Below, piece after piece: positions 1 to 64,000 of a DNA stretch of 64,000 nucleotides. This DNA comes from Hyphomicrobium album (GTDB lineage Bacteria > Pseudomonadota > Alphaproteobacteria > Rhizobiales > Hyphomicrobiaceae): assembly GCF_009708035.1 (NCBI RefSeq), contig NZ_WMBQ01000002.1, positions 248,001 through 312,000 on the forward strand, in the 5' to 3' direction. Under the pieces are notes generated by a model. The model saw nothing but the letters and a program-made list of their open reading frames with translations, was not told the DNA's origin and made no database searches. Each line of letters begins with the position of its first letter. The stretch's first letter is position 1. The translations under genes and the position numbers were made by a program.

Positions 1-585
1 GCTCAGCCGCGCCAGGTTCGACTCCGCTGCCTTGAGGCGCAACTCCGCCTCGTGGCGGCGGCTGTGCAATCCGGCGATGCCGGCCGCGTCCTCGAGTATG
101 CGGCGGCGCTGCTCGGGCTTGGCGTTGACGATCTCGCCGATCTGCCCCTGGCGCACCAGCGCCGGCGAGCGGGCGCCGGTCGCGGCGTCCTCGAACAGGA
201 TCTTGATGTCGCGGGCACGCGCCTCGCGGCTGTTGATGCGATAGGCGCTGCCCGCCTCGCGCTCGATGCGCCGGGTGATCTCGACCTGGTCGCTGTCGTT
301 GAACTCGGCCGGCGCCTTGCGTTCGTGGTTGTCGAGGAAGATCGTCACTTCCGCCGAGTTGCGGGCCGGACGCGAGTTGGTGCCGGAGAAGATCACGTCG
401 TCCATGGCGGCGGCGCGCATGCTCTTGTGCGAGGTCTCGCCCATGACCCAGCGAAGCGCTTCCAGGAGATTGGATTTGCCGCAGCCGTTCGGCCCCACGA
501 CGCCGGTGAGTCCCGGCTCGATGACCAGCTCGGTCGGCTCGACGAACGACTTGAATCCCAAAAGCCTTAGGCGAGTGATCTTCAT
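1..585 (-). CDS. smc: Chromosome segregation protein SMC, N-terminal part (runs off the window)
   Basis: The first 195 residues of an SMC ATPase, which forms the arms of the condensin-like complex that compacts and separates sister chromosomes. The start [14 protein letters not shown] is typical of alphaproteobacterial SMC. A Walker A motif GPNGCGKS lies at about residues 31-38, followed by the conserved LRWVMGE stretch. The reading frame is open to the window edge, so the coiled coil, hinge and C-terminal head lie outside. It is the first gene of a minus-strand series with two DsbA-like genes and a DUF721 gene upstream. The ATG at 585 was chosen because homologues begin at this residue. Confidence 0.95.
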
Positions 586-639
586 CGCGGTCCCTGCGCG
601 CAGCAAATAGCGCCGCTCAGCATAGCGGATGCAGCCGGA

Positions 640-1446
640 TCAGTTCGGCGCCCCAGCCGACGCGGTAGCCGGGCCCGCCAGCAGCGGATCGACCATCGCG
701 CGGATGTCCTCCAACGTGAGCTCCTTCTTTACGAGCTTGCCCGCAACGAAGAAGTTGGGAGTGCCCATGACACCGAGCTTGCGCCCGCGGTCTTTCACCC
801 ACTTGAGCCCATCGATCATGGCTTGATTCTCGCGACAGGCGTCGAACTGCTGGCGCGTCATCCCCACCTGCGCGGCGACCTTGAATACGGGGTCGAGGCG
901 CACCTCCTGGGAGACCCAGGCCGATTGCTGCTCCATGAATTTCCCATAGAGCGTCAGATACTTGTCAGGATTCGCGCAACGCAGCGCGACGGTCGCGGCA
1001 CCCGACGTCTTGCCGATCGGGAACTCGCGCATGATGAAGCGCACCTTGCCCGTGTCGATGTACTGCTTCTTGAGCTGCGGGAAGGTGGTGAGGTGGAAGT
1101 TGCGGCAGTGCGGGCAGGAGAGCGACGCGTATTCGACGATGGTGACGGGGGCGTCGGGGCGGCCCAACGCGAATTCCGGCAGCGTGCCGGTCACCATGAT
1201 GTCGGCGGGCGTCGGGTTCTCGATCACCTCGCGGCCGCCCGCGGGCTTCTCGCTCGGATCGGCGAAGGGATTGAATCGCTCCGGGCCTGTCGACGCTGTG
1301 TCCTCGGCGCTCGGATAGGCGCCGCCGGTGTCCGGCGCCTTGTCGGGCGTCAACTCAGTGGTCGGCGGCAACAGGGTATTGCCGCCGCACCCCGCCAGCA
1401 GGGCCGGGAGCATGAGCAGCGCAGCAAGGACGCTTATCCGGCTCAC
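640..1446 (-). CDS. DsbA-family thiol:disulfide oxidoreductase, lipoprotein form (CPHC)
   Basis: Envelope thioredoxin-fold protein of about 268 residues, expected to form or shuffle disulfides in exported proteins. A GTG start at 1446 lies 11 nt after the previous stop with a weak AGGA ahead of it. The N-terminus carries a signal peptide ending in a lipobox LAGC (Cys20), so the protein should be lipid-anchored. A proline-rich linker of about 70 residues precedes the thioredoxin domain. The active site CPHC is at 111-114 and the cis-Pro loop reads GTPNFF. The gene directly upstream encodes a second DsbA with a different active site and no lipobox, so the two look like diverged tandem paralogues in one operon. 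Confidence 0.88.
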   Translation of the reverse strand: MSRISVLAALLMLPALLAGCGGNTLLPPTTELTPDKAPDTGGAYPSAEDTASTGPERFNPFADPSEKPAGGREVIENPTPADIMVTGTLPEFALGRPDAPVTIVEYASLSCPHCRNFHLTTFPQLKKQYIDTGKVRFIMREFPIGKTSGAATVALRCANPDKYLTLYGKFMEQQSAWVSQEVRLDPVFKVAAQVGMTRQQFDACRENQAMIDGLKWVKDRGRKLGVMGTPNFFVAGKLVKKELTLEDIRAMVDPLLAGPATASAGAPN

Positions 1447-1457
1447 GATCCTATGGC

Positions 1458-2150
1458 TCAGCTCTTGGCCAGCAGCGGCTCGATCATGGCGTCGAACTTG
1501 TCCAGCGTCGGACCGCCGTCGAGCTTCTTGCCGTTGATGTAGAAGGTCGGCGTCGACTGCACGCCGAACACGTCGGAGGCGCGCGTGCGGCCGGCGGTGA
1601 TGTCGTCGAGCAGCTTCTGATCGGTCAGGCACTTGTCGAACGACTCCTGCGTGAAGCCGGCCTGCTTGGCGATCTCGAACAGCCGCGGCACGGGGTTGCC
1701 TTCGCCGAACGCCCACTCCTGCTGCTTCTCGAACATCACCTCGATCAGCGGGAAGGCTTTGTCGCCCCCGGCGCAGCGCGCCAGCATCGAGGCGGCGGCG
1801 GCGAGGTTGTCGAGCGGGAACTCGCGGAAAATGTAGCGCACCTTGCCGGTGTCGACGTACTTCTTCTTGAACTCGGGCCACACATCCTTGGTGAAGTGAG
1901 CGCAGTGGCCGCAGGTCATCGACGCGTACTCGACGACCGTCACCTTGGCGTCCGTGGGGCCGACCGCCAGGTCCGGCAAGCCGACCGGCTTCATCAGCTC
2001 CTCGACCGGCACCTCGCTCGGCCCCTTCTGCTGTTGCTGGGCGGCAACGGGGAGGGCGAGGACGGTGACGATGGCACCGGCGCAGAGGGCGGCAACGGCG
2101 GCGCGGCGCGCAAGCTCAAAACGGCCGGAGTAGAACTTCGATGCGGACAC
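1458..2150 (-). CDS. DsbA-family thiol:disulfide oxidoreductase, soluble periplasmic form (CGHC)
   Basis: A 230-residue secreted DsbA-like protein. The GTG start at 2150 is supported by a good AAGGAG about 7 nt upstream; longer in-frame starts lack such a site. A hydrophobic signal segment at about 17-37 ends ALPVAA, giving a Gln-rich mature N-terminus. The thioredoxin active site CGHC is at 80-83 and the cis-Pro loop is STPTFY. CGHC is the dipeptide seen in PDI-like and some DsbA-like enzymes, whereas the neighbouring paralogue has CPHC, so their redox potentials probably differ. The first gene of the dsbA-dsbA-smc run on the minus strand; the partner that re-oxidises it (DsbB) is not in the window. 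Confidence 0.88.
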   Translation of the reverse strand: MSASKFYSGRFELARRAAVAALCAGAIVTVLALPVAAQQQQKGPSEVPVEELMKPVGLPDLAVGPTDAKVTVVEYASMTCGHCAHFTKDVWPEFKKKYVDTGKVRYIFREFPLDNLAAAASMLARCAGGDKAFPLIEVMFEKQQEWAFGEGNPVPRLFEIAKQAGFTQESFDKCLTDQKLLDDITAGRTRASDVFGVQSTPTFYINGKKLDGGPTLDKFDAMIEPLLAKS

Positions 2151-2291
2151 GTGTGTGCTCCTTGGACGAACTACGTTATTGCGGCCCGGGCGCTCCCGCC
2201 CGACTAGCACGCTATCGGGCGTTGGAATAAGGCAAAACGGGCCGCGCTCCAAGTGAATGAAGCTTAATGCTCGCCCTGATGTAGGGGTTTT

Positions 2292-2849
2292 TCAGCGGCT
2301 TTGGGCGCGGTGCGTCAGACCGGATTTCAGGTTCGCCAGCGCCGTCCGTAGCCGCTCGTCGGCAATTCCGGCAAGCTCGGGCGCGGTGTCGGGTGTGACA
2401 GGCGCGCGCGGGGCCTCGGATGGGGCTCGGGCGCGCTCGGGTAGCGGCGCCTGCATGATGCGCAGCTCGCCGACGGCGCGGTAACCGAAATGGCCGTTGA
2501 TGCGCTCGATGATCTGTTGCGCCTTGTATTGCGCGTCGAGCGCGCGGGCCGGGTCCACCCGGACGATCAGCGTGGCGCCGGGCCGTCCTTGCGCGCCGTC
2601 TTCCACGTCGCCGCCGATGTCGACGCCGCGCGGCCATTTCAGCCGTTCCGGCGCCGTGTACTGCGCCACCTCGGCGCCGACGATGACCGCCCAATCGGTG
2701 AGCAGTGCCGCGGCGGCGAAGCCGTACTTCTCGAAGGCCTTGTGCGTCAGCTTCGGAACGTAGGTGCCGACGGCGCGTGCCGAGATGTAGCCACGCGAGT
2801 GTGGCGTCGGCGCCGTTCGGGCGCGCAGTGCTGCGGTGTTGCTGGCCAT
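2292..2849 (-). CDS. DUF721 family protein (DciA-like)
   Basis: A 185-residue protein of the DUF721 family, which includes DciA, a bacterial DnaC/DnaI-independent helicase-loading factor. The conserved part (roughly 15-115) contains the DWAVIVGAEVAQYTAPERL segment and the RVDPARALD-QYKAQQIIERIN stretch typical of the family; the C-terminal third is Pro/Ala/Arg-rich. It lies between dsbA genes and divergent mutY, an arrangement common in Hyphomicrobiales. Start ATG at 2849 gives MASNTAAL. The DciA function is inferred from family membership only. Confidence 0.85.
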   Translation of the reverse strand: MASNTAALRARTAPTPHSRGYISARAVGTYVPKLTHKAFEKYGFAAAALLTDWAVIVGAEVAQYTAPERLKWPRGVDIGGDVEDGAQGRPGATLIVRVDPARALDAQYKAQQIIERINGHFGYRAVGELRIMQAPLPERARAPSEAPRAPVTPDTAPELAGIADERLRTALANLKSGLTHRAQSR

Positions 2850-2939
2850 GCTAGGCTTAGTCCGCCTTGGAGAGTTTGCAGCGCGGTATTCGACGCTTAG
2901 CATCGCCGGATCGATTCGCGGGCGCCGGGAGACGATCCC

Positions 2940-4046
2940 TTGACTGCTGTTGCGCGAAAGCAACTGCCGCTCCGGCCGGCCGGCCCCGACACGGTCGACG
3001 CGCTGCTCGCGTGGTACGACGAGGAGCGCCGCGATCTGCCCTGGCGCGTGGCACCCGGCAAGCGTGCCGATCCCTACCGCGTCTGGCTGAGCGAGATCAT
3101 GCTGCAGCAGACGACGGTCAAAGCCGTCATCCCATTCTACGCACGCTTCCTGGCGCGCTGGCCGACCATCAAGGCGCTCGCCGCGGCGCCGCTTGACGAT
3201 GTGCTCGCCGCCTGGGCGGGGCTCGGCTACTACAGCCGCGCGCGCAACCTGCACAAGTGCGCCATCGCCGTGGTCGAGGATTTCGGCGGCAAGTTTCCCT
3301 CGACCATCGCCGAGCTGCAGAAGCTGCCCGGCATCGGCCCGTACACGGCGAACGCGATTGCCGCGATCGCCTTCGGCGAATCCGCGACGCCTGTCGACGG
3401 CAATGTCGAGCGCGTCGTCGCGCGGCTGTTCGCGGTGCGCCAATCGTTGCCGGCGGCGAAGACCGAATTGAAGCGGCTCGCCGCCACACTTACACCCGAG
3501 CGCCGTGCCGGCGACTTCGCGCAAGCGATGATGGATCTCGGCGCCGGCATCTGCACGCCGCGCCGCCCGTCGTGCCTCGTCTGTCCGGTGCAGCAGGACT
3601 GCGCCGCCGCGGCGCATGGCATTGCCGAGCAGCTGCCGATGCGGCTCGAGCGCGCCGAGCGCCCGCAGCGCGTCGGCTTCGCCTTCGTTGCCTTGCGCGA
3701 GGACGGCTGCGTGCTCGTGCGCAAGCGCGCGGAGGCGGGGCTGCTCGGCGGCATGCTGGAGGTGCCGAGCACCGCGTGGGGCGACCTGCTGCCGCCGGCC
3801 AAGGAAGCGCTGAGGTCGGCGCCGTTACGTGCCGACTGGTGGGCCGTGCCCGGCACCGTCGTGCACGTGTTCACGCATTTCCGTTTGGAGCTCATCGTCT
3901 ATCGCGCGCTGGTGCCGGCCGACGCCACGCTCACCTTCTGGGCCGAGCCGGAGCGCTGCCAGTGGGTGGCGCGCCGCGACCTGCACGCCGCGGCGCTGCC
4001 GAGCGTCATGCGCAAGGTCATCGGCCACGCGCTGAAAGAGAACTAG
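2940..4046 (+). CDS. mutY: A/G-specific adenine DNA glycosylase MutY
   Basis: A 368-residue base-excision repair enzyme removing adenine mispaired with 8-oxoguanine. The HhH motif LPGIGPYTANAI lies at 129-140. The catalytic Glu52 is in SEIMLQQT and the catalytic Asp153 in PVDGNV. The [4Fe-4S] ligands Cys205, Cys212, Cys215 and Cys221 keep the C-x6-C-x2-C-x5-C spacing. The C-terminal half is a NUDIX-like domain that in MutY recognises 8-oxoG. The start is a TTG at 2940, with GGGAGA about 9 nt upstream. It is divergent from the DUF721 gene across about 90 bp. Confidence 0.96.
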   Translation: MTAVARKQLPLRPAGPDTVDALLAWYDEERRDLPWRVAPGKRADPYRVWLSEIMLQQTTVKAVIPFYARFLARWPTIKALAAAPLDDVLAAWAGLGYYSRARNLHKCAIAVVEDFGGKFPSTIAELQKLPGIGPYTANAIAAIAFGESATPVDGNVERVVARLFAVRQSLPAAKTELKRLAATLTPERRAGDFAQAMMDLGAGICTPRRPSCLVCPVQQDCAAAAHGIAEQLPMRLERAERPQRVGFAFVALREDGCVLVRKRAEAGLLGGMLEVPSTAWGDLLPPAKEALRSAPLRADWWAVPGTVVHVFTHFRLELIVYRALVPADATLTFWAEPERCQWVARRDLHAAALPSVMRKVIGHALKEN

Positions 4047-4114
4047 CGACGTAGAGTACGCCCTGACGGCGGAACGGGGTTTGAAGCTGCGCAGTTTGGG
4101 ACACATCTACAGGT

Positions 4115-5812
4115 ATGGCCCAATCCACCGTCGCCACCTATCTCCTCGAGCGCCTGAAGCAGGCGGGGCTCAGGCATGCCTTCGGTGTGCCGGGCGACTA
4201 TGTGCTGACGTTCATGGACCGGCTGATCGAGTCCGGCATCGAGTTCGTCGGCACCTGCAATGAGCTCAACGCCGGCTATGCCGCCGACGCCTACGCGCGG
4301 ATCAACGGCATCGGTTGCATCTGTGTCACCTGGGGCGTGGGCGGCTTCAGCGCCATGAACGCCATCGCCGGCGCCTACGCCGAGCAGGTTCCCGTCGTCG
4401 TCCTCGTCGGCGGCCCGCGTACCACGCAGCGGCGCTCCTCCATGCTGCTGCATCACAGCGTCGGCGACTTCTCGACCATGCAGCAGGCGTATTCGCACAT
4501 CACCGCGGCCTCGGTCCTGCTCGACGATCCCGCCGAGGCGCCGCAGCGCATCGATCGCGCGCTCGCCCGCTGCATGGCCGAGAAGCGCCCGATCATGATC
4601 GAGATCCCCGCCGACATGGTGGACCGGCCGTGTCCCCCGCCGGGTCCCTTCGCGGCTCCCGCACGCCCGCCGTCCGATCCGGACGCGCTGGCCGAGGCGC
4701 TCGAGGAGGCCATGTCGCTGCTCTTGACGGCGAAGCGCCCGGTGATCCTGGGCGGCGTCGAGCTGCACCGTTACGGGCTGATGGATGAATTCCATCGTCT
4801 GGTGGAAGCGAGCGGCGTGCCCGTCGCCACCACGCTACTCGGCAAGACGGTGATCTCCGAGCACCACCCGCAAGCCATCGGCGTCTACGAGGGCGGCATG
4901 TCGCGGCGCGAGGTACGCGACGTCGTGGAGAAGGCGGACGTCCTGCTCTGCCTCGGCGCCTGGATCAGCGACATTTGCCTTGGCGTCAATACGGGCCGGC
5001 TCGAGGGCCGGCACATGATCCTTGCCAATTCCGGGCGTCTCAAAATCAGCCAGCACGTCTACGAGCAAGTGTGGATCGGCGATGTCGTATCGGGGCTGGC
5101 GGATCGCATGCCGGTTGCCGGCCTCACGCACCCGCCATTCACCAGCGTGTCGCGGCTGCTCGATACCGGCTTTGTCGCCGAGCCCGGCCGCAAGCTGACC
5201 GTCAGCCGTGTCATGAAGCGCATCAACGGCTTCATCGGCAACGACACGACGGTCATCGCCGAGACGGGCGACTCGATCGTTGCCGCCGCCGACCTCGTCA
5301 TGCACCACGACGTCGGCTTCATCGGCCAGGCTTTCTATCTGTCGATCGGCTACGCGCTGCCGGCGACGCTCGGCGCCTCGCTGGCCGACCCCGCGCGGCG
5401 TCCCTTGGCGCTGATCGGCGACGGCGCTTTCCAGATGAGCGCCCAAGAGCTGTCCTCGCTGTGCCGCCGCGAGAGCAATGTCATCCTGCTGCTCATGAAC
5501 AACGACGGCTACACGACCGAGCGGGTGATCCACGAGGGCTCTTACAACGACATCCAGCCGTGGGCCTACCATCGGCTGCCGGAGATATTTGGCGGCGGCT
5601 GGGGTGAGCGCGTCACGACGGAAGACGAGCTCGACGCCGCTCTCGAGCGCGCCCGCGCCAGCAATCGAGGTCCCGCATTGGTCGAGATCATGCTCGATCG
5701 CCTCGACACCTCCGAGGCGCTGAAGCGGCTCGGTGCCGAGCTATCGCCGGATAAGGGCAGGCAAGCGGCGCAACCCGTGCTGTCAGCGGTCGAGCCGGAC
5801 GCCGCGCGCTAG
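4115..5812 (+). CDS. Thiamine-diphosphate-dependent 2-oxo acid decarboxylase (pyruvate / indolepyruvate decarboxylase type)
   Basis: A 565-residue ThDP enzyme expected to decarboxylate a 2-oxo acid to an aldehyde. Unlike acetolactate synthase relatives, it has the residue set of the pyruvate/indolepyruvate decarboxylase branch: GDY with Asp28, NEL with Glu50, the His113-His114 pair in LLHHSVG, and a late Glu in TTERVIHEG (about 469). The ThDP/Mg motif runs from GDG at about 434 to NN at about 462. Substrate is not predictable: pyruvate, indolepyruvate, phenylpyruvate or a branched-chain acid are all possible. It is followed after 128 bp by a secreted thiaminase-like gene in the same direction. 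No thiamine riboswitch-like element was seen in the 68-bp leader. Confidence 0.88.
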   Translation: MAQSTVATYLLERLKQAGLRHAFGVPGDYVLTFMDRLIESGIEFVGTCNELNAGYAADAYARINGIGCICVTWGVGGFSAMNAIAGAYAEQVPVVVLVGGPRTTQRRSSMLLHHSVGDFSTMQQAYSHITAASVLLDDPAEAPQRIDRALARCMAEKRPIMIEIPADMVDRPCPPPGPFAAPARPPSDPDALAEALEEAMSLLLTAKRPVILGGVELHRYGLMDEFHRLVEASGVPVATTLLGKTVISEHHPQAIGVYEGGMSRREVRDVVEKADVLLCLGAWISDICLGVNTGRLEGRHMILANSGRLKISQHVYEQVWIGDVVSGLADRMPVAGLTHPPFTSVSRLLDTGFVAEPGRKLTVSRVMKRINGFIGNDTTVIAETGDSIVAAADLVMHHDVGFIGQAFYLSIGYALPATLGASLADPARRPLALIGDGAFQMSAQELSSLCRRESNVILLLMNNDGYTTERVIHEGSYNDIQPWAYHRLPEIFGGGWGERVTTEDELDAALERARASNRGPALVEIMLDRLDTSEALKRLGAELSPDKGRQAAQPVLSAVEPDAAR

Positions 5813-5940
5813 ACCACGCTGGTGTTGGGACAATTCAGATAACACGTGCAACTCACCGCTTGTTCGGCCGAATGAGGCCGCTAGAGTGGGCGTTCGTTTT
5901 TCACAATTCATTTCTGCATCGATATTTGGAGAGGATTGCC

Positions 5941-7185
5941 ATGCTTCGCGCCGTCCGCGGTTTGTTGATGTTGGTTGCCTTGCTTTTGACGCCCGCCGCG
6001 CAGAGCGCCGATCAATCATCCAGACAGGTCCTGAGAGCCGCACTGTTCGAGTACATTCCGGGCTACGAGGACGACCAGCTGGGGACCCTGCGCCAGGAGA
6101 TCGAAACCAGATTTGAGCGCATGTATCCGCAGGTTGACCTGCTGCTCACCAGCCCGAGCAATCGCGATGGACTTTACAGTTCCGAGGCACTGAAGAAGTG
6201 GCTTGGCGAAGAGGGCGACGAGCATTTCCATGTGATGGAAATCGACACGCAGCTGCTCGGCGATCTGGTGCTGGCAGGTGTCATTACGCCATTCTCGCCG
6301 GCTCGCACCGACAATCTGTTCGACGTTGGCATGCGCGCCGTCACGTTCGAGGGACAGGTCTATGGCGTACCGCATCTCTTGTGCGGTCATTTCCTGTTCG
6401 CAAGGGATCCGAGCCTCCTGGAAGGCCAGGGTCAAAGTGGGCTGTTGCAGAAGTTGGCGAGCGACGGTGATGACGGAGTCGATCTAGTCGGTGACTTCGA
6501 GGGAAGCTGGACCTTGCCGTCGCTTTATCTCGATGCGTGGATGGATCGGAACCCTGGCGGCGATCCAGCGAAAGCATTCAAAGATGCGCTAACCCAGCTT
6601 GACCCTTCGGTGGTCGCCGATCTTGCCAGCATGATAAAGCTCTGCGGACCGCTGGACCGGAATGTCTGCTTCTCCGGAAAATTCAATTCGCTACCGAGCA
6701 AGATGGACGGTGCAGAGGTGCTCATAGCGCCGTTTGCCATTTCCCACGCGAACACCTACGTCGGGTACTCGGAAAGCCTGCACTATATCCGCCGGTTTCC
6801 GCGCAATGAGAACGTAGCGGTTCGCTCGGCGCCGCTCGGCGACGGCGACAATCCGATACTCTTCACGGACGCGTTTGTGGTGGGCAAGAACTGTGGAGCT
6901 GATTGTCAGAGCGCGGCGGCAAAGTTTGTGGCCTTCATGAACAGCGATGAGACGATGGCCTACCTGCTCCTAGGCAAGGACATCAAGAACAACACGGTGC
7001 CGCGCTACCTTTTGCCAGCGACCAAGTCCGCGTTTTCCATCCCAGAGATAGCCCAGGACCAAACCTACGCCAGGTTCAAGGCCGATATTGTCAGGGCTGT
7101 CGCGTACCCCAACTCCGGAATCGAGGCGAACCGGAAGGCGGTCCGCAAAAAGATCACCTGCGCGATATCACCGACGGCGTGCTAG
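5941..7185 (+). CDS. Secreted thiaminase I-like protein (thiamine pyridinylase family)
   Basis: A 414-residue protein with a signal peptide (residues 1 to about 23, ending AAQSA). ATG 5941 has GGAGAGG just upstream. The mature part aligns along its length with thiaminase I, a periplasmic-binding-protein-fold enzyme that cleaves thiamine by base exchange. Shared blocks include YIPGY near 38-42, GQVYGVPHLLCGHFLF (137-153) with Cys148 at the nucleophile position (Cys113 in the Paenibacillus enzyme), YVGYSES with Glu278 at the general-base position (Glu241), PILFTD (Asp310) and RYLLPA. The Cys-to-Glu spacing is 130, close to 128 in the reference as I recall it. The gene looks less GC-rich than its flanks, suggesting transfer. 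The alternative is a thiamine or sugar binding protein, but the conserved Cys and Glu argue for the enzyme. Confidence 0.78.
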   Translation: MLRAVRGLLMLVALLLTPAAQSADQSSRQVLRAALFEYIPGYEDDQLGTLRQEIETRFERMYPQVDLLLTSPSNRDGLYSSEALKKWLGEEGDEHFHVMEIDTQLLGDLVLAGVITPFSPARTDNLFDVGMRAVTFEGQVYGVPHLLCGHFLFARDPSLLEGQGQSGLLQKLASDGDDGVDLVGDFEGSWTLPSLYLDAWMDRNPGGDPAKAFKDALTQLDPSVVADLASMIKLCGPLDRNVCFSGKFNSLPSKMDGAEVLIAPFAISHANTYVGYSESLHYIRRFPRNENVAVRSAPLGDGDNPILFTDAFVVGKNCGADCQSAAAKFVAFMNSDETMAYLLLGKDIKNNTVPRYLLPATKSAFSIPEIAQDQTYARFKADIVRAVAYPNSGIEANRKAVRKKITCAISPTAC

Positions 7186-7241
7186 GCCGCCGTGAATGAC
7201 GGCCCGCGCGGTACGGCGCCCCGACCAAAGTCATCTACCGC

Positions 7242-7481
7242 TCACTCCTCGTCGTGCAGGACGGCGAGTTGGAATTTCAGCGGCTCGTCGCAGAGCGAGC
7301 AACGCACCGGGAGGGTCGCCGGCACGCGCCAGTCAGCGCCGAAGCGGCTGATCAAGGCGTCGAGATCGAAGCGTGCGAACTCGTTGCAGTTGGACGTCGT
7401 GCAGGCGCCTTCGAGAACCATGCCGGCCGACTTGATGCCGCCGAGCGTCCAGGTCGTCAGCTCTTCCTCGTCGCCGGTCAT
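7242..7481 (-). CDS. Small hypothetical protein with zinc-ribbon-like cysteines
   Basis: A 79-residue protein of unknown function. ATG 7481 was chosen because GAGG lies about 5 nt upstream; longer starts overlap the divergent small gene. It has a C-x4-C pair (CTTSNC) in the first half and a C-x2-C pair (CSLC) near the C-terminus, which together could bind one zinc ion. The ending is acidic (LHDEE). It stands convergent to the thiaminase-like gene and divergent from the next small gene. No known family was recognised. Confidence 0.6.
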   Translation of the reverse strand: MTGDEEELTTWTLGGIKSAGMVLEGACTTSNCNEFARFDLDALISRFGADWRVPATLPVRCSLCDEPLKFQLAVLHDEE

Positions 7482-7630
7482 CGCCGCCTCACGCTGCCTG
7501 TATCCCGATAGCCGCATGATCGCTGATAAGGGGTCCCGTGTCGCTTGTGTCGCAGGCGCCGCCCTCATCGGAACTCGAATCGCGCCGTATCCGTTTTTGC
7601 GATGCAGCAACACGGAGCCGCCGAAGCTAT

Positions 7631-7840
7631 ATGTTCCCCCCGCTGGTAAGCCCCGACAATCTCGCCATTCTGCAGAAAGCCATCGACACGGCGCTCGGTC
7701 TCGCGGCCCGGCGCAATGTCGTGTTGACGGTGAACGAGCTGGCCGCCCAGTTGTCGTCCGCCTTCGAGGCGGGCGAGCGCGATCCCGTCAAACTCGCCGA
7801 GGCGGTGTTTGCACCGCCGCCCGGGATGGCGCTGCACTAG
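7631..7840 (+). CDS. Small hypothetical protein
   Basis: A 69-residue soluble protein of unknown function beginning MFPPLVSPDNLAIL. It is predicted to be mostly helical, with no signal peptide, cysteine pairs or recognisable motif. An in-frame ATG-like start farther upstream at 7538 would add 31 residues of basic low-complexity sequence and overlap the divergent gene, so 7631 is preferred. It ends 11 bp before the stop of the convergent EAL gene. Confidence 0.55.
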   Translation: MFPPLVSPDNLAILQKAIDTALGLAARRNVVLTVNELAAQLSSAFEAGERDPVKLAEAVFAPPPGMALH

Positions 7841-7850
7841 CGCCGCCGGA

Positions 7851-9458
7851 CTATGCGGCAGCCGGACGAATGGACCACGCCGCATTGCCGCGCGCGAGCA
7901 GCGCCGTCAGCTCGTTGATGTCGAGAGGGCGCGAGATCACGTAGCCCTGCACGTAGTCGACCAACCCTGTCGCGCGCAGAACGTTGAGCCGCGCCAGCGT
8001 CTCGACCCCCTCGACGATGATCAGCCTGCCAGTCGTCTTGATGATCTCGATCACCTGCACCAGCATGCGGCCCATCACGCTGTCGGGCGGCGACATGGCG
8101 AACGAGCGGTCGAGCTTCACGCCGTGCACCGCGAGCCTGGCGACGCGCTCGATGCTCGAATAGCCCGTCCCGAAATCGTCGATGAAGGTCCGCACGCCGG
8201 CCGCCGCCAGCGCTTCGATCGTGCACTGCGCGCTCTCGAAGTCGATGTCGTGGTTCTCGACGAGTTCCACGGCGGCGCGGAAGCGCTGCGGCTCGCCGAG
8301 GAACTTGACGAAGATCTTCAGCAGGTCCGTGCTGTCGAAATCCGGGGCGAAGACGTTGAAGCTCACCTCCAGCGGCGTGTCGCGCCCGATGTGTTCGCTC
8401 AACTCGGCGTAGGCGCGGTCCACGACCAACTGCGTGAACTCCCCCGTGCGGCCGGAGCGGGCGACGATGTCGATGAAGCGGTTCGGCGCCACGAGGGTCC
8501 CGTCGACGTCTCGCCACCGCGCCAACACCTCCACGCCCACGATGTCGTCGGTCTTGAGATCGACCAGCGGCTGGTAAGCGACGACGATCGATTGGGCATT
8601 GAGGCCCCGCGTGAAGCGCGCTTCGAACGACCAATAGCGAGCGAGCCAGTCGGCGATGTTGTTGGCGCACACCCACGCGAAAAGCGCCGCCAGGAGGATG
8701 GTCGACGAGAGGATCGGCAGCCAGTCCTTCGCCCAGTCGAAGAGATTTGCGCGGGAGGCCACGCAATAGGGGCCCGCCGGATCGCAGATAGAGGATGTCA
8801 GCGTCGTGAGCCCCGCGCCGAGCGAAGGATGTTTCTCCGCTTCGAGGCTCTCGAACAACCCGCGATCGCCGGCGACGCTCCAAACCTTTCCGTCGGCGCC
8901 GCGGGAGACGAGCTCCTTGTGCAACCACGGTGATTCATTCTCGTAACGGGTGTAGGGCGGGATCGCGACGGCGAAGTTGCCGAGTTGGGCGATGGTGCCG
9001 ATCACGCCGGCCAGGCCGATCGAAGCAAGGTCACGATCCACGCGCCAGCTCGGATCGTTCGACGTGGTCGTGGCGATGTCGGGTGCCGCAAGCAGCACCG
9101 GTGGCTCGAAGCTCGGCTGACTGGTCGAGCACTCGATGCGACCGCCCGGCGCGTAGAGAAACTCGTTGAGCCCATCCGGCAGGAACGCCACGCGCCGCAT
9201 CTGGGCGAGGAAGTCGCGCGAGCAGGGAACTGCGGTGGCATCCCGTTGCAGCATGCGCAGGGCATCCACGACGCCGGTGCGAATGGAGTTGATGCGCGCC
9301 AGCTCGGCGCGCTGATCGTGACGGATGAAGCTACGCACTTGCCAATGCACGAAGCCGTAGCCGAGGCCCAAAAGGGCGGCGAGGATTGCGCCCCACAGCA
9401 CGCCGCGTAGCAGCCGCCGGTGCCGCCCGGCGATCAATGCATTAACGATTGCCGACAT
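7851..9458 (-). CDS. Membrane cyclic-di-GMP phosphodiesterase with CSS-motif-like sensor and EAL domain
   Basis: A 535-residue inner-membrane protein. Transmembrane helices lie at about 20-40 and 245-265. The periplasmic loop between them resembles the CSS-motif sensor of PdeC-type enzymes, in which disulfide state controls activity, but the signature here reads ECSTS rather than CSS. The cytoplasmic EAL domain (about 280-525) keeps the catalytic DDFGTGYSS loop, the LDRSF lysine/aspartate region and VEGVET, with EVL in place of EAL at the entry motif. It is therefore predicted to hydrolyse c-di-GMP. There is no GGDEF domain. Further cysteine pairs in the loop (SSICDPAGPYC) fit a redox-sensing role, and the window also holds two DsbA-like proteins. 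Confidence 0.88.
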   Translation of the reverse strand: MSAIVNALIAGRHRRLLRGVLWGAILAALLGLGYGFVHWQVRSFIRHDQRAELARINSIRTGVVDALRMLQRDATAVPCSRDFLAQMRRVAFLPDGLNEFLYAPGGRIECSTSQPSFEPPVLLAAPDIATTTSNDPSWRVDRDLASIGLAGVIGTIAQLGNFAVAIPPYTRYENESPWLHKELVSRGADGKVWSVAGDRGLFESLEAEKHPSLGAGLTTLTSSICDPAGPYCVASRANLFDWAKDWLPILSSTILLAALFAWVCANNIADWLARYWSFEARFTRGLNAQSIVVAYQPLVDLKTDDIVGVEVLARWRDVDGTLVAPNRFIDIVARSGRTGEFTQLVVDRAYAELSEHIGRDTPLEVSFNVFAPDFDSTDLLKIFVKFLGEPQRFRAAVELVENHDIDFESAQCTIEALAAAGVRTFIDDFGTGYSSIERVARLAVHGVKLDRSFAMSPPDSVMGRMLVQVIEIIKTTGRLIIVEGVETLARLNVLRATGLVDYVQGYVISRPLDINELTALLARGNAAWSIRPAAA

Positions 9459-9580
9459 GCGCCTCAGCCGCTGGCCCCGTGGCTCAATGCTGCCGAAAAG
9501 CGCTGAAATTTGCGTGTGGGCGCCCGTTCAATTGCCAAATAACGCGGCGCTATCAAGGGCAGGCGCCTCTAAACGACAAC

Positions 9581-9604
9581 GCCTCCGAGCATTGGCTCGG
9601 AGGC
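9581..9604 (-). terminator. Hairpin terminator after the RlpA-like gene
   Basis: A perfect 10-bp stem (9581-9590 with 9595-9604) and a 4-nt loop, 20 nt after the stop codon of the RlpA-like gene. The U-run on the minus strand is weak, so it may need Rho or act as a stabilising 3' hairpin. Confidence 0.6.
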
Positions 9605-9624
9605 GCCGCACGCAGGAGTAGGTA

Positions 9625-10005
9625 CTACTTGTCGTTCTGGGCCGTCTTCTTTTCGGAGCCGCCCTTGCCGAGCACGGCCAGGTGTACTCTGTGCAGGCCC
9701 GAGAAGCCGAGCGCGCTGGCGGCACCCTTCGACAGGTCGATGATGCGGCCTTTGATGAAGGGCCCACGGTCGACGATCGTCACCACGACCGAGCGTCCGG
9801 TGCTCGCGCTCTTGACCCGCACCTTGGTACCGAACGGCAGGCTCCGGTGGGCGGCGACCATGGCGCTCGACTTGTAAGCGCGTCCGCTCGCCGTGACCGA
9901 CAGGTCCGAGTAGTGAGAAGCGACGCCACTCTGAGCGCGGGCCGAGGCCCAGGGGGCCAGGATGGCAGCGGCAACAGCGATCGTTCCGACTATCAGGGCT
10001 TGCAT
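9625..10005 (-). CDS. RlpA-like septal ring lytic transglycosylase / DPBB protein
   Basis: A 126-residue exported protein with a double-psi beta-barrel domain. ATG 10005 is preceded by GAGGG at 8-9 nt. A signal peptide (MQALIVGTIAVAAAILAPWA) ends in ASARA. The DPBB core runs from ASHYSD through AAHRSLPFGTKVRV to DRGPFIKGRIIDLSKGAA, which is diagnostic for RlpA. The C-terminal SPOR domain of full-length RlpA is absent, as in many short alphaproteobacterial versions. It probably acts on peptidoglycan. The C-terminus after the barrel is short and basic. Confidence 0.88.
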   Translation of the reverse strand: MQALIVGTIAVAAAILAPWASARAQSGVASHYSDLSVTASGRAYKSSAMVAAHRSLPFGTKVRVKSASTGRSVVVTIVDRGPFIKGRIIDLSKGAASALGFSGLHRVHLAVLGKGGSEKKTAQNDK

Positions 10006-10254
10006 CAGATATTCCCTCAATTGTTTGCGACGAGGGCCTCTTTGCATGCTCAAGTCGATCGCGAAACCGCGTGTTCCTTCAAAGACTTGCAACGCTCTGC
10101 AATATACTTTTTCTTAACCACTTTGCGGCCCCGCCACACCGCGATCGCCGGCCGCGAGCCGGTAACGTGCACGCAGCAATTTGACGCTGGTCGTTAACCT
10201 CGAACGGCCCGCTGGCGGGACGCTCGGCACGTGCATCGTTGAGCGAAGCGTCGT

Positions 10255-10548
10255 CTAGCGCGTCTTGGTTCGGCGCGTGCGCGCGCCGTTCTGGTCGTTG
10301 GCGGGAATGCCACGCGTCGACTGGCGCAGCGCTTCCTTCAGACCGGTCGGGCGCCCGTGCTTCTTCAGAAGATCGCGGAAAGCCTCGTCGGCCAGCTCCT
10401 GGAAGTCTTTCATCGAGTCGCGCGCGAGCAGCTGCAGCGCCTGCAGCGTCGCCGGGTCGAACTCGATGAGCTTGCGGGGCGCGTTCTCCTCCAGCTCGGC
10501 CGAGCCGGTGAGGCGGGACGGTTTCTTGCTGGGCGGCTTTTTCGCCAT
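10255..10548 (-). CDS. Small basic protein downstream of ku (ribbon-helix-helix-like)
   Basis: A 97-residue protein with a lysine-rich N-terminus (AKKPPSKKPSR) and an Arg/Lys-rich C-terminus. The middle, FDPATLQALQLLARDSM followed by ADEAFRDLLKKHG, resembles the helix arrangement of ribbon-helix-helix DNA-binding proteins, although the fold cannot be proven here. It starts 34 nt after the ku stop on the same strand, so the two are probably one transcript. Function unknown; a DNA-binding helper in repair is one possibility. Confidence 0.75.
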   Translation of the reverse strand: MAKKPPSKKPSRLTGSAELEENAPRKLIEFDPATLQALQLLARDSMKDFQELADEAFRDLLKKHGRPTGLKEALRQSTRGIPANDQNGARTRRTKTR

Positions 10549-10582
10549 CGCCGGCGTCCCGTCTTAGTGTTGGCGCGCCGCT

Positions 10583-11446
10583 CTAAGCGCGTTTCTTGGT
10601 GCCGCCGCGGCGTGGTGCCGGCGTGCGCCGCGAGGTGGAGCGCGTCGCCTTCGCCTTGCCGCCGCTGCCTTCGCCTATCGACTTGCGAAGCGCTGCCATC
10701 AAGTCGATGACCTTGGCGCCGCCGGGAGCCGCTTCCTCGTGCGGGGCCTTGATCTTCTGGCCCTTCATCTTCTTCTGCACCAGCTCGCGCAGCGCGGTGG
10801 CGTAGTGGTCCTCGAACTGCTCGGGCGTGAACTTGCCGGCCTTGCGCTCGATCAGCTCGACGGCGAGATCGACCATCTCCTTGTCCGGCTTGCCGGTCGG
10901 CACCTCGTCGAAGAACTGGTCGGCTTCCTTCAGCTCGTCGGCGTAGCGCAGCATCTCCATCAACAAGCCGTCGCCAAGGGCGGTGATGGCAACGAGCCAC
11001 TCGCGCCCGCCGATGGTGAGCTGGGCGAGGCCCGCCTTGCCGGTCTTTTTCAAGGCTTCGCGGATGACGACGTAGCCTTCGCCCGAATGCTTGTCGGCGG
11101 GGGCGATGAAATAAGGGCGCTCGAAGTAGCGCGGGTCGATCTCTTCGGCGTCGACGAATTTGACGAGGTCGATGGTCTTCTTGCTCTCGAGCTTGACCGC
11201 ATCGATCTCGTCCGGGTCGAGGGTCACGTACGTGTCGCTGTCGATCTCGTAGCCCTTGACGATGTCGGCGCTCTTCACCTCGCCGATGCCCTGCACCGTC
11301 TTGGTGTAGTTGATGCGGCGGCCGGAGGGCTTGTGGATCTGCCGGAAGGAAATCTCGGATTTCGACTCGACGGCGTTATAGATCTCGACGGCGATCGACA
11401 CGAGGGAAAGGCGCAGAAAGCCCTTCCAATACGCACGGGCGGCCAT
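10583..11446 (-). CDS. ku: Non-homologous end joining protein Ku
   Basis: A 287-residue bacterial Ku that would bind DNA ends as a homodimer and recruit LigD in NHEJ. The Ku core runs from about residue 3 (ARAYWKGFLRLSLVS) through RINYTKTVQGIGEV, VKGYEID, PRYFERPYFIAP and LRYADELKE. The C-terminus is a Lys/Arg-rich tail, a region that in other bacterial Ku proteins binds DNA or LigD. ATG 11446 was chosen because homologues start MAARAYWKG; 12 extra upstream codons are possible. A small basic gene follows in the operon. No ligD is present in this window. Confidence 0.96.
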   Translation of the reverse strand: MAARAYWKGFLRLSLVSIAVEIYNAVESKSEISFRQIHKPSGRRINYTKTVQGIGEVKSADIVKGYEIDSDTYVTLDPDEIDAVKLESKKTIDLVKFVDAEEIDPRYFERPYFIAPADKHSGEGYVVIREALKKTGKAGLAQLTIGGREWLVAITALGDGLLMEMLRYADELKEADQFFDEVPTGKPDKEMVDLAVELIERKAGKFTPEQFEDHYATALRELVQKKMKGQKIKAPHEEAAPGGAKVIDLMAALRKSIGEGSGGKAKATRSTSRRTPAPRRGGTKKRA

Positions 11447-11533
11447 TGTATGCTCCGCAACTCGAGGGGACGCAGCCTCCACCTTATGACGCCAATGATA
11501 ACAAAAAAGTTCCTAGAGTTCGAAGGTCGATCC

Positions 11534-12028
11534 GTGAACCCGCAATTACTGATCCGGACCGCGATCTTGGCGGATCGGGTTGCCATCTGGGGCATCCTCG
11601 AGCCTGTCATTCGGGCCGGCGAGACCTATGCGCTGCCGGCTGACATGAGCGAGGCGGACGCCATCGCCTATTGGATGGGACCCGGGCGCGAGGTCTTTCT
11701 TGCCGAGCAGGACGGCCTGGTCGTCGGCACCTACTTTCTGTGTGCCAACCAGAAAGGCGGCGGCGACCATGTTGCCAACGCCGCTTACGCCACGCTTCCC
11801 GCCATGCGCGGTCGCGGCATCGCGAGGGGGATGGCCGAACACTCGCTCGCCGAGGCGCGCCGGCGCGGCTTCCTGGCCATGCAATACAACTTCGTCGTCA
11901 GCTCGAACGCGGACGCCGTGCACCTTTGGCAGAGTCTCGGCTTTGAGATCGTTGGGCGGCTGCCCGGCGCTTTCCGGCATCCGCAACTCGGCCCGGTCGA
12001 CGCCCTCGTCATGTTCCGGCGGCTCTGA
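11534..12028 (+). CDS. GNAT family N-acetyltransferase
   Basis: A 164-residue GCN5-related acetyltransferase. The acetyl-CoA binding segment reads MRGRGIARGMAEHSL, preceded by a beta strand carrying VGTYFL, and followed by ADAVHLWQSLGFEIVGRLP, the usual GNAT C-terminal motif. The GTG at 11534 was chosen because the fold begins at LLIRTA and GAAGG lies about 8 nt upstream. ATG codons at 11486, 11495 and 11450 are in frame and would lengthen the protein. Substrate unknown. Divergent from ku. Confidence 0.85.
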   Translation: MNPQLLIRTAILADRVAIWGILEPVIRAGETYALPADMSEADAIAYWMGPGREVFLAEQDGLVVGTYFLCANQKGGGDHVANAAYATLPAMRGRGIARGMAEHSLAEARRRGFLAMQYNFVVSSNADAVHLWQSLGFEIVGRLPGAFRHPQLGPVDALVMFRRL

Positions 12029-12181
12029 GCGGCCGATGTGACGGCCCATACGGCGTGCATTGGCGCCCCGGCGTGGCATTGCGGTCACCCTTAGTTAAGC
12101 GACGGTTGTTACTTTCTCGAAATGAGGCGCGGGGGGAAACGACGTTGTTCCGTAGTCCTCATTGCATCAACGAGGAAGAAT

Positions 12182-12445
12182 ATGCGGGACACCCTTGCTC
12201 TCGGCTCGGCGGCCTTTGCGGCGCTCGCCCTGCTCGCCGTTGCTAACACTGACGCCAGCGCCGAGTTCTATCGGACGCCCGCCGGCGAGGTGAAGTACCG
12301 CCGGCCCGACCCCAACGCCAACACCCCGGTCCTGTTCTATTACCGCGGCTACGCCTACCCCTACGTCTCGGGCCTCGCCTATCGCGAGCGCGCCGGTGAG
12401 GTGCGTCCGTCGGATGCCCCGTACCGCGAGCGGGTGCAGCGCTAA
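12182..12445 (+). CDS. Small secreted protein, tyrosine- and arginine-rich
   Basis: An 87-residue protein with a clear signal peptide (residues 1 to about 26, ending DASA). The mature 60 residues contain EFYRTPAGEVKYRRP and two YRER motifs, in AYRERAGEVR and PYRERVQR. ATG 12182 is preceded by GAGGAAGA. No family recognised. It is convergent with the FMO-like gene, 28 bp away. Confidence 0.65.
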   Translation: MRDTLALGSAAFAALALLAVANTDASAEFYRTPAGEVKYRRPDPNANTPVLFYYRGYAYPYVSGLAYRERAGEVRPSDAPYRERVQR

Positions 12446-12473
12446 GCCAAAGCTGAATTGAGGTTCGGCGCCG

Positions 12474-13823
12474 TCACTCGTTGACGGCGACGGCCTTGTC
12501 GCGCCCGTCGAATTCATAAAGGGACGGGTCGAAGGGCGGACGGCCCTGGGTCTCGGCGATGATGCGCGCCCGCCGCTTCAGGAGCGGCAGCACCTTGTGG
12601 GCCAGCCAGATCACCCGGCGCGTCGCCCCCGGATCGATCAGGTGCGAGGTCGGCACCTTGAGCCCCCGCCACTTGAGCACGTAGCCGATCGGCAGGTCGA
12701 TCTCGTCCTGTATCGCGATCATCTCGGCGTAGAGCTTCGCGGCCGGCGAGATGATGGCGCCGAAGCCGTTGCGCGGCTGCGCCCAGCCGACGATGTAGAG
12801 GTTCTTTACCGCCTCGGGGAAGGCGCCGCCGTACACCTGGACGATGTCGTTCTCGATCGGCACGAGGTTCGCGGGCAGGAACGGGATGGCGTTGTTGAAG
12901 CCTGTGGCGGCGACGATGAGATCGTATTCGCCGACGCTGCCGTCGACGAAATGCACCTTCGTGCCGGAGAAGCGGGCGATGTCCGGTCGCGGTTTGATGC
13001 GGCCCTGGCGCAGGTAGTTCAGCACGTCCGTGCCGAACGCCGGATGCCTCTCGAAGAGCTTGTGCGACGGCCGCTGCAATCCGTACTGGCGATAGTCGCC
13101 GATGAAGATGCGGACGAGCGACTTCAGCACGAGGCGCTGCACCCACACCGGCAGGCCCCAGATCGGCAGGTCGGTCAGCGGGCGGCCGAACGCGGTCTTG
13201 GGCAGGAACCAATAGCCCGAGCGCAGGCTCCAGTCGCACGCGGCGCCGACGCGCGCCGCCTCGCAGGTGATGTCGCAGCCGGAGTTGCCGCCGCCGATGA
13301 CGAGCACCCGCTTGTCGCGCAGCTGCTTCGGTTCCCTGTAGTCCGAGGAATGGATGAGCGATCCGGTGAAGCGTCCGCGATAGTGCGGCAAGCGCTTGTC
13401 CCAATGATGCCCGTTGCAGACGACGACGCCCTTGTAGGTGCGCTCTTCGCCGTCCTCGAACGTCACCTGCCAGGTCTCGTCGGCGAGCGGCGCCGCGCGG
13501 ACGACTTTGCGGTTGAGCTCGATCGAGGCGTTGAGGTCGCGATCGTGCGCGAAGCTCTCCAGATAGCGCAGCATCTGCGTGCTGCTCGGGAAATCCGGAT
13601 AGTGCGCCGGCATCGGATAATCGGTGTAGCCGGTCGACTTCTTCGAGGAGACGATGTGCACGCCCTGGTACACGCCGTGGCGCCACAACCCGCCGATGCC
13701 GTCCGAGGCGTCGACGTGATCGAAAGCGACGTCGCGCTGCTTCAACGCGTCAGCCATAGCCAAACCGACAGGACCCGCGCCGATAACGAGTAGGCGGTCG
13801 GTTCTCAGCGCGGTGCGACGCAT
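12474..13823 (-). CDS. Flavin-containing monooxygenase-like NAD(P)/FAD oxidoreductase
   Basis: A 449-residue class B flavoprotein monooxygenase. The FAD-binding motif VIGAGPVGLA is near the N-terminus and the NADPH-binding motif VIGGGNSGCD lies near residue 175. Between them the FMO fingerprint appears as FTGSLIHSSDY, which fits F-x-G-x3-H-x3-Y. The ATG-motif region VAATGFNNAIPFLP is present towards the C-terminus. Substrate unknown: N- or S-oxidation, or Baeyer-Villiger-like chemistry, are all possible for this family. No obvious pathway partners lie next to it. Confidence 0.85.
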   Translation of the reverse strand: MRRTALRTDRLLVIGAGPVGLAMADALKQRDVAFDHVDASDGIGGLWRHGVYQGVHIVSSKKSTGYTDYPMPAHYPDFPSSTQMLRYLESFAHDRDLNASIELNRKVVRAAPLADETWQVTFEDGEERTYKGVVVCNGHHWDKRLPHYRGRFTGSLIHSSDYREPKQLRDKRVLVIGGGNSGCDITCEAARVGAACDWSLRSGYWFLPKTAFGRPLTDLPIWGLPVWVQRLVLKSLVRIFIGDYRQYGLQRPSHKLFERHPAFGTDVLNYLRQGRIKPRPDIARFSGTKVHFVDGSVGEYDLIVAATGFNNAIPFLPANLVPIENDIVQVYGGAFPEAVKNLYIVGWAQPRNGFGAIISPAAKLYAEMIAIQDEIDLPIGYVLKWRGLKVPTSHLIDPGATRRVIWLAHKVLPLLKRRARIIAETQGRPPFDPSLYEFDGRDKAVAVNE

Positions 13824-13989
13824 ACGCGTGTCCGGAAATGTGGCTATGAATGGGCTTGAATTAGACCCAGATGCGGCAGTCGTCTACTGCGGCGTCGCGC
13901 CCTCCGGCATTGCGAACGACAACAGCACCAACCTCGGCGTGCGGGTGCTGGTTGTGCGAAAATGTCGCAAGTGATGCTCAGTGTTTTGA

Positions 13990-15268
<1,279 letters not shown>

Positions 15269-15269
<1 letters not shown>

Positions 15270-15928
15270 TACACCACTTCCTCGTCCTCGGTGATGAGGC
15301 CGAGGGCGAGCTGCACGGCGCGGAACGAGCGCCGGTGATGCACGGTGACGCCAAGGCGCTTGATCGCGCCGTGATGCTCGGCGGTGCCGTAGCCCTTGTG
15401 GCGCTCGAAGCCATAGCCCGGGTGGCTGGCGGCGAGCTGCACCATCAGCCGGTCGCGCGTCACCTTGGCGATGATCGACGCGGCGGCGATCGACAGGCAG
15501 CGCGCGTCGCCCTTCACCAGCGTGCGCGATGGGCAATCGAGCTGCGGCGCGCGATTCCCGTCGATGGCGACGAGTTTCGGCGTCTGCGGAAGCTGCGCCA
15601 CCGCCTGCGCCATCGCCCACATCGTGGCGTGCAGGATGTTGAGCTCGTCGATGCGCTTCACGTCGGCGATGCCGACGCCGATGATCGCCGTCGCGCGAAT
15701 GCGGACATAGAGGAACTCGCGCGCTTCCTCGTCGAGCACCTTGCTGTCGTTGATGCCGTCGGGGATGCGCTCGGGGTCGAGGATGACGGCTGCTGCCACG
15801 ACGGGTCCGGCCAGCGGTCCTCGGCCCGCTTCGTCGACACCGGCGACCGGACCGCCGTGCAGCTGCAGCTCCGCCGCTTCCAACTCGAAGGTCGGGCGCG
15901 GTCGAAGCTCGGCGGCAGCATTCCCCAT
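15269..15928 (-). CDS. rnhB: Ribonuclease HII
   Basis: A 219-residue RNase HII that removes single ribonucleotides and RNA primers from DNA. The GVDEAGRGPLAGPV motif gives catalytic Asp32 and Glu33; the third acid is in VAIDGN and the last in VTRDRLM. The GYGFERHKGYGT segment, with HKGYGT near the C-terminus, is characteristic of the family. It is upstream of ccrM in the same direction. The start ATG at 15928 is the first in frame with the MGNAAAELRP N-terminus. Confidence 0.95.
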
Positions 15929-15996
15929 AGTGGGGAAGGTTCAACCCGGTCCGGCGCCAAGTCAAAGCGCGGCATGAAGATGACTGAGGAAAACCC

Positions 15997-17112
15997 TCAA
16001 AAAAGCGGCATTTGTTGCCCGGCGAGCACTGGGCGCTTGAAGAGGTCGGTCCGGAGCTCGCTGCGGTCCTGATTGAGGCCCAGCCGCTTGACCGCCAGGC
16101 GGAAGCGCATGCCGATCTGGTCGGCGTAGGGGCCGGTGCCACGCTGGCGCACGCCCCAATCGGAGGTGTAGTCGCGCCCGCCGTGCATCGACTGCATCAG
16201 ATGCATCACGCGCTCGGCACGGTCGGGGAACTCCGACGCCAGCCACTCGCGGAACAGCCCGCTGATCTCCAGCGGCAAGCGCAGCATGACGTAGCCGGCC
16301 GAGCGTGCGCCCGCCTCCCGCGCCGCGGCGAGGATGCGCTCAATCTCCGGATCGGTGAGTGCGGGAATGATCGGCGCCACCATGACCGTCGTCGGGATGC
16401 CGGCCTCGGCGAGCTGGCGCACGGCGTCGAGGCGCTTCGTCGGCGTGGGTGCGCGCGGCTCCATGGCGCGGGCGATCTTCGCATCGAGCGTCGTGATCGA
16501 GATACATACGCGCGCCAACTGGCGTTCCGCCATGCGCGCGAGGATGTCGATATCGCGCGTGATCAGCGCCGACTTGGTGACGATGCCGACGGGATGCGAC
16601 GTGCGCTCCAGCACCTCCAAGATCGAGCGCATGATGCGCCGCTCGCGCTCGATCGGCTGGTAGGGATCGGTGTTGGTGCCGATCGCCATGCACGCCGGCT
16701 GGTAGCGCGGATTCGACAGCTCCTTCTCGAGCAACTCCGCCGCGTTGGTGCGTGCGTAAAGCTTCGTCTCGAAGTCGAGCCCGGCGGAATGGCCGAGGAA
16801 GCAGTGCGTCGGCCGCGCGAAGCAATAGACGCACCCGTGCTCGCAGCCGCGATAGGGATTGATCGAGCGATCGAATGAGATGTCGGGGCTATCGTTGCGC
16901 GTGATGATGGTGCGCGCCGGGTCGTCGAAGACCGTCGTCTTGAAGGCGTCGAGGTCGCCCAGACCCTCCCAGCCGTCGTCGAACGTCTCCCGCCGCTCGC
17001 CCTCGAAGCGGCCGGTGTGGTTGGAGCGTGCGCCGCGCCCGCGGCGGCGCTCGTCATCGACCAGGCCGCCGGGGCTCGCCTCAACCGTCGCTTTCTCGCG
17101 CTGCCTCGCCAT
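15997..17112 (-). CDS. PA0069 family radical SAM protein
   Basis: A 371-residue radical SAM protein related to SplB. The cluster ligands are Cys90, Cys94 and Cys97 in YRGCEHGCVYC, i.e. C-x3-C-x2-C. The N-terminal part is Arg/Gly-rich; TVFDDPARTIITRNDSPD and FDRSINPYRG are hallmarks of the PA0069 family. Reaction unknown. ATG 17112 gives MARQREK; 36 further codons upstream are open but overlap the divergent promoter region. The family resembles spore photoproduct lyase only in the radical SAM core, so a photolesion role should not be assumed. Confidence 0.88.
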   Translation of the reverse strand: MARQREKATVEASPGGLVDDERRRGRGARSNHTGRFEGERRETFDDGWEGLGDLDAFKTTVFDDPARTIITRNDSPDISFDRSINPYRGCEHGCVYCFARPTHCFLGHSAGLDFETKLYARTNAAELLEKELSNPRYQPACMAIGTNTDPYQPIERERRIMRSILEVLERTSHPVGIVTKSALITRDIDILARMAERQLARVCISITTLDAKIARAMEPRAPTPTKRLDAVRQLAEAGIPTTVMVAPIIPALTDPEIERILAAAREAGARSAGYVMLRLPLEISGLFREWLASEFPDRAERVMHLMQSMHGGRDYTSDWGVRQRGTGPYADQIGMRFRLAVKRLGLNQDRSELRTDLFKRPVLAGQQMPLF

Positions 17113-17177
17113 CTGGTCTCCGGAATTGCCGGGATGACCCTTACCGCGACTTAAAGAACAAAGCAAGAACGATAGCC

Positions 17178-17936
17178 ATGCGTTTGGACATGGCCGGAAT
17201 TGCGGTTGTTGAAGCGGCAAAGGGCGTGGCAGAGAACCTTATGGTTTCCGTGGTCATTCCCGCTCTCAACGCCGAGGCGACGCTGCCTCAGACGCTCACC
17301 GCGCTGGTGCCCGCAGCGCTGGAGGGATTTGTCCGCGAGGTGGTCGTCGTTGACGGCGGATCGGAAGACAAGACGTGCGAGATCGCCGACCATGCCGGCG
17401 CGGAAGTTATCACCGCTCCGCCCAATCGCGGCGCTCAGCTGCGCGCCGGTGCTAACGCTGCCCGGCATCCGTGGCTGCTGTTCTTGAACGCGGACACCGT
17501 GCTCGATGCCGGCTGGGAACGCGAGGCGGCACACTTCATGGAGCGCTTCGACCGCGGCACGTCCCGCCATGCCGCCGCTGCCTTCCGCTTCGCGCTCGAC
17601 GACGATGGCTTTGCGCCGCGCTTGATCGAAGGCGCCGTGCGCCTGCGCGGCGCGCTGCTGCGATCTCCCTATGGGGAGCAGGGGCTGCTCATCGCCCGCC
17701 GCCAGTACGACAAGGTCGGCGGACATCGGCCGCTGCCGTTGCTGGAGGATGCCGATCTCGTCCGTCGCCTCGGGATGCGGCGGGTGAAGCTCTTGAGCAC
17801 GCGCGCCGTGAGCAGCGCTGCGCGCTATCGGCGTGACGGTTATTTTCGTCACGCACTCGACAACCAACGCCAGCGGCTTCTTTATGCGCTACGGCTGGCG
17901 CCGCGACAGGCTGCGGCACTGCGCGGCGAGCGATAA
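17178..17936 (+). CDS. Family 2 glycosyltransferase (TIGR04283-like)
   Basis: A cytoplasmic GT-A fold glycosyltransferase, 252 residues from the ATG at 17178. The nucleotide-sugar binding start VSVVIPALNAE is followed by VVVDGGSEDKT, a Q-rich loop PPNRGAQLRAGANAA and the metal-binding NAD in LLFLNADT. This order matches the subfamily labelled rSAM/selenodomain-associated transferase 2. Because the fold starts at residue 23, the ATG at 17241 (232 residues) is a strong alternative start. Donor and acceptor unknown. It is divergent from the PA0069-type gene across about 65 bp. Confidence 0.85.
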   Translation: MRLDMAGIAVVEAAKGVAENLMVSVVIPALNAEATLPQTLTALVPAALEGFVREVVVVDGGSEDKTCEIADHAGAEVITAPPNRGAQLRAGANAARHPWLLFLNADTVLDAGWEREAAHFMERFDRGTSRHAAAAFRFALDDDGFAPRLIEGAVRLRGALLRSPYGEQGLLIARRQYDKVGGHRPLPLLEDADLVRRLGMRRVKLLSTRAVSSAARYRRDGYFRHALDNQRQRLLYALRLAPRQAAALRGER

Positions 17937-18027
17937 GCCACGCCGTCACCCTCGCGCCGTCGTAATTTTGCCGTTAGATTTAGATGACTTAGTCCTGGAT
18001 CAGCGCTTTTACGGGGGTAAAAAAGCT

Positions 18028-18417
18028 GTGACCGTCACCACCCTTCGCCTTGTCTCGCTGCCATTGCCGCCACGCGCGACGCCCGTACGCCGGCACAAAG
18101 CCGTTCCGCGGCCCCTCTCCGGCCGTTCGCTGCGCATCGACAAGAGCACCGCCGGAAAACTCTCGAGCGATACCAGTCATCTGCCGCGCATCAGCGACAT
18201 GCCGTTCGACTGTCCGGTGCTGATCGTTGGCGACGGCGTGCCGTCGTTCAAGGTGGAGCACGTCGGAGCGGCGCTCATGGCACGCGGCGCGCGCGGATTC
18301 TGGTTGGTCGAGATTGAGCCGCGGCCACGTTCGACGGGCAGCGGGTTGCTGGCGGAGACACTCGTCGGCTTTCCTGGCCTGCACATCGAGCGCGTCACAT
18401 CGCTCGCGGATCTCTAA
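18028..18417 (+). CDS. Hypothetical protein
   Basis: A 129-residue reading frame from a GTG at 18028. The first 60 residues are basic and Pro/Ser-rich; the rest (FDCPVLIVGDGVPSFKVEHV onwards) looks like a folded alpha/beta domain with VLIVGDG, then RGFWLVEIEP. No family recognised. An ATG at 18199 would give only this second part (72 residues). Lower confidence because the N-terminal half could be spurious. Confidence 0.5.
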   Translation: MTVTTLRLVSLPLPPRATPVRRHKAVPRPLSGRSLRIDKSTAGKLSSDTSHLPRISDMPFDCPVLIVGDGVPSFKVEHVGAALMARGARGFWLVEIEPRPRSTGSGLLAETLVGFPGLHIERVTSLADL

Positions 18418-18560
18418 ATGCAGAAGGGCGCGGCAAATTGTCGGACCCTGCTGTTAGTAAAGTTACGCGTTTTGAATATTTCTGCCCGGCCTGGGGCGGA
18501 CATTCGTAATTGACAGTGGTAGCGTTGCATCGCTCGCGTTGAGCGTAAGGGGGTTGCGTC

Positions 18561-19232
18561 ATGGTGCAGACGTCGATGCAGTTCACGCCGGTGCAGGTGC
18601 TACAAGCGGCGCGGCGGGCCGAGGCCGAGGGCAAGATGGATTATGCCCTCCAATTCTACCGCCACCTTGTCGAACAGCATGGGACGACCGCCGAGGCGCA
18701 AGAAGCGCGCGAGGGCCTGTTCCGCATTGCCGAGTGGCGCTGGGGCGAAGCCCGCGTCGCCCGCTCGCGCGAGTCTGGCGGCCAAGCGGCGCAGCCAGCG
18801 GCACAAGCGCCGCCATCTCCGTCGCCCGGCGGTCAGCGCGTCTATAACGTCGGCAATCAATCTGCGGCGAGCGGCTACGCCGACCCGCAACAGGTCCCCA
18901 TGCCGCGCGTCGCGCGCCCCGCAGAGAGCGATCTTCCGGCCTTCCAGCCACGCTTCCGCCTATCGAAAGTCGTCGCCCACGCGCTGAGTGCGATCGGATG
19001 GGTGATGCTGCTCGGTGGCGTCTTCGCGGCTGTGGCCGGCGGTGGCGGTTTCGTCGGCGAACTCTCCGCCGTTGCGTTCTTCGGCTTGCCGCTCGGTGTC
19101 CTCACGGGCGCTCCAGCGCTGGTCCTCGGGCTCGTCTTCATCGTCGCTGGGCAGATCGCCGCGGCGGTGTTCGATACCACCAACGCGACGCTCGAACTCG
19201 TCGCCATCGAGCGCGGCCGCAGCAGCTTCTGA
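18561..19232 (+). CDS. Hypothetical membrane protein with N-terminal helical repeat
   Basis: A 223-residue protein. Residues 1-60 look like a TPR-type helical hairpin (ALQFYRHLVEQHGTTAEAQEAREGL). A Pro/Ala/Gln-rich linker spans about 70-130, and two hydrophobic segments at about 145-200 (WVMLLGGVFAAVAGGGGFVG; PALVLGLVFIVAGQIAAAVF) should be membrane helices. ATG 18561 was chosen. It is convergent with moaB, 12 bp away. Similar genes next to moaB are found in related bacteria as far as I recall; function unknown. Confidence 0.7.
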   Translation: MVQTSMQFTPVQVLQAARRAEAEGKMDYALQFYRHLVEQHGTTAEAQEAREGLFRIAEWRWGEARVARSRESGGQAAQPAAQAPPSPSPGGQRVYNVGNQSAASGYADPQQVPMPRVARPAESDLPAFQPRFRLSKVVAHALSAIGWVMLLGGVFAAVAGGGGFVGELSAVAFFGLPLGVLTGAPALVLGLVFIVAGQIAAAVFDTTNATLELVAIERGRSSF

Positions 19233-19244
19233 GCGGCGGCCGGC

Positions 19245-19778
19245 TCAGCGCGTCTCTTTCAGACGCGGCATGATATCGACCAGATTGCAGGGCCGGTGGC
19301 GGGCGTCGAGCTGCCACTTCAAGATGCCGTTCCACGCGTCCTTGCAGGCGCCGGGCGAGCCCGGCAGGCAGAAGATGTAAGTGCCGTTGGCAGTGCCGCC
19401 GCAGGCACGCGACTGGATGGTCGACGTCTCCACGCTCTTGAACGAGAGCATGTGGAAGATCACCGAGAACCCCTCGATCTCCTTCTCGAACAGCGGCTTC
19501 ACCGCGTCCGGTGTTACGTCGCGGCCCGTAAAGCCCGTGCCGCCGGTGGTGATGACCACGTCGACGCCCGCGTCGGCGATCCAGCTCTCTACCTTGGCGC
19601 GGATCTGCGTCAGGTCGTCGGTAACGATCTCGCGCTTCACCAGCGCGTGGCCCGCCTCGCGGATCATATCCTCCAGCACGTCGCCCGATTTGTCGTTCGC
19701 CTTGTCGCGCGTGTCGGAGACCGTGAGCGTCGCGATGCGCAGCGGCTTGAAGGTGAAGCTCTCGTCGATCCTGGCCAT
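19245..19778 (-). CDS. moaB: Molybdenum cofactor biosynthesis protein MoaB
   Basis: A 177-residue MogA/MoaB-family molybdopterin adenylyltransferase-like protein. The family signature TTGGTGFTGRDVTPDA is present around 80-96, with SDTRDKANDKSG near the N-terminus and NGTYIFCLPGSPGACKDAW towards the C-terminus. It is expected to adenylylate molybdopterin before molybdenum insertion. It lies 13 bp after the uracil-DNA glycosylase gene on the same strand, so they may be co-transcribed, although no functional link is known. Confidence 0.93.
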   Translation of the reverse strand: MARIDESFTFKPLRIATLTVSDTRDKANDKSGDVLEDMIREAGHALVKREIVTDDLTQIRAKVESWIADAGVDVVITTGGTGFTGRDVTPDAVKPLFEKEIEGFSVIFHMLSFKSVETSTIQSRACGGTANGTYIFCLPGSPGACKDAWNGILKWQLDARHRPCNLVDIMPRLKETR

Positions 19779-19791
19779 GAGTTTCTCTTCG

Positions 19792-20685
19792 CTATTTCAG
19801 CGCCGCCTTGACGGCGAGCAGATCGCGCCAAGCCATGCCCTTGGCGGCCGGCGTCCGCAAGAGATAGGCCGGATGGAGCGTCGCCATCGCCTGCGCCGTG
19901 TGGCCGCCGGCTTCCAGATCGCGCCACTTGCCGCGGATGCGCATGATGCCGTCGGCGACGTCGAACAACTGCTTCGCGGCGGCGCCGCCGAGCGCCAGGA
20001 CGACCTTGGGTCCGACGAGCGCGATCTGCCGCTCGAGGAACGGTCGGCAGGCGAGCGCCTCCTGCGGCGTCGGCGTGCGGTTCCCCGGCGGCCGCCAGTA
20101 GACGATGTTGGTGATGTGGACGTTGGCCTCGCCCATGCCGATGGACGCGAGCATCTTGTCGAGCAGCTGTCCGGCGCGGCCGACGAACGGCTTGCCTTCC
20201 AGGTCCTCCTCGCGCCCCGGCGCCTCGCCGACGATCATCAGGGGCGCGCGCTCGGCGCCGCGATAGAAGCATAGGTTCTTGGCCGTCGCCTTGAGTCCGC
20301 AGCCATCGAAAGCACTGAGCATTGATCCGAGGGCCGCAAGGTCCCCCGCGCGGGCTAGATCGACATTCGCCTCCGCGCCTGGTGCGGCGGCTGGGCGCGC
20401 CGGGAACTGCCGTGCCGGCTTGGCGATTGGGGCCTGAGGCGCGTGGGCGCGCGGCGGTGCCGTTGGCACTCCAGGTCCCGGGCGCTGCTGCGGTGCCGGC
20501 GTCGCGGCGGCGGAGGAAACTTCCGATTGCAACGAGAATTGCGCGCCGGGCGGCACGTTGGCGCGCGCCATCCAATCGATCGGCACATCGGCGAGTGCGG
20601 CGTCGACGCCCATCGCCTCGTACCAGGCGAGGATGCGACCGGCCGCTGCGCGTGCTGTCTCGTCGGCGTTCATGCGCGGCACCAT
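19792..20685 (-). CDS. Uracil-DNA glycosylase, family 4-like with incomplete Fe-S ligands
   Basis: A 297-residue protein whose C-terminal domain (about 115-297) is a family-4-type uracil-DNA glycosylase. Motif 1 is GEAPGREEDLEGKPFVGRAG and motif 2 HPAYLLR. An Ala/Pro-rich stretch of about 60 residues precedes it. Canonical family 4 enzymes bind a 4Fe-4S cluster with four cysteines. Here Cys129 (CGLKATA) and Cys213 (ACRPF) are kept, but the first Cys of the usual CxxC is Phe, and the KCRPP cysteine is Trp197 (YWRPPGNR). The cluster is therefore probably absent or altered. A second ATG at 20673 is an equally good start. Confidence 0.88.
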   Translation of the reverse strand: MVPRMNADETARAAAGRILAWYEAMGVDAALADVPIDWMARANVPPGAQFSLQSEVSSAAATPAPQQRPGPGVPTAPPRAHAPQAPIAKPARQFPARPAAAPGAEANVDLARAGDLAALGSMLSAFDGCGLKATAKNLCFYRGAERAPLMIVGEAPGREEDLEGKPFVGRAGQLLDKMLASIGMGEANVHITNIVYWRPPGNRTPTPQEALACRPFLERQIALVGPKVVLALGGAAAKQLFDVADGIMRIRGKWRDLEAGGHTAQAMATLHPAYLLRTPAAKGMAWRDLLAVKAALK

Positions 20686-20848
20686 ATAGGGGGAGAGAGC
20701 CGGCTCATAGCGCGAGCGCCTCGCCGCTCCCTCTCCTCCCCGACCGATGCTTGCGGCCCCGCGGCGCTTGACGCTGCCGCCCCGGGAGACCTACGACCAC
20801 TTTAGAAGAGTTTGAAGCTCGCGCGCGAGACATGAGGTGAAAGAAGTC

Positions 20849-22528
<1,680 letters not shown>

Positions 22529-22683
22529 GGCGTCTAGGGGCTCGTCCGGGGTGCGAATATGACGCCCTAGGTTTTTGCGATTCAACGTTACCCACCCCGA
22601 CCTTGTCGCCAAATCGCCGCGATATGCGCTACGGTACGACCAGGTGGGAATCGGCCCCGTGCCTCCAAGAAGGATGAGTTTGA

Positions 22684-24474
22684 ATGCGGTCCAGCCTTCG
22701 CAAGGTATTGCGCATTACTGCAATCGCTTCCGGCATGTTTGCCGCCATCAGCGCGCCCCAGGCCGCCAACGATTTCATGACCGAGACGGACGCGCACTCG
22801 CTGCTCGGCAGCTACCTCGCAGCCAACCTCGCCAAGGGCATTAACGACAACAACAGCGCCGCGGAGTTCTACCGTAGCGCGCTCGCCCTCGACCCGACGA
22901 ACGCCGTCCTTCTCGAGCAGGCTTTCCAGACCGAGGCCACCGAGGGCCACTGGGAGCGCGCTGTCCCGCTCGCCCGCCAGCTCATCGCCAAGGATGCGGA
23001 CAACCGCATGGCGCATCTGCTCCTTGGTCTCGACGGGTTCAAGAACGGCAAGTACGACGTCGCCGACGAGGAGTTCCGCAAGGCCTCCGACGGCCCGATC
23101 GGCGAATTGACGAGCGCACTCGCCCGAGCCTGGTCCGCCGCCGCTGCCGGCAACGCGCAGCGCGCTCTGAAGCTGCTCGAGATGCCCAAGCAGGCCGAGT
23201 GGGCGCAGTTCTATCTCAACTATCACAAGGCGCTGATCGCCGACGTCATGGGGCAGCCGAAGGAGGCGGAGGCGGCCTACGAGCATTCGATGCGCCAGGA
23301 CGCGACGACGCTGCGCATCGCGCTCGCCGCCGCTCGCCACGCCGCGCACGAAGGAAATTTCAAACGCGCCGGAGAGCTGCTCGACGCGCAGACCGAGCGC
23401 GCCCAGGGCGAGCCGCACGTGCTCGTGCGCGAGCTGCGTGAGCAGATCGGACCGGGCAAGAAGACCCCGCTGTTGATCAACACGCCGGCCGAGGGCATGG
23501 CCGAGGTGTTCTACGGTCTCGGCGAGGCGCTGACGAGCGAGGGTGGCCTCAGCATGGGCATCCTCTACCTGCAGCTGGCCCTCTATGCGCAGCCCGATCA
23601 CGCCTTTGCGCTCGCGGCGCTCGCCAGCGCCTACGAGACGGGCCAGCGCTATCAGGACGCCATCGAGGTCTACAATCGCATTCCGGCCGGCACGGCGCTG
23701 CAGGCGGCGATCGATATCCGCAAGGCGTTCGCCCTCAACTCGCTGGAGAAGGTCGACGAGGCGAAGTTGATCCTCGAGCGTCTGGCGAAGGAAAGCCCCG
23801 ACGACCTGAAGCCCCTCGATGCGCTGGGCAACATCCTGCGCTCGCGCAAGCGCTATGGCGAGGCGGCCGACGTCTACACGCAGGCGACGAAGCTGATCCC
23901 CAAGCCCGACAAGCGGCACTGGAGCATCTATTATTCGCGCGGCACCTGCTATGAGCGCCTGAAGAACTGGCCGGGAGCCGAGGCCGATCTGAAGAAGGCA
24001 CTCGAGCTCTATCCGGACCAGCCGCTGGCGCTCAACTATCTCGGCTACAGCTGGGTCGACCAGAATCGCAACCTCAAGGAGGGCATGTCGCTGATCGAGA
24101 AGGCCGTCGCGCTGAAGCCGGACGACGGCTACATCGTCGACAGCCTCGGCTGGGCGCACTTCAAGCTCGGCAACTTCGCCGAGTCCGTGCGCTTCCTCGA
24201 GCGCGCCGTCGAGCTCAAGCCGCAGGACCCGGTCCTCAACGACCACCTCGGTGATGCGCTATGGCGCGTCGGCCGCGAGCGCGAGGCAAAGTTCCAGTGG
24301 GACCAGGCGCTCACCCTCGATCCCGAGCCGGAAGAGCTGGAGAAGATCAAGAAGAAGCTCGTCGACGGCCTGCCGCCGAGCGTGGAGGCCCGGGCAGGTC
24401 CGCGCGAGACGATGCGCAAGGTCCAGCAGAAGCGGCGCAAGGAAACCAAGCTCAATCCGGCGCTGGTCGAGTGA
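22684..24474 (+). CDS. Exported tetratricopeptide-repeat protein
   Basis: A 596-residue protein with a probable signal peptide (residues 1-28, ending SAPQA) and TPR units through most of the length. Clear repeats include SAAEFYRSALALDPTNA, ALKLLEMPKQAEWAQFYLNY, DLKKALELYPDQPLALNYLG, SLIEKAVALKPDDGY and FLERAVELKPQDPVLNDHLG. The C-terminus is Lys/Arg-rich. It is likely a periplasmic scaffold. Large TPR proteins at this position between ETF-QO and ispE are a conserved feature of Hyphomicrobiales as far as I recall. Substrate and partners unknown. Confidence 0.85.
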   Translation: MRSSLRKVLRITAIASGMFAAISAPQAANDFMTETDAHSLLGSYLAANLAKGINDNNSAAEFYRSALALDPTNAVLLEQAFQTEATEGHWERAVPLARQLIAKDADNRMAHLLLGLDGFKNGKYDVADEEFRKASDGPIGELTSALARAWSAAAAGNAQRALKLLEMPKQAEWAQFYLNYHKALIADVMGQPKEAEAAYEHSMRQDATTLRIALAAARHAAHEGNFKRAGELLDAQTERAQGEPHVLVRELREQIGPGKKTPLLINTPAEGMAEVFYGLGEALTSEGGLSMGILYLQLALYAQPDHAFALAALASAYETGQRYQDAIEVYNRIPAGTALQAAIDIRKAFALNSLEKVDEAKLILERLAKESPDDLKPLDALGNILRSRKRYGEAADVYTQATKLIPKPDKRHWSIYYSRGTCYERLKNWPGAEADLKKALELYPDQPLALNYLGYSWVDQNRNLKEGMSLIEKAVALKPDDGYIVDSLGWAHFKLGNFAESVRFLERAVELKPQDPVLNDHLGDALWRVGREREAKFQWDQALTLDPEPEELEKIKKKLVDGLPPSVEARAGPRETMRKVQQKRRKETKLNPALVE

Positions 24475-24480
24475 CGCTGC

Positions 24481-24500
24481 GGCGGGCACCGGTGCCCGCC
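24481..24500 (+). terminator. Palindromic hairpin after the TPR gene
   Basis: A perfect 20-bp palindrome starts 7 nt after the TPR stop codon and can fold into an 8-bp stem with a CCGG loop. There is no U-run, so termination is only likely, not certain. Confidence 0.45.
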
Positions 24501-24608
24501 CACCCCCGGTTTGACGGCCGATAGTTTCACCGCGGGTGGAACAAGCGCCCGAGATTCGAATTCCACTGACAGCAACGCGGCGGATCGCGGAGCTGTCTGG
24601 AGTTCGCA

Positions 24609-24911
24609 ATGGTTCGAGTAAAACGCATCGCGGTTGCCGCTGCCGCGTTCTCCGTGGCGGCTCTTTCCACCGGTCCCACCCTTGCCAAGCCGCTTCCGAT
24701 CGCCTCGCCGGACGAGATCGAGACCATGGCCGGCACGCCCGCCTATCGCCAGTGCTTCTGGGCGGACGGCTATCGCATGTGCCGGACCTACTATGAGGCC
24801 GACATCAAGGTCGACGCCGCGCCCAGCTACGGCGCGTACGGCGCGCCGGGGATCTATCTCGACAACACCGGCTTCGGCCGCAACCTCATCGACGGCGCCG
24901 CCGACCGCTGA
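24609..24911 (+). CDS. Small secreted hypothetical protein
   Basis: A 100-residue protein with a signal peptide (residues 1 to about 26, ending PTLA). The mature region has a cysteine pair in QCFWADGYRMCRTYYEAD that may form a disulfide, then a Gly/Tyr/Ala-rich segment (YGAYGAPGIYLDNTGFGRN). No family recognised. It sits between the TPR gene and ispE with its own leader and a strong hairpin downstream. Confidence 0.7.
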   Translation: MVRVKRIAVAAAAFSVAALSTGPTLAKPLPIASPDEIETMAGTPAYRQCFWADGYRMCRTYYEADIKVDAAPSYGAYGAPGIYLDNTGFGRNLIDGAADR

Positions 24912-24940
24912 CGCGCCGCGCTTCGCACGGCCCAGCCTGC

Positions 24941-24972
24941 GGCCTCGGACGATCGTCCGGGGCCTTCGTCTT
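24941..24972 (+). terminator. Terminator hairpin between small secreted gene and ispE
   Basis: A 10-bp stem (24941-24950 with 24955-24964, one G-U pair) around a GATC loop, followed by a T-rich tail (TTCGTCTT), 30 nt after the stop at 24911. It separates the small secreted gene from ispE. Confidence 0.6.
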
Positions 24973-24986
24973 ACCGGTGAGCGGCA

Positions 24987-25853
24987 ATGACGACGCTTAC
25001 CGAGCACGCCCGCGCCAAGATCAACCTGACGCTGCGGGTGCTTGGCCGCCGCGCCGACGGGTATCACCTGCTCGAAAGTCTCATCGCCTTCGCCGATGTC
25101 GCCGACGACGTCACCGTCACGCCGGGCTCTGCGCGCGAGGTGCGCATGACGGGACAGTATGCGGCGGCGATCGCCGGCAACAACCTCGTCGATACGGCGC
25201 TCGACCGCATCGCCGCGGCAGATCCGCAGGCGACGCTCGGGCGTGTGGACGTGGAGAAGCGCCTGCCGATCGCCGCCGGGATCGGCGGCGGCTCGGCCGA
25301 CGCGGCGGCCGTACTGCGCGCCGTGCGCCGCGCCAACCCCGCTGCATCGATCGACTGGCGGTCGATCGCCGCCTCGCTCGGAGCCGACGTGCCGGTCTGC
25401 CTCGCCGACAGGACGTCGCTCGTATGGGGTGTCGGCGAGCACATCGAGCCGGCCGGCAAGCTGCCGCGGCTCGATGCGGTGCTCGTGTGCCCCCTGATCG
25501 CCTCGCCGTTCGGCAAGACCAAGTCCGTATTCGGGCAGCTTTCGGTGCCGCGTGCCGCGGAGGCTGCGGCGCCGGCGCCATTGCCAAGCTTTGCTGATGC
25601 TCCGGCGCTCGTCGACTATATGCGCGCCATCGGCAACGACCTGAGGGCACCGGCCCATACCGTGCTGCCAGATAGCGCCGCGGCCGAAGCGGCGCTCGCC
25701 GCGCTGCCCGACTGCCTCTACGTCAGCCTCTCCGGCGCCGGGCCGACGAGCTATGGAATTCTCGCCGATCCGCAACGCGCCGCGGCGGCAGCCGAGCAGC
25801 TGCGCGCCCGCCATCCCGATTGGTGGGTCGTCGCCACCACGCTCGGCGACTGA
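24987..25853 (+). CDS. ispE: 4-diphosphocytidyl-2-C-methyl-D-erythritol kinase
   Basis: A 288-residue GHMP kinase of the MEP isoprenoid pathway, phosphorylating CDP-methylerythritol at the 2-hydroxyl. The N-terminal AKINLTLRVLGRRADGYH carries the catalytic Lys11 and the usual DGYH. The ATP-binding GIGGGSADAAA is near residue 100, and the catalytic Asp is in LGADVPVCL. The C-terminal SLSGAGPTSYG completes the family fingerprint. A polyprenyl diphosphate synthase, a consumer of this pathway, lies nearby on the opposite strand. Confidence 0.95.
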   Translation: MTTLTEHARAKINLTLRVLGRRADGYHLLESLIAFADVADDVTVTPGSAREVRMTGQYAAAIAGNNLVDTALDRIAAADPQATLGRVDVEKRLPIAAGIGGGSADAAAVLRAVRRANPAASIDWRSIAASLGADVPVCLADRTSLVWGVGEHIEPAGKLPRLDAVLVCPLIASPFGKTKSVFGQLSVPRAAEAAAPAPLPSFADAPALVDYMRAIGNDLRAPAHTVLPDSAAAEAALAALPDCLYVSLSGAGPTSYGILADPQRAAAAAEQLRARHPDWWVVATTLGD

Positions 25854-25866
25854 CGCTAGCTCGTCT

Positions 25867-26361
25867 CTAGCAGAAGAAGCAGTTGCGGCACGCCGTGGCC
25901 GCCTCGTTGATCTGCCCGCTCATGATCTTCGAGTATTCGGAGAGCTTGGTCTTGAAGCGCTCGCACACGGCCTTCTTGGCGTCGGGCTGTCCGTGCAGCG
26001 TTTCCCACTGCTTCAGGTAGCCGTCCTTCTTCGTCTTGAAGGTGCCGATCACCTTCCGCAATGACGTCGGCTCGACGCAGGTGCCCACGGCGCGCCAGGC
26101 GCGCCGCTGCAGGTTGAGCTTGGTGCCGCAGAACTCCTGCAGCGCGTCGACGGTGGCGTACTCGTCGACCAGCTTCCACAGGTCCGCCTGCTGCGTCTTG
26201 GTCATGTCGGTGATGCCGACCTTGGCCAGAACGATGCCCGGCTTGAGCCCCTCGATCGGCTGGGCCGCAAATGCGGCCCCCGCGAGCGCGAGGCAGGCTG
26301 AGGCAACGAGCCAGCCGCGGCGGGCGGCAATGCGTCCGGCGATATGCTGATGCGGCGGCAC
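25867..26361 (-). CDS. Secreted cysteine-containing hypothetical protein
   Basis: A 164-residue protein with a basic N-terminus and signal peptide (about 15-33, ending GAAFA). The mature part is helical, with single cysteines in EFCGTKL, GTCVEPT and AVCERF, and a dense C-terminal CRNCFFC. The terminal motif is unusual and could bind a metal or form disulfides. It is convergent with ispE (14 bp) and downstream of the polyprenyl synthase on the same strand. No family recognised. Confidence 0.7.
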   Translation of the reverse strand: MPPHQHIAGRIAARRGWLVASACLALAGAAFAAQPIEGLKPGIVLAKVGITDMTKTQQADLWKLVDEYATVDALQEFCGTKLNLQRRAWRAVGTCVEPTSLRKVIGTFKTKKDGYLKQWETLHGQPDAKKAVCERFKTKLSEYSKIMSGQINEAATACRNCFFC

Positions 26362-26449
26362 TTGATATCCCCGATGTGACCAGCGAAGCGCCGAATCCTA
26401 GGATGCCGGGGTTCGCCCGGCAATACGGCCCGTATGGGCCAGGTGATTT

Positions 26450-27472
26450 TCAGTGCGTGCGGTGCACGCAGAACGCGATCACGTCCTGCATCGCCGACTT
26501 TTCCGGCCGATTGGGGAAGATGGCGAGGGCGTCGTGGGCGATCGCCCCATACGAGCGGGCCCGCTCCATCGTCGCTTCAAGCGCCTTGTGCTGTTTCATA
26601 AGCGCCACGGCGTGCTCCAGATCCCCGTCCTTCAGGTCGCCGTCGGCGATGGTGCGCTTCCAGAATTGGCGCTCCTCCTCCGACCCGCGGCGGAACGACA
26701 GGATCACCGGCAGGGTGATCTTGCCTTCGCGGAAATCATCGCCGATCGCCTTGCCGAGGCTGGCGCTGTCGCCGGAATAGTCGAGGGCATCGTCGACGAG
26801 CTGGAAGGCGAGGCCGAGGTTGCGCCCGTACGATTTGAGTGCCGCCTGCTCCGCCGCCGGTCGATTGGAGATGGCAGCGCCGACCTCGGCCGCGGCCGAG
26901 AACAGCGCCGCGGTCTTGGCGTTGATGATGGCGAGGTAGTCGTCCTCGGTGGTCGTCGTGTTGTTGGCGGCGGCCAGCTGCATCACCTCGCCCTCGGCGA
27001 TCACCGCCGCGGCGTTGGACAGGATGCGCAGCACCGGCAACGAGCCGACGTCGACCAGCGTGCGGAAAGCCTGCCCGAGCAGGAAGTCGCCGACCAGCAC
27101 GCTCGCCTGGTTGCCCCACAGCATGCGCGCGGTCTGCTTGCCGCGCCTGAGGCCGCTCTCGTCGACCACGTCGTCGTGCAGCAGCGTGGCGGTGTGCATG
27201 AACTCGATGGCGCTGGCGACGCGGATGTGGCCGGTGCCGGAATACCCGCACAGCTTGCACGCCGCCAAGGCCAGCATCGGGCGCAGACGCTTGCCGCCCG
27301 AGTCGATGAGGTGGTGCGCGAGCTCCGGGATCAGCTCGACGTCGGAGACGTGCTTGTCGAGAATGATGCGGTTGATCGCCTCCATATCGGTGGCGACGAG
27401 GTCGAGCAGCGGCTTGAGGCTTTCCGGCGAGCCGCGGCCGGCGTCGAATGCTATGACTTGACCCAAGGTCAT
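26450..27472 (-). CDS. ispB: Trans-polyprenyl diphosphate synthase (octaprenyl/decaprenyl type)
   Basis: A 340-residue all-trans polyprenyl synthase supplying the ubiquinone side chain. The first aspartate-rich motif is LLHDDVVDE (Asp100, Asp101, Asp104), the second is LVDDALDY near 233. GGKRLRP (59-65) binds the allylic/IPP diphosphate. ATG 27472 was chosen because family members begin close to this point; a TTG 17 codons upstream is the alternative. Chain length cannot be read reliably from sequence. Small side chains before the first motif (MHTATLL) fit a long product. Confidence 0.92.
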   Translation of the reverse strand: MTLGQVIAFDAGRGSPESLKPLLDLVATDMEAINRIILDKHVSDVELIPELAHHLIDSGGKRLRPMLALAACKLCGYSGTGHIRVASAIEFMHTATLLHDDVVDESGLRRGKQTARMLWGNQASVLVGDFLLGQAFRTLVDVGSLPVLRILSNAAAVIAEGEVMQLAAANNTTTTEDDYLAIINAKTAALFSAAAEVGAAISNRPAAEQAALKSYGRNLGLAFQLVDDALDYSGDSASLGKAIGDDFREGKITLPVILSFRRGSEEERQFWKRTIADGDLKDGDLEHAVALMKQHKALEATMERARSYGAIAHDALAIFPNRPEKSAMQDVIAFCVHRTH

Positions 27473-27575
27473 CTTCCCGAGCTCATGCTTGTGAAGCTTG
27501 GTATAACGTGCTGCCGGGGGCAAATTCCAAGCAAACTTTGCCGCAACCGGCCCGGACCAGGGTTACCTTGGCACA

Positions 27576-27800
27576 ATGCGCGATTTGGTGACGACCAACG
27601 ACCCGGTGCTCCTGAGCTACCTGAAGGTGCTCCTGGAGGATGCCGGCATCGAAACGGCAGTGTTCGACGGCAATATGAGCGCCGTGCAGGGCACGCTGGG
27701 CGCCGTGGCCCAGCGGCTCGCGGTGCCCGAGGATCGCTGGGAGGCCGCCCGTAGGCTACTGATCGAGGCCGACCTCGGCCAGTGGATGGTTGCCCCGTGA
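27576..27800 (+). CDS. DUF2007 family protein
   Basis: A 74-residue protein of the DUF2007 family, annotated as putative signal-transducing protein on the basis of structure. Its ferredoxin-like sequence runs LVTTNDPVLLSYLKVLLEDAGI to AVPEDRWEAARRLL. Divergent from the polyprenyl synthase, and followed by the methyltransferase in the same direction. Role unknown. Confidence 0.85.
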   Translation: MRDLVTTNDPVLLSYLKVLLEDAGIETAVFDGNMSAVQGTLGAVAQRLAVPEDRWEAARRLLIEADLGQWMVAP

Positions 27801-27872
27801 CGATGGACCCGCGGCGCCCGGGCGGTTGCGGGCGCTCTTGACGCGCCGGGCGTCAGCCGTTGTTGCTAGGGG

Positions 27873-28670
27873 ATGGAGCAAACGTCCGCAGCCCAAGATC
27901 GTCCCCTTGTCACAAATGACGCCTTTCTCGACGGCGCGCTGAGCATTCGGCAATTGCGCTCCGGCTATCGGGCCGGGCTCGACGCAGTGATGCTAGCCGC
28001 CGCCGTGCCGGCTGACGCCGGCCGGCCGCTGCGCGTGCTCGATGTCGGCGCTGGCGTCGGCACCGCCGGCCTGTGCGTTGCGCGGCGCCTGCCGTTCGCC
28101 GAGGTGGTGCTGCTCGAAAAGCAGCGCGAGCTGGCCGAACTCGCCGCCGAGAACGTGCAGCACAATGATCTCGCCGCACGCGTGCGGGTCGTCAGCGCCG
28201 ACATCGGCGCATCGGCGGCCGAGCTGCGCGCGCACGCGCTTGTCGATGAAAGCTTCGGTCACATCATCGCCAATCCGCCGTATCACGACGCCGATGCCAG
28301 CACGCTCGCTCCGGACGCATTGAAGGCCGGCGCCCACGCGATGGATGAGGGTGGTCTCGAGGCGTGGGGACGCTTCATGGCGCGCATGGCGGCGCCGGGC
28401 GGCGTGGCGACCATTGTCCACAAGGCCGAGGCTCTGGGCCGCGTGCTTGCCGCGTTCGACCAGCGCTTCGGCGCCATTCGCATCCTGCCGCTCCATCCTC
28501 GCGTGGGCACGCTCGCCCACCGCGTCATCGTGCAGGGCACGAAGGGGAGCCGCGCGCCCCTGCAGGTTCTGCCTGGCTTCGTGCTGCACGAGGCCGGCAA
28601 CGGCTTCACCCCGGCGGCGCAGGACATTCTGCGCCGTGGCGGCGCGCTGGCGATGCAGGCTCCGGCGTAA
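27873..28670 (+). CDS. TrmN6/YfiC-like N6-adenine methyltransferase
   Basis: A 265-residue class I SAM-dependent methyltransferase. The SAM-binding motif is VLDVGAGVGTAGL; the catalytic IANPPYHDADAS is the NPPY-type motif used for N6-adenine methylation, and its surroundings match the TrmN6/YfiC group that methylates A37 of tRNA-Val. Target inferred from family only. It starts 72 bp after DUF2007 and is followed by the S49 peptidase, a conserved order in Hyphomicrobiales as I recall. Confidence 0.85.
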   Translation: MEQTSAAQDRPLVTNDAFLDGALSIRQLRSGYRAGLDAVMLAAAVPADAGRPLRVLDVGAGVGTAGLCVARRLPFAEVVLLEKQRELAELAAENVQHNDLAARVRVVSADIGASAAELRAHALVDESFGHIIANPPYHDADASTLAPDALKAGAHAMDEGGLEAWGRFMARMAAPGGVATIVHKAEALGRVLAAFDQRFGAIRILPLHPRVGTLAHRVIVQGTKGSRAPLQVLPGFVLHEAGNGFTPAAQDILRRGGALAMQAPA

Positions 28671-28755
28671 AGGCAGCCTGCCGCTCTAGCCGGGGGTGCT
28701 TCGATGGCCTAAAAGGTCGGCTCCACCCGATCTGCAGGCTTTCAGCGAGGCCCCC

Positions 28756-29598
28756 ATGTGGTTCTTTGGCCAAGGTCCCGTCGTTCCCGTGCTGCGCTTC
28801 GCGGGCCCCATCGGCGCTGCGGTGCCCTTGCGCCCGGGCCTGTCGATCGCGCACGCCGCCGGTGCCATCGAGAAGGCCTTCGAGATGTCGAAGTGCCCGG
28901 CCGTGGCCATCATCATAAATTCGCCCGGCGGCTCGGCCGTGCAGTCGAACCTCATCTTCCGCCGCATCCGTCAGCTGGCCGAGGAGAAGAAGAAAACCGT
29001 CTACACCTTCTGCGAGGATGTTGCCGCTTCCGGCGGCTACTATCTCGCCGTCGCCGGCGACGAGATCTATGCCGACGCGTCGTCGATCGTCGGCTCGATC
29101 GGCGTGATCTTCTCGGGCTTCGGCTTCGTCAAGGCGATCGAGAAGCTTGGCATCGAGCGTCGCGTCTACACGGCGGGCATCTCCAAGGACTCACTCGACC
29201 CGTTCCGTCCCGAGCGCCCCGAGGAGGTCGAGCAGATCAAGAGCGTGCAGCGCGACGTGCACGACGTGTTTATCGGTATCGTCAAAGAGCGCCGCGCCGG
29301 TCGCCTGCGGGGCGCCGACTCCGATATGTTCTCCGGCGCATTCTGGTCGGCGCCGAAGGCGCTGGAGCTGGGGCTCGTCGACGGCATATCGGACGTGCGC
29401 ACCAAGATGCGCGAGCTTTACGGCGACAAGGTTCGTCTCAAGGTCGTTCCGCTCGAAAAAGGCGGCCTGTTGAGCCGCCTGCGGCGTTCGCCCGCGAGCA
29501 CGGGTTACGAGGAATTAACCAGCGGCCGTCTTGCCTTTGCCGAGGATCTGATATCCGCTGTCGAGGCCCGGGCGCTTTGGTCGCGGTACGGGCTATAA
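28756..29598 (+). CDS. S49 family serine peptidase (SppA/SohB type)
   Basis: A 280-residue ClpP-fold peptidase. The nucleophile Ser lies in EDVAASGGYYLA and the general-base Lys in AGISKDSLDPFRPE; INSPGGS forms the oxyanion region, and SIVGSIGVIFSGFG is also typical. The enzyme probably degrades leftover signal peptides or membrane protein pieces. ATG 28756 has GAGG close upstream; a GTG at 28696 would add 20 residues. There is no obvious transmembrane anchor with the shorter start. Two very small genes follow it. Confidence 0.9.
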   Translation: MWFFGQGPVVPVLRFAGPIGAAVPLRPGLSIAHAAGAIEKAFEMSKCPAVAIIINSPGGSAVQSNLIFRRIRQLAEEKKKTVYTFCEDVAASGGYYLAVAGDEIYADASSIVGSIGVIFSGFGFVKAIEKLGIERRVYTAGISKDSLDPFRPERPEEVEQIKSVQRDVHDVFIGIVKERRAGRLRGADSDMFSGAFWSAPKALELGLVDGISDVRTKMRELYGDKVRLKVVPLEKGGLLSRLRRSPASTGYEELTSGRLAFAEDLISAVEARALWSRYGL

Positions 29599-29638
29599 TT
29601 GGCGCGTTCGGCGCGCGCCTCTGGAGGGAGTGTCGTCG

Positions 29639-29854
29639 ATGCCTCACGTCGTCGCCGCGGTGCTCATCGGAGCCGGAGTGGCGGCCGGCATGAAATGGCT
29701 GGCCAAGGAAATGTCGCGTGCTTCGGAGGCCGCGCGGGAAGCGGCCGAGCGTATGACCCGCAATACGCCGCTGAAGTCGATGCCCAAGGATCTCGGCTAT
29801 CTCGAATGGGATGCCGACGCCGGCGTCTACCGGCCGAGCAAGCGCCATAACTGA
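29639..29854 (+). CDS. Small conserved membrane-associated protein
   Basis: A 71-residue protein with an N-terminal hydrophobic segment (VVAAVLIGAGVAAGMKWLA) and an amphipathic helix, ending DLGYLEWDADAGVYRPSK. ATG 29639 is preceded by GGAGGGAG. It follows the S49 peptidase by 40 nt and probably shares its transcript. Function unknown. Confidence 0.75.
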   Translation: MPHVVAAVLIGAGVAAGMKWLAKEMSRASEAAREAAERMTRNTPLKSMPKDLGYLEWDADAGVYRPSKRHN

Positions 29855-29885
29855 TACCGCCGCCACCGCCTGCGAAGAGGACCCC

Positions 29886-30083
29886 ATGCCCGCGCCCGAT
29901 CCAGCTGAGCTCGCCGAGCTCGACACCCGCATAGCTATATTGCGCGCCAACCTGCGCGAGCTTGTTGAGCAGGCCGCGGCCTATTCGGGTGCGGCCGACG
30001 AAAGTCGCACCTCCGATCGTATCGCCGACCAGCAGGCGAAGCTCGATGCGCTCATTGCCGAGCGCGACAAGCTATCCAAGTAG
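29886..30083 (+). CDS. Small coiled-coil protein
   Basis: A 65-residue acidic helical protein with heptad-like spacing (LAELDTRIAILRANLRELVE; QAKLDALIAERDKL). GAAGAGG lies just before the ATG. Third small gene in the run after the S49 peptidase. No known family recognised. Confidence 0.7.
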   Translation: MPAPDPAELAELDTRIAILRANLRELVEQAAAYSGAADESRTSDRIADQQAKLDALIAERDKLSK

Positions 30084-30103
30084 GCCGCCCACCTGGTGCG
30101 CCG

Positions 30104-30682
30104 CTAGGCGCGCGGGTCGTCGGCCTTGTTCGGCTCGCTGAAGCGCAGCTTGTTGCCGAACGGGTCGCCCACCTCCATCACCCGCGCGTCCCAGGGCGCG
30201 TCTTCCAGGCCCGGACGGTAGTAGCGGTAGTTCTTGGCCGTAAGCTCGCGGTGATACTCGGCGATGCCGCGCATCCACACGAACACCGTGGAGCCGGGGA
30301 TGGCGTCGCCGTGATGCTCGGATAGGTGCAGCTTAAGGCCGGCGCGCGACACCTGCGCATAGAGCGGGAAGTTGTCGCCGAAGCGGTGCTCCCAGTCGAT
30401 CGTGAAGCCGAGAAAGTCGACGTAGAATTCCTTCGCCTTGGCGACGTCGAAGATGCGCAGGATGGGTATCGCTTCGATGAGCCGGATGCCGTCGCTCGTC
30501 GCTTCGGCCGGTTTGCCGCCATCTGCCGCGTCGATCTTGGCGGCGAGCACATTCCAGTTATCGAGGCCGAATTGCCGGGCGACGATGTCGAGGCACTCGC
30601 CGTGCGACAGCTCGAGCTTCTTGTCGCCGAGCGCGCTGCGCAGCGAGCGTGCCATGGCCTTTGCGTCGGTGAATGAACGCAT
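30104..30682 (-). CDS. Glyoxalase superfamily protein with N-terminal glyoxalase-related domain
   Basis: A 192-residue protein of two parts. Residues 1-50 (SFTDAKAMARSLRSAL, LSHGECLDIVARQFGLDNWN) match the short domain found ahead of glyoxalase-like domains. Residues about 68-190 form a vicinal-oxygen-chelate fold of the bleomycin-resistance type, with PILRIFDVAKAKEFYVDFLG at the start and DPFGNKLRF at the end. It may bind a toxic small molecule or be a lyase; substrate unknown. It begins the accessory block before glyQ. Confidence 0.82.
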   Translation of the reverse strand: MRSFTDAKAMARSLRSALGDKKLELSHGECLDIVARQFGLDNWNVLAAKIDAADGGKPAEATSDGIRLIEAIPILRIFDVAKAKEFYVDFLGFTIDWEHRFGDNFPLYAQVSRAGLKLHLSEHHGDAIPGSTVFVWMRGIAEYHRELTAKNYRYYRPGLEDAPWDARVMEVGDPFGNKLRFSEPNKADDPRA

Positions 30683-30876
30683 GGGTAGATCCTTTGCTCT
30701 ACGGGCGAACGGTACCGATCAGCGCTTGCATTGCCGACCCGTTCGCCGCGAAGCAGAAGGATCAACGTCTCAGTTGATGCATTCACCATACCCATAGGGC
30801 GCAAGCGGCTGGCTGCATCGGCCGGATCGCAGCCTAGTTGCAGCCAACGCGCCTCGTCAATCGTCGGATCCCTGCC

Positions 30877-31329
30877 TCACGCGGCCTCGCTCTGCCGCTG
30901 CGCGTCGAGCAGGGCCATGAACTCGGGAATTCCGAAGGTCACGACGACGTTGAGGTTCTCATCGAGGATCTCGTAGACGACCCCGTTGTCGGCAATGCCG
31001 CGGTTGCTGAACAGAGCGATCACGTCGATGTCGCCGCCGCCCTCGGTATGCGGCTCGCCGTCGGACGCGGCGCTGACATAGCTGCCCAGCGGGCGGACTT
31101 CCTTCAGCTCGCCGTTCGCCCGATAGATGCGCAATTCGCCCTGCAGCACGAAGGTGCGGTACGCCGCCTTGTGCCGATGCAGCGCGATCTTCTCGTTGGC
31201 GGCGAACTTGAAGAGGATGTCGACGCTGCGCAGGCGCTCGTCCACGTCGCAGACGTGATAGGCGAGGTTGTCGAAGCCTCCGAGCGTGTACCAGCGGATG
31301 TTACGGTCGTCGAAATAGCCGTTTTTCAC
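30877..31329 (-). CDS. Cupin domain protein
   Basis: A 150-residue single cupin. Metal-ligand candidates are the His residues in ALHRHKAAYRTFVLQGELR, with the second cupin motif around SDGEPHTEGGGDIDV. The layout resembles small dioxygenases of the acetylacetone-cleaving group and ChrR-like cupins, but substrate cannot be assigned. It is divergent from an AraC regulator whose start is 119 bp away, making that regulator a likely controller. Confidence 0.8.
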   Translation of the reverse strand: MKNGYFDDRNIRWYTLGGFDNLAYHVCDVDERLRSVDILFKFAANEKIALHRHKAAYRTFVLQGELRIYRANGELKEVRPLGSYVSAASDGEPHTEGGGDIDVIALFSNRGIADNGVVYEILDENLNVVVTFGIPEFMALLDAQRQSEAA

Positions 31330-31448
31330 TTTGCTCTCCCTCGGCGATGCTGCCCCGTTCCCGGAATGGTCACTGCAATGTGAGTCGCTTTCGGGTGGTC
31401 TCGCTTGCCATTTTGCGCCATCGCCAATTTGCCGGACCGATTGCCGAA

Positions 31449-32468
31449 ATGTCCCGCCGTCAGTCAGGCTTCACCCGCGCCAGCGCCCTGGGGCCCATCG
31501 CCAGCGTCGTCGAAGGGCTGGGCGGTTCCATCGGCCGCATCCTGCAGGACGTCGACTTGCCGCTTGCGCTATTGGAGCGGCGCGAGCTGGTCGTCCCGCT
31601 GCGGGAGCAGTTTCGCCTTCTGGAGCGTGCCGCCCGTGCCACCGGCGATGAGCATTTCGGCGCCCGGCTCGGCAGCCGCGTGAAGGCGCGCGAGCTCAAT
31701 GCGTTCGGCCGCTGGGTCTGCGCGGCGCCGACGCTCGCCGCCGCGATCGACCGGTCCTCGACAGGGATCGCCGCGATGCTGCAGACATCGACGGTGCTGG
31801 CGATCGAGGTTCGCGGCGGGTGCGCGCGCTGGTCGATCGAGTTTCTCGAACCCGAGTGCGAGGGCCGCTATCAGAACGAGTTGCTCGGCGCGGGATATCT
31901 GATCGATCTCGTGCGCACGTATGCCGGCCGGCGCTGGACGCCCGACTACGTCCTGACCACCGCGGCGCGCGGCTCGCCCACGGGCGAGGTCGAGCAGATT
32001 CTGCGCACCAATGTCTCGCATGGCCACGCCGTCACGACCATCGGCTTCGACGCGGCGCTGCTCGCGGCCGCCAATCCCGACACAGTGCCCGACGGCGGGC
32101 ACGACCTTCCGGCGGCCGATGAGCCGGCGCTCCCCACGGGGCACGATTCCGTTGGCGCCATCACCGCCGTCATGGCGCTGGCCCTGCAAGAGGGGGCTCC
32201 GCGCCTGGAATGGGTTTCGGCCAAGCTCGGAACGACCCCGCGGACGCTGCAACGCAAGCTCGCGCAAGCGGGCACCGCCTACCACGCGGTTCTGGATGAT
32301 TTGTTGTGCGCGCGCTCGACCTCGCTCGTCGCACACACACGCGCCCCCATCACCGACATTGCGCTCGAACTGGGTTACTCGGACCCGGCGCATTTCACGC
32401 GCGCCTTCCGGCGGTGGACCGGCACCTCGCCGCTGGCGTTCCGCAAGGCCGCCGCTAGCCAGCCTTAG
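31449..32468 (+). CDS. AraC family transcriptional regulator (OruR/ArgR-like)
   Basis: A 339-residue regulator. The N-terminal about 200 residues match the Arabinose_bd-type ligand domain; the C-terminal AraC DNA-binding domain contains two HTH units, the second reading DIALELGYSDPAHFTRAFRRWTG. ATG 31449 gives MSRRQSGFTR, the usual domain start; open codons upstream run into the promoter region. It is divergent from the cupin gene and its 3' end overlaps the convergent hydrolase gene by 14 bp. Confidence 0.88.
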   Translation: MSRRQSGFTRASALGPIASVVEGLGGSIGRILQDVDLPLALLERRELVVPLREQFRLLERAARATGDEHFGARLGSRVKARELNAFGRWVCAAPTLAAAIDRSSTGIAAMLQTSTVLAIEVRGGCARWSIEFLEPECEGRYQNELLGAGYLIDLVRTYAGRRWTPDYVLTTAARGSPTGEVEQILRTNVSHGHAVTTIGFDAALLAAANPDTVPDGGHDLPAADEPALPTGHDSVGAITAVMALALQEGAPRLEWVSAKLGTTPRTLQRKLAQAGTAYHAVLDDLLCARSTSLVAHTRAPITDIALELGYSDPAHFTRAFRRWTGTSPLAFRKAAASQP

Positions 32469-33468
32469 GCGCGGTGAGCTGAAAGCTGTGCGGCACCCAG
32501 CGGTAGCCACGGTCGGCGCGGCGCTCGACGTAGCCGATCGACGGGAACGGCATGTGATAGCCGCTGACCGGAAGGCGCTCGGTCGCCGCCATGTCGTAGA
32601 TGCGCTTGCGCGTCGCGGCGCCCTGCTCCTTGTCGGCATCGAAGACGCAATGCCAGTCCGGCCGCGCCAGAGATGCAACGTGGTGATGCGCGCAGTCGCC
32701 CCAGAACAGCATGCGCGCGCCGTCACTCTCCAGCGTGAAGGCGAGGTGCCCGGGCGTGTGGCCGTACGCTGCGAGCGAGCGGATGCCCGGGACGACATCG
32801 TCGCCCGCCTTGATGAAGGTGATGCGCTCGGTCACCGGGACGACGTTGGCGCGAAACACGGCAGCGAGCTTTTCCATCTCGCCCGAATGTTTGCCCTCGG
32901 GAGCCCAGAAATCGTACTCGATGCCGGCGATGATGTAGCGGGCATTCGGGAACAGCGGCTTGCCGCCTTCCATCACGCCGGCGACATGGTCGAGGTGGCC
33001 GTGCGACAGCACCACCACATCGATGTCCTCCGGCTTGAAGCCGGCGGAGCCGAGCTGCGCCGCGAGCCAGCCGCCGTCCGGCCGTTTGATGAAGCCGGCG
33101 GCGCCGTTGCCCGTGTCGAAAAGAACGAGCTCCTTGCCGGTGTTGACCAGCATCGGCGTGAAGCCCGGCTGATAGGTCCTGGGCGGCAGCATGTTTTCGC
33201 GCATAAGCTGCTCGACCTCGGCCGCCGTGGCGTTGCCGCCGACGATCGGGTAGGGGCCGTCGATGAAGGCGTCGGAATCGGCGAGCATGGTCAACTGGAA
33301 GCTGCCGAGCTTGAAGCGCTCCCACGCCGGCTTGCTCGGGGGCAGGATCGGTCCGGTCGCCCGCGCCGGCGTGATCGGCAAGGCCGTTGCGAGGGGAGCT
33401 GCTGCCAAGGCGGCGGCCGACGCCAGCATGCGGCGCCGCGTCAGACCCGCGCCGCCTTTCTCTTCCAT
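32455..33468 (-). CDS. Tat-exported metallo-beta-lactamase-fold hydrolase
   Basis: A 337-residue MBL-fold enzyme. The N-terminus has a twin-arginine signal (TRRRMLASAAALAAAP) with an Ala-rich stretch, so the enzyme is probably exported folded with its metals. The metal site HGHLDH is in VVVLSHGHLDHVAG, later ligands in YGHTPGHLAF and GDCAHHHVAS. Such enzymes include lactonases and other hydrolases. A GTG two codons upstream (33474) has slightly better spacing to GAGGA. Divergent from the second AraC gene (53 bp), which may regulate it. Confidence 0.85.
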   Translation of the reverse strand: MEEKGGAGLTRRRMLASAAALAAAPLATALPITPARATGPILPPSKPAWERFKLGSFQLTMLADSDAFIDGPYPIVGGNATAAEVEQLMRENMLPPRTYQPGFTPMLVNTGKELVLFDTGNGAAGFIKRPDGGWLAAQLGSAGFKPEDIDVVVLSHGHLDHVAGVMEGGKPLFPNARYIIAGIEYDFWAPEGKHSGEMEKLAAVFRANVVPVTERITFIKAGDDVVPGIRSLAAYGHTPGHLAFTLESDGARMLFWGDCAHHHVASLARPDWHCVFDADKEQGAATRKRIYDMAATERLPVSGYHMPFPSIGYVERRADRGYRWVPHSFQLTAPKAG

Positions 33469-33521
33469 TGTCACGTCGTCATTCCTCTGCAAGCTTGGTC
33501 GATCGGGTCGCAAGGTAGCGC

Positions 33522-34298
33522 ATGTCCATGTCCGGCCTCTTGAACGAACGTGCTGCGAAGCAGCGTCCGCGCCGCGAGGCGCTGTGGCACGTCGATAACG
33601 GCTGGGCGGTGTTCGCCGGGCCGCTCGACCACAACGCGCCGCACGCCCACAGCACGGCCGTGTACCTTGCCGGGCTTTACGGCGGCTTCCGCCTGCGCAT
33701 CGCGGGCAGCGGGTGGCAGACGTGCCGCAGCGCCGTCGTGCGCGCCGGCGTGCCCTACGAGTTCGACGTCGGCGGCGATCCGCTCGGCGTCATCTATCTC
33801 GAGCCCGACATGGCCGGCGCCGACGCGCTGGCCTCACTGGTGAGCGGTGGCGAAGCGGTCGATGGCGTGCTCATCGGCGGCAGCGATCCTTCCCCGCTAC
33901 GCGACTACTTCGAGCGGCGTCCCGACGCGATCGACATGCGCGGCGATATGCAGGACGTCGTCGCCTTCGGAGGCAGGCGCGCGCGCCGCACGATGGACGC
34001 GCGCATCGCCCGCGCCGTCTCCGCGCTGCAAGACGACGCTGACTCGGACCTCTCGGTCGCCGCTGCTGCCACCGCTGCCGGGCTCTCGCCCTCGCGCTTC
34101 CAGCACCTGTTCACGCTGGAGGTTGGCGTCCCCTTCCGGCGCTATCGCGGATGGCATCGCCTGCGCGCCGCCATTCGCGAAGCCGCGCAAGGGGCGAGCC
34201 TCACTACGGCGGCGCATGCCGCAGGCTTCGCCGACCAGGCGCACTTCTCCCGCGCCTTCCGCCGCACCTTCGGGGCGCCGCCCTCGCAGGGCCTCTAG
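33522..34298 (+). CDS. AraC family transcriptional regulator
   Basis: A 258-residue regulator with an N-terminal cupin-like sensing half (HVDNGWAVFAGPLDHNAPHA, PYEFDVGGDPLGVIYLEPD) and a C-terminal AraC HTH domain, ending with AAHAAGFADQAHFSRAFRRT. Its start is 53 bp from the divergent MBL-fold gene. The ligand is unknown. The sequence is not closely similar to the other AraC gene 1 kb away. Confidence 0.85.
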   Translation: MSMSGLLNERAAKQRPRREALWHVDNGWAVFAGPLDHNAPHAHSTAVYLAGLYGGFRLRIAGSGWQTCRSAVVRAGVPYEFDVGGDPLGVIYLEPDMAGADALASLVSGGEAVDGVLIGGSDPSPLRDYFERRPDAIDMRGDMQDVVAFGGRRARRTMDARIARAVSALQDDADSDLSVAAAATAAGLSPSRFQHLFTLEVGVPFRRYRGWHRLRAAIREAAQGASLTTAAHAAGFADQAHFSRAFRRTFGAPPSQGL

Positions 34299-34490
34299 AG
34301 CCCTCCGATGGATGTGCTCGCTAAAGGGCGAGGCTGTGGAGATCCTGCGGATATTGAACAGTTGCATTAGAGCAACGCTGGGTTGTGTTCATCTTGAGGA
34401 CCGCTGTTCGCGTGGCGCGAATCAATAGACTAACGAATCATCAAGAACGCCGTTCGCCAGTGGCGCGTGCTGGCCGCGAAGGGCTCGGGC

Positions 34491-34512
34491 CTTGTGGAAA
34501 ACAATCCACAAG
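34491..34512 (+). promoter_or_regulatory. Inverted repeat in the leader of the beta-barrel gene
   Basis: CTTGTGGA at 34491-34498 and TCCACAAG at 34505-34512 form a perfect 8-bp inverted repeat with a 6-nt spacer, 22 nt upstream of the chosen GTG start. It could be an operator or an RNA hairpin near the ribosome site. Each arm also resembles part of a DnaA box, but neither is a full match. Confidence 0.45.
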
Positions 34513-34533
34513 CGGGACTCTTTGGGGGATGCC

Positions 34534-36138
34534 GTGCCGGCACCTTCTTGTCGTTCGACCGTCAGCCGATCTCTTGTCTCAGCCGCCGCGCTCTGCTTGG
34601 CAATGAGCGGCGAGGCTCGCGCATCCGCCGGCTGCGACGCGGTCAATGCCGGCGCCTACAACGTGACCAACCTCAACGCCAACGTCATAGGGACAGTGCA
34701 AGACTTTAGCGTCGGCGATCAGATCACGTTCGTCGTCAATGACGACGGATCAACCGCTCAGTTCCAGCTTTTTGGTACCAGCCAGCTACTTGCTGTGCCG
34801 GTTACGGCGACTCCGCAAACGGTGCCTTACACTGTGACTGGCGCCAATGGCGATACCGCCTCGATCCTGGCCTACTTCAGCCCGGACAACGGGAGTGCGA
34901 CGGTCACCGTTACCGCGACGTGCGCAAGCGCGCCGCCGCCCGGTTCCTCCGGCGCGGACGCCTCGCAGGCGGTGACCAAGGGTTTCCTGCTGTCGCGCAT
35001 CAACGGGCTGCTCCTGAACTCGCCGGGCGCCATGAGCCTGGTCAACCGCAACAACTCGACGGTGCAGCCGAAGATGGCGAGCGCCGCCAACGGTACGACC
35101 AACGTCGCCGGCAACGTCGCCGCCTTCGGCAGCGCCATGGGCCTCGGCGCCGGCCTCGGCAACGCCATTAGCGGCAACGCAACGGGTCTCGGCGCCAGCC
35201 GCTTCGATGACGCCGACCGGAGCACTATCGGCTCCAACAATGTCCAGTTCTCCGGCAGCCTCAGCCAGATGCGCGGCGACGCCGCGCAGGCCCGCATGAG
35301 CAAGGACCGCATGGCGCTCGGCGCCGGCGACGGCGGCACACTGCCGCTCGCTTTCGAGGGCACCTCGCCGTGGGATATCTGGGTGGAAGGCCGCTACTCG
35401 CACTTCGACGACGACGCCGGCAACCTCGACCGCAACGGCCATGTCGGTGTGCTCTACGTGGGCGGCGACTACCGCGTCGCCCAGAACGTCATCGTCGGCG
35501 CGCTCATGCAGTTCGACTGGTCGAAGGACGACTCCTCGGTGCTCGCCTCCAAGGTCGACGGCAACGGCTGGATGATCGGCCCCTATCTGTCGGCTGAGGT
35601 GCACGAGAACGTCTACTTCGACCTGCGAGCCTCCTGGGGGCGTTCTGACAACGACCTCACCCTCGGCACCACCACCGGTGCCTTCGACACCTGGCGTTGG
35701 CTGGTGAAGGGCGCACTCGCTGGCAACTGGGTGCACGACGCTTGGCGCTTCACACCTTCGGCCGAGCTGGCCTACGTGACCGAGAGCCAGGATGCCTTCA
35801 CCAACTCGGCCGGCACCTTTGTGCCGGGCCAGGACGTTTCTCTAGGCCGGCTGCAGTTCGGCCCCGAGTTCGGCTACCGCTTCGCGCACACGGCCGGCAC
35901 GTTCATCGAGCCTTTCGCCGCCATCAAGGGCGTGTGGGACTTCGACAACCCGAACGTCGCCATCATCGACGGGTTCGTCGTCGGTCCCGGCGACTTCTGG
36001 GGCCGTCTCGAAGGCGGCCTCAACGTCATGACCACCAGCGGCTGGCTGGTACGCGGGCTGGCCTCCTGGGACGGTGTCGGCTCCGACGACTACAACGGCT
36101 ACACCCTGCAGGGCATCGTCAACGTGCCCCTGAACTAG
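34534..36138 (+). CDS. Outer-membrane autotransporter-type beta-barrel protein
   Basis: A 534-residue protein with a signal peptide (VSRSLVSAAALCLAMSGEARA), a short N-terminal domain of beta-sandwich character (residues about 35-140, with a Cys pair), a Gly/Ala/Asn-rich linker and a C-terminal 12-strand-like autotransporter barrel of about 270 residues (from PWDIWVEGRYSHFDDD to YTLQGIVNVPLN). The last residues are hydrophobic as in barrel proteins. GTG 34534 has GGGGGA about 6 nt upstream; a GTG at 34492 would add 14 residues. Passenger function unknown; it is short compared with typical autotransporters. Confidence 0.8.
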   Translation: MPAPSCRSTVSRSLVSAAALCLAMSGEARASAGCDAVNAGAYNVTNLNANVIGTVQDFSVGDQITFVVNDDGSTAQFQLFGTSQLLAVPVTATPQTVPYTVTGANGDTASILAYFSPDNGSATVTVTATCASAPPPGSSGADASQAVTKGFLLSRINGLLLNSPGAMSLVNRNNSTVQPKMASAANGTTNVAGNVAAFGSAMGLGAGLGNAISGNATGLGASRFDDADRSTIGSNNVQFSGSLSQMRGDAAQARMSKDRMALGAGDGGTLPLAFEGTSPWDIWVEGRYSHFDDDAGNLDRNGHVGVLYVGGDYRVAQNVIVGALMQFDWSKDDSSVLASKVDGNGWMIGPYLSAEVHENVYFDLRASWGRSDNDLTLGTTTGAFDTWRWLVKGALAGNWVHDAWRFTPSAELAYVTESQDAFTNSAGTFVPGQDVSLGRLQFGPEFGYRFAHTAGTFIEPFAAIKGVWDFDNPNVAIIDGFVVGPGDFWGRLEGGLNVMTTSGWLVRGLASWDGVGSDDYNGYTLQGIVNVPLN

Positions 36139-36244
36139 GCGGCTCCAAGCCAACCGTAGGTACAATTCCCATTGCCGGCTGCCCGTCGCCCGGCTTAGAT
36201 CGCCCCGGGGCATATTGCCGATTGTGGGGGTTGGGAGCGACCAA

Positions 36245-36550
36245 ATGATGTTCCGTTGTCTTGCGTTGATTGCCGCCGTGGCGCTGCTGGCGCCTGCTAC
36301 ATACGCCGCCGAGGAATGGTGGATGGTGCATCGCACCGAGGAGGGCGCCCAGTGCGGGCCGCCGCTCGAGGCCGACGGCGTCGTGCTGACGCCCGGCGAA
36401 ATTCTCAAGCGCTTCGACGAGTGTAAGCTGATGGACGAGACGCCGTCGCTCGACCTCAAGAACGTGATGGTCAACTGCGAAGGCAACCTCAACTCGGTCT
36501 TCATCTTCTCCAAGACCAAGGAAGGCTGCGAGGCGATCAAGCCGCAGTAG
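36245..36550 (+). CDS. Small secreted hypothetical protein
   Basis: A 101-residue protein with a signal peptide (MMFRCLALIAAVALLAPATYA). The mature part has four cysteines (AQCGPP, DECKLM, VNCEGN, EGCEAI), consistent with two disulfides. GGGAG lies about 9 nt ahead of the ATG. No family recognised. It precedes glyQ by 95 bp. Confidence 0.72.
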   Translation: MMFRCLALIAAVALLAPATYAAEEWWMVHRTEEGAQCGPPLEADGVVLTPGEILKRFDECKLMDETPSLDLKNVMVNCEGNLNSVFIFSKTKEGCEAIKPQ

Positions 36551-36645
36551 CCCAACTTCCCGCTGCACAAGCCTAGGGCGCGCTGCGTGACAGGGGCGAG
36601 GATGTGCGTATAGTGCGGCCGAAATTCCACGAGGCCGCTCCACCC

Positions 36646-37608
36646 ATGCCGACCAGCGCTGTCGCCAAATCCGCTGCCCATGCGTCCGCCACCGAGGCGG
36701 CCGCGCTGCATCCGAAAAAGTCTTTCCAGGATCTGATCTTCGCCCTGCAGCGCTTCTGGGCCGAGCAGGGCTGCGTCGTGCTGCAGCCCTACGACATGGA
36801 GGTCGGCGCCGGCACGTTTCATCCGGCGACGACGCTTCGCTCGCTCGGCCCCAAGCCGTGGAACGCCTGCTACGTACAACCCTCGCGCCGGCCGAAGGAC
36901 GGACGCTACGGCGAGAATCCCAACCGCATGCAGCATTACTATCAGCTGCAGGTGATCATGAAGCCGGCGCCGGCCGACATTATCGATCTCTATCTCGAGA
37001 GCCTGCGCCGCATCGGCCTCAACCCCGACCAGCACGACATCCGCTTCGTCGAGGACGACTGGGAGAGCCCGACGCTGGGCGCCTGGGGCCTCGGCTGGGA
37101 GGTTTGGTGCGACGGCATGGAGGTGACGCAGTTCACCTACTTCCAGCAGGTCGGCGGCTTCGACTGCGAGGTCGTCTCGGCCGAGATCACCTACGGCCTG
37201 GAACGCCTCGCCATGTACGTCCAGGGCGTCGATCGCGTGTTCGACCTGTCGTTCAACGGCCGCTCGGACGCCCGCAAGCTCTCCTACGGCGACGTGTTCC
37301 TGCAGGCCGAGCAGGAATTCTCGCGCTTCAACTTCGAGCACGCCGATACGGCACTCTTGCTGCAGCACTTCAACGATGCCGAGAAGGAGTGCAAGGCGCT
37401 GCTGGAGAGGGGCCAGACGCCCGAGGGGCGTCACGAGATGGCGCTGCCCGCTTACGACCAGTGCATCAAGGCCTCGCATCTTTTCAATCTGCTCGACGCG
37501 CGCGGCGTGATCTCGGTGACCGAGCGGCAGAGCTACATCCTGCGCGTGCGCGAGCTGGCCAAGGCGTGTTGTGCTGCCTGGCTGAACACCGCGGGAGGCG
37601 GCGCGTAA
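36646..37608 (+). CDS. glyQ: Glycyl-tRNA synthetase alpha subunit
   Basis: A 320-residue class II synthetase alpha subunit that activates glycine. The [20 protein letters not shown] start, [19 protein letters not shown] motif and [20 protein letters not shown] segment are diagnostic. ATG 36646 gives MPTSAVAK and about 30 residues ahead of the conserved core. The alpha2beta2 partner glyS is 1.8 kb downstream, separated by three unknown genes in the same direction. Confidence 0.96.
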
Positions 37609-37711
37609 ATCTCCTGCGGAACTGCCGGCCGCCGCGGCGGAAGTTATTTTTTAGGACGAAGCTCATTCCTCGGCCGCGCATCGAGCGGCAATTTTTCAAC
37701 GGTTAGCTCGC

Positions 37712-38437
37712 ATGTCAGGTATCGCGCGGTGGATCCCGGGCCCTTGGAAGGATCGCTCTGAGTTCGTCAAGGCAATCGCAGCGACCGACTGCGGCGTCAT
37801 CGCGGCCGGCGGGATGATGGTCGAGGCCGCGCATCAGCGGCACGCGATGTTCGAGATCCTCGAGCCCGACGGTAATCTCACCAAGGAAATGTTCATCGGT
37901 TCGGGGCGCTCGCTCGACGGCGCGACCCTCGAGGCGATCGAAGGTCACAAATCGATCGCCGCGCTGCTGCTACCCGATACGGGAGAAGCCCTGGTCAAAA
38001 CGCTCGGCGTCTTCACGCGCGCGGTCCGCGCCGCCGGCGGCTTCGCCGTCAAGGTGCATTTCTCGGGCTTGAGCCACGGCTGGGACCGCTGGGAGGGGGA
38101 GCTGTCCGCGGAACAGCCTGCCGGCCTTTTCCGCCTCTTGGTCGTGCAGGTCCCCGATCCCGAGGCGGGGGTGGTGAGCTCCTTCGGCATGAAGCAGTTT
38201 GCCCTTGCCGATGCGAGCATCGAGGACGACGGGGAAGGCTTCGACGCGGCCTGGGTGCTGTTCGAGTTCAATATCTATCTGCGGGCGCAGCGGCCGTCCC
38301 TGCAGGATGGCCACACGTTCTCGCGCCCCATTGAGGGTGCCCCGTGGTATCGATTGAAACATGTATCGGACGGGCGCTATGCAGAGGGGCACCCCTACGT
38401 CAATCCGCAAGGGCTCTGGGAGCTGACGTTCGCATAG
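37712..38437 (+). CDS. Hypothetical protein between glyQ and glyS
   Basis: A 241-residue soluble protein beginning MSGIARWIPGPWKDRSEF. No signal peptide or membrane helix. There is an alpha/beta pattern (VKVHFSGLSHGWDRWEGEL, LFRLLVVQVPDPEA) but no catalytic motif was recognised. Its position inside the glyQ-glyS interval and spacing suggest co-transcription with them. Function unknown. Confidence 0.72.
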   Translation: MSGIARWIPGPWKDRSEFVKAIAATDCGVIAAGGMMVEAAHQRHAMFEILEPDGNLTKEMFIGSGRSLDGATLEAIEGHKSIAALLLPDTGEALVKTLGVFTRAVRAAGGFAVKVHFSGLSHGWDRWEGELSAEQPAGLFRLLVVQVPDPEAGVVSSFGMKQFALADASIEDDGEGFDAAWVLFEFNIYLRAQRPSLQDGHTFSRPIEGAPWYRLKHVSDGRYAEGHPYVNPQGLWELTFA

Positions 38438-38466
38438 GCTTTTGCAGCACGACAAAGGATAGCCGC

Positions 38467-38679
38467 ATGATTTCTCCTGAGCTGATCGGCGCACTCACCA
38501 TCGTCATTCCGGCGATCGTCGTCGCCTACATCGCCTTTTTCTGGCGCCGCCGTCCGATCTTCTGGTTCGTCGTGGCACTGGCGCTCGTCGGCAGCGGCTA
38601 CCTCTATTCGACCGGGGCGCTGCGCGACATCGGCTTGTCCATCATCGGCGACATCGAGGCCGTCGAGCAGGCGCGTTGA
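38467..38679 (+). CDS. Small membrane protein between glyQ and glyS
   Basis: A 70-residue protein with two transmembrane helices (IGALTIVIPAIVVAYIAFFW; FWFVVALALVGSGYLYSTGA) joined by a basic loop RRRP. The ATG follows GGATAGCCGC. It lies 29 bp after the previous gene and 3 bp before the next start, so the three are probably one operon. Function unknown. Confidence 0.75.
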   Translation: MISPELIGALTIVIPAIVVAYIAFFWRRRPIFWFVVALALVGSGYLYSTGALRDIGLSIIGDIEAVEQAR

Positions 38680-38682
38680 GGC

Positions 38683-39162
38683 ATGACGCTCGTCGCCTAT
38701 ACCGGCAGCGAGTGCCCGCCCGGCGATAAGACGCCGGCCATCAAGCCGCGCCTCGTGTCGTGGACCTCGCGCATCTGGCGCGAAAGCCCCGAGCGCTCGT
38801 TCCCGCTGTTCAAGATCGAGGCGCGGCTGGAGATGCGCGACGTCGACGACCGGGCGCTTCAGGAGGCGCTGCGTCCCTACGCGGCGCAGTTGCAGAAGAT
38901 GGTCATCGTGCCGTTGGCCGGGGAGACCACGCGGTTGGCGCCGTGGGCGGTCGGACGCTTCGACATCGACAGCAAGAGCGCGTACATGTTCTTCCATGAC
39001 TTCCTCGGCGCGCCCAACGGCATGCTGATGCTCCACCTGATGCAGACGGCCGGTTCGTCGAGCGACATCGTCATTTCGCTGGTGCCGATGATCGTCGAGC
39101 CGCAGCGCCTCGCCTTCGCCGTGTCCACCTACGACCTCGGCATCCACGCCCGCATCTCCTGA
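38683..39162 (+). CDS. Hypothetical protein between glyQ and glyS
   Basis: A 159-residue soluble protein starting MTLVAYTGSECPPG directly after the stop of the small membrane protein. Strand-rich second half (AYMFFHDFLGAPNGMLMLHL, SDIVISLVPMIVEPQRLAFA). No known motif. Translational coupling with the preceding gene is likely from the 3-nt spacing. Confidence 0.7.
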   Translation: MTLVAYTGSECPPGDKTPAIKPRLVSWTSRIWRESPERSFPLFKIEARLEMRDVDDRALQEALRPYAAQLQKMVIVPLAGETTRLAPWAVGRFDIDSKSAYMFFHDFLGAPNGMLMLHLMQTAGSSSDIVISLVPMIVEPQRLAFAVSTYDLGIHARIS

Positions 39163-39201
39163 CGGCGCTTGCGTGAGAGGCCCGGCATGCCCACTCACCT
39201 C

Positions 39202-39362
39202 GTCATTCCCGCGTCATGGCGAAGCCATGCTCCGCATGGACGGCGGGAACCCAGGACAAGATGCTTCACGACGGCCGTCCCCGTTGGTTGAAACGTGGCT
39301 GGGTCCCCACCTTCGTGGGGATGACGTCTGCGGAGGCGAGGTCGGGCGGCTTCCGGGATGAC
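39202..39362. repeat. Structured intergenic repeat-like element
   Basis: About 160 bp ahead of glyS with several nested inverted repeats: GTCATTCCCG (39202-39211) against CGGGATGAC (39354-39362), ACCCAG (39249-39254) against CTGGGT (39299-39304), and a tight CCCCAC-cttc-GTGGGG hairpin (39305-39320). The words CGTCATTCCCGCG and CTGGGTCCCC...GGGGATGAC resemble dispersed palindromic extragenic elements of Hyphomicrobiales. Only one copy lies in this window. Confidence 0.55.
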
Positions 39363-39415
39363 AGTGGGGTGCCGATCACGTATGTGTTCGCCTCCCTTTG
39401 ACCCCCGAGACCCCC

Positions 39416-41497
39416 ATGTCTGAGCTGCTGCTCGAGCTGTTCTCCGAAGAGATTCCCGCCCGCCTGCAGGTGCGCGCGGCCGAGGACCTGCGCCGGCTGA
39501 TGGTCGACGGCCTGACGGCGAAGGGTCTCGAGGTGGGCGAGGCGCGCGCCTTCGCCACGCCGCGCCGTCTGGCGCTCGTCATCGCCGACGTGCCGAAGAA
39601 GTCGCCGGCCGTTTCGGAGGAAAAGAAGGGACCGCGCGTCGGCGCGCCCGAACAGGCGATCGCCGGCTTCCTCAAGGGCGCCGGCTTGAAGGCGATCGGC
39701 GAGGCGAGCGTCGTCAAGGACGAGAAGAAGGGCGACTACTATGTTGCGCGCATCGACAAGCCCGGGCGCGCCGCCGGCGAGATCGTCAACGAGGTGCTGC
39801 GCGAGACGATCCTGAATTTCCCCTGGCCGAAGACGATGCGCTTCAATGCCAAGCTCGACAACGGCGCCGAGCTGCGCTGGATCCGGCCGCTGCATGCGAT
39901 CGTGCTCTTGCTCGACGGCAAGGTGGTTGCGTTCGAGATCGCCGGCATCAAGTCAGGCGCGACGACGCGCGGCCACCGCTTCATGGGCAACGAGCCGTTC
40001 AAGGTGACCGGCTTCGCCGACTACGAGAAGCAGCTCAAGGCGAACAAGGTGGTGCTCGATTCCGCCGCCCGGTCTGCCGCCATCAACGAGGCGGCGCACG
40101 CGGCAGCCAAGGACGCGCACCTGACGCTGGTGGAGGACGACGCGCTCGCCGCCGAGAATGCCGGCCTCACCGAATGGCCGACGGTGCTCATGGGCGCCTT
40201 CGACAAGTCGTTTCTCGCCGTGCCGGGCGAGTGCCTGACGAGCGCGATGAAGACGCACCAGAAGTGCTTCTCGCTGCGCCATGGCAAGAAGCTGTCGAAC
40301 CACTTCCTGCTCGTCACCAACCTCAAAGCCAAGGACGGCGGCAAGACCATCGTCGCCGGCAACGAGAAGGTGATCGCCGCGCGCTTGTCCGACGCCAAGT
40401 TCTTCTGGGAGACTGACCTCAAGAAGTCGCTCGATCAGATGCGCGACGAGTTGAAGGGCATCACCTTCCACGAGAAGCTCGGCACGCAGTTCGAGCGCAC
40501 CGAGCGCATCAAGGAGATGGCGCACCAGCTCGCCACCTCGCAGGAGCTGTGCGAAGCGGCGCTGGCCCTGCGCGCCGGAGAACTGTCGAAGGCCGACCTC
40601 GTCTCCGGCATGGTTGGCGAATTCCCCGAGCTGCAGGGGCTCATGGGCCGCTACTACGCGGAGGCCGAGCACATGAACCCGGCCATCGCGCGGGCGATCG
40701 AGCTGCACTACAAGCCGAAGGGCCCGACCGATAGCGTGCCGCTGGAGAGCGAGGGCGACGGCGCCGCGGTGGCCGTGGCGCTGGCCGACAAGCTCGACAT
40801 GCTGGTGGGCTTCTGGGCGATCGGCGAGAAGCCGACCGGGTCGGGCGATCCCTACCAGCTGCGGCGCGCCGCACTTGGCGTCATCCGCCTTGTCATCGAC
40901 AACGAGCTGCGCCTGCCATTGAGGCACACGTTTGTGCTGGCACAGGGTAAGAAAAAAGACGATGCCGCGAGCAACGACCTTCTCGCCTTCTTCGCCGAGC
41001 GGCTGAAGGTCTACCTGCGCGACAAGGGTGCGCGCCACGATCTGATCGACGCCATCATCTCGCTGCCCGGCCAGGACGACCTGGCGCTCATCGTCAAGCG
41101 CGTCGAGGCGCTGACCGAGTTCCTCAAGACCGACGACGGGGCCAATCTCCTCGCCGGCGTCAAGCGCGCGCAGAACATCCTCACCATCGAGGAGAAGAAG
41201 GACAAGACGAGCCACGCCGGCGACTACGACGCTGCGTTGTTGCAGGCCGACGAGGAAGAGGCGCTCGCCGCTGCCATCGACAAGGTGAAGGACGACACGG
41301 TCGCGGCGCTCGCAGTCGAGAACTTCGCCGGCTCGATGCGGGCGCTGGCCGAGCTGCGCGCGCCCGTCGACGCGTTCTTCGACAAGGTGACGGTCAACGC
41401 CGACGATCCGGCGCTGCGTCAGAACCGCCTGCATCTGCTGTCGCAGATCCGCGCCGCCACCCTGAACGTCGCCGACTTCACCAAGATCGCCGGCTAG
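39416..41497 (+). CDS. glyS: Glycyl-tRNA synthetase beta subunit
   Basis: A 693-residue beta subunit, responsible mainly for tRNA binding. The N-terminal SELLLELFSEEIPARLQ is diagnostic, with further family blocks KTHQKCFSLRHGKKL, DAKFFWETDLKKSL and GEKPTGSGDPYQLRRAALG. The C-terminal DALR-like anticodon region (residues about 560-690) ends LNVADFTKIAG. ATG 39416 was preferred over an upstream TTG. It belongs functionally with glyQ despite the three intervening genes. Confidence 0.96.
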   Translation: MSELLLELFSEEIPARLQVRAAEDLRRLMVDGLTAKGLEVGEARAFATPRRLALVIADVPKKSPAVSEEKKGPRVGAPEQAIAGFLKGAGLKAIGEASVVKDEKKGDYYVARIDKPGRAAGEIVNEVLRETILNFPWPKTMRFNAKLDNGAELRWIRPLHAIVLLLDGKVVAFEIAGIKSGATTRGHRFMGNEPFKVTGFADYEKQLKANKVVLDSAARSAAINEAAHAAAKDAHLTLVEDDALAAENAGLTEWPTVLMGAFDKSFLAVPGECLTSAMKTHQKCFSLRHGKKLSNHFLLVTNLKAKDGGKTIVAGNEKVIAARLSDAKFFWETDLKKSLDQMRDELKGITFHEKLGTQFERTERIKEMAHQLATSQELCEAALALRAGELSKADLVSGMVGEFPELQGLMGRYYAEAEHMNPAIARAIELHYKPKGPTDSVPLESEGDGAAVAVALADKLDMLVGFWAIGEKPTGSGDPYQLRRAALGVIRLVIDNELRLPLRHTFVLAQGKKKDDAASNDLLAFFAERLKVYLRDKGARHDLIDAIISLPGQDDLALIVKRVEALTEFLKTDDGANLLAGVKRAQNILTIEEKKDKTSHAGDYDAALLQADEEEALAAAIDKVKDDTVAALAVENFAGSMRALAELRAPVDAFFDKVTVNADDPALRQNRLHLLSQIRAATLNVADFTKIAG

Positions 41498-41516
41498 CCA
41501 AGTCCTCCGCGCATAA

Positions 41517-41535
41517 CCTCTCCCATTGGGAGAGG
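41517..41535 (+). terminator. Hairpin after glyS
   Basis: CCTCTCCC and GGGAGAGG form a perfect 8-bp stem with a 3-nt loop, 20 nt after the glyS stop. No T-run follows; it may act as a 3' stabiliser or be an extragenic palindrome. Confidence 0.45.
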
Positions 41536-41671
41536 CTAAGGGTTCGTCGCCACGGCTAAGCTCTCCCGCCCATGCCAAGCATTGGCTCCGTCAGGTAGGC
41601 CGGGCATGACGCTTCGGTGACAACAACCCCGTAGAATGAAGCTTTCACGACCAAATTGTAACGTGGGCTCC

Positions 41672-42097
41672 ATGATCGACGCAGACACCTGCCGCTACCT
41701 GTTCGTCTACGGTACGCTGATGAGCGGCGCGCGCACTAAGCTCGGCACCGCGCAGCGGCTGCGCCTCGCCGCCGATTCCGACAGCCTCGGCTCCGCCTCG
41801 CTCCACTTCGCGCGCCTCTACGATCTCGGCCAGTACCCGGGCGCCGTGCTCTCCGACGGCGAGGAGGAGATCGTGCACGGCGAGGCCGTACTGCTCGCCA
41901 ATCCACAAGCCGCGCTCGCCTGGCTCGACGCGTACGAGGGCTATGTGCACGGCGGCGGCGACGCCAACGAATACGACCGCCTTATCCGCGAGGTACGCCT
42001 CGCCGGCGGCGAGACCTTCGACGCCTGGGTCTACCTCTTGCGCCGTGCACCCGACGAGAAAAAGCGCCTCGTCAGCGGCCGGTGGGTCGGCCGCTGA
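41672..42097 (+). CDS. Gamma-glutamylcyclotransferase family protein
   Basis: A 141-residue GGCT-fold protein. The substrate loop reads YLFVYGTLMSG and the catalytic Glu is in LDAYEGY. Such enzymes release 5-oxoproline from gamma-glutamyl compounds or act in other lactam-forming reactions; the exact substrate is not known. ATG 41672 gives MIDADTCRYL; an ATG at 41636 would add 12 residues. No operon partner is evident; convergent with the ABC-F gene across 227 bp. Confidence 0.85.
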   Translation: MIDADTCRYLFVYGTLMSGARTKLGTAQRLRLAADSDSLGSASLHFARLYDLGQYPGAVLSDGEEEIVHGEAVLLANPQAALAWLDAYEGYVHGGGDANEYDRLIREVRLAGGETFDAWVYLLRRAPDEKKRLVSGRWVGR

Positions 42098-42128
42098 CGG
42101 TGCATCTCGCGTTGGGGGAAGTCGTTGA

Positions 42129-42203
42129 GAGCTGGCCTGCGGACCCCGAACGGCCCTCTACCGCGCAGGCACGGTCCCCGCTTAAGACCGAGGCGGCCAG
42201 CTC
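42129..42203. other. Structured region between convergent genes
   Basis: GAGCTGGCC at 42129-42137 and GGCCAGCTC at 42195-42203 pair perfectly over 9 bp, with weaker pairing inside (GCGGACC against GGTCC..CGC). It lies between the convergent gamma-glutamylcyclotransferase and ABC-F genes and may be a shared terminator or a small structured RNA. No promoter or expression evidence. Confidence 0.35.
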
Positions 42204-42324
42204 CCACACGTTCGGTCATACACCTGTCGCGATGCCGCCTCCATTGGGGCAAGCAAAAACAAATTTTCATGTGCAAATCGCGCGGATGTGACTTGTCACG
42301 GATTCGTCACGCGATCCTCGCGGC

Positions 42325-44229
<1,905 letters not shown>

Positions 44230-44281
44230 GGGCCGAGGGCATAGCGGCTCGGCGCCCGGCTGTCATCCGGTCCGCCCTCGA

Positions 44282-44632
44282 CTAAATCGCGATGCCGAAG
44301 AGCTTGAGAATGCCGAGCATCAGGAAGTAGCAGGCGACGGTAAGTGCAGCGGCGCCGATCAGGCTTGGCGCGAAAGGGACGCCGGCGCGCAAGAGCAACG
44401 GCAAAGTGATGAATAGCACGAGCGACGGCAGGACCAGCCAGAAGACGCCCGTGGCCAGGTCGGCCACCTTCTCAGTGCTACCCGTATCGGCGTAGAGCCA
44501 GATTATCGCCAGCACGGATGTAAGCGGTATCGACGCCAGTACCGCACCCATCAGGGAGCTGCGTTTGGCCACCTCCGAGATCGCGACCACCAGGACGGCG
44601 GTCGCGAACACTTTGGTTGCCGTGGCGAGCAT
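44282..44632 (-). CDS. DUF3147 family membrane protein
   Basis: A 116-residue protein with four predicted transmembrane helices, matching the DUF3147 pattern (VAISEVAKRSSLMGAVLASI, LTSVLAIIWLYADTG). ATG 44632 is 7 nt after the GYF gene stop, so the two are likely co-transcribed. Function unknown, possibly a small exporter-like unit. Confidence 0.85.
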   Translation of the reverse strand: MLATATKVFATAVLVVAISEVAKRSSLMGAVLASIPLTSVLAIIWLYADTGSTEKVADLATGVFWLVLPSLVLFITLPLLLRAGVPFAPSLIGAAALTVACYFLMLGILKLFGIAI

Positions 44633-44639
44633 CGCCGTT

Positions 44640-45863
44640 TTATCCCGAGACAACTGGCTTCAGCGTCTCGACCAGGAGGCGTTCCTGCGTGCCCTGGTCC
44701 GCGACGGCCAGATGCGCATTGAACCAGTCCTGCACCATCTTGCAGACCCGCTCCGGCGGCTCGCGCGATAGCAGCGTCGGATTGGAGAACACCTGCAGGT
44801 CGGCTTCCTTCCAGCCGAGCTTGGTCAGCTCCTGAACCAACACGTCGTAGTCTTCCTTCAGCGCCTTGTCGTGCGCGGTCGGCGTTTTGCGGCCGTCGGC
44901 GATCGCCTCGAAGATGGCGGCGACCTGCGCCTGCACCGCGGCGCCCTGCTCGGGCGACTGCAGCATCTCGAGCACGACCGGCGATGTCTCGCCCTGTGAG
45001 ATGAAGCCGTAGCAGGCGCCGACGCTCTTCTCGGAAAGCACCTTGAGATTGTTGAGGAAGGCGCTCGCGACCTCCTTCAGCTTCGGAGTGCTGGCCGAGA
45101 GCGCATCGTTGGCGTGCTGGCGGCGCAGGGCGACCAGCGCCTCAGTAAGATGCTTGTTGACGGCGGCCTCCGGCTGGTTCTGCGCGGCGAGCGCCGCAGC
45201 CTGACGAAGCTGCTCGCCGTACCAGTCGGGGAACTCGCGCTTCACCACGTTCCACGCAGCAAGCTTTTCGAACTTTGTGTCGAGCTCTTGCGCGCCAGCT
45301 TCGACGACGGCCTGCGACACGGGTGGGGCTGCGGGCGCGGCGGTGTCGCCGGCAGCCGGCGAAGAAGATGAGTCCGGTGCGGCGACGGTCGGCACTTGCT
45401 CGCCTTCCTTCGAGGTCAGCGCGCCGAGGTTGCCGAGCATGCCGCTATGCCAGAGGTACCAGCCGCCGCCGCCGAACAGCGCCAAGAGCACGAGCGCGCC
45501 GACGGCGCGGCGGATGCCCGAGCGACCGCCGCTGTCAGCGGATCCTCGTGCGACACGGATACGATCCGGCTCGAACGAGGGTTGGCCCGGTGCCGCGGCC
45601 GGTCCGCCACGCGGAGCAGGCTGAGGCGCGCGACCCTGTTGCGTCGTGGGACGCGGCGGAGCGGCGGGCGCCGGCTCCGCTTGCTGGAACGGAAATACGG
45701 CCGGCGCCGGACGCCAATCGGCAAACCCCGGACGCCAAATCAGATCGGTCGGTTTGAGATGACCTTGCGCGACAAAAGTGCGCATTTCGGCATCGGACAG
45801 CGGGCCGTGCTGTTTGCCTTCGCGTGCGATGTACCACTGAATGTCAGCCTGCTGGCCTGTCAT
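44640..45863 (-). CDS. GYF-domain membrane protein
   Basis: A 407-residue protein. Residues about 8-60 form a GYF_2 domain ([32 protein letters not shown]), which binds proline-rich peptides. A Pro/Ala-rich linker is followed by one transmembrane helix near 120-140 ([20 protein letters not shown]) and a helical extracytoplasmic domain of about 230 residues with no recognised family. It probably links cytoplasmic and periplasmic parts of a complex. Upstream of the DUF3147 gene. Confidence 0.8.
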
Positions 45864-46098
45864 AAAAGTCTCATGTCATTGCGGGGAGCCGTCGGCTTCG
45901 AGCACGCCGCACCCAGGCCTAGCATGGCCTTTTTGCATGGCGCCAATGTGGTTCGGCGCACCCCGGCTCGTCAATTGGCCGCACCAGCGCGGGCACGGTA
46001 GTCCACGGCGGCATTTTGGCGGCCTTGCTGCGAAGCATGGTCCCAGCTATAAGGCGCCGCAAATCAAGAACATTCGAAACCCTAACAGAGGTCGAGGG

Positions 46099-46521
46099 AT
46101 GGCCGTCGAGCGAACACTTTCCATTCTCAAGCCGGATGCCACCGGCCGCAATCTGACCGGCGCGATCAATACGCTGATCGAAAAGGCCGGTTTGCGCATC
46201 GTGGCGCAAAAGCGCGTCGTTTGGACGAAAGCGCAGGCGCAGAAGTTTTATGCCGAACACAAAGGTCGTCCGTTCTTCGACGAGCTGTGCTCGTTCATGA
46301 CGTCGGGCCCGATCGTCGTCCAGGTGCTGCAAGGCAAGGATGCCATCGCTACCTACCGCAAGCTGATGGGCGCTACCAACCCGGACGAGGCCAAGCGCGG
46401 CACAATTCGCAAGCGTTTTGCCGAATCCAAGGGCCGCAATTCGGTGCACGGCTCCGATAGCGTGGCTTCCGCCACGCGCGAGATTGCATTGAATTTCAAG
46501 TCGGCCGAGATTGTTGGCTAA
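46099..46521 (+). CDS. ndk: Nucleoside diphosphate kinase
   Basis: A 140-residue NDK equilibrating NTP and NDP pools. The N-terminal [18 protein letters not shown] and the active-site NSVHGSD, with catalytic His117, are intact. Length is normal. ATG 46099 follows an AGAGGTCGAGGG leader. The start is separated from the divergent GYF gene by 235 bp with no other feature recognised. Confidence 0.97.
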
Positions 46522-46544
46522 GGCCGCGCACTCCTGACGCGGCC
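46522..46544 (+). terminator. Hairpin directly after ndk
   Basis: GGCCGCG (46522-46528) and CGCGGCC (46538-46544) pair over 7 bp immediately after the ndk stop codon. No U-run; the next gene starts 17 bp later, so read-through is likely. Confidence 0.35.
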
Positions 46545-46561
46545 ACCGGGGCACTAACCTC

Positions 46562-47086
46562 ATGGCACGCGTCAGGTTCTACGTTGCCACCAGTCTCGAC
46601 GGGTTCATCGCCGACCGCGAGGGAAGCGTCGAATGGCTGGCACCGTACGATGCCCGTCTCTACGGCTACGACAAGTTTGTCTCCGAGGTCGGCGCCCTCA
46701 TCATGGGGCGCCGTACTTATGAGTTGATCTTCGCCATCGGCGAGGATTGGCCATACAACGGCAAGCCCGTCTACGTTCTCTCATCGACATCGCTGGGCGA
46801 TGTGCCTCCGGGCGTTGTCACCACAACGCGCGGCCTCCGCGCCGCCTTGCAGCAGGCGCGCGATATGACGCGCAACGACATCTGGATCGTCGGTGGCGCC
46901 GTGACCATGCAGTCGGCGCTCGAGGAACGGCTCGTCGACATGCTCGAAATCTTCCTCGTCCCGGTGCTGCTCGGCTCGGGCCTCAATCTCCTGAACGACC
47001 TCTCGCGGCACCCCACGCTCATCTTCGACGGCATCGAGGCGTTCCCCGACGGCGTGGTTAAGCTGCGCTACCTCGTTCCCCGCTGA
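46562..47086 (+). CDS. Dihydrofolate reductase / RibD C-terminal-like reductase
   Basis: A 174-residue protein of the DHFR-like family that includes the RibD C-terminal domain. The start VRFYVATSLDGFIADREG, the MGRRTYELI helix, and the NADPH-binding VGGAVTMQSAL are the expected blocks. It lacks the folate-specific residues of true DHFR. It may be an orphan reductase; substrate unknown. It follows ndk closely but is not known to be functionally linked. Confidence 0.85.
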   Translation: MARVRFYVATSLDGFIADREGSVEWLAPYDARLYGYDKFVSEVGALIMGRRTYELIFAIGEDWPYNGKPVYVLSSTSLGDVPPGVVTTTRGLRAALQQARDMTRNDIWIVGGAVTMQSALEERLVDMLEIFLVPVLLGSGLNLLNDLSRHPTLIFDGIEAFPDGVVKLRYLVPR

Positions 47087-47093
47087 TGCGCGT

Positions 47094-47113
47094 GCTGTTC
47101 CGATAGGAACAGC
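47094..47113 (+). terminator. Hairpin after the DHFR-like gene
   Basis: GCTGTTCC and GGAACAGC form a perfect 8-bp stem with a GATA loop, 8 nt after the stop codon. T-run is absent. Confidence 0.45.
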
Positions 47114-47195
47114 GGGACTGATCGCGCCGTGCACACCTCATTGTTCCGGCCACATGCCCGCATTGGCTGTCGGCTAAAGAACCCGCGAGGATGCC

Positions 47196-48422
47196 GTGAG
47201 CGTCAAATACGAAGCCCTCCGCGCGCCGTGGCCGCTGACATTGCCGGCGCGGCCCGCCCTCGATACCGCGACCAACGCCCGCCCGCGTCTCGATTCCATC
47301 GATCTGTTGCGCGGCCTCGTCATGGTGCTCATGGCGCTCGACCACACACGCGACTTTTTCGGCGCGAGCGGCATGAACCCGCGCGACGTCGCCGATCCGG
47401 CGCTCTTCCTGACGCGCTGGATCACCCACTACTGCGCGCCCATCTTCATATTGCTGGCCGGCACATCGGCTTACCTTTACGGCGCCCGCGGGCGCTCGAC
47501 CGCCGAGATCAGCCGCTTCCTCATAACGCGCGGATTCTGGCTCATGGTGCTGGAGTTCACCGTCGTCCGGCTTGGCTGGACGTTCGACACGGGCCTCGAT
47601 TTCTTCGTCACCCAGGTGATCTGGGCCATCGGCGCCTCGATGGTCGTGCTCGCCGGCCTCGTGTGGCTGCCGCGTGCCGCCATCGGCGCCATCGGCATCG
47701 CCATGATCGTTGGCCACAACGCGTTCGACGGCGTGACCGCGAGCGACATCGGTATGCACGGCTGGATCTGGAATTTCCTGCACGAGCCGAAGCTGCTCAC
47801 GCTGGCGCCCGGCTCGCAGCTCTATGCGCTCTACCCGCTCATCCCCTGGGCCGGGGTCATGGCGGCCGGCTATGCGCTCGGGCCAGTCTTCCTGCTGGAC
47901 GCCAAAGTGCGCCGTCGCCTGCTCCTCGACCTCGGCGCCGCCATCACAGTGGCGTTCGTTGTCCTGCGCCTCAGCAACGTCTACGGCGACCCGGCGCCCT
48001 GGGCCGTGCAGGACACCACGTTGTCGACCGCGCTGTCGGTGCTCAATGTCGAGAAGTATCCGCCCTCGCTGCTCTACTTGATGATGACGCTCGGGCCGGC
48101 GTTGATGCTGCTCGCCCTATTCGAGCGGGCGCGCGGCGACTTGGCGCAGTGGATCACCACTTTCGGCCGCGTGCCGCTCCTCTACTACGTGGCGCACATT
48201 TTCCTGATCCACGCGGCGGCCGTCGTCCTGGCGCTCGTGGTGATCGGCGATGCCGCGTGGCTGCTCGGCGGGCTGCCATCCGCCAAGCCAGCCGGCTACG
48301 GCTTGCCGCTGCCCGGCGTCTATGCCGTGTGGCTGATGGTGGTCGTCGCTCTCTATCCGCTGTGCGCCTGGTTCGCGCAGCTGAAGCGCCGCCGCAGCGA
48401 GTGGTGGTGGAGCTACCTCTAG
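47196..48422 (+). CDS. DUF1624 / acyltransferase-like multi-pass membrane protein
   Basis: A 408-residue inner-membrane protein of the heparan-alpha-glucosaminide N-acetyltransferase-like (DUF1624) group. After about 30 variable residues, the family motif SIDLLRGLVMVLMALDHTRD opens the first helix; a GMNPRDVADP loop and HYCAPIFILLAGTSAYLYGA follow. About ten hydrophobic helices can be counted. Start GTG 47196 has CGAGG upstream. Role is probably modification of an envelope polymer or lipid, not proven. Confidence 0.87.
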   Translation: MSVKYEALRAPWPLTLPARPALDTATNARPRLDSIDLLRGLVMVLMALDHTRDFFGASGMNPRDVADPALFLTRWITHYCAPIFILLAGTSAYLYGARGRSTAEISRFLITRGFWLMVLEFTVVRLGWTFDTGLDFFVTQVIWAIGASMVVLAGLVWLPRAAIGAIGIAMIVGHNAFDGVTASDIGMHGWIWNFLHEPKLLTLAPGSQLYALYPLIPWAGVMAAGYALGPVFLLDAKVRRRLLLDLGAAITVAFVVLRLSNVYGDPAPWAVQDTTLSTALSVLNVEKYPPSLLYLMMTLGPALMLLALFERARGDLAQWITTFGRVPLLYYVAHIFLIHAAAVVLALVVIGDAAWLLGGLPSAKPAGYGLPLPGVYAVWLMVVVALYPLCAWFAQLKRRRSEWWWSYL

Positions 48423-48438
48423 GGTCTCATGAACGCGA

Positions 48439-48468
48439 GCGGCCGCCGGGATCTCACCCGGCGGCCGC
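48439..48468. terminator. Bidirectional terminator between convergent genes
   Basis: A perfect 12-bp GC-rich stem (48439-48450 with 48457-48468) with a 6-nt loop, between the DUF1624 gene (+) and the P450 gene (-). On the plus strand it is followed by ATTGCATTT. Confidence 0.65.
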
Positions 48469-48494
48469 ATTGCATTTCAGCGATGTGCGAGGCG

Positions 48495-49886
48495 CTAGCT
48501 CAGCTCGCGGATCTTGAACTTGAGGCCGCCCTTGGGCGTCAGTGTCACGGTGGCATTGATGCCCGCCGGATCGGTGCCGACGTACTCGGGACGGAAGCGG
48601 CGCAGGAGCAGCGACAGGGCGAGGGTGTTCTCGACCTGGCTCATGGCGCCGCCGATGCAGGAGCGCTTTCCGCCGCCGAACGGCAGGTAGGAGTACTTCA
48701 CCTGCTTCTTTGCTGCGCCGGCCATCCAGCGCTCGGGGCGGAACTCCTCCGGCGCCTCCCAGAAGCGCGGGTTGTGGTGCGCGCCATAGGCGAACAGCAC
48801 CACGCGGTCGCCGGGGCGGATTTCCTTGTCGCCGATCACGTCGTGCTCGTTGGCGACGCGGATCAGGCCCCAGATCGGCGGATAGATTCGCATCGTCTCC
48901 TGAATGACGGCGCGCGTGTAGGCGAGGGCGGAATAGTCGGCGGCAGTCGGCTCGCGGTCGCCGTATACCTGCTCGCCTTCCTTGCGGATGCGCTCGGCGG
49001 CTTCCGGGTGGCGAGCCGTCTCGTACAGCGCCCAGGCCAGGGTCAGCGCCGTCGTCTCGGTGCCGGCCCACAGATATTGCTTCAGCTCGTCGATGGCCTG
49101 CTGCTGGTCGAACTCCGGCATGTTCGGATCGTTGACCGCAGCCTCGATCATCTTGAGCAGGGTGCGCTCGCGCTCCTCGCGCGGCTCGGCGCCGAAGACG
49201 GCGGGCGGCACGCTGGCCCACACCTCCATCGCCTTGGCGGCATCCTCCTCGGTGATCTCGAAGATCTCGCCGGCCTGCCTCTTGAGGCGGATCTCCTTGT
49301 GATTCATCACGTCGGTGTAGGTCTTCACGCACTTGAAGACGAAGTGCGGATTGAAGGGCATGTCGCGGTCGAACAGCGCCTTGCAGATCATGTCGGCGGC
49401 GAGCGTCCACGTCTGCTCGACCATCTCGATGGTCTCGCCCGACTTCGCCACGTCCGACCACATGTCCATCTTGGTGCGGATGGCCGCCAGGAAGTACGGG
49501 ATGTACTCGGCGAACATGTCGGGGTGGAACGCCGGCTGCTGCGGCATGCGGATCTTCTGCCACAGCGCGCCGTCGTTGGTGATCATCGACTTGCCGAAGA
49601 TCGGCTTCAGGCCGTCGAAATACTTGATGTAGGCGTCAGCCTTGGTGACCAGCACGTGCTTGAAGTGCTCGGGCTCCGACAGGAGCACGATCCGCTGGTT
49701 GGCGAGATTGATGGGGATGACCGGGCCGTAGCGCTCGGCCATCTGCATGATGATATGCAACGGATTGTCGAGCCCGCCCTTCAAGAGAGGGGTGAGCTTG
49801 AACCAGATGCTCGATTCGTCGCCTAGGCCCTGAGTATGGGCTGGCGCCGAGGTATCCGGTGCGGGCTGCTTTGCCGTCGCGGTCAT
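48495..49886 (-). CDS. Cytochrome P450
   Basis: A 463-residue soluble P450. The I-helix oxygen-activating motif is LWAGTETTAL, the K-helix motif is ETMR, and the haem-binding loop FGGGKRSCIGG carries the cysteine ligand Cys410. The PERW-type segment (EEFRPERWM) is present. No fused reductase or nearby ferredoxin gene is seen, so its electron donor lies elsewhere. Substrate unknown. ATG 49886 gives MTATAKQPAP, preferred over an earlier start because it avoids a non-conserved extension. Confidence 0.93.
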   Translation of the reverse strand: MTATAKQPAPDTSAPAHTQGLGDESSIWFKLTPLLKGGLDNPLHIIMQMAERYGPVIPINLANQRIVLLSEPEHFKHVLVTKADAYIKYFDGLKPIFGKSMITNDGALWQKIRMPQQPAFHPDMFAEYIPYFLAAIRTKMDMWSDVAKSGETIEMVEQTWTLAADMICKALFDRDMPFNPHFVFKCVKTYTDVMNHKEIRLKRQAGEIFEITEEDAAKAMEVWASVPPAVFGAEPREERERTLLKMIEAAVNDPNMPEFDQQQAIDELKQYLWAGTETTALTLAWALYETARHPEAAERIRKEGEQVYGDREPTAADYSALAYTRAVIQETMRIYPPIWGLIRVANEHDVIGDKEIRPGDRVVLFAYGAHHNPRFWEAPEEFRPERWMAGAAKKQVKYSYLPFGGGKRSCIGGAMSQVENTLALSLLLRRFRPEYVGTDPAGINATVTLTPKGGLKFKIRELS

Positions 49887-50112
49887 GACGTCTCTCCCGG
49901 CGAGAATGCCGTTCAAACGCACTTCTATGCCTAATCCAGCCAACGGGTTCTAAACTGGGTAACGGGCGGGGCCCGTCTGATACCTTGCGCGGCTAGGCCG
50001 GCTCCCCCAAGGCTGCATCCTACGTACCACCCGTCAATCGCAAGTGTCCATGCGACCACGCGTTTCCGCTTCATTTTGGCGCTCGACCGCTGACCTGGGG
50101 CAACGCTCCCGG

Positions 50113-50775
50113 TTAGGGGATGGATGGCCAATACAATGGTTTTGCTTGGTTAATCGGGCCTTGCGGAAGTTGAACGATTTCGCCCGCCACCACGGCTCTG
50201 CCTGAGGCAAGAAGCGAAAGTGCATGGGGATAGAGCGTGTGTTCGGCCTCCAGCACCCGGGCGGCGAGCCGCTCGGAGGTGTCGCCCTCGAGCACCGGAA
50301 CGGCGGCCTGGGCGATGATCGGCCCGGCGTCGAGCTCGGCGCGCACGACGTGCACCGTGCAGCCTGTCAGCTTGACCCCGGCTTCCAGCGCGCGGGCGTG
50401 TGTGTCGAGGCCCCTGAACGACGGCAGTAGCGAGGGGTGGATGTTGATCATCCGGTCGCGCCAGCCCTCGACGAAGCCGGCGGTCATTTTCCGCATGAAT
50501 CCGGCGCAGGCGACGATGTCCACCTCGGCGGCACGCAGGGCCTTGTCGAGGTCGGCCTCGAAGCCCTCGCGCGAGCCGTAGCTCTTGTGGTCGAAAGCGC
50601 CCGTGCGAATTCCCGCGGCCGCGGCCTTAGACAGCCCCTCCGCCTCGGGCCGATTGGACAGCACGCAGACGATCTCGGCCGGGTAGTCCAACTCCCGCGC
50701 CGCGGCGATCAGCGACATCATGTTGGAGCCGCGTCCGGAGATGAGGATGCCGACTCGCTTCTTGGCTGTGCTCAT
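50113..50775 (-). CDS. purN: Phosphoribosylglycinamide formyltransferase (GART)
   Basis: A 220-residue formyl-tetrahydrofolate-dependent transferase for step 3 of purine synthesis. The start VGILISGRGSN, the catalytic NIHPSLLPSF (Asn111, His113) and the TVHVVRAELDAGPIIAQ segment with the catalytic Asp are present. In many bacteria purM and purN are adjacent; here purM (54620-55744) is about 3.8 kb upstream on the same strand with a foreign-looking segment between. Confidence 0.95.
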   Translation of the reverse strand: MSTAKKRVGILISGRGSNMMSLIAAARELDYPAEIVCVLSNRPEAEGLSKAAAAGIRTGAFDHKSYGSREGFEADLDKALRAAEVDIVACAGFMRKMTAGFVEGWRDRMINIHPSLLPSFRGLDTHARALEAGVKLTGCTVHVVRAELDAGPIIAQAAVPVLEGDTSERLAARVLEAEHTLYPHALSLLASGRAVVAGEIVQLPQGPINQAKPLYWPSIP

Positions 50776-50815
50776 GGCGCGGGCATAGCACGATGGCTCG
50801 CCGGGTACAGCGTCC

Positions 50816-51358
50816 TCAACGCATGTCGAGCTGCAGCCACCATCCATCACCGATCGAACGCTGAAGAAGGGCGTCCTTGTCGGTGAGTGCCGCAGCGGCC
50901 GCGTCCAGGTCGCCGTTAACGACAGTGGCGTCGGCGTCGGCCTGGGGCGCGTGGACGAATGCCTTGGCACTGCCGCTGATTGCGAGCCCGCGCGTGGAGA
51001 CAATGAAGGTCGCCGTGTTGCCATGGCGGGCGAGCCCGTGGGCAATTCCCGCTCCGGCGAGCCGTGCGCGATAGTCGGCAATCCGCCCCGGCGCCACCGT
51101 CAGGGGATCGGGGCGGGTGAAATCCGCAGCGAGGCGTTGGATACCCGGGTCTTGCCCAAGCATGCCGACCAGTTCCTCCAGCGCCGGCCGCTGGGCCGCG
51201 AACTGCGCCAGCAACGCGCCGTCAGAGGGATGCTGCGGCCCGCCGAACGGATCGACGATCGCCAGCCAGGCGACGAGAGCCGCAAAGGTGAGCGCGCCGG
51301 CGGCGGCGATGCCGGCAATGGAGAGTGCCAACAGTTTGAGATAGGCGCGCGGCGGCAT
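50816..51358 (-). CDS. Hypothetical membrane-anchored protein
   Basis: A 180-residue protein with one N-terminal transmembrane helix (LLALSIAGIAAAGALTFAAL) and an extracytoplasmic domain ending SIGDGWWLQLDMR. No family recognised. ATG 51358 was chosen. It lies between purN and the next membrane protein, in the segment separating purN from purM. Confidence 0.65.
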   Translation of the reverse strand: MPPRAYLKLLALSIAGIAAAGALTFAALVAWLAIVDPFGGPQHPSDGALLAQFAAQRPALEELVGMLGQDPGIQRLAADFTRPDPLTVAPGRIADYRARLAGAGIAHGLARHGNTATFIVSTRGLAISGSAKAFVHAPQADADATVVNGDLDAAAAALTDKDALLQRSIGDGWWLQLDMR

Positions 51359-51445
51359 GGTCTTCGAGCGGAGCTTCGGCGGTCCAATACTGCCTGGTGC
51401 ACGCGGCGACACCGAGGCAGCGGATTGTCGCCGCTGGGCCCCCGT

Positions 51446-51928
51446 TCAGGTCGGTTCGCCCGTCGCCAGGCGCTTGGCGAACATGCGCGAGAACCCTCCC
51501 GACGCGAAATAGAGAACGGCAAAGAACACCCCGACGACGAAGATGGCGATGAAGGCCACGAGCCCGACGTTGGCAGCCACCCATGCCCGCGTTTCGTCGG
51601 CCAGCTGCGGCAGCTCGGCGGCGCTGAAGTAGATGGGCAGAATCACGGCCATCTGCACGATGCTCAAGAGCATCGACGCGGCCGTCGCCAGGAGCGCAAA
51701 GCGCAACTGCTCGCGGCGCGACAGCGCGCGCCCGTGGCCGGCGACGAACTTCTGTGCAGCCGCTGCGGTGGCGGCGATCAGGATGGCGACCGACACGCCC
51801 GTATTGGAATTGAGGTCCAGGTAGACCAGCACCGCGGTCACCATCGCCGACACGATCATATAGGCGATCGAAAACGTGATCAGCGCCGGCCAGAGATTGG
51901 CTTCGCCGGAGGTGGGCGTGCTCGTCAT
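51446..51928 (-). CDS. Small multi-pass membrane protein (ABZJ_00895-like)
   Basis: A 160-residue protein with four hydrophobic helices: LITFSIAYMIVSAMVTAVLV, VSVAILIAATAAAA, LLSIVQMAVILPIYFSA and VAFIAIFVVGVFFAVLYFAS. The cytoplasmic loop FVAGHGRALSRREQLRFALL matches the ABZJ_00895-type family as I recall it. Function unknown. It is downstream of the porin gene on the same strand, beyond a terminator. Confidence 0.75.
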   Translation of the reverse strand: MTSTPTSGEANLWPALITFSIAYMIVSAMVTAVLVYLDLNSNTGVSVAILIAATAAAAQKFVAGHGRALSRREQLRFALLATAASMLLSIVQMAVILPIYFSAAELPQLADETRAWVAANVGLVAFIAIFVVGVFFAVLYFASGGFSRMFAKRLATGEPT

Positions 51929-52041
51929 TGCAAATCCTCCTTGCCGGCAGCTTCAAATATCGGCGCTGCCCAGGGCGGCATAGCTCTAGCATGCCGTCGG
52001 CCTTCCCGCTCGCCGTCCGCCCAATTTGCCGTCGTCCCACG

Positions 52042-52070
52042 AAAAAGAGCCGCCCTGGCGGGCGGCTCTT
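52042..52070 (-). terminator. Strong Rho-independent terminator after the porin gene
   Basis: A perfect 11-bp stem (52045-52055 with 52060-52070), 4-nt loop, and a run of five T on the minus strand, 28 nt after the porin stop. It is the clearest intrinsic terminator in the window. Confidence 0.9.
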
Positions 52071-52097
52071 CCGGTTGTCGCGGAACTCCAGTGCGGA

Positions 52098-53375
52098 TCA
52101 GAACTGGATGCGCGCGCCGCTGATCACCATGTCGAAGTCGTCGATCTCGACCTTGGCGCCCGCCGTGTTGGTGTAGTCGCCCTCGGCGTGGCGGTAGATG
52201 ACATAGAGGTCCATCGCGGCGGCCTCGATGTTCTGCACGACGCCACCGGCCCAGAACGTGAGGTCGGCGCCGCGCGTGGTCAGGACATTGGCGGTCGAGA
52301 CGTTCGCGCCTGGGTCGTCCTTGCGGTACTCGGCGAAGATCGTGGTCTTGCCGATGTCGTGCCACTTGCGCTCGATACCCGGCTGCAGGAACCACGTCGT
52401 GCTGGTGTCGTCGGCGACACCGGGCAGCGAGTCGATTTTCTGCTCGCCATAACCGGCATAGAGGTAGAGGCCGGTCGGGGTATGCATCGCCGTGCCGGCA
52501 GCGCCCCACCAGGTGCACTTGAAGTTGACCGGGGAACCGCCGCAATTGCTCGCCACAGGATCGGTGCTCTCGCCGTAGCCGACCTTGCCGAGCAGCTTGA
52601 TGCCGTTGAACTCGCCCTTGTACGTCAGCGAGGTGTCCCAAAGGTCATCCTCACCCCACGAGGCCGAGGCAACGAAGCCGGCGAACTCCGGCGAGTCGTA
52701 GCGCACGATGTTGCGGCGGCCATCTTGGCCCGGCGTCTTGTTGTTGAAGCCGCGCATCACGTCGCCCCAGCTCAAACCCGTCAGAGCGCCGGCCGAGTTG
52801 CGGACGAAGAAGCCGCCCATTGCCACGCCGGCCGCTTCCGCGTCGGAGTAGTTGCGCGTGTTGGCCCCGTCGGCATCGTCGAGCAGGTGATAAGTCGAGC
52901 TGCCCTCGAGGCCGACCGTCAGCTTGCCGTAGGTCTTGCTCTTCACCCACCAGTTGCTCTTGCGGAGGGTGAAAGTGTTGGAGCCGGTCTTGTCGCTATC
53001 CTGGGTCCAAGCGCCCGACGAGTTGCCAACGATGCCAACCTCGACGGTGTAGCCGGCCGACCAACCATCGGCGATGGTGGCTTCACCGGCGAACTTGAAG
53101 CGCGACTGCTCCAGGCTGTTCGTGCCGACGTAGACGTTCTGCTCGGTGCCGTCGTCCCAGAAGAACGCGGCCTCATTGACCCAGCCCGAGATCGTCAGGC
53201 TGACTTTGCGGTTGCCCTTGCGGGCGGTCGTCGCCTCCAGCTCGGAAATCCGCTCTTCCAGATCCCCGCAGCAGTCGCCGCCGAGATCGGCGGCCTGCGC
53301 GGCTGCGCTACCGAGCGCCAATCCGCCTACGGCGAGGATGGATAGCCATCCTGCCTTCGTTACTCCCCCACGCAT
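52098..53375 (-). CDS. Outer-membrane porin (alphaproteobacterial Porin_2 type)
   Basis: A 425-residue trimeric porin-like barrel. A signal peptide ends AAAQA; the mature protein starts ADLGGDCCGDLEERISELEA, a short coiled-coil of the Rhizobiales porin family. The barrel begins KVSLTISGWVNEAAFFWDDG and closes with a final strand GARIQF, whose terminal Phe is the BAM-recognition residue. ATG 53375 has AGGAG 7 nt upstream. It would allow passive diffusion of small solutes. Confidence 0.92.
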   Translation of the reverse strand: MRGGVTKAGWLSILAVGGLALGSAAAQAADLGGDCCGDLEERISELEATTARKGNRKVSLTISGWVNEAAFFWDDGTEQNVYVGTNSLEQSRFKFAGEATIADGWSAGYTVEVGIVGNSSGAWTQDSDKTGSNTFTLRKSNWWVKSKTYGKLTVGLEGSSTYHLLDDADGANTRNYSDAEAAGVAMGGFFVRNSAGALTGLSWGDVMRGFNNKTPGQDGRRNIVRYDSPEFAGFVASASWGEDDLWDTSLTYKGEFNGIKLLGKVGYGESTDPVASNCGGSPVNFKCTWWGAAGTAMHTPTGLYLYAGYGEQKIDSLPGVADDTSTTWFLQPGIERKWHDIGKTTIFAEYRKDDPGANVSTANVLTTRGADLTFWAGGVVQNIEAAAMDLYVIYRHAEGDYTNTAGAKVEIDDFDMVISGARIQF

Positions 53376-53568
53376 ACGCAACTCCTACGCTTACACTTAC
53401 GCCTCAACTCGGACTCGGTCGCCGCAACTGCGATTACGCGACCGCGCCACGCAGCGCCCCAGAACACTCGGCGCGCTTCGCTGATCTCGATCTAAGCTGG
53501 GAGGGAAATGGCGTAAACGCTAAAAGCGATTATGACAGTTTATATCAAAAACGCTGTGGCGGGTTCGT

Positions 53569-54264
53569 CTATTCCGGCTTGCGATTACGCGGCCAATTTC
53601 CATTGAGCATGCGGCGGATCACTTCCGGATGAAACGCAGAATCATGCTGATCCACATATCCGCTTTCGGCGAGCTGCGCGCTTATTCCGCGCAGCGTAAT
53701 TCTTTCGCCGCTCGCTTTGCTCGACTGATAAAGCCGCTTCGCCATCAGCGTCGCTTCGGGGTGCAGCTCGGCGTAGGTCTTGCGGTGCGGCTTGCCGGTG
53801 CGGGCGCGGCGCGCAACGCTCACCGAACGGGTCGCCGCGGAAGCTGCGGCGGCGTCAAATTGTGCAGTTGTTGCAAGTACTTGTAGCACGTCTCGGTGGG
53901 CATCAGATTCCTGCGCGAAGGCGTCAGGGGCGTCGGCGGCGATCAGCTCGACGCCGCGCTCGCGCAGCCGCTCGTAACCGATGATTCGATCGATCGATTG
54001 TTCGGAGAAAAGGGTCGCCGTGCTGACGATGACGGCGCGCACATGGTCCAAATCAATGCGGACAAAAAGCGAAGTTATATTGGCGAGCGTCAATACGGGA
54101 GAAGACGTTTCGGAAGCGGCGTCCAAAGCCATACTTAATTCTGAGACTATTTCAAAACCAGAGGCCACCGCAAAAGCGCTGATAGCGCTGCGCTGGGCGA
54201 CGCCGTAGCCGCGACGCAAAAACGCCATAGCAGGCTGTAGATCGGTACCTACTTTCTTGAGCAT
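53569..54264 (-). CDS. Serine-recombinase-like protein, probably inactive
   Basis: A 231-residue protein that looks like a resolvase N-terminal domain plus a DNA-binding tail. Resolvase-like features are ISAFAVASGFEIV, HVRAVIVSTA, LRERGVELIAAD and the tail ITLRGISAQLAESGYVDQHD with FHPEVIRRMLNG, as in small recombinases. The catalytic N-terminal pattern (Y-x-R-x-S) is not seen: the segment reads FLRRGYGVAQRSA. A catalytic serine at the usual place is therefore missing. Codon use and GC appear lower than neighbours. It may be a DNA-binding relic. Confidence 0.7.
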   Translation of the reverse strand: MLKKVGTDLQPAMAFLRRGYGVAQRSAISAFAVASGFEIVSELSMALDAASETSSPVLTLANITSLFVRIDLDHVRAVIVSTATLFSEQSIDRIIGYERLRERGVELIAADAPDAFAQESDAHRDVLQVLATTAQFDAAAASAATRSVSVARRARTGKPHRKTYAELHPEATLMAKRLYQSSKASGERITLRGISAQLAESGYVDQHDSAFHPEVIRRMLNGNWPRNRKPE

Positions 54265-54619
54265 AGAAACCGCTGATTTAGTTTCCGATCAGGAATTGAA
54301 TCCCTATGCGAATTCTGTCTGGGCAGATCGGCCGCTGCGTTCGCGTACGGCCTTCAACGCATGACTGTCTCCCCAGCGACGCACGATGAGCAACGGCAAC
54401 ACTGCCTCGCCAAGTTGGCCGCGACCTTTCCGGCGCCTTACCGATCGGTAAGGTTCGTCCGCGGACGTCACACACCGTCACAGCGCGTGGCGGCATCGTG
54501 GAATTGTGGGGGTTGCTCACCCGCAGTGGCGCGCCGCCGCGGCGTGCGCATGACGGCCCGGCGAATTCCGCGGGGTGTCCCCGGAATGCCACGGCAACAC
54601 GGGGGCGAGTGCCAAGTGA
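54265..54619. other. Non-coding stretch between recombinase-like gene and purM
   Basis: About 355 bp without a convincing gene. It holds an 18-bp perfect palindrome (54436-54453, separate entry) and a stem of about 9 bp with a bulge (54565-54587) 30 nt beyond the purM stop that may end the purM transcript. Open frames here lack ribosome sites and family features. Confidence 0.6.
54436..54453. promoter_or_regulatory. 18-bp perfect palindrome
   Basis: CCTTACCGATCGGTAAGG. The TTACCGATCGGTAA core has the form of TetR-type operators, but no such regulator is adjacent. It lies between the recombinase-like gene and purM, so a recombination or partner site is another possibility. Confidence 0.45.
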
Positions 54620-55744
54620 TCAGCCGAAGCGCAAGGCGCCCGTGTACTGGACCGCCCAGGCGTTGCCGCGGCCCTTGGCCTCCGACCGCTCGCCGCCGGG
54701 CGGTACGATCTCGCCGATGAGGAAGGGCGCTTCGCCCGCTTCCTGCAGCGTCCGCACGACGGACTGGGCCTCCGACTTGGCCACGACCATGACCATGCCG
54801 ATGCCGCAGTTGAATGTCTTCAGCATCTCCGCATCGGGGAGCCGTCCAGTCTGCGCCAGCCAGCCGAACACCGGCAGCGCCGAGAAGGAGGTGAGATCGA
54901 TGCGCGCTGCGACGGTTTCCGGCAGCACGCGCGGCACGTTCTCCGAGAGACCGCCGCCCGTGATGTGCGCCAGCGCCTTCACGGCGCCTTCGGTTCCGCC
55001 TACCGCCTCGATCGCCGCCAGCAGCGGTTTCACATAAATGCGCGTCGGGGCAAGCAGCGCCTGGGCCACGCTCTGGCCGGGCTCGAACGGTGCCGGTGCC
55101 TCCCAGGAAAGCCCGCTCTCTTTGACGAGGCGGCGCACCAGGGAATAGCCGTTCGAGTGCACGCCCGAGGACGCCAGGCCGATCAGCACGTCGCCGACGA
55201 CGATGTCGCCGCGCGGCAGGATCTCGCCGCGCTCCACGGCGCCGACGGCAAAGCCGGCGAGGTCGTAATCGCCTGGCTGGTACATGCCGGGCATCTCGGC
55301 CGTCTCCCCGCCGATCAGCGCGCAGCCCGCCTCGCGGCAGCCGTCGGCGATGCCGGCGACGACCGCCCGGGCGATCTCCACGTCGAGTTTTCCGCAGGCG
55401 AAATAGTCTAGGAAAAACAGTGGCTCCGCGCCCTGCACCACCAGGTCGTTCACGCACATGGCGACGAGGTCGATGCCGATAGTGGCGTGCCGGCCGGTGT
55501 CTATGGCGATCTTGAGCTTGGTGCCGACGCCGTCGGTGGCGGAAACGAGGATCGGATCGCGGAAACCCGCGCCTTTGAGGTCGAACAGCCCGCCGAAGCC
55601 GCCGAGATCGGTGTCGGCCCCCGGCCGGCGAGTGGCCCGCGCCAGAGGCTTAATGAGCTCGACCAGCCGGTTCCCCGCGTCGATATCGACGCCGGCGTCG
55701 CGGTAGGTGATGGCCGGGTTGCGTTCCCGATCAGGCTCTGTCAT
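54620..55744 (-). CDS. purM: Phosphoribosylformylglycinamidine cyclo-ligase
   Basis: A 374-residue AIR synthetase, step 5 of purine synthesis. The start [14 protein letters not shown], the [13 protein letters not shown] and [13 protein letters not shown] motifs, and [16 protein letters not shown] are diagnostic. ATG 55744 gives MTEPDRERN. It is divergent from the DUF2066 gene over 97 bp. purN would normally follow directly but is displaced to 50113-50775. Confidence 0.95.
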
Positions 55745-55841
55745 GTGACCTTGGAACCCAATTTTGCCCCGTTGCCCTCGAAAGATGCGGCGTCCTAGCA
55801 GCTTCGGCAGGCGAAGCGCAAATCGCGGCGATTCTGGCCTC

Positions 55842-56999
55842 ATGGCAAGAGCGCAACCCAGAAAGGGATATGGCGTGCGGCCGGTTCGACCCAATTTTTT
55901 CCACGCCATTCTGGCCGCCGCCGTGTTCGGCCCCGTTGGCCCCGCCCTGGCGGCCAATGACGACGTGTTCACCGTTGGCAACTATCCGGTCGATGCCCAG
56001 GCCGCCAACGCCGTCGACGCCAAGAAGCAGGCGCTTGCCGATGGCCAGCAATCCGCATTCCGCTCGCTCCTGAAGCGGCTGGTGCCCGTCACCGACTACG
56101 ACCGCCTGAAGCGGCTATCGGCGCTCAAGGCCTCGGGCTTCCTCGAAGGCGTCTCGGTCCGCTCGGAGCGCAACTCGTCGACCCGCTATATCGCCAGTCT
56201 CGACTTCTCCTTCCGCGCCGACAGCGTGCGCTCCGTCCTGCAGCAGGAAGGCATACCCTTCATCGAGGACCAGGCGCGCGAGATCGTCGTCGTTCCCGTC
56301 GTGCGCAATCCCGACGGCTCGATCGAGGCCGGTGCTGCATCGCGCGCCTGGAATTCCGCCTGGAAGAGCCTCGACCAGGAGCACACGCTCGCCCCGTTCA
56401 GCCTCCAGGCTGTCAAAGGTGCGATCAACGCCGACACGTTGAAGCAGGCGGCCGAAGGGGGCGGCGGAGCGGAGCGCACTCTCGCCGCTGAGTACGGCTC
56501 GCCCTATGTCGTCCTCGCCATCGCCGAACCCGACCCGGCGGCCAAGCGCCTCAATGTGACGCTCTACGGCATCGACGGCGTCGGCGGGTTGTCGCTCAAG
56601 CGCAGCTATCGCGTCTACGACGGCGACACCGCCTATTCGATGGAGCTCGCCGCCGTCGTCGGCCTCGGCGTACTCGAGGGCCGCTGGAAGGCGCAGAAGG
56701 CGCCGCCGCTCGCCGCGTCGTCCTATTCCCCCGCTTACTCCTCGGCCAATTCCGGTGGCGGCACCGCGGTCGCGATGCGGGCGCAGTACCAAAGCCTCGC
56801 CGAATGGAGCGAGATGCGCCGCCAGCTCCTCGACCTGCCGGGCGTCGAGGACGTCCGTATCGAGACGGAATCGGCCCGCGGCGCCGATCTGACCCTCCGC
56901 TACCCCGGCGGCGCGCGCGAGCTCGCCTCGGCCCTTTACGGGCGCGGTCTGGCACTTGAGAATGGGACCGACCGGCTCATTCTTCGTTCGGCCAACTAG
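55842..56999 (+). CDS. DUF2066 domain protein, exported
   Basis: A 385-residue protein with a signal peptide ([20 protein letters not shown]). DUF2066 blocks include [20 protein letters not shown]-like N-terminus and the [15 protein letters not shown] and [11 protein letters not shown] segments; a C-terminal domain ([20 protein letters not shown]) has a ferredoxin-like pattern. Function unknown. The order DUF2066, CDP-alcohol transferase, perM, hdaA, ppk, ppx next to purM is conserved in related bacteria. Start ATG 55842. Confidence 0.85.
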
Positions 57000-57083
57000 G
57001 CCCCAAGAAACCGCAGCGGCGACAAGCGGCGATACAACAAGGCGCAGGCGCGATTGGCGCTCGCCACAGCGGGTGGATTGCAA

Positions 57084-57650
57084 GTGGACCGGGCGTTGAA
57101 CCTACCCAACCTGATCACCCTGCTGCGGGTGATCCTCGTGCCGGTCGTGTTCTGGCTGCTGATCACCGGCCAAACCGAGCTCGCCTTCATCTTGTTCATC
57201 GTCGCCGGCATCTCCGACGCGGTCGACGGCTACCTCGCCAAGACGTTCGGCTGGCAGACCGAGCTTGGCGCCTACCTCGATCCGCTCGCCGACAAGCTCT
57301 TGCTGGTCAGCATCTTTCTGGCGCTCGGCGTTGACGGCAAGCTGCCGCTCTGGCTGGTCGTCGCTGTCGTCTCGCGCGATATCCTCATTGTCGCGGCGGT
57401 GATGCTGTCGTGGGTGCTGGGCAACCCCGTGCGCATCCGCCCGCTCATCGTCTCCAAGGCCAACACCGTGGCGCAGATCGTCCTCGCCGGCACCGTGCTC
57501 GCCGACGAGGGCTTCGGTCTCGGGCTCGGCTGGCCGCGCTTCGTCCTGGTCTGGCTGACCGGCATTTTGACCTTCGCGTCGCTGGCTGCCTATTTGCTCA
57601 GCTGGCTGCGGCATATGTCGGGCAATGAATCGCCGGATGCACGCGGCTGA
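57084..57650 (+). CDS. CDP-alcohol phosphatidyltransferase (PgsA/cardiolipin synthase type)
   Basis: A 188-residue inner-membrane enzyme. The CDP-alcohol motif reads DGYLAKTFGWQTELGAYLDPLADK, i.e. DG-x2-A-K-x8-G-x3-D-x3-D, with Lys replacing the usual Arg; catalytic Asp residues are kept. It transfers a phosphatidyl group from CDP-diacylglycerol to glycerol phosphate or phosphatidylglycerol. GTG 57084 chosen (GGGTGG upstream), TTG 57054 possible. Its 3' end has a diverged copy at 58870-58949 beyond an inserted cassette. Confidence 0.82.
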   Translation: MDRALNLPNLITLLRVILVPVVFWLLITGQTELAFILFIVAGISDAVDGYLAKTFGWQTELGAYLDPLADKLLLVSIFLALGVDGKLPLWLVVAVVSRDILIVAAVMLSWVLGNPVRIRPLIVSKANTVAQIVLAGTVLADEGFGLGLGWPRFVLVWLTGILTFASLAAYLLSWLRHMSGNESPDARG

Positions 57651-57667
57651 CGTGCCCATGCGCTTGG

Positions 57668-57880
57668 CTATCCGCCTCGTGCGCTGTGCCGCTTCGCATA
57701 CGGCAGCACGAACATGTACAGGCCGGTGAACAGCAGCAGGAACAGCGGGAGCAGCGGTGAATAGACCACCCATGCGGGCGGCTCTCCCAGGCTCATGGCG
57801 AAGAAGTTGGCAATGACCGTCACCGTAAAGGCGATGGACAGCCAGCGGTGAAATTGCCGAATCCACGTACTCCAATTCAA
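57668..57880 (-). CDS. Small membrane protein of the ArsR/SRPBCC cassette
   Basis: A 70-residue protein with two transmembrane helices (HRWLSIAFTVTVIANFFAMS; YSPLLPLFLLLFTGLYMFVL). A TTG start at 57880 is supported by AGGAGGT 4 nt upstream. It follows the SRPBCC gene by 46 nt and belongs to the same three-gene cassette. Function unknown. Confidence 0.75.
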   Translation of the reverse strand: MNWSTWIRQFHRWLSIAFTVTVIANFFAMSLGEPPAWVVYSPLLPLFLLLFTGLYMFVLPYAKRHSARGG

Positions 57881-57926
57881 TGTGACCTCCTCTCTGAAGA
57901 CGAGCCGAAGCACAACGCGGCAGACG

Positions 57927-58346
57927 TCAGTCCGTCCGCGCCAGCACCTGCTCCAGGTTTGCAAAGAACTGCTGCCACCCCGCCTTGGCGCCGCCGAACG
58001 CCTGCTTCTGCTCCGGCCGGAAGCCCGACTGCTCCATCCGCAGATGCGTCCTCGTGGGCGTCGGGGTGAGCGTAAAGGCCACGACGCTCTGCAGATTGAA
58101 GGCCGCGTCGTCGTGCGCAAAATTCCACGTGTAGGAGAGCGTCCTGTTCGGCTCGACGGCGAGGACCTCGCAGTCCAATACGCCGCCCCAGTTGCCGCGA
58201 AGATTGAAGCGGTGGCCTACGGCCGCCTTGAAGTCGTTCTGCATGAGCCACTCCGCGATCAGGTGCGGTTGCGTGGGCGCGCGCCAGATCTTTTCCGGCG
58301 GATGAGGGATCTCACGTTCGACGACGACGGTGCGGGTTTCGCTCAT
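57927..58346 (-). CDS. SRPBCC (AHSA1-like) family protein
   Basis: A 139-residue START-like ligand-binding protein. The AHSA1 pattern runs from EREIPHPPEKIWRAPTQPHL through EWLMQNDF and RTLSYTW to LRMEQSGF and GWQQFFANLEQVL. Its ATG overlaps the ArsR stop by 4 nt (ATGA), so translation is coupled. Pairs of ArsR regulator and AHSA1-like protein are frequent; the ligand is unknown. Confidence 0.87.
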   Translation of the reverse strand: MSETRTVVVEREIPHPPEKIWRAPTQPHLIAEWLMQNDFKAAVGHRFNLRGNWGGVLDCEVLAVEPNRTLSYTWNFAHDDAAFNLQSVVAFTLTPTPTRTHLRMEQSGFRPEQKQAFGGAKAGWQQFFANLEQVLARTD

Positions 58347-58684
58347 TGGTCCATTCTCTTCAGCAGGTCTTCGAGGTCGTCGAACCGGCTCTCCCAGAAC
58401 CCGGCCATCTGGCTTGTCCAGTCGATCAGCGGGGCCAAGGCACTGAGCTGCGCGCTGTAATGGGTCTGGCGACCTTCGTGGCGGTCGCGCACCAGCCCGG
58501 CCTGCTTCAGAACGCCGAGATGCTTTGAGACAGCGGGCTGCGAGACGCCGGCCCGGGCCGTCAGGGCCCCGACGGTCTGCTCACCGTCGCGGCACAACCG
58601 CTCGAAGATGGCCCGCCGAGTCGGATCGGAGAGCGTTCTGAAGAGCACGTCGTGGGGATTTGGCTTTTCCAATCGATAACCCAT
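58343..58684 (-). CDS. ArsR family transcriptional regulator
   Basis: A 113-residue winged-helix repressor-type regulator. The DNA-binding core is FRTLSDPTRRAIFERLC followed by GALTARAGVSQPAVSKHLGVL. It lacks obvious metal-binding cysteine motifs (only one Cys), so the signal is probably not arsenic. Two inverted repeats at and ahead of the start codon (58676-58691, 58702-58717) suggest autoregulation. First gene of the three-gene cassette between the phosphatidyltransferase and perM. Confidence 0.9.
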   Translation of the reverse strand: MGYRLEKPNPHDVLFRTLSDPTRRAIFERLCRDGEQTVGALTARAGVSQPAVSKHLGVLKQAGLVRDRHEGRQTHYSAQLSALAPLIDWTSQMAGFWESRFDDLEDLLKRMDQ

Positions 58685-58717
58685 TGGTTATTGATTGACG
58701 TATAACCGCGGAGTTAT
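58676..58717 (-). promoter_or_regulatory. Probable ArsR operator: two inverted repeats
   Basis: ATAACC-N4-GGTTAT (58676-58691) covers the arsR start codon, and ATAAC-N6-GTTAT (58702-58717) lies just upstream. The shared ATAAC/GTTAT half-sites suggest binding of the product of the adjacent gene. Confidence 0.6.
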
Positions 58718-58869
58718 GCGTCAGTCAAGCGGGCAGAATCAGCCTCTCGTCGTAGGCAACGCCATGCGGGACGCGCTGCAGGTTGGCGTCACCAAACAGA
58801 CGCAACTAACCTGCGTCGTCGGCATCGCCCATCGGTCGGCGGTTTCGCGCGGCGTCGACGACAGCACCG

Positions 58870-58949
58870 TCGCATCGCTGGCTGCCTATTTGCGCAGTTG
58901 GCTGCTACATAGTCCGGATATGAATCGCCGGATGCGCGCCGCTAACGTC
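58870..58949 (+). pseudogene. Diverged copy of the 3' end of the phosphatidyltransferase gene
   Basis: About 80 bp matching 57574-57653, the last part of the CDP-alcohol phosphatidyltransferase, with roughly 12 differences including a 1-nt deletion that shifts the frame. Encoded ASLAAYLRSWL mirrors ASLAAYLLSWL of the intact gene. It sits between the ArsR cassette and perM, where the intact gene would be expected to end if the cassette were absent. Nothing upstream of it (58718-58869) resembles coding sequence. Confidence 0.7.
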
Positions 58950-58990
58950 CGTTGCGCGGGCCGACCGATGGGCCGAGGGGGCTCAAATCC

Positions 58991-60124
58991 ATGCGCGTGG
59001 AACGTCAGGTGCTGTTCTGGCTGGCAGCCGCGCTCATGCTCATACTTCTCGTGGCGCTCCTGCGCGGCGTGATCCTGCCGTTCGTCGCCGGCATCGTCAT
59101 CGCCTACTTCCTCAACCCCGCCGCCGACCGGCTGACGCAATGGGGATTGCCGCGCGGCGTCGCCTCCGCGGTGATCGTTGCCGCCTTCGGTGCGCTGATC
59201 ACGGCCGCCCTCATCTTCCTCGTGCCGCTGCTGCTCACCCAGGCGCAGCAGTTCGCTGTCGCCCTGCCGGACGAGATCTCGCGCCTGCGGGCACTCGTCG
59301 AGGCGTGGGCGCGTGACCAGCTCGGCACGCATTACCCCGATTTCGAGGCCGGTCTCGACCGCACCTCGCAGACGCTGACCGACAACATGGCGAACCTCGC
59401 CGGGTTCGTCGCCGGCTCCCTCTGGAGCCAGGGACGGGCGCTCTTCGATTTCCTGTCGCTGCTGCTGGTCGCGCCGCTCGTCGTTTTCTACGTGCTGATC
59501 GATTGGCATCCGATGCTGGCCAAGATTGACAGCTGGCTGCCGCGCGCGCATGCGTCGACCATCCGCCGCCTCGCCGCGGAAGTGAACGATGCGGTCTCCG
59601 CCTTCATTCGCGGCCAAGGCACCGTCTGCTTCATCCTCGCCATCTATTACGCGCTCGCGCTGGGCGCCATGGGGCTGCGCTACGGCCTGCTCGTCGGGCT
59701 CGCGACCGGCCTCATGAGCTTCGTGCCCTTCGTCGGCTGGGCGCTGGGCTTGATCACCGCGACCATCATCGCCATCGTCCAATTCTGGCCCGAGGCCGTG
59801 CCGATCCTCACCGTGATCGGCATTTTCGCCGGCGCCCAGGTGCTGGATGCCGGCTTCCTCAGCCCCAACATCGTCGGCTCAAAGATCGGCCTGCACCCCG
59901 TGTGGCTGATCTTCTCGCTGTTCGTGTTCAGCTACCTGTTCGGCTTCGTCGGCGTGCTCGTTGCCGTGCCAATCGCCGCGGCGATTGGCGTGCTCGTGCG
60001 CTTCGCGCTCAACATCTATCTCGCGAGCCCGCTCTATAGCGGCATCGAGTCTGCGGCACCGGCGCCGGTTCTGCCCACAGCGCCGGCGTCGCTACCGGCG
60101 TCGCAGAATTCAGTTTCGCCGTAA
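58991..60124 (+). CDS. AI-2E family (PerM-type) transporter
   Basis: A 377-residue membrane protein with about eight helices. PerM signatures: the N-terminal helix pair with VLPFVAGIVIAYFLNPAADRL-like sequence, and the C-terminal DAGFLSPNIVGSKIGLHPVWLIFSLF and GFVGVLVAVPIAAAIGVLVRF blocks. ATG 58991 gives MRVERQVLFW. Family members move small molecules or sodium; substrate unknown. A Pro/Ala-rich tail follows. It precedes hdaA by 21 bp. Confidence 0.9.
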   Translation: MRVERQVLFWLAAALMLILLVALLRGVILPFVAGIVIAYFLNPAADRLTQWGLPRGVASAVIVAAFGALITAALIFLVPLLLTQAQQFAVALPDEISRLRALVEAWARDQLGTHYPDFEAGLDRTSQTLTDNMANLAGFVAGSLWSQGRALFDFLSLLLVAPLVVFYVLIDWHPMLAKIDSWLPRAHASTIRRLAAEVNDAVSAFIRGQGTVCFILAIYYALALGAMGLRYGLLVGLATGLMSFVPFVGWALGLITATIIAIVQFWPEAVPILTVIGIFAGAQVLDAGFLSPNIVGSKIGLHPVWLIFSLFVFSYLFGFVGVLVAVPIAAAIGVLVRFALNIYLASPLYSGIESAAPAPVLPTAPASLPASQNSVSP

Positions 60125-60145
60125 TCATTCGCGATCACCCTCGGC

Positions 60146-60832
60146 ATGACCGCTGCACCACGCCAACTCGTCTTCGATCTCGCTCACCGGCAAGCGCTGG
60201 GGGCGGAGGATTTCCTCGTCAGCCGTTCAAACGAGGCCGCCGTCGAGATGATCGACCGCTGGCCGCATTGGCCGCATCCGGCGTCGCTGGTCGCCGGACC
60301 GCAGGGCTCGGGCAAGAGCCACCTCGCCAACGTGTGGCGCCTGCGCTCGGCAGCCGACGTCATCTCGGCTGGCGCCCTCGATGACGCGGCCGTCGCCGCC
60401 CTGCCCGATGGGGGCGCGCTGGTCGTCGAGGACCTCGACCGCGGCATCGCCGACGAGAAGGCACTGTTTCACCTGTTGAACCGCGCCCGCGAGAGCAAGC
60501 TTGCGGTGCTCATCACCTCGCGCATCCCGCCCGGCGAGCAGGAGTTCCGCGTCCCCGACCTGCGCTCGCGCCTGCGGGCCCTGCCGCTGGTGGAGGTGCA
60601 ACCGCCCGACGAGGTCCTCCTCAAGGCAGTGCTTGTGAAGCTCTTTTCCGATCGCCAATTGAATGTCGAACCGCCGGTGATCGACTACCTGAGCTTGCGA
60701 ATGGAGCGGTCCATGGCGGCGGCGAACCGTATCGTCGCGGCCGTCGACGGGCTGGCGCTCGCCAAGCACCGCAAAGTGACGCGACCGCTGGCCGCAGAGG
60801 CGCTTGCCAGCCTCGGCGAGACCCGTGAATAA
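60146..60832 (+). CDS. hdaA: DnaA inactivator homologue HdaA
   Basis: A 228-residue AAA+ protein related to Hda, which with the DNA clamp stimulates ATP hydrolysis by DnaA. The clamp-binding motif QLVFDL is at 7-12, Walker A GPQGSGKS at 51-58, and the Walker B ALVVEDLDRG follows. The C-terminal helical part (RMERSMAAANRIVAAVDGLA) fits DnaA domain III. It is a regulator of replication initiation; the window also contains ccrM, another cell-cycle gene. Confidence 0.93.
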   Translation: MTAAPRQLVFDLAHRQALGAEDFLVSRSNEAAVEMIDRWPHWPHPASLVAGPQGSGKSHLANVWRLRSAADVISAGALDDAAVAALPDGGALVVEDLDRGIADEKALFHLLNRARESKLAVLITSRIPPGEQEFRVPDLRSRLRALPLVEVQPPDEVLLKAVLVKLFSDRQLNVEPPVIDYLSLRMERSMAAANRIVAAVDGLALAKHRKVTRPLAAEALASLGETRE

Positions 60833-60929
60833 CTAGTTTTTGCCGCCGCGGCCGGCGAGCATGTCATATTTGTGACTTAGCGTGCCCTCCGCCCGAACCC
60901 GCGGGCGATGGGGCCAAGGATTATCCAAA

Positions 60930-63122
<2,193 letters not shown>

Positions 63123-63143
63123 CGCTAAGATCAGAGGCTGCAT

Positions 63144-64000
63144 TTGACGAGCTTGGAACGGTTGTTCGGCGAGCAGAGCCGGGTTCATGAGCTCGAACCC
63201 ATCGGCGTCATCGATATCGGCTCGAATTCGGTGCGCCTCGTCGTCTACGAGGGCGCGGTGCGGGCGCCGACGCCGGTGTTCAACGAAAAGGTGCTGTGCG
63301 GGCTAGGGCGCGATATCGCCTCGACCGGCAAGCTCGGCACCGAGCCGGTCGACCGCGCGCTCGCCGCGCTCACCCGCTTCCGCTCCATAACCCGCCTTCT
63401 CGAGGTGAAGAACGTCCGCGCCTTCGCCACCGCCGCGGTGCGCGAGGCCGACGACGGCGCCGACTTCATCGCCCGCGCCGAGAAGGCGCTCGGAATGCGC
63501 ATCGAGGTGCTGTCGGGCGAGAAGGAAGCGCGGCTCGTCGCCCATGGCATCATGATGGGCTTCGTCGAGCCCGACGGCGTCGCCGGCGACTTGGGCGGCG
63601 GCAGCCTGGAACTGATCGACATCGCCTCCGACCGGCTGAAGCAGGCTTCGACACTACCCGTCGGCGGCTTGCGCCTTATCGATGCCACCGGCAACAAGAT
63701 CGAGAAGGCGCAGCCGCTGATCGACGAGGCGATCGCGCAGGTACCGTGGCTGAGCCAGGGCGCCGGGCGGCCGTTCTTTGCCGTGGGCGGGAGCTGGCGG
63801 GCGATCGCGCGCCTGCACATGGAGCAGACGAACTATCCGCTGCACGTCACGCACGGGTATTCTATTCCAACGCTCGAGGCCGTCGTCTTCTGCGAGTTTC
63901 TGCGCAAGACCAAGAAGCTCTCCGGTCTCGCCGGCTTCGAGGAGCTGGCGAGAGCCCGCCGTGAGGTGCTGCCCTACGGTGCCTTCGTGCTCGAGCGCCT
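63144..64000 (+). CDS. ppx: Ppx/GppA exopolyphosphatase, 5' part (runs off the window)
   Basis: About 285 residues of a Ppx/GppA phosphatase, open to the window end. IGVIDIGSNSVRLVVYEG gives the phosphate-binding P1 region, with GDLGGGSLELIDI and LPVGGLRLID and AVGGSWRAIA following. TTG 63144 is the best start: AGAGG lies about 7 nt upstream and it is 21 nt after the ppk stop. It would degrade polyphosphate or act on pppGpp; the C-terminal domain is outside. Confidence 0.92.
   Translation, partial: MTSLERLFGEQSRVHELEPIGVIDIGSNSVRLVVYEGAVRAPTPVFNEKVLCGLGRDIASTGKLGTEPVDRALAALTRFRSITRLLEVKNVRAFATAAVREADDGADFIARAEKALGMRIEVLSGEKEARLVAHGIMMGFVEPDGVAGDLGGGSLELIDIASDRLKQASTLPVGGLRLIDATGNKIEKAQPLIDEAIAQVPWLSQGAGRPFFAVGGSWRAIARLHMEQTNYPLHVTHGYSIPTLEAVVFCEFLRKTKKLSGLAGFEELARARREVLPYGAFVLER

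Follow-up and report, generated by a model that had tools for sequence, protein, structure and literature searches.

What bacteria gain from producing thiaminase I is still debated. A paper on the Paenibacillus enzyme calls it enigmatic (PMC5627462). The question is raised again by a locus of Hyphomicrobium album, where an original prediction placed a secreted thiaminase I homologue next to a thiamine diphosphate (ThDP)-dependent decarboxylase and proposed a functional link between the two: is the first protein a thiaminase, how did its gene come to lie there, and does it have anything to do with its neighbor? The window, a 64-kb stretch of DNA, belongs to a genome of 3.9 Mb in 3 contigs, and the features of the locus are listed in Table 1. 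The predicted coordinates, common strand, and 128-bp spacing of the two genes were exact, and the ribosome site that the thiaminase gene was said to possess is present as a purine-rich AGAGGA a few bases 5' of its ATG. The predicted signal peptide was also recovered when the translation was read by eye; it is probably of the ordinary Sec type, with no lipobox cysteine. For the decarboxylase, the best matches are PDC/IPDC, under the NCBIfam cut-offs. The two small ORFs in the extra segment overlap each other, and the proteins of the window had no matches among defense-system and phage-family profiles.

Table 1. Features of the locus, in positions of the 64-kb window
Feature	Position	Strand	Basis or remark
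mutY	2940-4046		precedes decarboxylase gene
ThDP-dependent 2-keto-acid decarboxylase (pyruvate/indolepyruvate decarboxylase type), 565 aa	4115-5812	+	three TPP_enzyme Pfam domains
Gap between decarboxylase and thiaminase genes, 128 bp, 50% GC	5813-5940	+	promoter/terminator consensus scans, Rfam
Extra segment, decarboxylase to EAL gene, 2038 bp (39 bp in congener G005)	5813-7850	.	locus comparison
Thiaminase I-like ORF, ATG start, 414 aa	5941-7185	+	TIGR04541, 2THI, residue mapping
Probable Sec signal peptide, residues 1-23, without lipobox	5941-6009	+	translation read by eye
Cys148, predicted nucleophile	codon 6382-6384	+	alignment with 2THI
Glu278, predicted base	codon 6772-6774	+	alignment with 2THI
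Small ORF, 123 aa, inside extra segment; without family match; possibly not a gene	7242-7613	-	ORF list, Pfam
Small ORF, 100 aa, inside extra segment; sub-threshold Pfam matches only; may not be a gene	7538-7840	+	ORF list, Pfam
EAL-domain gene, convergent	7851-9458	-	ORF list, Pfam

The 414-aa protein matched a single NCBIfam model at E up to 1, TIGR04541 (thiamine pyridinylase, thiaminase_BcmE; E 2.4e-18, 66.3 bits), and the alignment covers most of that model (residues 7-366 on positions 6-346 of 381). The score does not reach the curated cut-off of 175 bits, nor does that of PF22141 (Thiaminase-1_dom; 12.1 bits) reach its gathering score of 27; PF03070 (thiaminase II/TenA) is absent from the Pfam matches at E up to 1. 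When solved structures were searched, the top five matches were all thiaminase I (2THI, E 2.8e-10; 4KYS, 4.3e-7; 4HCW, 2.3e-6; and 4THI and 3THI). A three-member profile, built from the window protein with two of its relatives, matched the same structures at 2.4e-31 (2THI), 1.7e-28 (4KYS), and 3.2e-11 (4HCW, the weakest of the five thiaminases), and its hhalign comparison with an alphaproteobacterial thiaminase over the cut-off gave a probability of 99.3%. Two predicted structures of the protein each had a mean pLDDT of 34, too low for use. Taken together, these searches bear out the predicted homology: judged by its sequence, the protein is a divergent homologue of thiaminase I, with similarity far above chance. 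Since its scores lie far under the curated cut-offs, we regard it as a divergent relative and infer its activity.

How widespread such proteins are was examined in genome samples that overlap in part. With the window protein as the query (E 1e-8), no match was found in 148 other relatives (1 of 149 with its own genome included). In the class sample of 385 genomes, six matched TIGR04541 at E 1e-6, namely, its own, G394, G474, G243, and two with solute-binding proteins (SBPs); G394, G474, and G243 are the three that exceed the cut-off. A three-row profile (E 1e-8) detected only its own genome among 398 of the phylum and three among 397 of the order (its own, G963, and G1044), the G1044 copy, found through this order sample, being also over the TIGR04541 cut-off; within the family of G963, G963 itself was the only match (1/20). 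Within this class, thiaminase I is therefore sporadic but present, in line with the original statement. Outside these samples, one of 72,556 plasmid records matched, the conjugative Bradyrhizobium japonicum plasmid p1S06B from soybean root nodules, and a scan of genome contigs with a two-row alignment, by two short patterns only, gave one locus in a MAG binned as Nitrospinia. An earlier genome-contig scan found no relative, phages gave no match, and four queries found no relative in viral contigs. Carriage by phages or plasmids was rejected on these results, given the single plasmid record and the lack of any phage or viral-contig match. Within what was searched, the relatives are rare and scattered.

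The host has ThiC and ThiG (PF05690), both of which are over cut-off in all eight members of the genus. Its ThiG match is an ORF behind thiS, which is over cut-off, and a thiO-like gene, which is under it (215 of 251 bits); the ORF is named from Pfam, because no NCBIfam ThiG match was obtained. The only TPP riboswitch found in the host genome lies upstream of thiC, with about 1.2 kb between it and the stretch where ThiC matches TIGR00190; the gene itself probably begins before this match. Given ThiC, ThiS, ThiG, and the ThiO-like gene, the host probably makes its own thiamine. TenA was rejected as a partner of the thiaminase, as the two host matches to PF03070 (TENA_THI-4) are PqqC, each exceeding the PqqC cut-off. 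One of these pqqC genes adjoins a pqqB-like gene, a neighbor read by eye.

This background bears on salvage, by which the enzyme would cleave external thiamine, or analogues of it that are damaged or toxic, and the thiazole and pyrimidine would be taken back up by the host. Such a role has been proposed for Paenibacillus, where thiM, thiD, and thiE accompany the thiaminase I gene in what is described as a putative operon with a TPP riboswitch (PMC5627462). However, that type of context is absent here: no thi gene was seen beside the thiaminase gene, and Rfam found no TPP riboswitch in the window. Control of the gene by such a riboswitch was thus rejected, the host's single one being upstream of thiC. 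With a TenA also lacking among the host PF03070 matches, and with ThiC, ThiS, and ThiG present, so that salvage would not be needed, we consider this role unlikely.

Another reading, distinctly improbable in our view, is that the protein is a non-catalytic thiamine- or sugar-binding component of an ABC importer. Its SBP_bac_8 score (PF13416; 26.1 bits, E 9.2e-6) falls just short of the gathering score of 27, and a Bradyrhizobium homologue that exceeds this cut-off is annotated as an SBP. Nevertheless, thiaminase models and structures outscore the SBP models; the best non-thiaminase structure for the three-member profile was the binding protein MalE1 (3e-8). No permease or ATPase gene was noticed in positions 1-14000, which were read by eye with six ORFs scanned against Pfam. 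The residues point in the same direction. Aligned with the 2THI chain, Cys148 and Glu278 correspond to Cys113 and Glu241, which we take to be the catalytic pair of that enzyme. Three of four further residues, presumably also of the 2THI active site, are kept (Asp64, Tyr239, and Asp272 as Asp102, Tyr276, and Asp310); the fourth, Tyr270, is replaced by Phe308, unlike the other active-site positions compared. The catalytic Cys and Glu are invariant in all eight thiaminase-like rows of our alignment and occur in neither of two SBPs (L006 and L007), which were called SBPs by eye, match TIGR04541 weakly (E 4.8e-7 and 8.1e-7), and served solely as the outgroup. The nucleophile and general base named in the original prediction are thus supported by alignment.

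A tree of these 10 rows splits the eight thiaminase-like proteins from the two SBPs (support 98/97), with a program warning of long SBP branches, and places the G963 protein (L011) beside the window protein (support 96/95). The G963 protein is itself remote, with a TIGR04541 score of only 37.8 bits, below that of the window protein, no Pfam match at E 0.1, and a match to the SBP L007 at E 5e-6. The window protein is only 20-23% identical to the four thiaminases over the cut-off (L002, L003, L004, and L012). We conclude that the feature is real and was correctly read; on the alignments above, it is a divergent thiaminase I-like protein lying under the formal cut-offs.

The origin of the gene was addressed by comparing the site with that of relatives. 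The decarboxylase has matches at E 1e-60 in 7 of 60 genomes, its own included: G005 of the same genus (92%), G019 of the same family (80%), and four others at 34-37%. In G005, the decarboxylase gene is likewise behind mutY, but its stop lies 39 bp from the EAL ORF, versus 2038 bp in the window; G005 is listed with 6% contamination, but both flanks of its locus correspond to those in the window. In G019, the decarboxylase gene has another genomic setting (genes read by eye). The thiaminase was absent by tblastn (E 1e-3) from all seven loci fetched from relatives (L030-L036). Four congeners (G001, G002, G003, and G006) have other genes behind mutY, which indicates that the site is variable. The thiaminase gene also differs from its surroundings in composition: at a GC of 0.585, it is lower than any of 603 same-length segments of the 64 kb that do not overlap it (mean 0.661, sd 0.019). 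Its GC3 is 0.728 versus 0.87-0.89 in mutY, the decarboxylase gene, and the EAL gene. The simplest reading is that the thiaminase gene was gained at this site, and probably recently, the direction of the event being inferred; relatives may instead have lost it. The only repeats at the borders of the extra segment are direct ones, short and imperfect, with none inverted, and we therefore put forward no mechanism of gain.

Conservation of the gene pair was compared as well. By tblastn (E 1e-3), none of seven loci with thiaminase-like genes (L008, L009, L013, and L014, 16-17 kb each; L002-L004, about 4 kb) contains a decarboxylase, and G005, at the same site, and G019, elsewhere, have the decarboxylase without the thiaminase; a decarboxylase-thiaminase operon as a conserved unit was thus rejected. 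Within positions 5600-8000, a consensus scan found no sigma-70-like promoter, and the two terminator-like sites (5946 and 6369; 2.6 expected by chance) are both within the thiaminase gene. The gap between the genes has no terminator-like site and folds no better than shuffled sequences. That the thiaminase serves or regulates the neighboring decarboxylase, as originally proposed, is very improbable: the genes are close together on one strand and may share a transcript, but each occurs without the other and only one of the proteins looks exported. The two genes probably adjoin by accident of position and are unrelated in function.

The explanation we favor, and hold to be fairly likely, is that of a horizontally gained, exported thiaminase I-type enzyme that degrades external thiamine, with competition rather than salvage as its role. 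It draws on the homology, the conserved catalytic residues, the presence or absence of the gene at the site, and the de novo thiamine genes of the host; export, catalysis, substrate, gain as the direction of the event, and ecological role are its predicted parts. The gene would have been acquired horizontally and have landed beside a decarboxylase gene already in place. From homology, Cys148, aided by Glu278, would attack the pyrimidine of thiamine; the thiazole would leave, and a second nucleophile would then free the pyrimidine. The enzyme would act outside the cytoplasm, on thiamine or compounds closely analogous to it, and thiamine-dependent neighbors would be deprived of the vitamin. Export would keep the enzyme off the host's own cofactor pool, an arrangement more in keeping with such deprivation than with a tie to the neighboring decarboxylase. 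The chemistry is proposed from homology, and the ecological role from the lack of a thi context and a myxobacterial precedent. A less conventional and rather unlikely alternative is that, within the thiaminase I superfamily, the window and G963 proteins make up a branch of their own whose substrate has shifted, for example to thiamine antivitamins (methoxythiamine, oxythiamine) or to some other N-linked heteroaromatic. As an exported enzyme for resistance or competition, it would have spread horizontally.

Two congeners with a bounded presence/absence difference, one of them carrying de novo thiamine genes as well as the thiaminase-like gene, offer a natural pair for asking whether thiamine sharing is affected by an exported thiaminase. 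The locus also illustrates that curated models miss divergent relatives of thiaminase I, which are then named "solute-binding protein".

Among known systems, searched in the open literature by titles and the starts of abstracts, we found no paper on thiaminase I in Hyphomicrobiales or on the branch of the window protein; PMC9839694 has a TenA-like fish enzyme as its subject, and PMC12815266 is on thiamine-metabolizing hypha-associated bacteria. The Paenibacillus thiaminolyticus thiaminase I (2THI/3THI/4THI) shares with the window protein homology over most of the length, the Cys/Glu pair, and equivalents of Asp64 and Asp272. It differs in that the window protein is far under the TIGR04541 cut-off and has no thi/bacimethrin operon or riboswitch seen alongside. 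The over-cut-off alphaproteobacterial thiaminases have the catalytic Cys and Glu in common with it but carry a C-terminal cysteine-rich extension that it lacks. Its nearest relative on the tree, the G963 protein of the same order, is 30% identical over 390 aa, but has about 90 additional N-terminal residues and other neighbors. The Bradyrhizobium homologue encoded by p1S06B (WP_248889945.1) is 29% identical over 94% of the query, with the motifs around Cys148 and Glu278 in common; at 109.6 bits, it scores above the window protein for TIGR04541 yet under the cut-off, and unlike the window protein, it passes the cut-offs of PF22141 as well as SBP_bac_8. Its gene is plasmid-borne with other neighbors.

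A further parallel is CcThi1 (WP_223633232.1), a proven thiaminase I that degrades thiamine, is exported by myxobacteria, and inhibits Phytophthora (PMC10499793). According to that paper, thiaminase I works through a Cys that a Glu activates; in CcThi1 these are C148 and E269, and changing both abolished thiamine degradation (PMC10499793). Like the window protein, CcThi1 is remote from 2THI (17.95% identity), has its predicted nucleophile at residue 148, and, by the same account, has also been named a solute-binding protein by NCBI (PMC10499793). Compared by description only, CcThi1 differs in being a lipoprotein in OMVs (PMC10499793), whereas the window protein has no visible lipobox.

A cysteine-rich C-terminal extension (GGWxGxWTNQ...CGC) is common to four alphaproteobacterial thiaminases that score over the cut-off of the thiaminase I model TIGR04541 (loci L002, L003, L004, and L012). 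The class-level search with this model also gave a match at E <=1e-6 in the control genome, Synechococcus elongatus, with a score under the cut-off; the matching protein may be either a solute-binding protein or thiaminase-like. At L013:7535-9522, the thiaminase-like protein of G963, a genome of the same order, carries about 90 additional N-terminal residues, and a small ORF 3' of its gene gave a sub-threshold match to PA-IIL lectin. Another thiaminase-like gene resides on a 573-kb conjugative plasmid of Bradyrhizobium japonicum from soybean nodules. The H. album genome has two PqqC genes, both of which would be mistaken for TenA by a PF03070 search on its own.

Coordinates of one thiaminase-like gene and two PqqC genes
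Feature	Genome	Coordinates	Remark
Thiaminase-like gene	B. japonicum plasmid	L008:7896-9194	Annotated as solute-binding protein
PqqC gene	H. album	L055:3779-4537	Over PqqC cut-off
PqqC gene	H. album	L056:3802-4614	Over PqqC cut-off

The gene content between mutY and the EAL gene differs among congeners (4046-7851 in the window versus L030-L034, fetched from relatives), a pattern like that of a site where genes are often gained and lost.
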